Of a DNA stretch of 40,626 nucleotides, positions 1-40,626 are shown in pieces. The notes below the pieces were generated by a model. That model did not search any database and was not told the DNA's origin. It worked only from the letters and a program-made list of their open reading frames with translations. Numbering within the stretch: the first letter of the stretch is position 1; each line of letters starts with the position of its first letter. The stretch covers positions 1-40,626 of the IMG/VR virus record IMGVR_UViG_3300026521_000606; one strand, given 5' to 3'. Origin of the DNA: a virus. Made by a program: the position numbers and the translations under genes.

Positions 1-463
1 CTTCAAAATCTTTCAGTTTTTCCATAATTGCTTTTTTATCAAACGAAAAAACCTCTTTAACTTTTATAAATTCAGGTGGTATCTTTGCTTCATCTACTAT
101 ATCTACACTTGTCGATTTTCTATACGAAAACTTAAAAGACTTTGTTTCTTTTTTGTTTCCCTTTAGTAGGAAATTAGCAAGATATTTGAGTCTATCTTGC
201 TTTTTATCCTCACTTTTTGCAAGTTCATTCAGGCGTTTAGCTTCTTCTTTTCGTGCTTTTTGTAAGTGTTCACTCTCTTTGATTAACCAGCCTATATTTT
301 CTAGTTTGTCTTCAATATGTCCGTTAAGTTCAATTTCTAATGCTTCAATAACATCACTTTCATCACTTAAAACTTCTCCCGTTTCCTCATTTATAATTGG
401 CTCTACATTTTCAATCAACTCTTTTAAATGTAACGCTTCCTCGCTTAATTCAAATACTGTCAT
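1..463 (-). CDS. Siphovirus Gp157-family early protein, 5' part only
   Basis: The gene runs off the left edge of the window; 154 codons from the start are visible with no stop. ATG at 461-463 follows an AAAAAGG ribosome site at good distance. The protein begins MTVFELSEEALHLKELIE, has a long acidic then basic helical middle (residues about 45-95), and then the segment RLKYLANFLLKGNKKETKSF followed by SVDIVDEAKIPPEF and FDKKAIMEKLKDF. This order (helical coiled region, RLK..L, then D..KIP.E and DKK.I...L) is the pattern I know for the phage Gp157 family, which is usually found among early recombination/replication genes. Exact biochemical role is not established. It is the first gene behind a promoter-like block (470-545) that is copied before the ThyX cassette, so it is probably early-expressed. 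Confidence 0.72.
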   Translation of the reverse strand, partial: MTVFELSEEALHLKELIENVEPIINEETGEVLSDESDVIEALEIELNGHIEDKLENIGWLIKESEHLQKARKEEAKRLNELAKSEDKKQDRLKYLANFLLKGNKKETKSFKFSYRKSTSVDIVDEAKIPPEFIKVKEVFSFDKKAIMEKLKDFE

Positions 464-464
464 T

Positions 465-545
465 TTAATCCTTTTTCGTGTTTTGTTAAGAGAATTGTAG
501 CGATAATAAGCTTAAGTGAATGTTAAATGTTTTGTAAATGTTGGA
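465..545 (-). promoter_or_regulatory. Promoter/operator block of the left-end gene, copy A
   Basis: Read on the minus strand, about 65 bases up to the AAAAAGG ribosome site match the stretch at 16812-16876 on the plus strand with only about six differences and one gap. Shared parts are AACATTTAACATTCA, TTAAGCTTATT, the -10-like TACAAT, and CACGAAAAAGG. Three AACATT boxes lie here (519-524, 526-531, 537-542, all on the minus strand). The rest of 546-717 holds no gene that I can support: only very short ORFs without ribosome sites. Confidence 0.6.
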
Positions 546-717
546 TTTATTTTTTTAGAGTTTTTGTGGGTTATGTTTGTGTTCGTGGATAAATGATAAC
601 CACATTTTTGAATAAATAGTTTTTTTAAGGAAAATACCAAAAAACACGACTTTTTTACATAGGATAAAATAGCTATTAGTACATTTTTTTGAACACAAAA
701 AGAACTCTTTTGAGAAC

Positions 718-1053
718 TTATGGAGCATTATACACGCTAAAAAATTTGAAACAAATTAAAGTTGCATATAGAATTATTATAAATATCGTATCGAATATAA
801 ATAAATATTTTGATAAATGTTTGTCTTTGTGGAAAAAATATTTATGATGTAGGCTACATACTGTTATTAAGTCTTCAATATCCTCGTTGAAAACCCTCTT
901 GTATGTAAGATGATGTACTTGTAGTTTTTTTTCACAACCACAAACTATACACTTGTAATTATCTCTTTTTAGGACTTGCACTCTCTTTGAGTGCCAAGCC
1001 TTACTTCTTAAGTATCTTAAATACTTTTCCTTATATGATTTCTTTAACATCAT
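718..1053 (-). CDS. HNH endonuclease-like protein with C-terminal membrane segment
   Basis: 111 aa. Residues 13-33 (YLRSKAWHSKRVQVLKRDNY) are the typical lead-in of small HNH nucleases, followed by a CxxC pair at 'KCIVCGC', the HH of 'LQVHHLTY', and the closing 'LITVCSLHHKYF'. These are the zinc-binding and catalytic-type residues of the beta-beta-alpha metal fold. After residue 80 comes a hydrophobic stretch (IFDTIFIIILYATLICF) that looks like one membrane helix, which is unusual for this family. The start overlaps the end of the ParA gene by 23 bases, so translation is coupled. Its role could be homing, packaging-type cleavage or defence; nothing here decides. The nuclease call is good, the membrane helix is a prediction by eye. 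Confidence 0.65.
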   Translation of the reverse strand: MMLKKSYKEKYLRYLRSKAWHSKRVQVLKRDNYKCIVCGCEKKLQVHHLTYKRVFNEDIEDLITVCSLHHKYFFHKDKHLSKYLFIFDTIFIIILYATLICFKFFSVYNAP

Positions 1054-1813
1054 TATAAAAGCCTAAGAATGATTTTTCGTGATTATCTTTACACTTATTA
1101 TAGACTTGAACGAAACCAAGTGCTTTTTTAAATGCTTCAAAGCCTTTGTCTTTTTCGTCTTTTAAAAATTTAGGTATGTTCATATCTTCTTTTGCTATTT
1201 CGTATGATGTAAGCTCATAGTCTTCGCTCAGGTCATAAACATTCGTATCAAGTAAAGATGATATTTGCAAGTTGTTATCGCTGTATATATCTTCAAATAC
1301 TCCTTTGATGTTCATCTCTTTGCTACCGAAAAAATAAACAAACTCATTTTTAATGCTTTCAATATCGTTAAACTTGCATTGATTTAAAACTACTACTATT
1401 TTAGAGTTCGATTTTTTTCGTATTAGCTTATATGTATTTATAAAGTTAATCATACCACTCTTGTTTTTCAGAATTGGAATAAAATAAATAACATTTTCAT
1501 CTATACCCATAGAGGAAATAGCTTCAATCGCTTTGTTTGTATCGTTTCCTCCACCTATATCAAGCACTATATTTTCATCTTCAAAAATATTAAACATTTC
1601 CTCTAGTGCCTTTCCTATACCATTTTCAACTTTATAACTTTTGTGAGTAAAAATAGAGCTTGTGTATCCGTCTGTTATATTGTTATCGTCAATCTCTATA
1701 AGCTTGTGTTTTTTGTTATATTTTTCATACAAACAACTTGTCAAAACTTGATGACTGATTGTACTCTTTCCTACTCCACCTTTGCTACTAAGTGATACTA
1801 AAAATTTACCCAT
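1031..1813 (-). CDS. parA: ParA-family partition ATPase
   Basis: 260 aa. Near the N-terminus is the deviant Walker A box KGGVGKST (residues 11-18) with the signature lysine, followed by a helix and, near residue 83, the Walker A' strand VLDIGGG, and later 'VVVLNQ', the usual N of the nucleotide pocket. There is no N-terminal HTH, so it is of the type Ib/III-like length class rather than P1-type ParA. It would form ATP-dependent dimers on DNA and move or position the replicon. It follows directly (4 bases) a small RHH protein that is the natural centromere-binding partner, with ribosome site AAAGGA before ATG 1813. Presence in a phage genome implies plasmid maintenance during lysogeny. An orphan MinD-like function is a less likely alternative. 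Confidence 0.85.
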   Translation of the reverse strand: MGKFLVSLSSKGGVGKSTISHQVLTSCLYEKYNKKHKLIEIDDNNITDGYTSSIFTHKSYKVENGIGKALEEMFNIFEDENIVLDIGGGNDTNKAIEAISSMGIDENVIYFIPILKNKSGMINFINTYKLIRKKSNSKIVVVLNQCKFNDIESIKNEFVYFFGSKEMNIKGVFEDIYSDNNLQISSLLDTNVYDLSEDYELTSYEIAKEDMNIPKFLKDEKDKGFEAFKKALGFVQVYNKCKDNHEKSFLGFYNDVKEII

Positions 1814-1817
1814 AATT

Positions 1818-2045
1818 CTATCCTTTGTTTTTCCATCTTTCTAAAAAAGTGTTACTATCGCAACTCTCAACTCTATTTATATCTTCCGTAACTTTTCCGT
1901 CAAACTTGCTTAACATTTCAGTAATCGCAATCATAAAAAACTCTTGTCTATTAGAGGGCTTTTTGCTATCAAACCTATCTATGCAGTCGTTTATTGCTTT
2001 TGAAATCTCAATTGGCATAGTTACTGTACTTTTAACTGTCTTCAT
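1818..2045 (-). CDS. Ribbon-helix-helix protein, candidate ParB-type centromere binder
   Basis: 75 aa. Residues 3-45 (KSTVTMPIEISKAINDCIDR and the following helix with SNRQEFFMIAITEML) show a short beta strand with alternating polar/hydrophobic residues, then two helices: the MetJ/Arc fold pattern. Such proteins bind DNA as dimers to direct repeats, and in type Ib partition systems the RHH protein is the adaptor for ParA. Start overlaps the preceding stop as ATGA (2042-2045) and ParA begins 4 bases downstream, so the three are one transcription unit. I assign the partition role by position; it may also autoregulate. Confidence 0.6.
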   Translation of the reverse strand: MKTVKSTVTMPIEISKAINDCIDRFDSKKPSNRQEFFMIAITEMLSKFDGKVTEDINRVESCDSNTFLERWKNKG

Positions 2046-2320
2046 TTTTCCGTAACTTTTTCGTAAGATTTAAGTTTATTTTCCTTAATCTTTTTAAGTA
2101 TCTTTAAATACTTTTTATTTCCTCTTTTTGTAGCAAGTTCAAAGGCTAAGTCAAAAAAGAAGTGATTTATAGCCATAATTGCACCACTACTTCTATCCAT
2201 TTTTGTCACGCTTGTTATGTTCCTATTTGCAAACATATAAAAGCTATGCTGTAGGTTTTTATCCCCTACTGCTTTTCTTATATCAAAAAGTGTAAATGTC
2301 ATAGATTTATCATTCAACAT
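2042..2320 (-). CDS. Hypothetical protein in the par operon
   Basis: 92 aa when started at ATG 2318-2320. A longer frame exists to 2353 but the upstream part overlaps the small ORF at 2322-2435, and the stop of that ORF lies directly before this ATG. I do not recognise the family. The N-terminal half (MLNDKSMTFTLFDIRKAVGD) and the segment SSGAIMAINHFFFDLAFELA are partly hydrophobic; the C-terminal 35 residues are rich in lysine and probably helical. Its stop overlaps the ATG of the RHH protein (ATGA). Position suggests a partner in partition or regulation. Confidence 0.55.
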   Translation of the reverse strand: MLNDKSMTFTLFDIRKAVGDKNLQHSFYMFANRNITSVTKMDRSSGAIMAINHFFFDLAFELATKRGNKKYLKILKKIKENKLKSYEKVTEK

Positions 2321-2321
2321 T

Positions 2322-2435
2322 TTATAACTCCAGCTCTTTTTTAAAATTCTCAAAATCTTTGAAAGACCAACTCTTTGTGTTTATACCTTTTTCTTTAGCC
2401 AACTCTATTAATTTTCGTGTTTCGTTCATACTCAT
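2322..2435 (-). CDS. Small hypothetical protein, 37 aa
   Basis: ATG at 2433-2435 has an AAAAAAGG ribosome site about 5 bases upstream. The product starts MSMNETRKLIELAKEKGINT and ends in KDFENFKKELEL. It looks like a helix-turn-helix sized peptide with an amphipathic first helix, too short to classify. The stop (2322-2324) is 1 base from the ATG of the next gene, which supports real translation. It explains why the longer frame of the next gene should be rejected. Confidence 0.5.
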   Translation of the reverse strand: MSMNETRKLIELAKEKGINTKSWSFKDFENFKKELEL

Positions 2436-2513
2436 TTTTCAGCCTTTTTTATATTATATTTTTAACTTTTAAAACTTGTAAAATCTTCAACTATTTTACT
2501 TGTTTTACTATGC

Positions 2514-2681
2514 TTATTTTTTTTCGATAACTCTTTCGTATTCTTTAACGATAATATCGTGTAGTAGCCTTGTCATACTTATTCCCGTTTCCTCGCTTAT
2601 ATCTCTAAGCAACTCTCGTGTGTGTGTCTTAATTCTAACCATTGTATCTCTACTGTTTGTATTGTATTTTTTTTGCTTCAT
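2514..2681 (-). CDS. Ribbon-helix-helix regulator, 55 aa
   Basis: First gene of the leftward operon; ATG 2679-2681 preceded by AAAGGAG. The sequence TMVRIKTHTRELLRDISEE followed by TGISMTRLLHDIIVKEYERV has the beta strand (MVRIKTHT), first helix (RELLRDISEETG), turn, and second helix (SMTRLLHDIIVKEY) of an Arc/MetJ/CopG repressor. Basic N-terminus fits DNA binding. It is transcribed away from the replication control region, in the way CopG-type copy-number repressors and phage Arc-like regulators are placed. The DNA before it (2721-2845) is rich in AACATT boxes, candidate operators. Probably a repressor of its own operon and perhaps of the other AACATT-box promoters. Confidence 0.65.
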   Translation of the reverse strand: MKQKKYNTNSRDTMVRIKTHTRELLRDISEETGISMTRLLHDIIVKEYERVIEKK

Positions 2682-2720
2682 TTAAAAGCTCCTTTTGTTT
2701 TTGATGTTCAAAATTATTGC

Positions 2721-2845
2721 AAAACATTGCTTAACAAAACATTAAACATACAATAAATGTATAATTATCTATAAATATTGTTTATTTAATGAATGTTTAA
2801 TAATTATTTGTATAGAATTTTGGCTATAAGAATAAATAGAATGTT
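2721..2845. promoter_or_regulatory. Cluster of AACATT/AATGTT boxes before the RHH operon
   Basis: Exact boxes are at 2723-2728, 2738-2743 (AACATT) and 2792-2797, 2840-2845 (AATGTT); near matches AACATA at 2745-2750 and AATGTA at 2756-2761. The same hexamer occurs in short arrays at 519-542 and 16814-16826 before two other transcription units. RHH proteins commonly bind such short direct or inverted repeats, so this is a candidate operator or centromere. In such AT-rich DNA some boxes are expected by chance, so the call rests on clustering in promoter regions. Confidence 0.4.
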
Positions 2846-2872
2846 TATTATGCTATATTGTTTTTTGATTTT

Positions 2873-3014
2873 TATGTAAAAAGAAAGCAACGGCTAAGAG
2901 TTGAAGAAAACCGTTGCTGTAGAGTTCGTACGAAAAATAACACGAAATTTGATAGATTAAGTATGAACTTTAGCACATCATAATAGAAAAGGCTGAATAA
3001 TCTATAGATGAGCA
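2873..3014 (-). ncRNA. Candidate leftward small RNA with promoter and terminator
   Basis: On the minus strand two perfect -10 hexamers TATAAT lie at 3026-3021 and 3040-3035. About 140 bases downstream, a perfect 8-bp hairpin AGCAACGG...CCGTTGCT (2886-2893 with 2911-2918, 17-base loop) is followed by TTTCTTTTTA, an intrinsic-terminator pattern for this strand. No ORF of meaningful length lies between. Two short palindromes (TTCGTACGAA 2925-2934, ATCTATAGAT 3000-3009) add structure. It could be a control RNA of replication or partition; a plain terminator for longer leftward transcription is the alternative. Confidence 0.35.
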
Positions 3015-3089
3015 GTCGCAATTATATTAGAGTTATTATAAAAAGTACATTAATTAACTATTATTATGTTGTTTTAATTTATAACTTAG

Positions 3090-3095
3090 TATAAT
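3090..3095 (+). promoter_or_regulatory. Candidate promoter of the rep leader RNA
   Basis: A perfect TATAAT on the plus strand, with no good -35 but T-rich upstream DNA, as is common in Campylobacterota. A start about 7-12 bases downstream would put the first paired base of the leader structure (3109) right at the RNA 5' end. Confidence 0.45.
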
Positions 3096-3101
3096 TTTAC
3101 A

Positions 3102-3260
3102 CGAATTAATTATCTTATACGATGCACTACTTGATTTCAAGTCACGGACTCCCGTTCGTGGCGAATAGTCTTCGTATTAAGATAATATGCTCATTTGTTT
3201 AAAATCTTTTGAGGGTACCAACCTCGTGAGTAGCGTTTGCTACTCTCAAAGGATTTTTTT
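3102..3260 (+). ncRNA. Structured leader RNA / small RNA ahead of rep: three-way junction plus terminator
   Basis: Pairing visible in the sequence: outer stem 3109-3122 with 3172-3186 (14 pairs, one bulged T); inner hairpin ACTTGA-TT-TCAAGT 3129-3142; inner hairpin 3147-3170 (GACT/AGTC, then GTTCG-TGG-CGAAT). Then an independent stem 3202-3213 with 3245-3256 (12 pairs, one G-U), capped by GAGTAGC-GTTT-GCTACTC (3228-3245), followed by seven T (3254-3260), an intrinsic terminator. The unpaired side of this stem (3213-3225) is complementary over 13 bases to 3279-3291. A 26-codon ORF (3122-3202, no ribosome site) ends exactly where the terminator stem begins and might be a leader peptide. I know no named RNA family that it matches. 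Confidence 0.45.
3202..3260 (+). terminator. Intrinsic terminator/attenuator in the rep leader
   Basis: Two-storey hairpin (outer stem 12 pairs, upper stem 7 pairs with GTTT loop) directly followed by TTTTTTT. It lies 90-145 bases before the rep start codon on the same strand, so it would control rep transcription by premature termination. Confidence 0.65.
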
Positions 3261-3278
3261 ACACGAAGTAATTAATGA

Positions 3279-3313
3279 GAGGTTGGTACCCCCTTATTAA
3301 TCTTCTAATAAGG
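3279..3313 (+). promoter_or_regulatory. Downstream complement and hairpin before rep
   Basis: GAGGTTGGTACCC (3279-3291) is the exact reverse complement of 3213-3225 in the upstream hairpin, allowing a pseudoknot in the full-length mRNA or a trans interaction with the terminated RNA. It is immediately followed by a perfect 8-bp hairpin CCTTATTA-ATCTTC-TAATAAGG (3292-3313), which contains the only AAGG-like ribosome site of the leader, 34 bases before ATG 3348. The rep start itself has no clear Shine-Dalgarno site. Confidence 0.45.
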
Positions 3314-3347
3314 TAAATTCCTAAATTCAATATACCGATATAAAAAT

Positions 3348-4211
3348 ATGAGTATTAAACAGATGACTTTTGTATTTGATGATTCAAGTATAAAGGGAAA
3401 TGAAAAACTTCTAATGCTATCCATAGCAGATAATTGCAATGATTCTGGTGTAGCTTTCCCATCGTGGAAAGAGTTAATGAGAAAAACATCAATGAGTAAA
3501 GGCTCTATATCAAAATGGATAAAATCTCTTGAAAAGAAAAATCTATTATTTAGAGTAACAAGAAAAAGAAAAAATGGAAGTAGTACATCAAATAAGTATC
3601 TCATTTATCCGTATAAAAACAAAGATATTTTAGATGAAGAAGATTATTTAATTTTTAAGGATTTATATCATAGTTCAGAAGTTGAACACCCTAGTTCAGA
3701 AGTTGAACACCCTAGTTCAGAAGTTGAACACCCTAGTTCAGAAGTTGAACACCCTAGTTCAGAAGTTGAACACCCTAATGGGGGGCAGAGTTCAGAAGTT
3801 GAACACCTTGAACCATCACTTATATCTTTTAACCATAATATTAAACCATCACTTATAGACAAAATAAACATTGAAGCATTAAATGAATGGATAAATTTAA
3901 AAGGTAAAAAATATTCACAACTAGCAGTAACTAAGTGTATAAACTTCTTATGTAAGTACGATAAACAAACACAACAAGAGATAATAGACACAAGCATTAT
4001 GAATGGGTGGCAGGGATTATTTCCACCTAAACAAACAAACAACAACAAGCCTAATATGAGCTTTAAACAACAAGACGCTGAAAGAACAAGCCACGCAGTT
4101 GATGTATTTATGGAAGCAAGAAAAAACGGCTTTAGTATTAGAGATTTAGGAAGAGATGAGAATAAACAAGAAGATTTTGATGAAGCTATGTTTATAGATT
4201 GGGAGGAATAA
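3348..4211 (+). CDS. Replication initiator (winged-helix, phage O/DnaD-like)
   Basis: 287 aa. Residues about 10-85 form a winged helix: NEKLLMLSIADNCNDSG, WKELMRKTSMSKGSISKWIK (recognition helix), then a basic wing with VTRKRKNGSSTSNKYLI. This is the N-terminal form seen in many phage and plasmid primosomal initiators. Residues 108-154 are a low-complexity linker of SSEVEHP repeats encoded by iterons. Residues 175-227 (helical, ending IMNGWQGLFPP) look like the small DnaD/O-type C-terminal domain with its W-x-G-x-F-P motif. The protein would bind the iterons in its own gene, melt the neighbouring AT-rich repeats and recruit helicase loader/helicase. ATG 3348 lacks a clear ribosome site, which fits RNA-structure control. 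Followed after 3 bases by the next gene. Confidence 0.75.
   Translation: MSIKQMTFVFDDSSIKGNEKLLMLSIADNCNDSGVAFPSWKELMRKTSMSKGSISKWIKSLEKKNLLFRVTRKRKNGSSTSNKYLIYPYKNKDILDEEDYLIFKDLYHSSEVEHPSSEVEHPSSEVEHPSSEVEHPSSEVEHPNGGQSSEVEHLEPSLISFNHNIKPSLIDKINIEALNEWINLKGKKYSQLAVTKCINFLCKYDKQTQQEIIDTSIMNGWQGLFPPKQTNNNKPNMSFKQQDAERTSHAVDVFMEARKNGFSIRDLGRDENKQEDFDEAMFIDWEE
3671..3807 (+). repeat. Six iterons of a replication origin inside the initiator gene
   Basis: Five exact tandem 21-bp units (TAGTTCAGAAGTTGAACACCC) start at 3671, 3692, 3713, 3734 and 3755; a sixth (3789-3807) follows a 13-base interruption. Each unit contains the inverted repeat GTTCA-gaagt-TGAAC. Units are two helical turns apart, so bound proteins face the same side. 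Arrangement and place match the phage lambda origin within gene O. In the protein they encode SSEVEHP. Confidence 0.75.
3811..3857 (+). repeat. AT-rich direct repeats next to the iterons, candidate DNA-unwinding element
   Basis: The 14-mer AACCATCACTTATA occurs at 3811-3824 and 3844-3857, with a partial copy AACCATAATA at 3831. They follow the last iteron by 3 bases, the position held by 13-mer melting repeats in iteron origins. They encode the repeated PSLI in the protein. Confidence 0.5.
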
Positions 4212-4214
4212 AAA

Positions 4215-4790
4215 TTGGAAGAGTTAGTTAAGGCTTTGATTAAAGAGCTTAAAATGGATGATAATATATTTAACTATCAAGCAGTAGCTGAAGAGATTGA
4301 AAGAATAGATAAAAAAGATTACTTAGATTTTTACAAAGAAGTTTTAAAAAGGGAGCATTTTGGAAATAAGTTTAAAATTATTTGTGATGTGGCAAAAGAG
4401 TTTAAAGTTCCTACAAAAAAAGATACACTTTTGATAAACTCAAGAGATGAAGCAAAGTCAATTTATAATAAGTTTTATTGCGAAAGCTGTGCTATGTTGG
4501 ATTTTACTCAAAAAAATAGAAACAAGTACCCATCTGATTTTGATTTTTTTATGAGTGTTGACTACTCTACACTAAAAAGAAAAGATGGAAGCAAAACGTA
4601 TAACAAAAAGGAATTATATGTGTTAAATGAGCTAGGAGGTGGAAAGTGGCTACTAAATATAAAAATGCTTGAAAATTCATCAGTTGCAATTTCAAAAATA
4701 GAAAATATAATTAAAAAAGGTATAGAAACTAAATATGCAAACAATGGAATTATTGATAAAAAAGTATTAAAAGTAATCACAAGTAGATAG
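4215..4790 (+). CDS. Hypothetical protein in replication operon, possible helicase-loader position
   Basis: 191 aa from a TTG start at 4215 with a strong GGGAGGAA ribosome site 10 bases upstream, only 3 bases after rep. An in-frame ATG lies 13 codons later but has no ribosome site. Predicted mostly helical: MEELVKALIKELKMDDNIF, then a charged helical middle and a C-terminal part (GGGKWLLNIKMLENSSVAIS). I see no Walker A or metal-binding motif, so it is not a DnaC-type ATPase. By position it matches genes such as lambda P that follow the initiator. The function is not recognised. Confidence 0.5.
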   Translation: MEELVKALIKELKMDDNIFNYQAVAEEIERIDKKDYLDFYKEVLKREHFGNKFKIICDVAKEFKVPTKKDTLLINSRDEAKSIYNKFYCESCAMLDFTQKNRNKYPSDFDFFMSVDYSTLKRKDGSKTYNKKELYVLNELGGGKWLLNIKMLENSSVAISKIENIIKKGIETKYANNGIIDKKVLKVITSR

Positions 4791-4824
4791 ATATGCAAGT
4801 AATTATACGCTAAGATTACTCACA

Positions 4825-4874
4825 ACGAACAAATAAATCTTTTCTATACACTACATCAAGATTGATTTGTTCGT
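4825..4874. promoter_or_regulatory. Large inverted repeat between replication genes
   Basis: Two 17-base arms, ACGAACAAATAAATCTT (4825-4841) and its complement with one mismatch (4858-4874), separated by 16 bases. It lies about 25 bases before the ribosome site (AAAGG) of the 70-aa gene. No T tract follows on either strand, so an operator or RNA-processing/translation-control hairpin is more likely than a terminator. Confidence 0.5.
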
Positions 4875-4902
4875 CCATATACGCAAAATATAAAGGTTTT
4901 TT

Positions 4903-5115
4903 ATGGAAATTGAAAAAATAGAAAAAATGGGAAAAAATGAGCTTGAAAATTTTAAAATGAATTTATTTAATTCTAAAATTTTTATGAATGATGATAGATT
5001 TAAGGTTATTTTATCTTGTGTTGAAAAGAGAGAGATTGAGTTAAACAAAAATAATGTTGGGCTAAATGCAGATTGTGGGGATACTTCAGATATGAGTGGA
5101 GATTATGAAATGTAG
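4903..5115 (+). CDS. Hypothetical protein, 70 aa
   Basis: ATG 4903 has AAAGG six bases upstream. The first half (MEIEKIEKMGKNELENFKMN) is charged and helical, the middle has KVILSCVEKREIELNK, and the last 20 residues are acidic and contain no pattern I know. Last gene of the rightward replication unit; its TAG stop is inside the palindrome shared with the convergent endolysin gene. Confidence 0.45.
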   Translation: MEIEKIEKMGKNELENFKMNLFNSKIFMNDDRFKVILSCVEKREIELNKNNVGLNADCGDTSDMSGDYEM

Positions 5116-5128
5116 GTATTTACCTACA
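5111..5128. terminator. Perfect 18-base palindrome spanning two convergent stop codons
   Basis: TGTAGGTA-TT-TACCTACA. The TAG of the plus gene (5113-5115) and the TAG of the minus gene (5124-5126) lie in opposite arms. It has no T tract, so it may act as a bidirectional weak terminator or 3'-end stabiliser. Confidence 0.45.
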
Positions 5129-5543
5129 CCCCATAAGTCCAAGTCCTAAAATCACCACCTACACCTCTTTTTGTGTCAATATGAAATCTTCTATCTGAAC
5201 CTTTTCCGATCCAATAAGAGCCTATACCAACACCACTAAACCCATTTTGCACAAAGCAAGATAATAAATTATAAAAGTCTTCTTTTGTTTTAAAAGTTTT
5301 TGAGTTTATATCTATTCCTAAAGCACCTATTCCATTGTCTATATGTGTACTTGTCGGCTTTCTACCTACTTTATTTACGCTATAATCCAAGCAAGTAGCA
5401 CCCTGCTCGATATAGATAGGCTTTCCGAAACATTCTCTAGCCATATTTAGTTTTTTAAGAGTATCATCACTAATCTTTGCACCACACCCACACGGACAAG
5501 ACAATCTCTTGTCTTTTAATTCTGCTTCAAAATAATTCTTCAT
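5124..5543 (-). CDS. M15-type peptidase endolysin
   Basis: 139 aa from ATG 5541-5543 (AAAAGGATAT before it); a longer frame up to 5642 overlaps the upstream gene and is rejected. Early residues hold CPCGCGAKISDDTL (a CxCxC cluster), then helix LNMARECFGKPIYIEQG. The zinc ligands and catalytic residue of the M15A D-Ala-D-Ala peptidase fold are visible: STHIDNGIGALGIDI (H...A.DI) near residue 80-95 and RFHID at about residue 121, followed by WTY. It would cut peptide crosslinks in the cell wall for lysis. It sits downstream of the holin and a membrane-anchored coiled-coil protein, the normal lysis cassette. The alternative is a virion-bound wall-degrading enzyme. Confidence 0.8.
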   Translation of the reverse strand: MKNYFEAELKDKRLSCPCGCGAKISDDTLKKLNMARECFGKPIYIEQGATCLDYSVNKVGRKPTSTHIDNGIGALGIDINSKTFKTKEDFYNLLSCFVQNGFSGVGIGSYWIGKGSDRRFHIDTKRGVGGDFRTWTYGV

Positions 5544-5553
5544 ATATATCCTT

Positions 5554-6777
5554 TTAAATATTTTTTGTGTAAACAATTTGTAGATTGTTTGGTTTTTCGC
5601 CCACTGGCGTACTAACTCTTCCATCATCATCAAAAGATGCACTTGAACTTATAACATTTATGTTTTGAGGAACATCATATTTAGGGTGTATATAATCATC
5701 TCTAAATATCTGAACAACTGACTTATTGCTACTATCACAAACGATAATTTTATCATCATTCATAACACATATTCCTACTGGATAATTCATAGCGTTGCCC
5801 TTATGAATAAATCCACTATATGCTTCATAATCATAACAACCAACTGAAAATTCAACTGCACCAGTAACCATATTAAAGCCTACAACTTTTTTCATATTTG
5901 GGGCAACTATATATATTATATCCCCCTTTATAACAAAGTCATATAGCCCTAAATCATCTATATTTGAGTTAGACGGCTTTCTTATAGTGTCAACATACTC
6001 CAAGTCTGAATTTTCATCATCATATCTAAATACATCAATGCTATCACTCTTACCAACATAAACAATATCATCATATACTCTAATTGATAGTGGGTATCTT
6101 GTTTCGTTATCCGAACCCTCTCCACTAGAGATATATTGCAAGTGTGTTTTTACATAATTACCTTGATTGTCAAACTCTTCTACTGTTCCATTCAGGTTTC
6201 CCTCACTACCAGCACCGTCATATGTTGACATAATTATATTTCCATTAGGCAACATTTGCATATTTGTAACTCTACCTATAACATCATCAGCACAAGAACC
6301 CCTAGAGTACTTTTTACCAAAACTCCAAAGTTTTTCTTTTGTGTCTTTTTTGAGTGCAAGTATTCTATTGTATTGAGTACCTATGTAGATATTTTCATCA
6401 TCTGAACAGAAACATATAGGGTGACTATCGTCATAAGTTTCTATCGTTGTTTTGTAATACTTTTTAAGATTGAAATCTTCTGAAAATAGAGAAATTTTAT
6501 GTATCCCTCTATCTGCTATTGCAATATAATCATCTATGTAATCAATTTTGAATGGTGTGTTGGTAATACTTGTATTTACATAGTAGCTAAGCTTTAGACC
6601 ATCATCAACTTCAAAGTCATAAGGTTCAAGCGAAACATAATTCAAATTAGACGACAATAGATTATCAAGACACATAGGAGCAAACGCACTTTGCATAAGT
6701 TGAGCTTCTCTTGTTGTGTTGTCTATAACCTTATATTCGTTACTTTTTAATTTTAATAAAACTTCTTCTATATCCAT
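5554..6777 (-). CDS. Beta-propeller (NHL/WD-like) protein, possible tail appendage
   Basis: 407 aa. After about 75 N-terminal residues there are repeated beta-rich units of 40-50 residues with the NHL-like rhythm: 'DYIAIADRGIHKISLF', 'ENIYIGTQYNRILALKKD', 'GNIIMSTYDGAG', 'DIVYVGKSDSIDVFRY', 'DIIYIVAPNMKKVVGFN', 'DKIIVCDSSNKSVVQIF'. That makes about six to seven blades and a closed propeller. No signal peptide. It is expressed with the baseplate/lysis genes (ATG 6777, AAAAGG), so it may be a virion attachment protein or a receptor-binding disk. It could also be an enzyme scaffold; no catalytic motif is evident. Confidence 0.55.
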   Translation of the reverse strand: MDIEEVLLKLKSNEYKVIDNTTREAQLMQSAFAPMCLDNLLSSNLNYVSLEPYDFEVDDGLKLSYYVNTSITNTPFKIDYIDDYIAIADRGIHKISLFSEDFNLKKYYKTTIETYDDSHPICFCSDDENIYIGTQYNRILALKKDTKEKLWSFGKKYSRGSCADDVIGRVTNMQMLPNGNIIMSTYDGAGSEGNLNGTVEEFDNQGNYVKTHLQYISSGEGSDNETRYPLSIRVYDDIVYVGKSDSIDVFRYDDENSDLEYVDTIRKPSNSNIDDLGLYDFVIKGDIIYIVAPNMKKVVGFNMVTGAVEFSVGCYDYEAYSGFIHKGNAMNYPVGICVMNDDKIIVCDSSNKSVVQIFRDDYIHPKYDVPQNINVISSSASFDDDGRVSTPVGEKPNNLQIVYTKNI

Positions 6778-6787
6778 AATTTACCTT

Positions 6788-7258
6788 TTATTTGTTTCTG
6801 CAACCCTCTTGCTTTATAGCTACTAAAAGCTCTTGTTGAAATTCTAAATTTCTAGTCATTTGTGTGTTGAAATTTGAAGTTATGTTGTTTAGAGAATTTA
6901 AAATATCATCTCTAAACTCCTTAACTTCGCAATGTAGTGTTTCTTGATTTTTTTGAATATTCTCTATAACGGGGTTTAATATATCTTTTTTTACAAAAAG
7001 TTCTTCAGCTTCGTGCCTTTTAATATATTCAAAAAGCATTTTTTCCATATCCTCAATACGCTTTGCCTTATTGTCTATACGCAATTCAGTTCGTGTGAAT
7101 TTATCCTCAATACTTCTAAGGCTATCAAACGCACTATTGATATCTTTTTTTACAGATACATTTGCTTTCACTACTCCTATGTAGCTTCCCATTGCTATAC
7201 TACCTACTGTAACTGCAATACCAGCAAGTGTAGCAATCTCTGTTAATTCTATATTCAC
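6788..7258 (-). CDS. Membrane-anchored coiled-coil protein of the lysis cassette (spanin-like?)
   Basis: 156 aa from a GTG start that overlaps the holin stop (GTGA). Residues 5-33 form one hydrophobic helix (IATLAGIAVTVGSIAMGSYI). The rest is a long heptad-type coiled coil with many K/E/D residues to the end. One N-terminal anchor with a long helix outside fits an inner-membrane spanin or a phage signal-anchor protein of unknown use. I could not see an overlapping outer-membrane lipoprotein partner (no lipobox). Confidence 0.45.
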   Translation of the reverse strand: MNIELTEIATLAGIAVTVGSIAMGSYIGVVKANVSVKKDINSAFDSLRSIEDKFTRTELRIDNKAKRIEDMEKMLFEYIKRHEAEELFVKKDILNPVIENIQKNQETLHCEVKEFRDDILNSLNNITSNFNTQMTRNLEFQQELLVAIKQEGCRNK

Positions 7259-7758
7259 TTCTTAGCACCTCTCTCTAATGCTTCTGTTTTTTGTTTGCTT
7301 CCTATGCTACTTCCATAGAAAAAAGCAATTATTTGAGCGACTATCGTACCTAAAAGAAATCCTTGTATTGTATCTGCAAAACGAATACTGTCTTTTGGTA
7401 TATCATAAAAAGTAATTGCTGTCATATATAACATAGCAAAGACGCTCCATACCATAGCAAAATAATAAATAAATCTCTTTGAAAATAAGTCATCTTGATT
7501 GAGTGCAACCACTTGCATATTCCTAGCATTTTCCATATCTTTTAAAAACATTTTCGTTTTTTCTAAAATTAGCTTTTTGTTTTCATTTTCAAACTTTTTA
7601 AGCTTTTCAATTTCATCTTTTGATAATTCAGATTTTTTAGATAGGTCTATGCCCGTTTTATCCTTGACAAATTCAATAGCTTTATCTTCCCCACTATCTA
7701 TTAATCTTCCTACTAAATCAACACCAACGCTTGTTAGTAAACTTGCTATACCAAACAC
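7255..7758 (-). CDS. Holin, 3TM gene-transfer-release type
   Basis: 167 aa, GTG start with GGGGAAA before it. An N-terminal amphipathic region (GIASLLTSVGVDLVGRLI) is followed by a charged coiled coil (residues 35-85) and two membrane helices (about 92-112 and 130-150), ending in FFYGSSIGSKQKTEAL. The closing (F/Y)GSSxGSKxK motif is the hallmark I remember for the GTA_holin_3TM family. It would make the membrane hole that releases or activates the M15 endolysin encoded downstream. Confidence 0.75.
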   Translation of the reverse strand: MFGIASLLTSVGVDLVGRLIDSGEDKAIEFVKDKTGIDLSKKSELSKDEIEKLKKFENENKKLILEKTKMFLKDMENARNMQVVALNQDDLFSKRFIYYFAMVWSVFAMLYMTAITFYDIPKDSIRFADTIQGFLLGTIVAQIIAFFYGSSIGSKQKTEALERGAKK

Positions 7759-7773
7759 AAATTTCCCCTTTTT

Positions 7774-7986
7774 TTATTTCATTATTGTTTTATCAAACAT
7801 TATATCAAAACCATCAAAATACTGAGAATTATCTAATGATGTAGTAAAACTAATATCAACTTTATTGCTTTGAGTAAAACAAAAAATATTTTTTTGGTTA
7901 ATATATCCGTTTAAATCACTTTCGATTATGTTCCTAAAATTTTCAACTAAAATCATATTAGTTATAATAAAATCTTGTTTTCTCAT
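7774..7986 (-). CDS. Small tail-region protein with C-terminal DGFDIMFD peptide
   Basis: 70 aa, ATGA overlap with the upstream gene (7983-7986). Family unknown. The last residues, YFDGFDIMFDKTIMK, closely match the end of the upstream gene product (FVDGFDIMFDFGVMK); the DNA of the two ends matches in 23 of 25 bases (7793-7817 and 8002-8026). Thus it looks like a duplication of the 3' end of the tail gene with a new N-terminal part. It could be a chaperone, a fibre adaptor or a remnant. Confidence 0.45.
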   Translation of the reverse strand: MRKQDFIITNMILVENFRNIIESDLNGYINQKNIFCFTQSNKVDISFTTSLDNSQYFDGFDIMFDKTIMK

Positions 7987-8480
7987 TTCATAACACCAAA
8001 GTCAAACATAATATCAAACCCATCAACAAATCTCTGAGTTGACCTTTTGAAGTCTATACCCATAAGCTGTTTATCCGTTAATTTCAAATACTCATCAAAG
8101 GTAATATAATTATCTTTATCGCAATTATATTCTTTTTCTTTGTCTAAGCATAAAATAGATATAAAATTTTCATCAAAATTATATCCTAAAAATTTTACAT
8201 ACCTTTCAATCTCTTTTATATTGTACTTTATTTTTTCTTTGTAAAAAAGAGATAGGTATGCAATAGTTTTATACTCGTCACTATTTAGACCACCATTTGG
8301 TGTTATCTTGTACTGCTTAAAAAAGTCGCTTGTTTCGTCTATATCTTCATCTGATAAGAAAGGAGCAAGTGTTGTAAATACATTATCATCTATTCCAAAG
8401 TCAATAGTTTTGTTTATGTAGTCGTTTACTTTATCTAGTATGTCGTTCTTTTTTCTGTTTTCATAAAGTTCATCAACCAT
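7983..8480 (-). CDS. Tail protein I-like baseplate protein (Mu gp48/P2 I position)
   Basis: 165 aa, ATG 8480 with AGG-type ribosome site, 2 bases after the J gene. Acidic, predicted mixed alpha/beta, with the central segment 'PNGGLNSDEYKTIAYLSLFY' in which the GG and 'R/KT' context resemble tail protein I. The order W-J-I is the standard baseplate wedge order in P2 and Mu, and this gene holds the I place, so I call it by position. Sequence support alone is weak. It ends with the DGFDIMFD peptide shared with the next gene. Confidence 0.45.
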   Translation of the reverse strand: MVDELYENRKKNDILDKVNDYINKTIDFGIDDNVFTTLAPFLSDEDIDETSDFFKQYKITPNGGLNSDEYKTIAYLSLFYKEKIKYNIKEIERYVKFLGYNFDENFISILCLDKEKEYNCDKDNYITFDEYLKLTDKQLMGIDFKRSTQRFVDGFDIMFDFGVMK

Positions 8481-8482
8481 TT

Positions 8483-9811
8483 TTACGACCTAAAAGATAT
8501 TGATATATTTTCACTTGAAACATTAAAAAACTTAGCATTTTTGTATGTACCTTTGTCTGACAAATATACATTCAATTCAAAAACATCAAACATATTATGT
8601 ATAGTTTTAAATATATCTGCATATATTGTTTTTTCGCTTATTTTATTCTCTAAATCATCATAGACGCCTACAATAGAATTTTTAATATTATCATACGCAA
8701 GATTAGAGTAATTATCTTGAGTTTTAATAACTATGCTGACTGATAAATCAACTATTATGCTCTCTCTGATTATACACTCTTTGCCATATAGGTTATTATA
8801 TATAAGTTTTTGTATCTGACTGCTTGTGTATTCATCTAGTGTTTTATTATCTTGAGTTATGTACGAAACAAATACTTTATTTATATTTGATATGCTAGAT
8901 GAGTTATATTCCTCATTTTCCTCTTTCTCTTGCCAAGTCTTTAAGTGTGCAATATTTCCTATGTTTTTTAATATAAACTGCTTATAGTCTTCATTAATAC
9001 ATATATCTCCTATGTTTTTTCTTCCGAATTTAATCATATTTTGCATTTCGGTAATAGATAGTGGTGGAGTGTAGTTTTCAATAACTTTAATATCTTTGCA
9101 TACTGTATCGTACCCACTTGTTATTATGCTTATACCATTTGGTGCTTCTTTTGTATCTGTTGTTATTGTATAGCTTACATCAAGTTCATCTCCGTTTTTA
9201 ATGTTGTTTGCACTTTCATTTCCAAGTAAAACAACAAGAGATAACATACCATCTAAATCTGTTTCGATTGATAATTCACTTTCTAAGTCTATAAAGTTTT
9301 GGCTATACTTTAAAGGTTTTTCGTCAATCAAAACATCAAATGAAACTAAATCTTTATAAGATACTCCTAATTCTATTTTGAAATATAAATTTGAGTTTTC
9401 AACATTTTTTACACCAAGTTCAATTCTCTCTAGTAATGTTAATTGAATTTCATTGTCTGTATTTGCCAAAATATTTGTTTCATTGTCAAGTAGGTACAAA
9501 TCCTTTCCGTCTGAAAATCTTGTGTATTTTGCAAGAGTATAGTCTTCGTTTGGAACAATATTTACAGATAACTTCATAGGCTTTTTAAATCTTATGTATC
9601 CAACTCTATATAGCAAGTTTGCCAATAATGTGCTTTCTAATGTAGGGTAATACATTTCCTTAATGTTATCATTTATAACTGCAAGTGTTTTGTTTATTTT
9701 AAAATCTAAAGACTTACTTATTAGTGCAAGTCCAAAATCATTTTCAAAATCTTTAAGCCTATCGTCCGAACGAATTAAACTTAAAAAATATTCATCAAAT
9801 TGTAAAGCCAT
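8483..9811 (-). CDS. Baseplate J-like wedge protein
   Basis: 442 aa. The N-terminal part (MALQFDEYFLSLIRSDDRL; LESTLLANLLYRVGY) resembles J/gp47, which begins with a short helical region then beta domains. The middle has 'PNGISIITSGYDTVCKDIKV' and 'PPLSITEMQNMIKFGRKNIG', a typical J feature where A/G-rich loop and 'P..s...iR...p' precede the domain with 'EDYKQFILKN..NI.H..TW'. The C-terminal part has 'ECIIRESIIVDLSVSIVIKT' and 'EKTIYADIFKTIHNMFDV', beta-alpha units of the wedge. It would form the baseplate ring of the contractile tail. Confidence 0.7.
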   Translation of the reverse strand: MALQFDEYFLSLIRSDDRLKDFENDFGLALISKSLDFKINKTLAVINDNIKEMYYPTLESTLLANLLYRVGYIRFKKPMKLSVNIVPNEDYTLAKYTRFSDGKDLYLLDNETNILANTDNEIQLTLLERIELGVKNVENSNLYFKIELGVSYKDLVSFDVLIDEKPLKYSQNFIDLESELSIETDLDGMLSLVVLLGNESANNIKNGDELDVSYTITTDTKEAPNGISIITSGYDTVCKDIKVIENYTPPLSITEMQNMIKFGRKNIGDICINEDYKQFILKNIGNIAHLKTWQEKEENEEYNSSSISNINKVFVSYITQDNKTLDEYTSSQIQKLIYNNLYGKECIIRESIIVDLSVSIVIKTQDNYSNLAYDNIKNSIVGVYDDLENKISEKTIYADIFKTIHNMFDVFELNVYLSDKGTYKNAKFFNVSSENISISFRS

Positions 9812-9812
9812 A

Positions 9813-10103
9813 TTATGTATCTCCTAATGCTACACCATTGTAGTTATTGTAAAATATTGCTATTTGCATAGTGTCGCTATCTTTTTGAATTATTGTTATC
9901 TCATCAATTAATGAAGCTATCTCACTCCCTAAATCTTCCTCTATTTTATCTAAAATTTTGTGAAGTTTTAATCTTACTGACTGCATATTTTTAAATTGTA
10001 GTTCAGAAATATTGTTTCCAAAGCTTTCATTTCCTATGTAGTAGTTCGTTGGTGTATTAATCCAGCACTCTATAGGGTTTTTTTCACTTATTATAGAAAT
10101 CAT
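9813..10103 (-). CDS. gp25/gpW-like baseplate wedge protein
   Basis: 96 aa, ATGA overlap with the upstream gene and AAGG site. The pattern is WINTPTNYYIGNESFGNNIS, then a helix (RLKLHKILDKIEED), then 'IDEITIIQKDSDTMQIAIFYNN'. In gpW/gp25/Mu gp46 the same order is seen: a strand with T, 'G..y....FG..l', a long helix, and two C-terminal strands. It directly precedes J, as W does in P2 and gp46 in Mu. The fit is by pattern and order. Confidence 0.5.
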   Translation of the reverse strand: MISIISEKNPIECWINTPTNYYIGNESFGNNISELQFKNMQSVRLKLHKILDKIEEDLGSEIASLIDEITIIQKDSDTMQIAIFYNNYNGVALGDT

Positions 10104-11494
10104 AAATCAACCTTATCTCTTTTAGGATTGTAGACAATCGTTTCATTTCCAATGTCACTTAGTATATCCATAAGTATTGTATTTGTTTCTTTGCTCGTTG
10201 TGTTTATTGCATTAACAACTCGATTAAAGTCTTCTTTATAACTTATGGAATTTTGATAGTTTGTGTCTTTAGTTTGTGTTGTTTTCAACACCTCTTTTTC
10301 TTTTGTTTTATCTCTATGTGTTCGCCTAGATACTATATCTTTTTTATTTTCACTTATAAAAGTTTTACTTTTTTCCATTTCAACTTTTTTGATAGGCTCT
10401 ATTCCAAGCATTTGTGACTTAGTTGCTTCTGTAAAAGTCATACCATCAGTCATTTTTTTAACTATGTTTGCACCATCCCATACAAGAAGTACTTCTCCGA
10501 TTATGGGGATACCCCTAGTTGCTATTTTTGTAACTGCTTTTGTAACTGCTTTTGAAGATTTTTTAAAAGCTACTTTTGCAATCCTTTTATACCTTTTAGG
10601 TTTGTTTTTTTGACTTCTTTTTGTTGCTTCTTTTTTGTTAGAATTTTCAGTTTTTTGCGTTTCAGTTTTGCTTTTTTTTGCATTGCTTTTTACTGTTTCT
10701 GTTTTTTTATTTCTTAATGTATCACTTTTCTTTTTTACTGTTTTGTTTTTCTTTGTAATTTGTGGCTTTACAAATTTTCTTAGAGTTGTTCCAAGTGATT
10801 TTATTGCACCTACTATTCCAAGTAGTGGTAAGAATTTAGATAACGATTGAAGTAGCATTTTAGCTATTCCAATGCTTCCATTCGGTTTTTTACTTATCTT
10901 TTTTACTGACTTTAAAATCTCTTTATTCGTATCTAAAACATCATTTTCTTTTTGTAGAATTTCTTTATCTAAATTTACTTTTTTTTCAGTGTGAAGTGCC
11001 TTTTCACTTGCTGTTTTTGGCTTATCATTTTTTGTTAAAGATGATTTTATGTTTTCTTTTTTTTCATCTTTTGGCTTATCATTTTTTGTTAAAGATGATT
11101 TTATGTTTTTAAACACACTTGAGAATGGAGATATTGCATTTCTTATTTCCTCAAAACTCCTATAGTATGCGTCACCTATAACCTCTCCTATTTCATCAGT
11201 ATTTATATTTACTTTGCTAATTGTATTGCTATTGCTACTTTGTTTTACTACCTCTTTTTTTGTATCCTCTTTTTGCTTATTTGCTTTTTCATTTGCAGTA
11301 GTATTTTCATTTAAATTGTTTTTATTGTCTTTTTTTGTACCTAGTTTTTTGGCAATAACAGATAGGTTTTCATTGATCTTTTTTTCATAATCCAAAACCT
11401 TTCTTTTGTCGCTTGAATTATTGCTAAAATCTTTTTGGCTACTATCTGAATTTTCTCCTAAAAGTAGCCCCGTTTTATCATCAAAATTTAGCAT
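10100..11494 (-). CDS. Lysine-rich protein with hydrophobic segments, candidate tape measure or ejection protein
   Basis: 464 aa, very rich in Lys, Asn, Thr and Ser, mostly disordered or helical. Two hydrophobic segments stand out: residues about 212-245 (LLQSLSKFLPLLGIVGAI) and 330-352 (GIPIIGEVLLVWDGANIV). Between them is a strongly basic stretch of K-T-E repeats. An 18-residue tandem repeat (NIKSSLTKNDKPK...) sits at residues 129-160. No other tape-measure-like gene exists in the window and this one lies before the baseplate genes, so a short tape measure or an internal head/ejection protein are both possible. I do not recognise it by family. Confidence 0.4.
   Translation of the reverse strand: MLNFDDKTGLLLGENSDSSQKDFSNNSSDKRKVLDYEKKINENLSVIAKKLGTKKDNKNNLNENTTANEKANKQKEDTKKEVVKQSSNSNTISKVNINTDEIGEVIGDAYYRSFEEIRNAISPFSSVFKNIKSSLTKNDKPKDEKKENIKSSLTKNDKPKTASEKALHTEKKVNLDKEILQKENDVLDTNKEILKSVKKISKKPNGSIGIAKMLLQSLSKFLPLLGIVGAIKSLGTTLRKFVKPQITKKNKTVKKKSDTLRNKKTETVKSNAKKSKTETQKTENSNKKEATKRSQKNKPKRYKRIAKVAFKKSSKAVTKAVTKIATRGIPIIGEVLLVWDGANIVKKMTDGMTFTEATKSQMLGIEPIKKVEMEKSKTFISENKKDIVSRRTHRDKTKEKEVLKTTQTKDTNYQNSISYKEDFNRVVNAINTTSKETNTILMDILSDIGNETIVYNPKRDKVDL
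11016..11109 (-). repeat. 54-bp period tandem duplication in the lysine-rich gene
   Basis: A 40-base segment is identical at 11016-11055 and 11070-11109. The 54-base period keeps frame and adds 18 residues, a recent in-frame duplication. Confidence 0.8.
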
Positions 11495-11496
11495 TT

Positions 11497-12513
11497 TTAA
11501 AATCCAAACATATTAGGCTTTATGAAATTTTCTAGCTTTTCTTTGTCTTTACTTTTTTTATTATTTTTTAGAATTTCAGATACTACATTTATATTGTCAA
11601 GTTGAATATCTTGAATTGCTGTAAAACTAGACCTTTTAAATAAGTTTCCTAGAGTTTTTTCAGTCGGTATAAGTTCGTTATCTTCTCTCACTTCAATACC
11701 TAAGCTATCAAGCTGTGCTACTAATGGCTTGTATCTATTCTCTATAAAATTCTCAAACTCTGATTGTAATATTTCCTTTGACTTTATAATACTATCAAGT
11801 GTTTCACTCTTTTGCATTTTTGTTTTTTCAATTTCGCCCAAAAGCTCTAATGTGTTTGAATATTCATCTGTATATTTTTCGAGGTTAAATAGTGCCTTAA
11901 AAACATTTTCATCATCAACCCCTATACTATCCATATAGTTTCTAATTCTTTTTTGTATGTCGTTTTCAAGCTCATTTGATACGCTATCCATAGATATACC
12001 ACACATACCATTCTTACAACTATTATCAACGATAACTCTATTTGTAGTAAAATTTGGACTTATCACATAATCAAAACCATAAAATTTCTTTTTAGGTATA
12101 TTTTGAACGCCACTAAAACCACCTACGCCACCTTTTATAAGCTTCTGAACCTCTTTGCCTATGTCGTTGCTTAAAATGCGTTGAGTGTGAGTTACTGTAT
12201 CATCATCATTGTATTTCATAGATATTGTTTTGCAACACGGAAAGACCTCATCTCCATTTGAGTTTCTTTCCGATGGAATAAGAGTCCTTAAATCTCTGTT
12301 TTGATGTGAGTAGTATCCTACTGCATATCCATTTTTGATGTGCATTTGAACTTCTTTATTGTTTACCATATCTCTAAAAAGAGATTTATTATAATTTCGT
12401 GTACTACCTAAATTGTGACCGTGTTCAAAAGGTGTAAAAGTAACAGTTACCTCCATTTCTCCATTATCGAACTCTTCTATTTTTCCAACTTTATTTTTTG
12501 TATCTTGTTTCAT
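11497..12513 (-). CDS. Prohead protease (T4 gp21-like) with helical scaffold-like tail
   Basis: 338 aa, TAATG overlap with the portal gene and GGGGAGGAA site. Residues about 65-75 (VGYYSHQNRDL) take the place of the GELdHP histidine motif; 'DDTVTHTQRIL' and 'GKEVQKLIKGGVGGFSGVQN' correspond to the strand before, and the loop with, the nucleophile serine in gp21/S77-type proteases (usually GvSSRG). So H near 70 and S near 134 are the likely catalytic pair. Residues 185-338 are coiled coil and may act as an internal scaffold. It would mature the capsid. It follows the portal, the normal place. The motif match is partial, so an inactive relative is possible. Confidence 0.6.
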   Translation of the reverse strand: MKQDTKNKVGKIEEFDNGEMEVTVTFTPFEHGHNLGSTRNYNKSLFRDMVNNKEVQMHIKNGYAVGYYSHQNRDLRTLIPSERNSNGDEVFPCCKTISMKYNDDDTVTHTQRILSNDIGKEVQKLIKGGVGGFSGVQNIPKKKFYGFDYVISPNFTTNRVIVDNSCKNGMCGISMDSVSNELENDIQKRIRNYMDSIGVDDENVFKALFNLEKYTDEYSNTLELLGEIEKTKMQKSETLDSIIKSKEILQSEFENFIENRYKPLVAQLDSLGIEVREDNELIPTEKTLGNLFKRSSFTAIQDIQLDNINVVSEILKNNKKSKDKEKLENFIKPNMFGF

Positions 12514-14120
12514 TACATTTCCTCCCCATCTTCTTTATTTTTTGTGAAAATTACATTAAGTAACATTTCGATTTGCTCGTCTTTGTTTTTTGAAGTACTG
12601 CTTAGTATGTCTTCTAGTTGCGTCTTAACTGCAATTCTGTTTATCTCGTTATCTTCGATATTCATATTTTTATAACCATCTATGATTGACTGTAATTGTT
12701 GTAGGTTAGTTATTGCTTCCATTCGCTGTGTTTCACTTGACATTTTTGCGTGGTTCATAACACTTGTAAAATTAACCTCAACCTTTTCAATATCAATATC
12801 TAAATCATATTTTGCTAAAAAGTGTACCTTTGAAATATGAAGTACATAATCCCTTATGGCTTGTCTTATCTGTGTTCCTTGTGCGTCCATTTGTAGAGAA
12901 TTTTCTACAACACCGTCACGCTCACGACCTCCTAATGTTTGTGCAAACGAAGTCATATCAAAATTAAAACCGATAGAACCTATAAATTTTCTAATATGTA
13001 TCATAATATCTTCTATGTTTTGGAAGCCATTGAAGTTTGGGCTACTTTCTTGTATCTGAATGTTATTCGTTCCATCGCTAGTAGTTGGTATTATGTGGTT
13101 GGCAATAAGAACATCTGGGCTTTTATCTGAAATTTTCGTTGCAAGACTATCTAGTGTTGATTGTATCTGTTTTTCTAATGCTCTTTGAAGTAATCTTTTA
13201 TCATCATCACTTGTTGTATTCAAAGGTTGTATAATGAAACGCTCTATGATTGAGTTTGCTATTCTTGCGTTTGCTAATGCCTTAATTGCCCATTTGAAAG
13301 ATATATAATCATCATAACAACCCTCTACAACTCCTCCATAAATACCATCTTCATAAACATAAGTATTGTCATCAAAAACATTCATATTGTTTACTATTGC
13401 TACTTGCTCTGTAGATAGGTAAGATATTCCGTTTCCTTGTGCGTTCATTCGTGCAACATTTGTTGTTGAAACATAAAATCTACTGTTTTTTCTATTTACT
13501 ATACTTTCAAAATTTGCAGTATCAGAAGTCTTTATAATGTCCTGATTATTGGATACCTCATATGCAACATCAACTAGCTTATTTGTTCGTATTGGTGTTA
13601 TGTTAAAAGGTTTTGTAGAGTAGTTACTAAGTATCGCTGTAACACCTTTTTGATTTTCACTTACAACCCTAACATAACCATCTCCATAAAACTGACTATC
13701 TAATGCTATGTCGATTATATTTTTAGATATTAGATTTTCAAGATATTTTAGCTCGTCTTTTACTATTTCTTTGAATTTATCATCTATATTAACATCATCA
13801 GATAGAGTTAATTCAAAAGGCTTTACATTGTCGTGTGTCGTTCCTATTGCACGGACAATAATAACCTTTACCATTTCCCTCACAAAAGTATCTTCATACA
13901 TTTCGTGTCGTTTTATGTATTCTGCATCCCTTTGTATTACTGCAATTGAGTTTTGCTTAACTGCATTTATGCTTAAATTTCTTGGCATTGAAGTTGAATA
14001 TGCACTATTTAGTAAGTTCAAATGCTCTATTTTATTTTTGAGTTCTGATATATCCTTATCTGCTTTTACTGCAAAGGATTGTGATGATGTTATTCTGTTG
14101 TTTTTTTTATTTTTTGCCAA
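12513..14120 (-). CDS. Portal protein
   Basis: 535 aa from a TTG start (14118-14120) with AAGG upstream; no ATG is close. The fold features of myovirus portals are present: an N-terminal arm, the helix 'VREMVKVIIVRAI', 'DSQFYGDGYVRVV' (wing), 'ARIANSIIERFII' long helices, the clip/stem region, and 'IEDIMIHIRKFIGSIGFNFDM...GGRERDGVVENSLQM', which resembles the conserved portal segment before the crown. It forms the dodecameric DNA entry channel and tail attachment. The prohead protease follows directly. Confidence 0.75.
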   Translation of the reverse strand: MAKNKKNNRITSSQSFAVKADKDISELKNKIEHLNLLNSAYSTSMPRNLSINAVKQNSIAVIQRDAEYIKRHEMYEDTFVREMVKVIIVRAIGTTHDNVKPFELTLSDDVNIDDKFKEIVKDELKYLENLISKNIIDIALDSQFYGDGYVRVVSENQKGVTAILSNYSTKPFNITPIRTNKLVDVAYEVSNNQDIIKTSDTANFESIVNRKNSRFYVSTTNVARMNAQGNGISYLSTEQVAIVNNMNVFDDNTYVYEDGIYGGVVEGCYDDYISFKWAIKALANARIANSIIERFIIQPLNTTSDDDKRLLQRALEKQIQSTLDSLATKISDKSPDVLIANHIIPTTSDGTNNIQIQESSPNFNGFQNIEDIMIHIRKFIGSIGFNFDMTSFAQTLGGRERDGVVENSLQMDAQGTQIRQAIRDYVLHISKVHFLAKYDLDIDIEKVEVNFTSVMNHAKMSSETQRMEAITNLQQLQSIIDGYKNMNIEDNEINRIAVKTQLEDILSSTSKNKDEQIEMLLNVIFTKNKEDGEEM

Positions 14121-14122
14121 AC

Positions 14123-14590
14123 CTACGACCTTACTACTTTGTATTTTTTAACTTTTGATAAATTTGTATATTTCATTATCTTTGATATTTCGTATCTTAT
14201 ATTTTCAAAATCTGCCAAAATTATTCTTGTGCCTATTGGTAGAATTGTACCATAATTGCAAAGTACCTCATTTTCAAGATTTATATTTAAATTTTCAAGA
14301 TTTTCTATTTCACTATCTGATATTTGGTTGATATATGCATCCCTATTTAAAAATAAGCATTTATAGTAGTCACTATCTCTTTCAAACTCTATACTGTGTG
14401 AAATGTCTTGCTTTTCCCCTATAATATCAATAGATAAATCATCATTGAAAACATCAATATCATTAAGATTACTATCGGATATTACTTTTGGTATTTCTAT
14501 AAAACACTCTATACCTTTTTTGTTTATCATAGTATCAATTAATCTTTTTTCCCTATTTATTACCCTATCTATAATATCTCTTTGTGCCAT
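14123..14590 (-). CDS. Hypothetical virion protein upstream of portal
   Basis: 155 aa when started at ATG 14588-14590, which has AAAGG six bases before it; a longer frame to 14605 lacks a ribosome site. Acidic protein with beta-rich second half (NYGTILPIGTRIILADFENI, RYEISKIMKY) similar in style to head-tail connector or neck proteins, but I cannot assign a family. Overlaps neither portal nor the zinc protein beyond a few bases. Confidence 0.5.
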   Translation of the reverse strand: MAQRDIIDRVINREKRLIDTMINKKGIECFIEIPKVISDSNLNDIDVFNDDLSIDIIGEKQDISHSIEFERDSDYYKCLFLNRDAYINQISDSEIENLENLNINLENEVLCNYGTILPIGTRIILADFENIRYEISKIMKYTNLSKVKKYKVVRS

Positions 14591-14591
14591 A

Positions 14592-15350
14592 CTAAACCTT
14601 TGCATTTTTGTCTATTTTAATTTTAGATGATGAAATATAAGAAGATGCAATATCTTTTTTATTTACTCTAATTGTACGACCATCTCTTTTGTTATTTATG
14701 TATCTTGTAAAAGTATTTAAAAAAGCTTGTTTCCTCATTCCATTTAAAACTAATATTTGATGTTTGCATAGAAATTTATGTTCTCTGTTCGCATTTGTAA
14801 TTTTAGGAAATCTATGCTCTTTTAACCCCAGTACTGCATCAAGTTTTGTTAGATAATATCTAAACCTATATGTAAAATCTTCGCAACTACATTGAGTTCT
14901 TATTCTACTATTCATAAGCATATCTTTTGGTGCTGCATTCTTATCATCTATCATATCTTCAATATCTGTAAATTGAACCTCAACTTGATAATATTCCCTC
15001 TTGTGTAGTCCACTACTTTTTGCAATAAACTTAAATATATCTCCATCTTTCCTTGAAAAAGTTTTTAGGAAAAAAATCTTTAGTTGCGTAGAAGCTCGTT
15101 TAACTCTTTCATTATCTGAATAATCGAATATATTTTTAAGTGTAATGCCACCTTTGAGTAGGTTTGAAAGCGACTTAACCTCTCTAATCATCTCATCTAT
15201 TGTTAAAGCTACTTTGACTTCCCTATGTCGTGAGAGTTTTTTATCAACTTTTGAGCTATTAAAAAGCTTACTTTGAAGCACAAAGTGACTATTTGTTTTT
15301 TTTGTTTGATCAATATTTTTAACACTTGAAACTTTTTTAATTTTCGCCAT
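14592..15350 (-). CDS. SWIM-type zinc-finger-like phage protein
   Basis: 252 aa from ATG 15348-15350. A TTG 6 bases upstream is also possible. Basic protein whose central-C-terminal part contains RIRTQCSCEDFTYRFRYYL, later 'KITNANREHKFLCKHQILVL'. CxC...n...CxH is the SWIM zinc-binding pattern; the same cysteine motif occurs in virion proteins of several large myoviruses. The protein lies between the gp26/51-like gene and the neck/portal genes and so is likely structural or an assembly factor. Its start overlaps the 39-aa ORF by 14 bases. Confidence 0.55.
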   Translation of the reverse strand: MAKIKKVSSVKNIDQTKKTNSHFVLQSKLFNSSKVDKKLSRHREVKVALTIDEMIREVKSLSNLLKGGITLKNIFDYSDNERVKRASTQLKIFFLKTFSRKDGDIFKFIAKSSGLHKREYYQVEVQFTDIEDMIDDKNAAPKDMLMNSRIRTQCSCEDFTYRFRYYLTKLDAVLGLKEHRFPKITNANREHKFLCKHQILVLNGMRKQAFLNTFTRYINNKRDGRTIRVNKKDIASSYISSSKIKIDKNAKV

Positions 15351-15456
15351 TTTCAAACTCTCTTACTATGTACATATCGGCAACTATCTTACTATCAAAG
15401 TTTAGTATATTGCTATCGTTTTTTGCCATAATCTCTATATGCTCTTTATAATTCAT
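15337..15456 (-). CDS. Small ORF 39 aa, coupled or reached by -1 frameshift
   Basis: ATG 15454-15456 overlaps the stop of the upstream gene as ATGA, with GGG just before. Product starts MNYKEHIEIMAKNDSNILNF and ends REFENGEN. Reading frame is -1 relative to the upstream gene, which carries a run of ten U five bases before its stop. Thus it may be made alone, or as a C-terminal extension of the upstream protein. Confidence 0.5.
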   Translation of the reverse strand: MNYKEHIEIMAKNDSNILNFDSKIVADMYIVREFENGEN

Positions 15457-16106
15457 TCCCAAAAAAAAAACTCTTGCTGCAGCACAACTGCTATATTATC
15501 TTGTGTTATGCAAGATACATTTTCAAAATCTGCAATTAAGTCTATTTTTGCGTGTGAAACTTTTGAAATATTGTAATTTATGAGTTTTATTGTATTCCTT
15601 GTTTCCTCACTATCTTCTGAATTTTCAATAAGTATGTCAATTCCATTAGATACCTTTTTGGTACAACTTGAAGCCAAAATATAAAAGCTCTCGTATTCAA
15701 ACTTTCCTCTTGCATAGCATAATTCCTCTGCTTTTATTGCCCTATCAATTGTAATAAAATTCGTAAATCTGTACCCTTGAAAATTGACAAATTCCTCTTT
15801 GTAGTCAACATTTTGAAAAAGTAAATCTCTAGGAGTTACCCCCTCTACCAATTCAACATTATCCCAAAATGTCATCTTGTAAAAAAGAATTATTGAAATT
15901 GCGTCTTGTATTAGCATTTCGGATACTTGTCTATCGTCAAGAGTAGTTACCAGTAAAATAAACTCTTTTAAAAATTTGTAAAACTTTAAGTTTTTGCTCT
16001 TTTTTGAAAATGATAAGCTCTCTAAAAATGTCAATGACCTTATCTTAAATTTTAGATTTCTTACCTCTAAATCTTCATACGAAAAACTTTTATTGTCCTC
16101 TTTCAA
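15453..16106 (-). CDS. T4 baseplate hub (gp26/gp51-like) protein, probable
   Basis: 217 aa from TTG 16104-16106, which has AAAGAGG nine bases upstream; a GTG at 16142 has no ribosome site. The protein is helical, with 'LFYKMTFWDNVELV', 'NFQGYRFTNFITIDRAIKAE' and 'GKFEYESFYILASSC'. This resembles the T4_baseplate family (hub assembly) in the FW / Y.F / helical pattern, from memory. It follows a tube-like gene. Near its 3' end are ten consecutive U (15461-15470), with the codons UUU UUU UUU UGG GAA UGA, a candidate slippery site. Confidence 0.4.
   Translation of the reverse strand: MKEDNKSFSYEDLEVRNLKFKIRSLTFLESLSFSKKSKNLKFYKFLKEFILLVTTLDDRQVSEMLIQDAISIILFYKMTFWDNVELVEGVTPRDLLFQNVDYKEEFVNFQGYRFTNFITIDRAIKAEELCYARGKFEYESFYILASSCTKKVSNGIDILIENSEDSEETRNTIKLINYNISKVSHAKIDLIADFENVSCITQDNIAVVLQQEFFFWE
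15461..15470 (-). other. U10 slippery run before stop codon
   Basis: Ten A on the plus strand, thus U10 in the mRNA, 5 bases before the UGA of the hub-like gene. A -1 shift reads directly into the 39-aa ORF without a stop. It could also be a homopolymer count error in the assembly. Confidence 0.4.
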
Positions 16107-16737
16107 TATTTCCAACCTCTTTAAAATTTTTGATAAATGCACTATTTATAGGTACAAAGGATATAATAAACTCTTGATTTTCCCCATTTGATTGAGTATT
16201 CCAATCTAGCTTAGTTGGATTTTCTATAATAAACTCTCCTGAAATAATAGGCTTTTTAGTTAAAGGTGTTTTTGATATTCCTTTTCTATCAAGCTCTAAT
16301 ATTCTAGTTGAATTTTCAAGTGCATACACTTCTATGTTGAAATACCAATCTTTTGCAAGTAAGAAAGTTCCATCTTTTGGAATTATATCTTTCCCATTTT
16401 GCATAAAAAAGTATTCATATAGGTCTTTATCTACAACACTACTAGAGATTAGTGCTTCGTATATTTCGTGAGCTACAAAATCAATCTTGTAACTACTCTG
16501 ATTTGTAAAAGTATTAATGTTTGCACTTCCAATCTGAATAGGCTCTGATTGAAGTCCACCGAATGTTACGCTTATGCTTTTGAACACTTCACTAACTATT
16601 TGCATTTTGTGTATAGGCTTAATCATTTCTATTTTAACTAAAAACTGATTTTGCTTTTGCCCGTTTTTAAATAGTTTTTTAGAGTTCGCAATATGCTCTT
16701 TGTAGCTTTTTGAACCCTCCATTAAGTAGCGAAACAT
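16090..16737 (-). CDS. Tail tube-like (T4 gp19-type fold) protein
   Basis: 215 aa; ATG 16737 with GAGG. N-terminal residues 30-45 (NQFLVKIEMIKPIHKMQIV), then 'ISVTFGGLQSEPIQIG' and 'INTFTNQSSYKIDFVAHE' match the order of strands in gp19 (core strand, extended loop with P/G, then W/Y-x-V strand). The end, 'GEFIIENPTKLDWNTQSNG..QEFIISFV', corresponds to gp19's final L-x-W-D ... F-x-V-T strand. It may be the tube protein itself or the tube initiator (gp54-like). First gene of the leftward late unit behind a promoter. Confidence 0.45.
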   Translation of the reverse strand: MFRYLMEGSKSYKEHIANSKKLFKNGQKQNQFLVKIEMIKPIHKMQIVSEVFKSISVTFGGLQSEPIQIGSANINTFTNQSSYKIDFVAHEIYEALISSSVVDKDLYEYFFMQNGKDIIPKDGTFLLAKDWYFNIEVYALENSTRILELDRKGISKTPLTKKPIISGEFIIENPTKLDWNTQSNGENQEFIISFVPINSAFIKNFKEVGNIERGQ

Positions 16738-16759
16738 TTACACCTCATTTTTTTAATAG

Positions 16760-16768
16760 ATTATATCA
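16760..16768 (-). promoter_or_regulatory. Extended -10 promoter of the late leftward genes
   Basis: On the minus strand TGATATAAT (TG-n-TATAAT) at 16768-16760, 22 bases before ATG 16737. It drives the run from the tube-like gene to the endolysin, and lies back to back with the ThyX-cassette promoter. Confidence 0.6.
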
Positions 16769-16811
16769 AAAACTACATAATACAAACTTTTTTAAATTAT
16801 ATTGTATTTAT

Positions 16812-16876
16812 TAAACATTTAACATTCATTTAAGCTTATTGTTGTTACAATTCTCTTGACAAAAACACGAAAAAGG
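16812..16876 (+). promoter_or_regulatory. Promoter/operator block of the ThyX cassette, copy B
   Basis: Near copy of the block before the left-end Gp157 gene (470-545, opposite strand). It includes AACATT boxes at 16814-16819 and 16821-16826, AAGCTT, and TG-n-TACAAT (16843-16851), an extended -10. The AAAAAGG ribosome site of the first gene follows. Confidence 0.6.
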
Positions 16877-16884
16877 TTGAAAGA

Positions 16885-17400
16885 ATGAGATTATACAGAT
16901 TAGGTAGAGGTAGAATTAATGTTTCTTGTTTAAAAAAAGGTTGCAACGCTCTTGATGATTTTCCAAGTGCCGATGTTGGTGGAACTGATAAAGAGTTGTT
17001 AATGTTTGAAGAGTTTTTAGTAGATAATAATTTCAGTAGGTCGTTGATTGACATAAAAAAAATATCACAAAGAAAGGACGGTAAAAATATATATTTAAAA
17101 ACATTTTTTATGGAAAAAGAGGATGTTGCTTTGTTTAAAAAACTATATAAAAATTTTAAAGAAAGTTACTATATTTCAAAGAAAGATAATACTGTTCGAA
17201 GTGAAAACTTCTCTGTTTATTTTATGGGTAGCTATGTTAATAATGAAAAGCGTGTTTTTACTTTTATTGTTAGCACGGATGGTATTAACAGATTGCGTAA
17301 AACAAATGAGAATGAAAGTGAGTATATTTTATCAAAATTAAAAGATGATAAAATTGATGAAAATGTAATAGCAAAAACTTATTTCGATATGATTGTTTAG
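16885..17400 (+). CDS. Hypothetical protein, first in ThyX cassette
   Basis: 171 aa; ATG 16885 with AAAAAGG. The N-terminal part MRLYRLGRGRINVSCLKKGC is basic; residues 55-170 are mixed beta/alpha with many charged residues (IDIKKISQRKDGKNIYLKTF, ESYYISKKDNTV, VYFMGSYVNNEKRVFTFIVS). I do not recognise a family. Expressed with a 73-aa protein and ThyX from the copy B promoter. Confidence 0.5.
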   Translation: MRLYRLGRGRINVSCLKKGCNALDDFPSADVGGTDKELLMFEEFLVDNNFSRSLIDIKKISQRKDGKNIYLKTFFMEKEDVALFKKLYKNFKESYYISKKDNTVRSENFSVYFMGSYVNNEKRVFTFIVSTDGINRLRKTNENESEYILSKLKDDKIDENVIAKTYFDMIV

Positions 17401-17413
17401 AAAGGATTAAAAA

Positions 17414-17635
17414 ATGACACTTGAAGAATTAAAGTATGAAAAAATGCAAGATATGAAAATGGACGCTATTGAAGAGGAGCTACTAAGTAGTGATTATGAC
17501 TATGCCTATGAAAAGCTAGTAACTGAAAGCTACTGTCTTGATAAGATAAATGAGTGCCTTGTAAGTATAGCTAGTGAAATGAGACTTCACGGGTGGGAAA
17601 TAACAGATAAAGAAATATTAGAGGATATATTATAA
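17414..17635 (+). CDS. Hypothetical protein, 73 aa
   Basis: ATG 17414 with AAAGGA. Acidic and helical: MTLEELKYEKMQDMKMDAIE, then 'DYDYAYEKLVTESYCLDKIN' and 'RLHGWEITDKEILEDIL'. TAATG overlap with thyX (17633-17637) means translation is coupled. Function unknown. Confidence 0.5.
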   Translation: MTLEELKYEKMQDMKMDAIEEELLSSDYDYAYEKLVTESYCLDKINECLVSIASEMRLHGWEITDKEILEDIL

Positions 17636-18480
17636 TGATTGAGATTGGAAATGTTTTATATAAAGAACCTAGAGTAGAGTTGCTTCACGCAACTCCATTA
17701 TATGTAGCTGAGGTTGCTGGTCGTACTGCTTATAATAGTTTTGAAAAATCAGAACACGAAAAAATAAGAGAGTGGAAAGGTTATCAATTAAAAGATGACA
17801 TTGAAAGCTCTGAAATACTAAATAGTTTGGCGTGGGTACACCACCACCATAGCGTACTTGAATTGATAAATATATCATTTAGTATCAAAGACACATCAAG
17901 AGGTGTGCTACAAGAGTTTTCAAGACATAGAATACAATCACTTACTGTAAAAAGTACAAGATATACTATGAGCGATATACTTAATGCTTTTATTGCTTCA
18001 TACATAACTTTCAATGACTACAGTTTAATGTTTAACTCTTTTGTTGAGATAGTGAGAGAATGCAACATAGATTTTCTAGTAATTTTAGAGGAGGATGAAG
18101 TAGAAATTGAATTAAGATATATTTTTGAAAAATTGCTAAGAATGATTAATAAAATTGGAGAGGAAGAGTTTTTAAAACTTTCTCTTTCAAAGGAAAATAT
18201 TGAATTTTGTAATTGTAGTGTTTTGTCTAATACGAATATTGAAGTATTTAATGAACTAAAAAAAGGAAAAGTAAAAAGGAATGTAGGGGATAATTTCAAA
18301 AATATAGTTACGGATTGCTGGACTACTGAAATTGTTTTCAATATGAATTTACGATCACTAAAAAACTTTTTAAATCTTAGAAATAGTGGTAGTGCGTACC
18401 CACTTATGAGAGAGTTGGCTATAGCAATTCAATCTCAAGTACCGAAAAAATATCTTGACTTGATAGTGAGAGATAAGTAG
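17635..18480 (+). CDS. thyX: Flavin-dependent thymidylate synthase ThyX
   Basis: 281 aa. The ThyX signature RHR-x7-S is present in 'EFSRHRIQSLTVKSTRY' (about residue 99-114), preceded by 'HHHHSVLELINISFSI' (the H of the N-terminal motif), and followed by 'SLKNFLNLRNSGSAYPLMRE' whose LRN..A...MRELA matches the C-terminal dUMP/FAD-contact motif. It makes dTMP from dUMP using FAD and methylenetetrahydrofolate, for phage DNA synthesis. Slightly longer than the usual 200-250 aa because of an insert at about residues 120-195. It is the last gene of the rightward cassette, ending in a hairpin with the convergent late gene. ThyX is common in Campylobacterota, in line with host inference. Confidence 0.9.
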   Translation: MIEIGNVLYKEPRVELLHATPLYVAEVAGRTAYNSFEKSEHEKIREWKGYQLKDDIESSEILNSLAWVHHHHSVLELINISFSIKDTSRGVLQEFSRHRIQSLTVKSTRYTMSDILNAFIASYITFNDYSLMFNSFVEIVRECNIDFLVILEEDEVEIELRYIFEKLLRMINKIGEEEFLKLSLSKENIEFCNCSVLSNTNIEVFNELKKGKVKRNVGDNFKNIVTDCWTTEIVFNMNLRSLKNFLNLRNSGSAYPLMRELAIAIQSQVPKKYLDLIVRDK

Positions 18481-18496
18481 CACGATTAGTGCTACT
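18476..18496. terminator. Perfect hairpin spanning two convergent stop codons
   Basis: AGTAGCAC-GATTA-GTGCTACT. The TAG of thyX (18478-18480) and the TAG of the leftward gene (18492-18494) are both inside the arms. No T tract on either strand. Same design as 5111-5128. Confidence 0.5.
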
Positions 18497-18932
18497 GTAA
18501 TGTACTCCCAAATGCAACATTATATTTCTTATTTAGAATATCTTTTATGGAATTTAAGTCCATAGACAACTGTTGCACCATCTCATCTATTCCTAAATTC
18601 CTCATAACATTTACATTTTTCAAAGAAGCACTAACTATAATATACTCACACACCATAAGGAAATCTTCATTATACTGAAGAGGTAAGTTAAAATCATCAA
18701 AGTTAGTAGGAGAAATAATAGCTATTTCTATATCTCTCTCTATGTCCTTAAAAGTTTCTACAACTTTATGGCTTCCTATGTTTATGTAGTCATCACTTTT
18801 GATATCTATTTTTATTTTAACAACACTAAAAAAAGATATACAAGATAACTTAAAAGCTGTTTCTATTTGCAAGTCATCAATTACTTCATCACACATAAAA
18901 AGCTTTAAGTCAAACAATTCTCTTAATTGCAT
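18492..18932 (-). CDS. Hypothetical tail protein
   Basis: 146 aa. Acidic, with hydrophobic beta-like parts ('AFKLSCISFFSVVKIKIDI', 'DIEIAIISPTNFDDF', 'EDFLMVCEYIIVSAS') and a C-terminal helix (GIDEMVQQLSMDLNSIKDIL). It ends the leftward run coming from the sheath. No family recognised; location fits a tail-completion or baseplate part. The ribosome site is weak. Confidence 0.45.
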   Translation of the reverse strand: MQLRELFDLKLFMCDEVIDDLQIETAFKLSCISFFSVVKIKIDIKSDDYINIGSHKVVETFKDIERDIEIAIISPTNFDDFNLPLQYNEDFLMVCEYIIVSASLKNVNVMRNLGIDEMVQQLSMDLNSIKDILNKKYNVAFGSTLQ

Positions 18933-18939
18933 ATATAAA

Positions 18940-19467
18940 CTACTTAACTACGCTTAAAAGAGTATCTAGTAAAGCTGTTACTTCTGTAATTCTACTAGGA
19001 TTGTAGTGTCCACTAATTCCAGCTTGAATGTTAAGAGGTGTTGTACCACTTTCACTATCAGCGTCAGGGTTGTCCTCTCTTGTAATACTTGCATACTCTA
19101 GGCTTCCCCAATATCTAGCACTTTCTAGTTTTCGTCCAGCCAAAAAGTGAATTGTTAAGTCTTCGTTTTTATCCTCAATAAGGATATTGTTAAGAGTCTC
19201 ATTGACTATCATACTTTGTCTTTCAATAAAAGAAACTGTAATATCGTTTAATGTTTGTAATTGCCCCTCATTGAAAGTCTTCACTCCGTGAGTAGTTGTA
19301 TATTCAATCTTTTCGCCATTTTTTAGAATAGGTAGAGTGTTGGTTTTAATGTTAAAAGTTAAGTGTGGAAACTCTTCAATAATCATAATGAAATCTTGCC
19401 CAGTAACAACACCACCCATCATTCTATCTGCTTGATGAAAAATCTTTTGTGTATCTATTCTTGACAT
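18940..19467 (-). CDS. Tail tube-type protein, tentative
   Basis: 175 aa; ATG 19467 with GGGAG. Begins MSRIDTQKIFHQADRMMGGV, with 'EEFPHLTFNIKTNTLPI', 'GQLQTLNDITVSFIERQSMIVN', 'RYWGSLEYASITREDNPDAD'. Beta-rich with one helix, about the size of T4 gp19 and other tube proteins, and located downstream of the sheath. The other tube candidate in the window is 16090-16737; one may be the tube and the other the initiator/terminator. Confidence 0.4.
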   Translation of the reverse strand: MSRIDTQKIFHQADRMMGGVVTGQDFIMIIEEFPHLTFNIKTNTLPILKNGEKIEYTTTHGVKTFNEGQLQTLNDITVSFIERQSMIVNETLNNILIEDKNEDLTIHFLAGRKLESARYWGSLEYASITREDNPDADSESGTTPLNIQAGISGHYNPSRITEVTALLDTLLSVVK

Positions 19468-19476
19468 AAATACTCC

Positions 19477-20175
19477 CTATTTTATTTTTATTTTATAGCT
19501 ATCTCTATCAAGAGATTGTTTACTCTTGAATGATAGATTTACAACCCTTGAAAGATTGTTTTTGTTTTTGTCAATTCTGATTTTATCTCTTGATGTTGAA
19601 ATATTTGTAAGCACAAAATCTCCATTAAATCTCTTTCCCATATAGTCAATAACAATATCAAATGGTATCTCGCCTACTATATTTTTATTTTTATCAAGTG
19701 TTCCAAGTATGAAACCATTTCCAAGTTTAGGAGCTTGAAACTTATATAGATATTGTAGTGCTAAATCTACCTCTTTGTATGCGTCCTCTTGTGCTTCAAA
19801 AAGTAATGAAAGATTAAAGTTTAAAGGAGCTGAACCTTTGAAAATTTGTATGCTTTGGTCTTTATTTATAAGAGTTTTACCTCTCATATTTGAAACTATA
19901 TCGCTCTTAAATCCAAGTGCTTCTAAAGCTTTTCCTGATAAATCACTTTGCATAAGTGCCGATGTTACTGAATACTTATTCTCGGCATTCATATTCTCTA
20001 AAACACTCTCCCAATTAACGCTTGTGCTTTCATCATCAGATATAATCTTTCCAACTACAAAAACATCCTTTAAATCTTTTGGTATAGGGTTGGCACTAGA
20101 CTTCTCTTTTATGTATAAAGTTGCAAAAAGCCCACTATTTAAACCCGATTTGTCTATATCCCAACCTACTACCAT
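19477..20175 (-). CDS. Baseplate/tail-tube-associated protein (gp48/gp54-like), tentative
   Basis: 232 aa. Segment 'SIQIFKGSAPLNFNLSLLFE...DAYKEVDLALQYLYKFQAPK' resembles a motif that I know from phage tube-cap/baseplate proteins: strand F.G.....i.l.l.F.A..D...EV......L..W..P. C-terminal half is basic beta ('RFNGDFVLTNISTSRDKIRI', 'RVVNLSFKSKQSL'). Follows the K/R-rich protein gene after 3 bases. Confidence 0.45.
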   Translation of the reverse strand: MVVGWDIDKSGLNSGLFATLYIKEKSSANPIPKDLKDVFVVGKIISDDESTSVNWESVLENMNAENKYSVTSALMQSDLSGKALEALGFKSDIVSNMRGKTLINKDQSIQIFKGSAPLNFNLSLLFEAQEDAYKEVDLALQYLYKFQAPKLGNGFILGTLDKNKNIVGEIPFDIVIDYMGKRFNGDFVLTNISTSRDKIRIDKNKNNLSRVVNLSFKSKQSLDRDSYKIKIK

Positions 20176-20178
20176 TTA

Positions 20179-20769
20179 TTAAAGTCCGAATTGATTACGC
20201 TTTGTAACCGATTTTTTACGCTTGTATTTAGCTGTAGCTGTATGAGCTTTTAGTCTTGCTTTTCTAAGTGCCATTTTTTGCTTAGGAGTAAGAATAACTC
20301 TTTTGCCATTCATACGCTTGTTTACCCAAGTTTTTTTTCCATTTCTAACCACAAGTGTGCGTCTATATCCGTTTTTGCGTTCTGGCATAGTTGTAGTGTC
20401 TTGTGTAATGCTATCGAATGTTGTATTGTCTTCACTCTTTGCAAAAGCTAAAGATTTTTCAATTACATCATCATCACGGATACTTGCAACTGCATCAAAA
20501 ACTGCCTTTGAAGCATCTTTGCTTAAATCGTCATCTCTACCTATAAAGTCGCAAATTGTTTGCTCGTCAATTCCAATGCTATCAAGTACTGCAATCATAT
20601 CTGCTGTGCATTTATCTGCTGTTTCATCTTGTTTTTCATCTTCTGTATCGCCAATAACACCAACTGCAACTTCATCAAATGTAAAGGTATCTTCTGCACC
20701 CAATTCCTTGAGTGCATTGATTGTGTTTTGAGCAATATTAAATCTTCCAATTTTTTCAATATTTAGCAT
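20179..20769 (-). CDS. Acidic N-terminus / basic C-terminus virion protein
   Basis: 196 aa from ATG 20767-20769 (TAATG overlap with the gene before it); a longer frame to 20850 is rejected. Residues 1-125 are acidic and helical. Residues 130-196 are strongly basic with 'KNGYRRTLVVRNGKKTWVNK', then LTPKQKMALRKARLKAHTAT and a KRKKSVTKRNQFGL end. This repeated K/R-A helix pattern occurs as the C-terminal tail of proteins in other large myoviruses (from memory). A DNA- or capsid-binding head protein is a guess. It seems related in design to the upstream neighbour. Confidence 0.5.
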   Translation of the reverse strand: MLNIEKIGRFNIAQNTINALKELGAEDTFTFDEVAVGVIGDTEDEKQDETADKCTADMIAVLDSIGIDEQTICDFIGRDDDLSKDASKAVFDAVASIRDDDVIEKSLAFAKSEDNTTFDSITQDTTTMPERKNGYRRTLVVRNGKKTWVNKRMNGKRVILTPKQKMALRKARLKAHTATAKYKRKKSVTKRNQFGL

Positions 20770-21542
20770 TATAATAACTCCATAACTTTTTGGACTCTTT
20801 CTCTTTTGCCAAAATCTTCGCCTTTTCTTTTGCGCATAGTTTTTATCCATTTGTTTCTAGTTTCATAACTCCACTTTTTCTTAGGCTCTTTAATCGGCAT
20901 ACCTTTTTTCTCTTTGTAGTTATTTGCACTAACTCCACCACCTCTTTTTTTGAAAAGCTTTGAATATCTCCAAAAACCTTTTTTTACTTTTCCATCTTTA
21001 TAGTGGTATCCACCATAACAACCAAGCCCACTAGGCTTATTGTTTTTACACTTTGAAGAACTCTCAAAGAAAGCCCAATCAAGAGTAGCACCGTCTTCAA
21101 TACTATCAAGAGTATCTTCAACTAAATCAGGGTTGTGAATTGCATAAGCAACGAACTCATATAAATCAGCGTCGCCCATTCTATCAACGATAAGCTCAAC
21201 TAGACTAACTAATTCCTCGCTTGAAATATCTTCATCATCATCAATTAGGTCGTTAATCGCACTTTTTGAAACTTTCAAGTATTCAAGTAAGTTGAAAATT
21301 AACTCTACAACTTCCTCATATTCCTCATCAGTCATATCTTGACTAACTGCTTCAACAACATCACTAATACTTTTTAATCCATACTCTTCGTGGTTCACAA
21401 TAAGTTTAATGATTGTCATTAGGTTATCAAACAACTTGTAACCATCAACGACTTCTTTAAAATCAACCATACCTTTTTCATCTACTGCGTCAACTGTTGC
21501 TTCCTCAGTAGATGGTATTTTTCTTAAATCAATACCAAACAT
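20769..21542 (-). CDS. Acidic/basic two-part virion protein, partner of the next gene
   Basis: 257 aa; ATG 21542 with AAAAAGG. Residues 1-160 are acidic and helical ('DMTDEEYEEVVELIFNLLEY', 'DDEDISSEELVSLVELIVDR'). Residues 165-257 are basic: 'SGLGCYGGYHYKDGKVKKG', 'FWRYSKLFKKRGGGVSANNY', 'RNKWIKTMRKRKGEDFGKRE'. The pattern G-Y-x-(4)-DGK-x-K at the acidic/basic border also occurs in the following gene product (GYRRTLVVRNGKKTW), so the two may be paralogues. Located between sheath and tube-like genes. Function unknown. Confidence 0.5.
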   Translation of the reverse strand: MFGIDLRKIPSTEEATVDAVDEKGMVDFKEVVDGYKLFDNLMTIIKLIVNHEEYGLKSISDVVEAVSQDMTDEEYEEVVELIFNLLEYLKVSKSAINDLIDDDEDISSEELVSLVELIVDRMGDADLYEFVAYAIHNPDLVEDTLDSIEDGATLDWAFFESSSKCKNNKPSGLGCYGGYHYKDGKVKKGFWRYSKLFKKRGGGVSANNYKEKKGMPIKEPKKKWSYETRNKWIKTMRKRKGEDFGKRERVQKVMELL

Positions 21543-21553
21543 TTTTTACCTTT

Positions 21554-23098
21554 TTAATTGTTTATTTTAATTTCTGCACTATCAGAAACTATCATACCTT
21601 GTATCTCGCCTTTTCGCATAACACCACTAAAAACATACTGATAATTTACGACAATTGTGTCGCCATCTTTTTTCGATACAACATAGTCATAAGGCGTGTC
21701 AACATCCTTGTTGAAATATCCGTTTCTATAAGCTTTTTCAAATAGCTTACCTACTTTATTGTCAACAAAAGCTTTCGCTTCATTCATATTTTTGAATATC
21801 TTAGTTTGTAAAATTCTAGCGATATATTTGTTAATAAATAGATTTCCGTCTGCTACTGGGAATAGCTTTGTAGCTACATTTTTAGGGTTTGCACTTAGAA
21901 TATCCATAATACATAAAACATCATTGATGTAACCTACTGTATTAATTCTATTATCAGCAAGATAAGTCAAGTCATCGTCTTCAAGTATATCAAGTTCATC
22001 AGCTTTAACTCTAGGAAGTGGATAATCTTCTCCAGCTGTTCCCTCTACTCTAAACTCAACATCATCAACCATTTTAGATAAGTTTCTTAAAACACATTTA
22101 CCTACAATATCTCCACTAAGTCCTATGTTCTGGTCTCCGAAATCAAATTTATCTTTACCCCTATTCCACACAAATTGAACACCACTATCAGTAATATTTA
22201 GCTGTGTTTTCATATCTTTAGCTTCTTTTTTTGTGTCTCCATAAAGGTCGATAATCATAGGAACTTTACCTCTGAAAGCTACTGCGTGTAAATCTTGTAA
22301 TGTTTGATTATCTCTCAACCCTGCACTTGCACAATAGTCACATTTTTCAATGTTATTGTTTATAACTTTTATTGCATTTGCATAGTTTTTAGTGTCATCA
22401 GATGAAGATACATTTCCATTCTCATAAGTGCGAACTAGATTAAAGTTGCTCTCATAGTCTGAATTGCCAGTATCAACTTTGATGTTGACTATCTTCTTAT
22501 CTACTTTGTTTCCAATATAGTAAGACTTTCCATTGTCGTCTAGTGCGTCATAATATGCACTACCACTCACTTTATATGTTTCGTTTCCATTTTCATCATA
22601 AAGCTTGAAAGTTAATATGTCATCAACATTTTCTACTTGAATAGAATGTTTTTCAGATATACAAGAGGTTACTAGAATTTCAACTGCACCATTTGAAGCA
22701 TTGTTATCCCAATCTCTTATATTATCAGCACCAAAAACATTTACTTCGTCTCCGTCTTCAAGAATAACATTTCCATCGTCATCTTTAGACTGCTTAGCAA
22801 CTGTTACTTTTGCGTCTGTATTCATAATACGACCTACAATAGCTTTACCTTGATAGTTGCTAAAAAAGTCTTTTAAGTGATACATAGTTTCGTTTTCTAC
22901 GCTACCACCTATGTTTGCATTTGTAGATTTTATTCTCGATGGCACTCCACCAAGCACTACGCCATAGTAAGGATTACCCCAATTTAACCAACCAACTAAT
23001 GCCAAAACACCCTTTTCTGATGGTTTTAGAGTAAGTGTAAGGTCAATAGTTGGCTTAATGTATATAGATACATAATTTTTCTCTTGTGTTACTAGCAC
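21554..23098 (-). CDS. Tail sheath protein
   Basis: 514 aa from a GTG start at 23096-23098, which has AAGAGG seven bases upstream and overlaps the preceding stop. The N-terminal strand pattern (MLVTQEKNYVSIYIKPTIDL), 'GVLALVGWLNWGNPYYGVVL', and 'FFSNYQGKAIVGRIMN' match contractile sheaths (domain that ends with '...vyvVRv'). The C-terminal part has 'RINTVGYINDVLCIMDILSA' and 'LFINKYIARILQTKIFKNMN..KAFVDNKVGKLFEKAYRNGYF', typical of the conserved sheath C-terminal domain. Its presence makes this a myovirus. Lies directly downstream of the capsid and a SAP-like gene. Confidence 0.8.
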   Translation of the reverse strand: MLVTQEKNYVSIYIKPTIDLTLTLKPSEKGVLALVGWLNWGNPYYGVVLGGVPSRIKSTNANIGGSVENETMYHLKDFFSNYQGKAIVGRIMNTDAKVTVAKQSKDDDGNVILEDGDEVNVFGADNIRDWDNNASNGAVEILVTSCISEKHSIQVENVDDILTFKLYDENGNETYKVSGSAYYDALDDNGKSYYIGNKVDKKIVNIKVDTGNSDYESNFNLVRTYENGNVSSSDDTKNYANAIKVINNNIEKCDYCASAGLRDNQTLQDLHAVAFRGKVPMIIDLYGDTKKEAKDMKTQLNITDSGVQFVWNRGKDKFDFGDQNIGLSGDIVGKCVLRNLSKMVDDVEFRVEGTAGEDYPLPRVKADELDILEDDDLTYLADNRINTVGYINDVLCIMDILSANPKNVATKLFPVADGNLFINKYIARILQTKIFKNMNEAKAFVDNKVGKLFEKAYRNGYFNKDVDTPYDYVVSKKDGDTIVVNYQYVFSGVMRKGEIQGMIVSDSAEIKINN

Positions 23099-23457
23099 TT
23101 AACAACCTCTTTTATTTTCTCAATAAGCTTATTTTTTCCGATATTCCCACCAAATATAACATTATTCTCTTTTGCGAAAACTTTTAACTCATCTATACCC
23201 ATTTCTTCAATAGGCTTAGTAGTGATAGTTTCTTTTTCGCTTGTCAAATCGTTGTCATCTTGATCATTATCTTGAGTTATAGCTTCTTTTGCTTCTACAA
23301 TATATCTATTGTACTTTTTTTGATAGTCGAATGTGTAAGTATCTTCGACAATAAAATCTTCGCCTTTAACAAAAACTACTCTTGAAGTATTCGGGGTAAT
23401 TTCTACCCCTCCTACTTTGATAGTTTCAGTTGCTTTGTTTACAACTTGTACTTTCAT
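23092..23457 (-). CDS. Small protein with C-terminal SAP/HeH-like domain
   Basis: 121 aa. The N-terminal 55 residues are beta ('KVQVVNKATETIKVGGVEI', 'NTSRVVFVKGEDFIV'). The middle is an acidic linker and the last 40 residues, IEEMGIDELKVFAKENNVIF then GKNKLIEKIKEVV, have the helix-extended-loop-helix form (LEM/SAP/Rho-N-like). Between capsid and sheath genes; such proteins occur as head-tail connection or head fibre adaptor proteins. Overlaps the sheath start by 7 bases. Confidence 0.6.
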   Translation of the reverse strand: MKVQVVNKATETIKVGGVEITPNTSRVVFVKGEDFIVEDTYTFDYQKKYNRYIVEAKEAITQDNDQDDNDLTSEKETITTKPIEEMGIDELKVFAKENNVIFGGNIGKNKLIEKIKEVVKC

Positions 23458-23466
23458 TTTTGCCTA

Positions 23467-25071
23467 CTATAATTGAACAGTAAGTTCTCTTACTAGCTCT
23501 CTTGAGTGCTTGTCTTTGTTATAAGATACGACTAGCTTACCTTGTAAAGAGATGATTTTATCACTTGCTGTTTGGTCGAACCCTAAATCTTCAGGAAGCA
23601 CTGGAAGACCAACACCACTGATTGAAGCTCTTTTAGTTGCATCAGCTGGGTTACCAACAACAAAAACTTTATGTTTGCCCTCATCTTCAGGATAGTCTGT
23701 ATCGTGTAATGGGTTGTAGTAGCACTCGTAACCATTGTTTAAAGTACCGATATGGCGAATTGAGTTGTTGCTATCGCTAATGATGTTCGTTTTGTTTGTA
23801 GCCGTACTTAACGCACTAAAAATCTCAACTAAACCACTACCACCAACTAAAACTACATTAGAAGTAATTTGAGATTTTGCAGTAATATCTGCTCTTGCTT
23901 TTTCAACACCAACTAAGAAGTGCTTATATCTATCTGCCATAGTTGTTTCACTTGCACCTTGAATATCAATAACTGCACCGAATGGTTTTGCGAATTGTAA
24001 AGTAGCTTTGATTTTTTTACGCTTACTCTCTTCTCCAACTTTTGCAAGTGCAATCATAAGGTCATTACTTGATAAGTTAAGCCCCGTTGTTTGAAGTACT
24101 TGTCTAAGTGCTAAAGTGTTTACAGTCGTGTTAATAACTACGGGTTTAGCAACATAAGTAGTTGGATTTAAGTCCGAACCAACACTACCAGCAATCTCTC
24201 CTAATTTATCTGAACTTAAAGAAGCCGAAAAGAATAGTTGTGTTCCATCTTCAATATTTTCACTAATTTTAAGAGTGATTTTACCACCATCATAATCAAA
24301 CTCAACAGTATATGTAATACCATCAACAGATACTGTACGAGTAGCTGTTTTTTCCATAGCTTGAGCGTCAAAGTCATTTACAAAGATACCATTACCAAGA
24401 TTTACAACAACCTCATTAACGCCTCTCTCCATAGGATAATTATCACTATCACCATCTTTTTTCTTGATGTCAAAAGTGTACTCAAGAGTATCCGTTACGA
24501 ATGTTTGAACATCATCACGCTCTGCGAATGCCATAGCTTTACCAGCATTAGAAGAATTTAAAATCTCTCCATCTTCTAATTCACCCATACCATTTTTAAC
24601 AATAGGGTTTACTGTAAACATTTGGAATTTAACATTATCTTTAGAACCTTGCATAGGAACGAAATCTGCAATCTCTCCAACGAATGGAAGTGTAGAAGAT
24701 AGAATAGTCATAATGTTAATAGCCACTAAAGAGCCTAAAACCTCTCCACCTTTTACATTTTCAATGCTATCTAATGTAAAGTGCTGATTTTCATCTTGAA
24801 CACGCTTAGCAATTTGTGAAGCAACGCCTAATGCTGTAACAATGCTATCTTGAGTTGCGTCAGGAAAGCTTGAAACAGTCTTTGCAATGATTGTTGATAA
24901 TGTATCCCCTTGAGAAGATTTAGCGATAATTGCGTCTAGCGTCTGTAAGTTGTCAGATGAAGCAACAATTGTTGATGTAGCGTCTTGAATTGCGTCTAAA
25001 GTTGCACCTTCTCTAAGTGCGTCACTTAGAAAACCTTGTACCTTTTGTCTTGCTTGAATAACTTTATTCAT
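23467..25071 (-). CDS. Major capsid protein
   Basis: 534 aa; ATG 25071 with AAAAGG. The N-terminal 110 residues (QARQKVQGFLSDALREGATL, 'DAIQDATSTIVAS', 'SKSSQGDTLSTIIAKT') are repeated Ala/Thr/Asp helices that look like a cleaved delta domain. The core has 'LPFVGEIADFVPMQGSKDN', 'DRYKHFLVGVEKARADI', 'SNVVLVGGSGLVEIFSAL' and 'ISLQGKLVVSYNKDKHSREL' at the end. These are HK97-fold features of large myovirus capsids. It is the first gene after an intrinsic terminator with its own likely promoter, as expected for the most expressed late gene. The prohead protease of this window could remove the N-terminal part. Confidence 0.75.
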   Translation of the reverse strand: MNKVIQARQKVQGFLSDALREGATLDAIQDATSTIVASSDNLQTLDAIIAKSSQGDTLSTIIAKTVSSFPDATQDSIVTALGVASQIAKRVQDENQHFTLDSIENVKGGEVLGSLVAINIMTILSSTLPFVGEIADFVPMQGSKDNVKFQMFTVNPIVKNGMGELEDGEILNSSNAGKAMAFAERDDVQTFVTDTLEYTFDIKKKDGDSDNYPMERGVNEVVVNLGNGIFVNDFDAQAMEKTATRTVSVDGITYTVEFDYDGGKITLKISENIEDGTQLFFSASLSSDKLGEIAGSVGSDLNPTTYVAKPVVINTTVNTLALRQVLQTTGLNLSSNDLMIALAKVGEESKRKKIKATLQFAKPFGAVIDIQGASETTMADRYKHFLVGVEKARADITAKSQITSNVVLVGGSGLVEIFSALSTATNKTNIISDSNNSIRHIGTLNNGYECYYNPLHDTDYPEDEGKHKVFVVGNPADATKRASISGVGLPVLPEDLGFDQTASDKIISLQGKLVVSYNKDKHSRELVRELTVQL

Positions 25072-25099
25072 TTTTTACCTTTTGTTTTTTTGTTTGTTA

Positions 25100-25105
25100 A
25101 TTGTA
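25100..25105 (-). promoter_or_regulatory. Candidate capsid promoter -10
   Basis: TACAAT on the minus strand, 29 bases before the capsid ATG and directly downstream of the terminator at 25117-25151. The same -10 variant occurs in promoter copies A and B. No clear -35. Confidence 0.35.
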
Positions 25106-25116
25106 CCTAAAATTGC

Positions 25117-25151
25117 CTAAAAAATAAACACACCATAGGTTTGGCGTGTTT
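25117..25151 (-). terminator. Intrinsic terminator between DarB-like gene and capsid gene
   Basis: On the minus strand AAACACGCC - 8-base loop - GGTGTGTTT (25151-25143 with 25134-25126, one G-U pair), then ATTTTTTA. It ends transcription coming from the antirestriction-like genes. Confidence 0.75.
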
Positions 25152-25192
25152 AAGTGTGGTATAAAATCATTTTTTCATATTCTACACCTCCT

Positions 25193-28100
25193 CTAGTTTT
25201 CTAAAAGTGATAGAGATTTTTTATATATATATTTAAACAACATATCATCTTCTATTACTTCGTCAAGTTTATCTTTTTTTATCATATTGTTAAACTTTAT
25301 AAAATCTTTACAGTTTTTCTTAACATATTCTCTTGCATCTTCTTTTGAATATGTTAGCTCCTCCCTAGAAAAAACAAAAAACTCTCCATTTATATAAATA
25401 ACATCTTTTCTACTGTATCCATATCCACAACTTCCGAAAAATATCTCATTTTCAACATTTGTGACTTTATCATCAATTAGAATGAACATACCTTTCCCAT
25501 CTATATAGTTTTCTATATCTTCCTCATAGTTTTTTGAGTTGTTTGCAAATTCAGGGAACGATTTACTAAGTATAGTTTTTTTACTATCATCTATAATTTT
25601 TTCAATATTGTAAACTCTCTCGATTGAGCTTTTTATCTCTTCAATTTTACTATCTAAAACAAAGTCTATATACTCCTCTAATTCATATTCTCCATAGAAT
25701 AGATTTTTAGTAAACCAAGACTTATATTTTTCCTTGTCTTCTTTTTTTACTTGCTTATTTTCATCAATAACGCTAAAAATACCACTAATAATAGACTCAT
25801 ATCTTCCTTTTATAGTGCTTCTAATGTCTTCAATATCATCATTAGATAAGTAATCATTCAGGTTATCACTAACAAGCTCCATTGAAATGTCTTTAGTTTC
25901 AATTATCTTGTCTGAAATAAATCCTTTTGTTTCCCTTTCTAGTAAATCAAAATTTTTAATTATAATCCCACAAAGAGATTTTACATATAAAAATTTTAGA
26001 GATTTTTCAGAATTTAACTCATTCTCAACTCCCAATTTTATTGCTTGAGAACTATAGTCTCTAAGGAAATTAGATGAAAACTTATATTTTGATAGTCCAC
26101 ATAATTCAAATACACTTTTTAAGTTTTTTGAGTATTTTTGTTTTTCGTATTTCAAAGCATTGTAGTTAGATATAAGTTTTTTCAAAGATAAAGTTTTAAT
26201 TTTTAACTCTTTTTTCTTTGCTTTTTCTTTCATAATCTTTCTATACTCTTCAACCTTTTCGCTGTCTTCCATAGTGTAATCATCTTCAAAGTATTTCATT
26301 GCTTTTGCAAATAAATCACTAGCTGTTTGAGAGTCGATTGTAGCACTATCATCATCTCCCTTAATACTATCTATCCAGCTACCCTTATCGTTTATATTTT
26401 GCAATAAAAGTTCGTCAAAACTACCATTGGCTATGTATCTATACACTTCGACTTTATCTATATCATTACCTTGTCTTACTGCCCTGCTCATAGCTTGATG
26501 CCATTGGTCTGGAGTGTCTGGAACTTCTAGTAAGTGAACACCACTAACATTTTTATTGAAATCTACACCAACTTGACCTTTTTCATTGAAAATAAGAATA
26601 TCATTATCTTTACTATCATTAAAGTCATTTTGTATTTTTAATGCTTTGTCATCATCACTTGAAGAAATTTCAGCACCATTGAATAAGTGTATCTTACTCT
26701 TAGGAAAGTATTGCTTGAAAATATCTTTTAAAACATTGTGCGTATTTAGTGATGTTGCATAAACTATTTGCTTAGAGTTTTTATGTCTAGCGAACTCTTT
26801 TTGCATATTTTCAACTAAGAATTTAAACTTTTCAAAATTTTCAATACCGAAAATATCTACATCTTTAATAAGTTTTGCTTTTTTGAGCTGTGATACAGTT
26901 GTCTTTATCTTCTTGTAATCAAGAGTAGGAATATTCACATAGTATTCATTGCCATTCTTAGTTATAACACCATCTACTGAAACACCGATTGATTTTCTGT
27001 AATTGAAAATTTCACTTTCGTACCATTCTTTTAGTGTAAATACAAGTTTTGTTTTTTTTATTCTATCTTGTTTTTTCGTGTCAGTTTCTTTTTCACTAAA
27101 ACTATAGTCGTACTTAGTCTTAATCGTATTAAACACTTCATCTTCGCTAACTTTTTTAATTAGTTTTATAGGTGTTACATCAAAAATAAAATTAGAGTTT
27201 ACAGTACCAAGTTTTGCCCTATTGAAATATCCGAAAACCTCTCCATATTTTGATATAAAATCTATTTCTAAATCAGATAAGCTGTCGTATGATGTAATTC
27301 CTCTTTTTAGTTCTAGTGCAGTTTTTGAGAAATGAATAAAAGTACTTTTTAACAACTCTTGCTTTTCTTTGCTATCTTCATTCTCTCTATTAAATCTAAT
27401 ATCATTAATTGTGTAGTCTGGTTTTACTTTAATGTCTTTTCCATCAAGTCTAGCTCGTTCTTTTTCTGTATCTGCGTCTCTAAATATTACATTTTGCCAA
27501 CCTACTGTTTTGAGTATTTTTATATTCTTTATGCCTTGTAGTTTTTTACGACTTCTGTATTTATCTGTTAGTGTTATGTAGTCTTCAACTTTAACATCAC
27601 AAAAAGTATTTAAGAATTTTTTTGCACTCATAGGCTCTGATAAGCTTCCACTCAAAAGCATATTTGCGTATATCTCTTGTGGGCTGTTTGTAGTCGGTGT
27701 TGCTGTTACTGCTACAACTCCACTTCTATCCCCTCTTTTCATTCTTATAAATTCAGCTTTATAAAGTGTTCTTATCGCTCTATCTGAAGATTTACCGCTC
27801 ATTCCCTTTACTCCACTTGCCAACTCTATTGAGTTTTTAAAGAAGTGTGCTTCATCAATAAACATAGCGTCTATTCCAGTATCTTCAAAGAATACTTTAG
27901 AGTTTTCACCACCTTTTGGATAATAACCAACTCCTAAGTCACTAAATGCAAATTCATACTTATCGTCTGTTTGCTCATCAGTATTTGATTTATCGCTTGA
28001 GTATATCTTGTCTATAGTTTCATCTTTAAGTCCAATCATATCAAGCGTTGAGTGTGGTATAAGTACAATTTTAATGTTCTTATTTGATTTTATTTTTCTT

Positions 28101-30760
28101 ACATTTTCAGTAATGCTATCGCTATCAATTGTCAAAAAGTTATTTTCAAAGAAATCTTGTGTGTAAGCCTTTTTTGCTTCGTCTATGAACTTTCCATATA
28201 CTGCGTTTGGAGTAATAATAGCTACACGCTTAGCTTTGTTTGTTCTAATTGAATAAATTGCACTCATAAGCATAGTGAAAGTCTTACCTAGACCCGTATC
28301 TTGAGCAATAGTACCAATTAGTCTTGAGCCGAACTTTCTAGCGTCTTCGTTTTGATAGTGTCTTAGTTTTGGCAGCACATCAGGGTTTACCATTCCAGCC
28401 AATTCTGCTAGTTGCTTGCTACCATAGCTTGTATCTCTTTCAACGATAAGTGTTGAACGCTTGTCAAGATTTGCATTTATCTCATCTTTTAATGATTTAT
28501 TTTCGTCAATCATTGAAGCAAGTGAAGAGTCTATTAAAATTTCATTTTCAGATAAAATTCTTCTCAAGATACTTTTAGCAAATTCATCTCTTTCTTTTTC
28601 AATAGATATAGATTTTTTATCATCTTTCCATAGCCTTTTTGAAACATCAGAAACGCCTAGTCTAATGTTTTTTCCTAGAATAATGCTTCTAGTGTAATCT
28701 GCTATTTGAGATAATGATACAAGACCCATAAATTCATCTGCGTCCAATTCAGGGAATTCGTCCAATATTGTTTCTTTAATTGAAGATGAAATTGTTTGTA
28801 GCATATCACTATCTAAACTAAGTTTATGAGAAATATTCAAAAGAGTTGATTTTGATACAAATTGATTTATTGAGTTTGCCGTAACTGTAATATCTTCAAC
28901 TTTTAGCGTTTGCTTTAGTGATGCAATCTTTTTAAGCATTTTATTTTTTGATACATCATCTAATTTAATATCATCTAAATGAGAAATTGCGTCATAGTAT
29001 CCTTGTGGAAATTCAGTTGATATTATTTCGTCAATTGAAGCAACTTTACCATTCATAACAATAACATCATCATCTTTAGCAACATTTTCACTATCTAAAA
29101 TATCAACTTTGATCATAGCAATACCATTTTCATAAACAGTATTTTTCTTAATTAAGTCATCATCTTTTATGTTTGATGTTAATCTTGCTAGTGGGTGCAT
29201 TTTATCTAAACTAACTGCTTCCTCTAATTCTTCGTATGTGTCTTTATATACTCCATTTTCTAAATCAAAGTTGTCAATAATGCTCATAATTTGTCTTATT
29301 TCATTTTTTGCACTATTCGTTACTTTTACATTTTTAAGTTTTTTATCAAAAGAGCCTTTTATCGCTTCTATATTTTCGGCATTTTCTATAATTATATCTT
29401 TGTCGTACTCATCAGGGCTAACGCTAAGTATATACATAGCTACATTGCCTAACTTTTCATCATATTCAAACGATAAAAGTCTTTTTGCCTTGTGGTTTAA
29501 AATCTCTTTGCTTGTTTTTTTAATCAAAGATATTTCACTTAAAAAATTATCTTTATTTAGAAGTTTTCCAATATCTCCTTTTTTGGCATTTTCTATGTCT
29601 TCATAAATTTTCTTTTCTGCTTCGATTGTTTTTTCATACTCTTTTTTAGATACAAGACTATCAGAAGTTGATATTTTTGAAATAGAGTCATAGTCTATAT
29701 AGTTTTCAAACTGATTAACATTCATAAGTTGAGATTTAACATCATCTAAAGTCATACCATTTGGAAGTGTTACTTTATCTCTTATTTGAGTGTGATGCAA
29801 TTCAATATTTGCATTTTTTGCTTCCTCTTTTATGTCTTCTCTACTTTTGAAATCTCCGAATACTTGACTTTTGTTTTTAGTGAAATAAGTTCCGTCTAAA
29901 AACTCTCTTGATGTTTCGTATTTTAGTATTTCATCTAATGTATCATTTGAAAAATTTGCTTCAACTTCAATAGGATGTTTTTCAAAAACTAGAATATCCA
30001 CTACTTGTTCAGTACCAGCTTGTTTGAACATTTCGCTTGGTAATCTAATTCCACCTAAGAAAGCACCTTTTTTAAGTACCTCTAATCTAAAATCTTTTTT
30101 TGAGGCTCTTTGTATTGTGCTTGATGATGTTAAGAAAACTGCTCTTTTTCCATTCTTTAATAGGTCTAGCGATTTCAAAATGAAATAATCATCAGCTCTT
30201 TTTATGTGTGAGTATTGCTCATCTTTTTCAAGTAGCTTACTATCTCTATTACTAAATGGTACATTTGTGATAATACTATCGTATGTTGAGTTAGGTATAT
30301 TTTTAGAGTATTCCTCAAAACTAACACCTGCTTTTATATTTGCATTGTCGTTTAAAATGTCTGCGATTCTACCACTAATTTTATTTAGGTCGCACCCTTC
30401 AAATTTCACATAATCAGGAGCTTGTCCTATGATGCTTCCAGTACCACTTGAAGGCTCTAACACTTTATCATTTTCAGATAAATTAACTAAGTTGAATAAT
30501 GCCTTTGATACCTCAATCGGTGTGTAATACTCATCTCCGTCACCAACACCCAAAGCACCTTGACCACTATATTGTGCAAGTATCTTTTTTTCTTCTTCTG
30601 TGTACTCATTATTTGGCTTATTCATAAGTACAAGATTTTCGGCTTCTTTGTTTGCTTTTATACGCTTTGCTTTTGCACTTAAAACTCTAGCTGTATAGTT
30701 AGGATTACCTTTGTATAGTAAATTTTTAAGCTTTAGTATATTACTTTTAAATTCTGACAT
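25193..30760 (-). CDS. Giant methyltransferase-helicase, DarB-like antirestriction virion protein
   Basis: 1855 aa; ATG 30760 with AAAAAAGG. Residues about 75-270 are an N6-adenine-methyltransferase-like domain: 'GDEYYTPIEVSKALFNL', motif I 'VLEPSSGTGSII', motif IV 'IITNVPFSNRDSKL', then 'AVFLTSSSTIQRASKKDFRL'. NVPF in place of NPPF/Y is known from large methylase-helicase fusions. Residues about 800-1480 are an SNF2-type helicase: 'LRHYQNEDARKF', Walker A 'AQDTGLGKTFTM', 'MFIDEAHFFKN' (DEAH), 'VVAVTATPTTNSPQEIY' (TAT), and 'QWHQAMSRAVRQGND' (motif VI). The C-terminal 370 residues are helical with a beta part. This layout corresponds to phage P1 DarB, which is packed into the head and protects injected DNA against type I restriction. 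It lies among structural genes, which fits packaging. Whether it methylates is unknown. Confidence 0.75.
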   Translation of the reverse strand: MSEFKSNILKLKNLLYKGNPNYTARVLSAKAKRIKANKEAENLVLMNKPNNEYTEEEKKILAQYSGQGALGVGDGDEYYTPIEVSKALFNLVNLSENDKVLEPSSGTGSIIGQAPDYVKFEGCDLNKISGRIADILNDNANIKAGVSFEEYSKNIPNSTYDSIITNVPFSNRDSKLLEKDEQYSHIKRADDYFILKSLDLLKNGKRAVFLTSSSTIQRASKKDFRLEVLKKGAFLGGIRLPSEMFKQAGTEQVVDILVFEKHPIEVEANFSNDTLDEILKYETSREFLDGTYFTKNKSQVFGDFKSREDIKEEAKNANIELHHTQIRDKVTLPNGMTLDDVKSQLMNVNQFENYIDYDSISKISTSDSLVSKKEYEKTIEAEKKIYEDIENAKKGDIGKLLNKDNFLSEISLIKKTSKEILNHKAKRLLSFEYDEKLGNVAMYILSVSPDEYDKDIIIENAENIEAIKGSFDKKLKNVKVTNSAKNEIRQIMSIIDNFDLENGVYKDTYEELEEAVSLDKMHPLARLTSNIKDDDLIKKNTVYENGIAMIKVDILDSENVAKDDDVIVMNGKVASIDEIISTEFPQGYYDAISHLDDIKLDDVSKNKMLKKIASLKQTLKVEDITVTANSINQFVSKSTLLNISHKLSLDSDMLQTISSSIKETILDEFPELDADEFMGLVSLSQIADYTRSIILGKNIRLGVSDVSKRLWKDDKKSISIEKERDEFAKSILRRILSENEILIDSSLASMIDENKSLKDEINANLDKRSTLIVERDTSYGSKQLAELAGMVNPDVLPKLRHYQNEDARKFGSRLIGTIAQDTGLGKTFTMLMSAIYSIRTNKAKRVAIITPNAVYGKFIDEAKKAYTQDFFENNFLTIDSDSITENVRKIKSNKNIKIVLIPHSTLDMIGLKDETIDKIYSSDKSNTDEQTDDKYEFAFSDLGVGYYPKGGENSKVFFEDTGIDAMFIDEAHFFKNSIELASGVKGMSGKSSDRAIRTLYKAEFIRMKRGDRSGVVAVTATPTTNSPQEIYANMLLSGSLSEPMSAKKFLNTFCDVKVEDYITLTDKYRSRKKLQGIKNIKILKTVGWQNVIFRDADTEKERARLDGKDIKVKPDYTINDIRFNRENEDSKEKQELLKSTFIHFSKTALELKRGITSYDSLSDLEIDFISKYGEVFGYFNRAKLGTVNSNFIFDVTPIKLIKKVSEDEVFNTIKTKYDYSFSEKETDTKKQDRIKKTKLVFTLKEWYESEIFNYRKSIGVSVDGVITKNGNEYYVNIPTLDYKKIKTTVSQLKKAKLIKDVDIFGIENFEKFKFLVENMQKEFARHKNSKQIVYATSLNTHNVLKDIFKQYFPKSKIHLFNGAEISSSDDDKALKIQNDFNDSKDNDILIFNEKGQVGVDFNKNVSGVHLLEVPDTPDQWHQAMSRAVRQGNDIDKVEVYRYIANGSFDELLLQNINDKGSWIDSIKGDDDSATIDSQTASDLFAKAMKYFEDDYTMEDSEKVEEYRKIMKEKAKKKELKIKTLSLKKLISNYNALKYEKQKYSKNLKSVFELCGLSKYKFSSNFLRDYSSQAIKLGVENELNSEKSLKFLYVKSLCGIIIKNFDLLERETKGFISDKIIETKDISMELVSDNLNDYLSNDDIEDIRSTIKGRYESIISGIFSVIDENKQVKKEDKEKYKSWFTKNLFYGEYELEEYIDFVLDSKIEEIKSSIERVYNIEKIIDDSKKTILSKSFPEFANNSKNYEEDIENYIDGKGMFILIDDKVTNVENEIFFGSCGYGYSRKDVIYINGEFFVFSREELTYSKEDAREYVKKNCKDFIKFNNMIKKDKLDEVIEDDMLFKYIYKKSLSLLEN

Positions 30761-30772
30761 ATATTACCTTTT

Positions 30773-31153
30773 TTAAATTTCATTGTATTTGTAGAAATTT
30801 CCATTAACGAAAATCTCATTAACTGCATCTATATTATCTTCCACTAAAGAGTAATATAATCCAAGTATCAACATTTCATAATCGCTTTTTGTGTCTAGTC
30901 CACTTTCAACTGCCAACTGATTGTTTTCAATGTAGTTAGGTATAGTGTCATCTTTAACCATACTTTCGTGAATTAAATCTTTATTTACTCCATAATTGAT
31001 AAAAGGCAAGTAGAAGACTCCAAGCATTTCTTTGAACTCATCTTTAACTAAAAATGCTGTTTTGTTTAGTCTGTTGTATGTAGAATAGATTATATCTTCT
31101 ATTCTACTTCCTTCAACCTCTTCAATTTTACTTATATATTCTTCTAATTTCAT
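30773..31153 (-). CDS. Hypothetical protein in the antirestriction-like module
   Basis: 126 aa from ATG 31151-31153, with GAGGAGG ten bases upstream and ATGA overlap with the Nudix gene stop; a longer frame to 31180 lacks support. Helical: MKLEEYISKIEEVEGSRIED, 'YSTYNRLNKTAFLVKDEFKE', 'YEMLILGLYYSLVEDNIDAV'. Family unknown. It is translated between the Nudix fusion and the DarB-like gene and so may belong to the same virion cargo complex. Confidence 0.5.
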   Translation of the reverse strand: MKLEEYISKIEEVEGSRIEDIIYSTYNRLNKTAFLVKDEFKEMLGVFYLPFINYGVNKDLIHESMVKDDTIPNYIENNQLAVESGLDTKSDYEMLILGLYYSLVEDNIDAVNEIFVNGNFYKYNEI

Positions 31154-32706
31154 TTGTCCTCCTCTGATTGTTTTTCGCATTTTAAGATTTTATCATCTTC
31201 TATATTTTCAATAACTTTTTTTATTAAATCTCTACTGCTTTTATTTGTATTCATAATGTGCTTTAGCTTTTGTAGTGCGTCTTCAACCTTTGCTCGTCCA
31301 ACAACGCTGTTGGGCAATCTCTCAATCAAAACTACCTCAAGTAATTCAGATATCTTTGTTTCTTCAATTCCATCAGCTGTAGCAACGCTATCAAGACTAT
31401 TAATATTAAAATTACTAGATACCTCATCTAGTCTTAACTTTGTTTCATTTTCAACTTCAATAGCAACACTATTTTCTATCTCGATTTCATTCTCAATCAT
31501 TTTTATAACATCATCATTGAAAAATTTTAAATCTTTGTACGAAACATTTTTATCGGAAACAATATCAAGTGCTTCTTTTAATACTGCATTATCACTATCA
31601 TTACTTAAATCTTCCGTAACTTCTGCGTCTTTTTTGAGTACGTTTTCCTTTATTTCTTTAATGCTTTTTGGATTGAAATACAAATCTAACTCTATATCAT
31701 TTTTCACTAATTCAGTAATTGATATGTATCCTAACTCTGCGTTTTCATAGTCGCCATTTAGTACAGTAAAGCCGAATGCTTGTTTTGGCACTTTTTCCTT
31801 ATCGTTCTCAATGATATACCAATCACTTCCACCTTTAAAATAGTGCAAGTGTGCAATAGCTTCGCTTCCTTGTCCATCTGTTTCGTATGTTTTTGGCATT
31901 GTAGTTATTGTTTTATATACTTCTTCTATGATGTCAAAGTTTCTATTTTCCACTAATGTATCTATTTCTTGTTGTGGCATATACTTTCTTAAAAAAGCAA
32001 TTTTTGAAATAATTTCATCAGCTTTTGATTTTTTACTTACACCTTGAAGTTTTGAGCGTTTACTTAATAGTTCTTTTTGTAATGCTCTTTTTTCGCTAAA
32101 TGATAGTTTTTCTTTTGAAAGCTTTTCTCTTATTCCAAGTATGTCTTTTTGCAATGCTCTTTTTTCGCTAAATGATAGTGCTACTCCGTCAAGAGTTTCC
32201 TCTGTATTGTTATCAATACTATCAAATGATATATCTTCAAACAACTCTTTTAAGTACTCTAATACTACATTGTTTTCATTACAACCATACTGTAAGTCAA
32301 TTTTACAATCAACTAAATCTTTAACACAAAAAAGCTTTGCTTCTGAAAACTCTCCGTCAACATCATTTTCAACATTTACCAACTCTAAATCTTGCAATAT
32401 TACATCATATATGAACAATTCTGTAGTGTCTGTTTTTATGCTCTTTTTAAACTTTACTTGATTTTCAGTATATGAAAGACCTACTTCCTCTCTAACCTCT
32501 CTAAGTACTGCTTGTAGTTGTGTTTCATTATCTTCTTTTCCACCACCTACAAAACTCCACTTTTGAGTATCTTTTCTTTTTCCTAGAAGTATTTTACTTT
32601 CGCTTGATAAACTCTCATTATCTCTAATTACTGCAACGACTGTAACACTATCTTTCACTTGCTCATCTTTTTTTTTCATAAAACCTTTAAGGAATAAATT
32701 TAACAT
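31150..32706 (-). CDS. Nudix hydrolase fused to a DUF2958-like domain
   Basis: 518 aa; ATG 32706 with GAGGAGGAA and TAATG overlap. Residues about 19-150: Nudix fold with a complete box, G-x5-E-x7-REVREEVGL within 'GGKEDNETQLQAVLREVREE'; 'KWSFVGGG' precedes it. It should hydrolyse a nucleoside diphosphate-linked compound. Residues 178-225 are a 24-residue tandem repeat beginning LSFSEKRALQK. Residues about 270-355 (GGSDWYIIENDKEKVPKQAF, 'NAELGYISITELV', 'IELDLYFNPKSIKEI') resemble DUF2958, a domain of polyvalent proteins carried by plasmids and phages. The last 160 residues are helical and acidic. In the same run as the DarB- and DarA-like genes. Target could be NAD-derived or ADP-ribose metabolites made in host defence, a guess. 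Confidence 0.7.
   Translation of the reverse strand: MLNLFLKGFMKKKDEQVKDSVTVVAVIRDNESLSSESKILLGKRKDTQKWSFVGGGKEDNETQLQAVLREVREEVGLSYTENQVKFKKSIKTDTTELFIYDVILQDLELVNVENDVDGEFSEAKLFCVKDLVDCKIDLQYGCNENNVVLEYLKELFEDISFDSIDNNTEETLDGVALSFSEKRALQKDILGIREKLSKEKLSFSEKRALQKELLSKRSKLQGVSKKSKADEIISKIAFLRKYMPQQEIDTLVENRNFDIIEEVYKTITTMPKTYETDGQGSEAIAHLHYFKGGSDWYIIENDKEKVPKQAFGFTVLNGDYENAELGYISITELVKNDIELDLYFNPKSIKEIKENVLKKDAEVTEDLSNDSDNAVLKEALDIVSDKNVSYKDLKFFNDDVIKMIENEIEIENSVAIEVENETKLRLDEVSSNFNINSLDSVATADGIEETKISELLEVVLIERLPNSVVGRAKVEDALQKLKHIMNTNKSSRDLIKKVIENIEDDKILKCEKQSEEDK
32073..32178 (-). repeat. 72-bp period repeat in the Nudix gene
   Basis: A 34-base segment at 32073-32106 recurs at 32145-32178 with one mismatch; in-frame duplication of 24 residues giving two LSFSEKRALQK helices. 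Confidence 0.75.
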
Positions 32707-33668
32707 TATTCCTCCTCTGCATCTAGCTTTGTGATGTAGTCTGCAACTTCATTTAAAAGTTCGTCATATTTTTCTAAATCATCATCACTCATCTTTGATA
32801 CAATCTCATCAAGCTTCTTATCGACCTCTTCTATGTCTTTTATGTTTAAAAGGCTTTTTAAGTCTCTTTCTGTTGTCTCTTGAGTGTCTTCAGGGTTTGT
32901 TTCAATATCTTCTTTTACTTTTTCTTGTTTATCATCTTCATCTTCAACACTTTTATCTTTTTTTGCTTGTTCGTCCTCTTCTGTTTTTTTGCTTTCAATA
33001 AGACTTTTCAACTCATCTCTTTTTTTAACAAGTTCCTCTTTTTTTTCCTCTAAATCTCTTAACTCTTTTGCTTCTTTTAATGCACCACCACCATTTTTCT
33101 TAACAAATTTTGTGTGATTTTTAAAAATGATTGTAGCTATCTTCTTTGCAAGTTTTGCATAGTTTGCGTCTTGCATAATCTCTCTAGCTTCTGACATTTT
33201 CCCATAAACTGCACTTGTAATATCTTCCTCGTTTAAAATCCATTTTACAATTCTAAAAGTGTTGTTTCCAACTCCGTCTTTTGTTACTTCATTTTCATAA
33301 CCATACTCTCTTGCAAGTCCTACAAGTATCTGGCCATCATCAAGCATAATACTAAATGGATAGTAAAGCATATTATCGTTTGTACCACTAAGTTTTCCAA
33401 GATACGCTTTGTGGAATTTAAACTCTTCAAAAACTGTATTAACTGCTTTTTTATCTGTTGTCTTTGCTTCCAATTCAGAAGATAAAATCTTTGCAAATTT
33501 ATTTAGTTTTTTTCGCAATTCAATAATACCAGCACCAGCTATGTTGTCAAAAGTTGTTTCGTTTTTTTCCGAAAATGGGTATGCACTACCAAGTGCAGTT
33601 AAACTATCGCAAAATGTATCGCATTTATGCAAAATCTTTTCACTAAAATCTATTGTAGCAATAAACAT
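32706..33668 (-). CDS. DarA-like (defence-against-restriction) virion-associated protein, probable
   Basis: 320 aa; ATG 33668 with AAAGAGG and TAATG overlap. Residues about 100-195, 'YYPFSIMLDDGQILVGLARE ...', 'FRIVKWILNEEDITSAVYG', 'LAKKIATIIFKNHTKFVKKN', match the pattern DGQ...W.LN..DIT...A..I......N...F...N, which I remember from phage/plasmid proteins annotated as DarA-related. Residues 200-320 are a long K/E/D coiled coil. By analogy with P1 it may be packed in the head and needed for DarB entry or function. It could also be a general internal head protein. Confidence 0.45.
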   Translation of the reverse strand: MFIATIDFSEKILHKCDTFCDSLTALGSAYPFSEKNETTFDNIAGAGIIELRKKLNKFAKILSSELEAKTTDKKAVNTVFEEFKFHKAYLGKLSGTNDNMLYYPFSIMLDDGQILVGLAREYGYENEVTKDGVGNNTFRIVKWILNEEDITSAVYGKMSEAREIMQDANYAKLAKKIATIIFKNHTKFVKKNGGGALKEAKELRDLEEKKEELVKKRDELKSLIESKKTEEDEQAKKDKSVEDEDDKQEKVKEDIETNPEDTQETTERDLKSLLNIKDIEEVDKKLDEIVSKMSDDDLEKYDELLNEVADYITKLDAEEE

Positions 33669-34171
33669 TATAAACCTCTTTCTTTTTTAATTTTTTCAAG
33701 CTCTTGAATTTCTTTTTCAAGTTCTTTTATCTCGTTTTCTATGATAAGCTTGTTTTCTTTAATCTCTTTAGCTTCCATTTGTTTTACATTTTGCATATTT
33801 ACATCAGATTTTTGAGTTTTTTGTGAGTGTGATAAAATACTTTTAATGTGTGAAGATACATATTCTACAAGTTTGTTGTCTTTGAATTTAGGAGAGCTTA
33901 CACTTTGGTGTGAGCCAATAATCTCAACATCATTAAAAAATATTGTAGCAATTTCTTTTGTTTTGATGTAAATTCTAATATCTATCTTTGATCCATCTGA
34001 AAGAATTACAGAATAGCTTTGTGTTGGTTTACCTTTTAAGATACTCTTTTTATCTTTTGTAGCACTTACTATTTTTAAGCCTTGTGAAGCTAACCTCTTC
34101 TCTAAGTCATCAATTAAGCCAATCGGCTTATTAACGCTCTCTTTCAATTTTTTTAGTGTAATTTTTGCCAT
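33668..34171 (-). CDS. Hypothetical protein with DGSKI motif and coiled-coil tail
   Basis: 167 aa from ATG 34169-34171; the upstream ATG at 34177 is only 2 bases from AAGG, so the second start fits better. Residues 25-95 are a small alpha/beta unit ('LEKRLASQGLKIVSATKDKK', 'SYSVILSDGSKIDIRIYIK', 'IFFNDVEIIGSH'); the DG-x-x-I pattern recalls the neighbour DarA-like protein (DDGQILVG). Residues 120-167 form a K/E coiled coil. TAATG overlap with the DarA-like gene. Probably part of the same module. Confidence 0.5.
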   Translation of the reverse strand: MAKITLKKLKESVNKPIGLIDDLEKRLASQGLKIVSATKDKKSILKGKPTQSYSVILSDGSKIDIRIYIKTKEIATIFFNDVEIIGSHQSVSSPKFKDNKLVEYVSSHIKSILSHSQKTQKSDVNMQNVKQMEAKEIKENKLIIENEIKELEKEIQELEKIKKERGL

Positions 34172-34214
34172 AAGCATAACCTTTTTTATTGTATTTTACC
34201 ACAATTACTATGAA

Positions 34215-34406
34215 TTACTTTATAGTTCCATTGTTACAAGTGTCTCCGTGGCTATCTACAGTCAAAACTACTGCGTTTTGCTGTATCTCATCAACTATGC
34301 CTTTGCATATTGCCAATATATGCTCTTTTGCACTATTCTTATGCTCTTCGCTACCCTCTAGCTTTATGTTTCCTATTATTTTATCTGCCATACTGTTAGC
34401 GTCCAT
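34215..34406 (-). CDS. Small baseplate-region protein, 63 aa
   Basis: ATG 34406 with AAGGAG. Helix 'AKEHILAICKGIVDEIQQNA' then a strand 'VVLTVDSHGDTCNNGTIK'. Similar small proteins (…aIvdhI..na.v…) are found beside the V/spike gene in several phages; function unknown. Directly downstream (4 bases) of the spike-like gene. Confidence 0.5.
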   Translation of the reverse strand: MDANSMADKIIGNIKLEGSEEHKNSAKEHILAICKGIVDEIQQNAVVLTVDSHGDTCNNGTIK

Positions 34407-34410
34407 ATTT

Positions 34411-34956
34411 TTACTCCTTAAAAGTGTCTAGCCTTGACTTTAAATCTTCAAGTTTTGTTTTTGTAGCTGGATTTAGCATTGCTGGTCTTCCTAAATTTCC
34501 ATCAACTATAAGATTGTCAACTATGTCAATATATTCACTAAACAATGAAACAATTTCATTCCCTTTGCTGTTTGATATGCTTAGTTTTTCAGTTTTTATT
34601 TGAGTATCTTTAACAAAACTATTCTCTATTCCATTCACTAAAAAAAGCTTATCAGTCTTTACATTGACCAAGTCGCTATTCTCAATAACATAAACCTTTT
34701 TATCAGTAACTTTAATGCTTTGCTGGGTTGCACCAAGTACATAAAATGAAAATGTATTATCATCCATAATGACTAATACTTCTGTTCCTATTTTTATGTT
34801 TGGCTTTTGCTCCCTCTCATCAAGCGTTAAAGGGTTTGCGTATATTGCTTTTACTATTTGATTTGTAGGGTGTAGCTGTATCTCTATATACTTGTTTTCA
34901 TCAGTTGCGTTGTCGTTTGGGTTTGTTGTTGTTATTGCTGTTAAAATTCTAAGCAT
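34411..34956 (-). CDS. Baseplate spike protein, gpV/Mu gp45-like
   Basis: 181 aa; ATG 34956 with GGAG. Residues 10-85: OB-fold-like domain with 'IKIGTEVLVIMDDNTFSFYV', a strong feature of V/gp5 type proteins ('vG..VlV.f......iLG'). Residues 85-135: short repeated strands ('KKVYVIENSDLVNVKTDKLF', 'DTQIKTEKLSISNSKGNEIV') compatible with a triple-stranded beta-helix. It would form the membrane-piercing spike trimer. Followed by a small protein, preceded by the hub-like gene, as in Mu (44-45). Confidence 0.6.
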   Translation of the reverse strand: MLRILTAITTTNPNDNATDENKYIEIQLHPTNQIVKAIYANPLTLDEREQKPNIKIGTEVLVIMDDNTFSFYVLGATQQSIKVTDKKVYVIENSDLVNVKTDKLFLVNGIENSFVKDTQIKTEKLSISNSKGNEIVSLFSEYIDIVDNLIVDGNLGRPAMLNPATKTKLEDLKSRLDTFKE

Positions 34957-35749
34957 TTGAACTTACTCCAAGTATTGAATTACTTTTTGTTGCACCAAGA
35001 TACCAAAAAGTATTCTTATTCATTACTACACATTTTTCATCATTTACTTTAAACATATCGCCTATATTCATACTTAAAATATCATCACTATAGACCTCAT
35101 ACTTTTCAATCAAATAAGTACTCAATCCGATTATCTCATCTTCTTTTGAAAATGGTATAAACGAATTAAAGTTTTTAGTATTTTTTGTTACTTTTATTTT
35201 TGACATATCTATTGAATAGTATGAGTTTTTTTTGTTCGCATTACTATATATCGACTTAATGCTTATTACTTCACTTAATTCTTTACACTCTTTATTGAAA
35301 ATCATTTCAGTTATATGTTTTGTATAAAAATCTTTAGAATTGTCTATAGTTAAAACAACTCCTTTTTTTCTAATTTCAAATATAAAGTATTCAAGTTGTT
35401 TTGATAATCCATTTATATATTTTTCAAATTTAACATTGTCCACCATTGAGTTTAAAGGTACTATGTTTGATAGAATGTTAAAAAAATCACTATGTACAAA
35501 ATACATATAGTTTATTTTTCTATTTCCTATAAAATCAACTTCGCTTTTAAGATATTTTAATGTTACTTCAGTCCAAGTTTCATATAGTATTTTATAGTCA
35601 CTTCCAATATCTAATTCTACATAATCAACCTCAACACCTATCTTTAATATAAGTGGTGTAGAATAGCAATTTTGCTCCTCTATAACTGCTGTTATTAGAT
35701 TTCTATCAACAACAATACTTCCATTTTTAGTAGAAACATTTAATATCAA
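34949..35749 (-). CDS. Baseplate hub-like protein (gp27/gpD/Mu gp44 position)
   Basis: 266 aa from a TTG start overlapping the preceding stop (TTGA). Beta-rich with 'KIGVEVDYVELDIGSDYKIL' and a helix-rich middle; the end 'GDMFKVNDEKCVVMNKNTFW' is strand-like. The only reason to call it the hub is that it lies directly before the spike gene, as in Mu and P2. I cannot confirm by motif. Confidence 0.35.
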   Translation of the reverse strand: MILNVSTKNGSIVVDRNLITAVIEEQNCYSTPLILKIGVEVDYVELDIGSDYKILYETWTEVTLKYLKSEVDFIGNRKINYMYFVHSDFFNILSNIVPLNSMVDNVKFEKYINGLSKQLEYFIFEIRKKGVVLTIDNSKDFYTKHITEMIFNKECKELSEVISIKSIYSNANKKNSYYSIDMSKIKVTKNTKNFNSFIPFSKEDEIIGLSTYLIEKYEVYSDDILSMNIGDMFKVNDEKCVVMNKNTFWYLGATKSNSILGVSSNA

Positions 35750-36459
35750 GACACACTACCATAAATCTCATATTTTCTAAAAATATCAGCACTATTTAGC
35801 TTGAAGTAACTTTCCGTTATATCAAAATCTAGAAAAGATATTTTATATCCATTATCCTCTTGAAAATTCCATTCTCCTTGAATATTAAAAAGGTCTATGT
35901 AGCCAAAATTATCAAGAGTGTAAAAATCAGATATGCTAGACTTTTTGAATATTTTTAGCATATAATCTATATGCCTAATATCATTTAGTATTTTATATAG
36001 CTCTAGTTGTAATTCAGTACTTACATACCTATCCCTATTTATTATTATTATTTGAGCCTTTGTGCTGTACTCAAAATTAACACCGTCTAAGTATGCAAAA
36101 TCGTTTTCATCATCTTCGTTTTTAATAAGTACGCTTTCATTTGCATTTAATTGTAATTGCGTCTTGTATTCAGGTAAACTAATTCCATTTGATTTTGCAA
36201 TAAGTATCTTTGGTAACTCCATATCATCAAGAGTAGTTAAAAGTTTAGGTAGGTCGTCCTTTAGACTTCCATTAACAATTCCAACTAGATTGTTTCTATC
36301 AAGATTATCCAACTCACTAAGGCTATATGCGTTTATATTTTGAGATAGCTTATCTCTTATTGCTTTTGCTAATGCCCTCAATGATGTATCGTGATTGTGT
36401 TGAAGATATAGGCTATCTACTAAGAATTTACTAGGCTCTCTACTTAGAGTTACTGACAT
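35746..36459 (-). CDS. Hypothetical baseplate/tail protein
   Basis: 237 aa; ATG 36459 with AGAGGT. N-terminus 'SREPSKFLVDSLYLQHNHDTSLRALA' is followed by helices and then beta stretches ('FEYSTKAQIIIINRDRYVST', 'FGYIDLFNIQGEWNFQ'). No family recognised. Tail location between two paralogues and the hub-like gene. Confidence 0.45.
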   Translation of the reverse strand: MSVTLSREPSKFLVDSLYLQHNHDTSLRALAKAIRDKLSQNINAYSLSELDNLDRNNLVGIVNGSLKDDLPKLLTTLDDMELPKILIAKSNGISLPEYKTQLQLNANESVLIKNEDDENDFAYLDGVNFEYSTKAQIIIINRDRYVSTELQLELYKILNDIRHIDYMLKIFKKSSISDFYTLDNFGYIDLFNIQGEWNFQEDNGYKISFLDFDITESYFKLNSADIFRKYEIYGSVS

Positions 36460-36468
36460 ACTTACCTC

Positions 36469-36840
36469 TTATTTACTTGTTTTTGTACTTACTTTTAAGT
36501 CTATAATTATATCATCATAAATGCTCTTAGTTGTCTTTTTATTTATAAGAATACAATAAATAATCTTTCTTTTTGAGTTTGTTAGATAGATTTTGTTGTA
36601 TGTAAATTCGCTATCTAACTCCTTTTGAATTGATAATGCTATTTTTGTATCTGAAAAAAAACTAGACTTGAAGTCAATGTCTATTGTTTTACTACTGTCT
36701 AAGTCGTCTATATCGCCATAAACAATATCATCATAGGTAAGGTATGCTTTGCTTATGTTAAAGTCGCTATCGTCATCTAGTATCGATATAGAGTGAAATA
36801 AATTACCTATGTTGCAAAAAGAATTTTTTATGCTTATCAT
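36469..36840 (-). CDS. Tail-region protein, tandem paralogue 1
   Basis: 123 aa. Acidic, beta-rich. Its segment 'KIALSIQKELDSEFTYNKIYLT' matches 'AINFSIQASLDDSITYNRIYLI' of the upstream gene, and both continue with a strand ('KIIYCILI', 'LILYALEI') and a 'DDI' acidic end. They are thus duplicate genes in tandem. Function unknown; perhaps baseplate proteins of related fold. Confidence 0.5.
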   Translation of the reverse strand: MISIKNSFCNIGNLFHSISILDDDSDFNISKAYLTYDDIVYGDIDDLDSSKTIDIDFKSSFFSDTKIALSIQKELDSEFTYNKIYLTNSKRKIIYCILINKKTTKSIYDDIIIDLKVSTKTSK

Positions 36841-36841
36841 T

Positions 36842-37207
36842 TTAGTTTAAAACCACTTCAATATCATCAAGATTAAAAATACCATCTTCCATAATCTCAC
36901 TAGCTTCTATCTCTTCAATTTCAAGTGCATAAAGTATTAAATCATCTTTATTTATGAGATATATTCTATTGTATGTAATGGAGTCATCTAAACTAGCTTG
37001 AATTGAAAAGTTAATGGCATTCTCGGCTTCAATATTAGTGTAAATATCATCTACTCTTGTATAGTCTTCAATATCATCAATGCTATTTTTAAAGTCATCA
37101 TCTTCACTTGTTAGCAATGCACTTGAAATATAAAAACTTCCACTCTTTCCTATCGTATCTTCTAAAATTCTATTTGTAATAAAACTTTTAAATGAATTTA
37201 CTATCAC
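36842..37207 (-). CDS. Tail-region protein, tandem paralogue 2
   Basis: 121 aa from a GTG start (37205-37207) overlapping the preceding stop as GTGA, with AGGAGG upstream. Aligns over its C-terminal two thirds with the following gene product (see that entry). The N-terminal part (SFKSFITNRILEDTIG) differs more. Function unknown. Confidence 0.5.
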   Translation of the reverse strand: MIVNSFKSFITNRILEDTIGKSGSFYISSALLTSEDDDFKNSIDDIEDYTRVDDIYTNIEAENAINFSIQASLDDSITYNRIYLINKDDLILYALEIEEIEASEIMEDGIFNLDDIEVVLN

Positions 37208-37683
37208 TTTTTTATTCCTCCTAAAAGGTCTATTGCTTTTTGTGGAGATACTTGACTAGCATCAACGAATGCGAATGCTTGACAATTATGGTTTTTCATA
37301 AATGTAACACACCACTCCGAACAAAACCATCTATCTGACCTATCTTGTATAGGCAATACAAAACCTAAAATTCCCGAAAAGTCGTATTTATCCCCTTTCG
37401 TTGCTAAATAAAAATTTTCTAAATCTTCTTTAGTAGCACAAGGCAAATTAACCTCTAAAAAATCCCACTCTTTGTTGATATTTTTATCAAAAACACCACT
37501 TGCTGATTTTATAGGTCTTTTTACTACTCCTTTTGTAGATGCAGATGAAGTGTATCTTTGCATATTCTCTATATCCCATATTTCCATATGAGAATAGTCA
37601 CTTTTTGTGTATGCTTTTATTGCTTTTGAGTATAGGTTATTTTGGTTTCTTCCACCTTTGTAAAATGCACAAATTACTTTCAT
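37204..37683 (-). CDS. Permuted NlpC/P60-like papain-fold protein
   Basis: 159 aa; ATG 37683 overlaps the stop of the 18-codon ORF. Catalytic residues appear in permuted order: 'KSDYSHMEIW' (His at about 32) before 'DRWFCSEWCVTFMKN' (Cys at about 119). 'KYDFSGILGFVLP' is also typical of the YiiX/YaeF permuted group. It may cut peptidoglycan or another amide at the tail tip, or process a virion protein. Its place between fibre and baseplate genes favours a tail-linked wall hydrolase. Confidence 0.6.
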   Translation of the reverse strand: MKVICAFYKGGRNQNNLYSKAIKAYTKSDYSHMEIWDIENMQRYTSSASTKGVVKRPIKSASGVFDKNINKEWDFLEVNLPCATKEDLENFYLATKGDKYDFSGILGFVLPIQDRSDRWFCSEWCVTFMKNHNCQAFAFVDASQVSPQKAIDLLGGIKK

Positions 37684-37736
37684 ACTTTATACCACACTTT
37701 CAACATAGAATTTTTATCTATTTTGACTATAGGCAT
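37680..37736 (-). CDS. 18-codon ORF, copy of tail-fibre gene start
   Basis: MPIVKIDKNSMLKVWYKV. ATG 37734-37736 overlaps the preceding stop (TGATG), has AAAGGA seven bases upstream, and its stop overlaps the next ATG (ATGA). The first 9 codons (27 bases) match the start of the fibre gene at 40150 in 26 of 27 bases. Either a real coupling peptide or the scar of a fibre-gene duplication that lost the rest. Confidence 0.4.
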   Translation of the reverse strand: MPIVKIDKNSMLKVWYKV

Positions 37737-37738
37737 CA

Positions 37739-38107
37739 ACTTTCCTTTACAATCTTAGTAATATCATCTTGCCTTTTAAGCATTCTATCTATAAACGAAG
37801 TGTCTCCATTGCTAAGGTATAAATCCATTATAGTTTCAGTTTCGTTATACTTCCTAAAACTCTCATCTAGTAAAGACTTTACATCATCAGGAATATCTGT
37901 TTTGTCTATAACTTTATACATTTCAGACAATGCACTAATTGTTAAAAAGTTTAGCTTAAACAAATCGGCAATTAGAGTATCTCTATCTGCAACTTTCTCT
38001 GCTATATCGCTTCTTATCTTTCCATTTTTACCACTAACCTCTTGTACTTCCTCTTTAAAGAAAGTACGCACACGCATACCCTCTCTCTTTGTAATTTTTT
38101 TATACAT
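37739..38107 (-). CDS. Hypothetical protein downstream of the tail fibre
   Basis: The stop codon is at 37736-37738, after which the 18-codon ORF begins. 123 aa, ATG 38107 with GAGGAG. Basic N-terminus (MYKKITKREGMRVRTFFKEE), then helices (SDIAEKVADRDTLIADLFKL, DVKSLLDESFRKYNE). Position after the fibre suggests a fibre chaperone or adaptor; not recognised. Confidence 0.5.
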
Positions 38108-38110
38108 TTT

Positions 38111-40150
38111 CTACTCCTCTTTCCACATATCACTTTTCAGATATGTAATATTAGCATTTTTATCGCCTATAACTTTTCTTTGAAAATTTGAACCTTTATA
38201 ATCTAAAACTTTTTCGTATGTTGTTACTTTTTCACTTAAAACCTCATCAATATCCCAATGAACCATATTTTCATCGTTAAAATCATCATCAGTAATTGTT
38301 TCACTAGATAATGCTGTTTCAATTCTAAAAAACTCCTCTCCAATAAAAACAGAAGTAATGTCACCATCTATTCCATCTTCTAAAATACAGTCATAATATG
38401 GATACTCTTCATTTTTAAGTTCATCTAGCTCATCATCAGAAACAGATTTATTGAAAATTCTTAAATGCTCAACAGAAGTAAGTATTCTACTGCTTGTTGT
38501 GTCATCAGTACCGACAATCATATCAAAACCAACACTCATATCATCAGTTAACGCCAAGTCGTCATAATCAAGAGTATATTCATAATCTTGTGTAAAGTTT
38601 TTAATAAAAATATGTGGGATGCCGTCATCTATTGTTTTATCCCAATAAAAAGCAATAAAATAAACATCACTATAAATAAGCTTATCGTCATTAGGTATAG
38701 TAACTTTTTGGTAATCTCCATTAAATCTAACACCTATAGTATTGGAAGCACTATCATTATCATAATTTACAATAATACCATAAACACTATCGTCTGCTTT
38801 ATCTCTACAAAGATATGTATAAGTATCATTTTCTCCATCACCGTGCTTTGAAGTAAAAAAACAACTATAAGTAAATGCACTTTTTGTATCTGAAATCTCA
38901 TCAACTTTAACATATTGTGCTTCATCATTGTCGTAATACGAAATACCTTTTTTATACTTAACAACATTGTCAAAATTACAATTTCCAACAACTGTTGCTT
39001 CGTTCCCATTGTATGATATTGCATTTCCTTTAAACTGCCACATATCCAAACAACTTCCATCTTCAAAAATATCTAAAATGTTACCAGTTGCATCATCGTT
39101 AAAAACTTTTGCATCAACCTCTTGTTTGGAAAAAGTTGTATCGTCATCAGATTTTGCATATACAAAATTTGCATTTAAAATTTTATCGTTTTCTCCATCA
39201 CCAACATATCCAAAAAAGTCTTCGTTATTCGACTTGAAAATATCAAACTTTGCTAGTTTCGTTCTTGCTATAGTTTGGTAGCTAGTCCATTCATTTTCAT
39301 CATCTCCTTGTGTAGTTGTATTTTCTACATACTCTCCGTCATTTTCAGTAAAAACGGCTATATCGTTTGAAACATCACAATTTGTTGAACTTTCCATATT
39401 GTCTAAAAGTAGAGAGTTTACTATACTATCATCAGATACCTCTGGTTTATTTTCAACAGTCATTGAAACACTATCACTTTCAGGACTATAGATTAAACCT
39501 TTTTTAGTTGCAATTATTGAAAACTCTATATCAATATCATCTTCTACTGCACCGAAATGTATCTGAAAAGTATTGTTATGTGAATGTCTAACTGAATAAA
39601 CAATATTATTTGTTGATAATGGTATATACACTGCGTCCTTGTCATAGTTAAATATATCCAACTCAATATAATCCCTCTCATCAACATAGCGTGAACTTAT
39701 GTTTCCAATTATAGGCTTTACACAAGCGAATTTACCTAATGTCTTTTGAATATCCCAGCTTCCTATTACAGTAAAATACCATTCATCAGTTTCATCAATA
39801 TATCTAAATTCAAATGCAGTATTTCCTAAGTCAAGTGTCTGTTTTTCCCAACCATTTATATATCTTGAGTTTCCGTCAACTATAATACTATTTGTTTCAA
39901 ACCCTATATTGTCCATATTTTTTGATAGGTCGCAAATTACAATTCTATCTCCACTTTTTGGCTCTTCAGGCAATAAAAAAATTCCACCACCGTGAGTTAC
40001 ATCAACAGCATAGTATCTGTTTGATACCATTTCAAAATATCTTCCATCTCCTTGAACATTCTCTATTTTTAAATCAACACCATCCCCGTTGACATTAAAC
40101 ATCTCCCCATTTATCGTTATTCCATTTTTATCTATTTTAACTATAGGCAT
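38111..40150 (-). CDS. Tail fibre/appendage with LamG-like domain
   Basis: 679 aa; ATG 40150 with GGAG. N-terminus MPIVKIDKNGITINGEMFNV, then beta-rich virion domain (residues 1-145), an immunoglobulin-like or linker part (150-235; 'PIIGNISSRYVDERDYIELD'), and at about 370-590 a concanavalin/LamG-type jelly roll ('AISYNGNEATVVGNCNF', 'SAFTYSCFFTSKHG', 'IYSDVYFIAFYWDKTI', ending 'EHLRIFNKSVSDDELDEL', a common LamG tail). The C-terminal 80 residues include 'FFRIETALSS'. It probably binds host surface glycans. Strongly acidic, as many fibres of marine phages. Confidence 0.6.
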   Translation of the reverse strand: MPIVKIDKNGITINGEMFNVNGDGVDLKIENVQGDGRYFEMVSNRYYAVDVTHGGGIFLLPEEPKSGDRIVICDLSKNMDNIGFETNSIIVDGNSRYINGWEKQTLDLGNTAFEFRYIDETDEWYFTVIGSWDIQKTLGKFACVKPIIGNISSRYVDERDYIELDIFNYDKDAVYIPLSTNNIVYSVRHSHNNTFQIHFGAVEDDIDIEFSIIATKKGLIYSPESDSVSMTVENKPEVSDDSIVNSLLLDNMESSTNCDVSNDIAVFTENDGEYVENTTTQGDDENEWTSYQTIARTKLAKFDIFKSNNEDFFGYVGDGENDKILNANFVYAKSDDDTTFSKQEVDAKVFNDDATGNILDIFEDGSCLDMWQFKGNAISYNGNEATVVGNCNFDNVVKYKKGISYYDNDEAQYVKVDEISDTKSAFTYSCFFTSKHGDGENDTYTYLCRDKADDSVYGIIVNYDNDSASNTIGVRFNGDYQKVTIPNDDKLIYSDVYFIAFYWDKTIDDGIPHIFIKNFTQDYEYTLDYDDLALTDDMSVGFDMIVGTDDTTSSRILTSVEHLRIFNKSVSDDELDELKNEEYPYYDCILEDGIDGDITSVFIGEEFFRIETALSSETITDDDFNDENMVHWDIDEVLSEKVTTYEKVLDYKGSNFQRKVIGDKNANITYLKSDMWKEE

Positions 40151-40153
40151 AAA

Positions 40154-40354
40154 CTATTCTCCAATTTCTAATGTTAATTTATCAGTATCTATTACGATAC
40201 AGTCTGCATTTAATTCACTAACTTTTATAGTGCTTTTTTTGTCAATACTACACTTTAAAAAGTCTTCAGCACTAGCGTTAACTAGACTAAAAGACTTTGA
40301 TACCACACCGTCTTTTTTAGTGCTTATTGCACTTTCATTTACAGTATCACTCAT
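40154..40354 (-). CDS. Small hypothetical protein before the fibre
   Basis: 66 aa; ATG 40354 with AAGAG. Starts MSDTVNESAISTKKDGVVSK and ends 'CIVIDTDKLTLEIGE', beta-rich at the end. Separated from the fibre by 3 bases. Could be a head- or fibre-decorating protein; not recognised. Confidence 0.4.
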   Translation of the reverse strand: MSDTVNESAISTKKDGVVSKSFSLVNASAEDFLKCSIDKKSTIKVSELNADCIVIDTDKLTLEIGE

Positions 40355-40360
40355 ATTTTA

Positions 40361-40603
40361 CTACTCTTGGTATGCAACTAGACAAGTTCCATCGAAAGTT
40401 CTATATATGTACAACTTGTCGTCTTCAGATGCATAAGAAGCATTTTGTTTTGGCTGAACAGCAAAAGCGTCATTTGTATTTGTGGGTTCTGCTGTTCCCG
40501 TTGCCATTAATATATCCCCATTACTTCTATTTTGAAAAGTACAACTTTTGTCTGTTAGTTCCGTCCACTCATTTTGTGGAATAAATTTACTTTGTATTGC
40601 CAT
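40361..40603 (-). CDS. Small virion-type beta protein
   Basis: 80 aa; ATG 40603 with GAGGAA. 'NEWTELTDKSCTFQNRSNGD', then 'KLYIYRTFDGTCLVAYQE'. The W-x-x-L-T ... Q-N-x-S pattern with a closing strand is seen in short beta-barrel virion proteins of phages; I know no exact function. Last complete gene at the right edge; only 23 bases follow. Confidence 0.45.
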   Translation of the reverse strand: MAIQSKFIPQNEWTELTDKSCTFQNRSNGDILMATGTAEPTNTNDAFAVQPKQNASYASEDDKLYIYRTFDGTCLVAYQE

Positions 40604-40626
40604 TTATTAATTCCTCTTTTATTTTT

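Follow-up and report, generated by a model that had tools for sequence, protein, structure and literature searches.

A candidate same-transcript antisense RNA in the leader of a phage replication initiator gene

Upstream of the replication initiator gene (rep) of a phage is a strongly folded leader, which we regard as genuine, and as a locus of RNA control that is probably functional. Enclosed in one of its stems is a 13-base strand, X, whose perfect complement, X′, lies downstream on the same strand. On balance we favour reading the leader as the locus of a same-transcript antisense RNA that controls rep and would work like the C4 RNA of phage P1, the CI RNA of phage P4 and the IsrK RNA of Gifsy-1. 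Computation shows the anatomy, how rarely it arises by chance, and that three other phages and true C4 loci share the layout. The source is a linear virus contig of 40,626 nt (40.6 kb; IMG/VR record IMGVR_UViG_3300026521_000606, positions 1 to 40,626), analysed at full length and referred to here as the window.

The phage and its replication module

The replication module and its surroundings comprise the following features.

1031–1813, minus strand: ParA-like ATPase adjoining the rep module (weak Pfam match)
3348–4211, plus strand: rep, lambda-O/DnaD-like replication initiator of 287 aa (PHROG 678 and Pfam HTH_36)
3671–3777, plus strand: tandem 21-bp repeats within rep, five units TAGTTCAGAAGTTGAACACCC (sequence repeat search)

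The rep product matches the O-like family PHROG 678 (E 7e-25) and Pfam HTH_36 (E 1.6e-9). Close homologues were found neither in viral contigs nor in genome contigs, and comparison with phages and plasmids gave distant N- or C-terminal matches only. The repeats inside the gene are probable origin iterons, by analogy with lambda O.

The portal and the DarB-type methylase-helicase of the window phage are related to those of D6 and P1, both plasmid prophages; judged by the portal protein, D6 is the nearest named relative found. The position of the ParA-like gene next to the rep module suggests that the window phage may itself be a plasmid prophage; ParA was not detected in the other phages with the layout, and plasmid life is therefore suggested for this phage only. 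The host probably lies within the Campylobacterota, because the only plasmid relative of the ParA-like protein is found on Helicobacter cetorum plasmid pHCD (28% identical). Beside the ParA-like gene are two small ORFs (1031–2353, minus strand). The phage also encodes ThyX, a flavin-dependent thymidylate synthase (17635–18480; Pfam Thy1, E 6e-27). A tRNA-like structure was looked for and none was found.

Anatomy and folding of the leader

The elements of the leader, all on the plus strand, are listed in order of their first position.

3090–3095, plus strand: −10 box TATAAT of the leader promoter (sequence)
3095–3112 and 3257–3274, plus strand: two copies of the 18-base TTTTACACGAAKTAATTA, at the start site and after the terminator (repeat search)
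3102–3190, plus strand: 5′ structured domain with a 14-bp outer stem (3109–3122/3172–3186), branched or unbranched inside (fold)
3122–3202, plus strand: 26-codon ORF (no ribosome site in the sequence)
3192–3203, plus strand: linker complementary to rep codons 3–7 (3355–3366), 12 bp with one G-U
3201–3260, plus strand: terminator hairpin, with stem P1 (3201–3212/3246–3257) and inner hairpin 3228–3245 (sequence and fold)
3213–3225, plus strand: strand X, GGGTACCAACCTC, candidate antisense sequence of 13 bases, beginning right after the 5′ arm of stem P1
3254–3260, plus strand: seven U (seven T in the DNA) closing the terminator (sequence)
3271–3301, plus strand: target hairpin ATTAATGAG/CTTATTAAT (stem 3271–3279/3293–3301), with X′ in its loop (fold of 3262–3375)
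3279–3291, plus strand: X′, GAGGTTGGTACCC, candidate target, perfect complement of X
3292–3313, plus strand: hairpin CCTTATTA/TAATAAGG next to the X:X′ helix, carrying AAGG (minimum-energy fold)

The −10 box, the stems, the terminator, the ORF and the rep ATG at 3348 all lie where the initial annotation had placed them. Its description of a structured leader before a replication initiator in a phage agrees with the PHROG match and with the fold of 3102–3348, which reaches −72.3 kcal/mol against −43.8 ± 4.1 kcal/mol in 200 dinucleotide shuffles (z −6.9). Two of its parts are each significant alone: the 5′ domain folds at −27.2 kcal/mol (z −5.0), and the terminator-like hairpin with its seven U, likewise borne out, at −23.3 kcal/mol (z −5.1), with a three-stem alternative at −20.8 kcal/mol. 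The terminator was not called by a simple terminator scan, though hairpin and U-tract are both present. A three-way junction had been drawn for the 5′ domain; it is at most a possible form, the forced branched fold (−25.3 kcal/mol) lying 1.9 kcal/mol above the unbranched one.

Two readings of the translation signals are not plausible. The AAGG in hairpin 3292–3313, described earlier as the only sequence resembling a ribosome site, is 34 bases before the ATG, too far to serve rep, and no ribosome site is present near this start codon; the ORF at 3122–3202, proposed as a leader peptide, has the right coordinates but lacks a ribosome site.

The second copy of TTTTACACGAAKTAATTA, following the terminator, is a possible repressor operator. 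The motif ACACGAA occurs 11 times in the window, against 3.2 expected; at 2420 (minus strand), 2940, 3099, 3261, 481 (minus strand) and other positions it is followed by an AT-rich stretch, and such sites could be asymmetric operators resembling those of phage P1 C1.

Pairing between X and X′

X has a single exact complement in the window, X′, which ends 57 bases before the rep ATG. The X:X′ helix has a predicted energy of −28.6 kcal/mol, about 12 kcal/mol beyond the next best helix (−16.4 kcal/mol) among the 56 ORF upstream regions of the window; none of 1,000 shuffles reaches it (z −8.5), and a stem with a crossing helix this strong appeared in 0 of 120 simulated genomes of the same size. 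The perfect 13-base complementarity given in the initial annotation is borne out.

In the long RNA the X:X′ fold is the minimum-energy one (−82.8 kcal/mol, against −76.2 kcal/mol for the terminator fold), and each of the two excludes the other. Mutually exclusive as well are the hairpins 3271–3301 and 3292–3313, and when the downstream part is folded in isolation positions 3284–3287, within X′, are unpaired. The linker ahead of stem P1 offers a possible second target contact through its pairing with rep codons 3–7, which 9 of 400 shuffles equalled; short-RNA pairing around the translation start stood out in the window only, and not at the other loci described below.

X′ is made after the terminator has acted and therefore has no role as an antiterminator in cis; its effect is more likely to be exerted on translation, on the fate of the RNA, or in trans. 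This order also weighs against plain attenuation, whereby host or phage factors, or the 5′ domain through put- or nut-like antitermination, would control read-through and X′ would be of minor importance. Such a scheme draws on the strength of the hairpin, on its seven U and on the structured domain immediately following the promoter, but X′ could not compete with the terminator in cis, X:X′ as the strongest feature is left unexplained and the U-tract is not conserved at other loci; we consider it very improbable.

Recurrence of the layout in other phages

The layout, defined as a perfect TATAAT, a stem enclosing X, and X′ downstream on the same strand, recurs with unrelated sequence at four loci in three phages: two in G001 and one each in G002 and G003. 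G001 is the one related phage reached through the portal protein (56% identity); portal and sheath alignments against viral contigs gave G001 alone, and those against genome contigs gave nothing. It shares morphogenesis genes with the window phage, but not the window's rep. A fold scan of every position of both genomes, unbiased as to locus, placed the window leader among the most structured places, together with two stretches upstream of the G001 rep operon. These hold the two elements of G001.

G001 element 1: X GAGGGTCGAAGTTC in a 15-bp stem; X′ GGACTTCGACCCTC downstream, in the loop of CTGATTAT/ATAATCAG
G001 element 2: X GCGCAACTGACTGTTT in a 13–14-bp stem; X′ GGGCAGTTGGTTGCGC downstream

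The two elements are the two best crossing-stem hits of the 56-kb G001 genome, and their X:X′ helices contain G-U pairs. Downstream of element 1 is a fragment of an ORF6C (antirepressor-type) gene, and downstream of element 2 is the gene preceding rep. Centred on the −10 box before element 2 (minus strand, 46154–46124) is a palindrome of about 29 bases, TTTTATGTGGGTATAATACTCACGTAAAA, positioned as a repressor operator would be.

Further phages were found with the G001 rep as query, of which G002 (locus L013) and G003 (locus L024) have long non-coding leaders. In G002 no crossing-stem hit scores better than the layout at L013. The helix of about 20 bp at L024 is interrupted by a bulge, and for this reason the locus does not have the top contiguous score of its genome. 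The layout is missing from members of the G001 rep family that have no long leader, rep coming straight after another gene. High-scoring crossings at the GC-rich loci L009, L020 and L021 were left out, chance hits being abundant there. Between the promoter and the element at L013 is a further hairpin resembling an intrinsic terminator (2745–2774, ATCACTTAGCACTTGCTAGGTGATTTTT).

Each of the five loci is preceded on the sense strand by a perfect TATAAT, and the distance from the end of X′ to the start codon is about 47–57 bases in four of the five. Flanking stems around X′ resembling those of the window are present in G001 element 1 and at L013. The U-tract after the stem is found in the window only, so elsewhere an RNase would have to cut out the short RNA. 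The window rep lacks close homology to the other reps, and because the sequences of the five loci do not align there is no column-by-column covariation; the argument for a family is one of repeated independent pairing. Different letters with the same pairing are what specificity in immunity or incompatibility would produce, RNAs of this sort being expected to diverge fast in sequence. The recurrence suggests that self-targeting control RNAs form a family here, similar to the immunity RNAs of phages P1 and P4.

D6 served as positive control for both Rfam and the crossing-stem descriptor. Rfam reported two C4 loci (76 and 69.6 bits, gathering scan), one isrK locus (59.1 bits) and one C4-target motif in this phage, and the descriptor recovered both C4 loci, ranking them near the top for the genome; at these loci X′ sits on the ribosome site of icd. 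The isrK-like RNA immediately precedes a C4 RNA, which in turn precedes icd-ant (L052, 29233–29443), so that both RNA types stand in tandem in one D6 leader.

Two further readings need no RNA acting in trans. In the first, a purely cis-acting switch, X:X′ in the read-through RNA would remodel the leader, perhaps together with a ligand such as Rep, and tune translation or stability of the rep mRNA, the terminator serving to lower read-through. X:X′ being the minimum-energy fold of the long RNA is consistent with it, as are the linker's pairing in cis with the rep codons and the four of five loci without a U-tract terminator to free a short RNA. A ligand sensor would, however, keep a conserved core, whereas X, X′ and stem P1 are wholly different between phages; true C4 loci share the topology, and a perfect 13-base match exceeds the length of usual cis pseudoknots. 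A switch of this kind is unlikely, in our estimate, although we take it seriously. In the second, the inverted repeat 3213–3225/3279–3291 with its inner hairpin would be a DNA element, either part of an origin or a protein site. Inverted repeats are common at origins, and the probable iterons at 3671–3777 are near. Those iterons lie elsewhere, however, inside rep; a perfect TATAAT lies ahead of the element at every locus, the spacing to the start codon is similar, the G-U pairs of the G001 helices are tolerated by RNA and would break a DNA inverted repeat, and G001 element 1 precedes an antirepressor fragment rather than an origin. We give a DNA element hardly any weight.

Comparison with described control RNAs

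The initial annotation knew of no described family for the structure. As to sequence this stands: Rfam searches at gathering and permissive thresholds, covering the leader, G001 and many of the loci, gave nothing relevant; the C4 model (RF01695) matched neither the window nor G001 at E ≤ 10, the isrK model (RF01394) had no match in the window or G001 stretch L006, and the C4-target motif is absent from the window and L006. No homologue of the window leader was found. As to logic the claim was too strong, since the underlying principle, in which a promoter is followed by a structured RNA that may terminate as a short RNA and then, on one transcript, by the complement, is already that of P1/P7 C4, P4 CI and Gifsy-1 IsrK; what appears to be new is the sequence class and its position before rep genes.

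C4 has three stems and is processed out of the very transcript that it represses (PMC5320573). As with the candidate of the window, the antisense RNA of P1, P7 and D6 lies upstream of its target in a single transcript, an outer stem enclosing small hairpins and the antisense strand, with the complement downstream, to which correspond the X closed in a stem and the downstream X′. C4 precedes icd-ant, as G001 element 1 precedes the antirepressor-type fragment. The C4 target is at the ribosome-binding site of icd-ant, in contrast to an X′ 57 bases from the ATG of rep; C4 is cut by RNase P, where the window has a terminator hairpin, and has two paired segments, where the window has one copy of X′.

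IsrK is a terminated short RNA that acts in trans, the read-through mRNA pairing with the same strand (PMC4825925). Its promoter, intrinsic terminator and read-through mRNA pairing with the middle of the short RNA have putative counterparts in the window, and two alternative folds of similar energy are predicted there too. IsrK, however, activates the antirepressor operon orf45-anrP whereas the window gene is a replication initiator, and pairs over about 30 nt instead of 13 bases; it acts in trans on its own mRNA, as the short RNA of the window would.

P4 CI is located in the leader of the replication operon that it controls (PMC4825925). This RNA (seqA/seqB/seqC) and the window share a position in an untranslated replication-operon leader and complementarity to a stretch farther down the leader; CI differs in having two targets, seqA upstream and seqC downstream, where in the window only a downstream one was found, and in being processed and promoting termination. 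By analogy, the window would thus combine an IsrK-type terminator, a C4-type strand enclosed in a stem and a P4-type target in a replication gene.

The closest logic had been sought in IncB/IncI-alpha plasmids, where a countertranscript from the opposite strand (RNAI) would bind the X hairpin and block an X:X′ pseudoknot needed for rep translation, coupled to a leader peptide. These plasmids do have a structured rep leader with a hairpin strand able to pair downstream; the placement of X in a hairpin with its partner downstream, before rep, is as in I-complex plasmids (references in PMC10724649), and an antisense −10 box matching at five of six positions (TATATT) is present in the window. At the other loci, however, the best antisense −10 box matches at four to five of six, and a perfect one downstream of the stem occurs at 0 of 5, against the perfect sense box at 5 of 5; no antisense promoter of a quality comparable to the sense one was found in the window. 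The plasmid leader peptide is translated and controls the fold, whereas none in the window is translatable, and the plasmid pseudoknot partner lies directly upstream of the rep ribosome site, unlike X′. A full 13-bp H-type pseudoknot with stem P1 intact also appears sterically unlikely, because X follows stem P1 without a spacer. Control of the IncB type is therefore an improbable account of the leader.

Proposed mechanism

From the anatomy we infer promoter use, termination, action in trans and the sign of that action, for the same-transcript antisense reading, as follows. Transcription from the TATAAT at 3090–3095 would start near 3102 and would mostly end at 3260, releasing a short RNA with X in the terminator hairpin. 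Transcripts reading through would carry X′ (3279–3291) and then rep. The amount of short RNA would be proportional to the number of phage genomes, and its X would pair in trans with X′ of the read-through RNA, thereby setting rep expression. Of the two signs, repression (the mode of C4 and CI) is favoured over activation (the mode of IsrK), because it would give both immunity and copy-number control of a plasmid prophage. Counted against the proposal are the missing Rfam match to C4 or isrK, the position of X′ off the rep ribosome site, the single copy of X′, the U-tract confined to the window and the lack of alignable relatives of the leader.

More tentatively, and with somewhat less than even confidence, we suggest that an unrecognised, sequence-divergent class of same-strand antisense RNAs may regulate the replication initiators of plasmid-like phages that are AT-rich. 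An RNA derived from the rep transcript itself, by cutting or termination, would set copy number and superinfection immunity, X would determine incompatibility, and members would be recognisable by layout only. Sharing layout but no sequence, they are missed by family databases.

In RNA control of plasmid copy number a countertranscript is usual. A same-strand RNA within a rep leader, if true, would join the phage immunity RNAs (C4, CI and IsrK) to plasmid copy control. Having picked out four more loci, in three phages, as well as the two C4 loci of D6, the crossing-stem scan could show how many phages carry such RNAs; the variable X strands would allow mutual exclusion between phage-plasmids to be predicted.

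A different RNA, without a match in Rfam, was seen at three loci (L036, 1880–1975; L037, 395–490; L041, 2110–2210), where the loop of a hairpin is complementary to the loop of the next intrinsic terminator. The loop pairs, GTGCAAG/CTTGCAC, GTAGACA/TGTCTAC and GTGAAGG/CCTTCAC, respectively, are exact and change together in the three phages.
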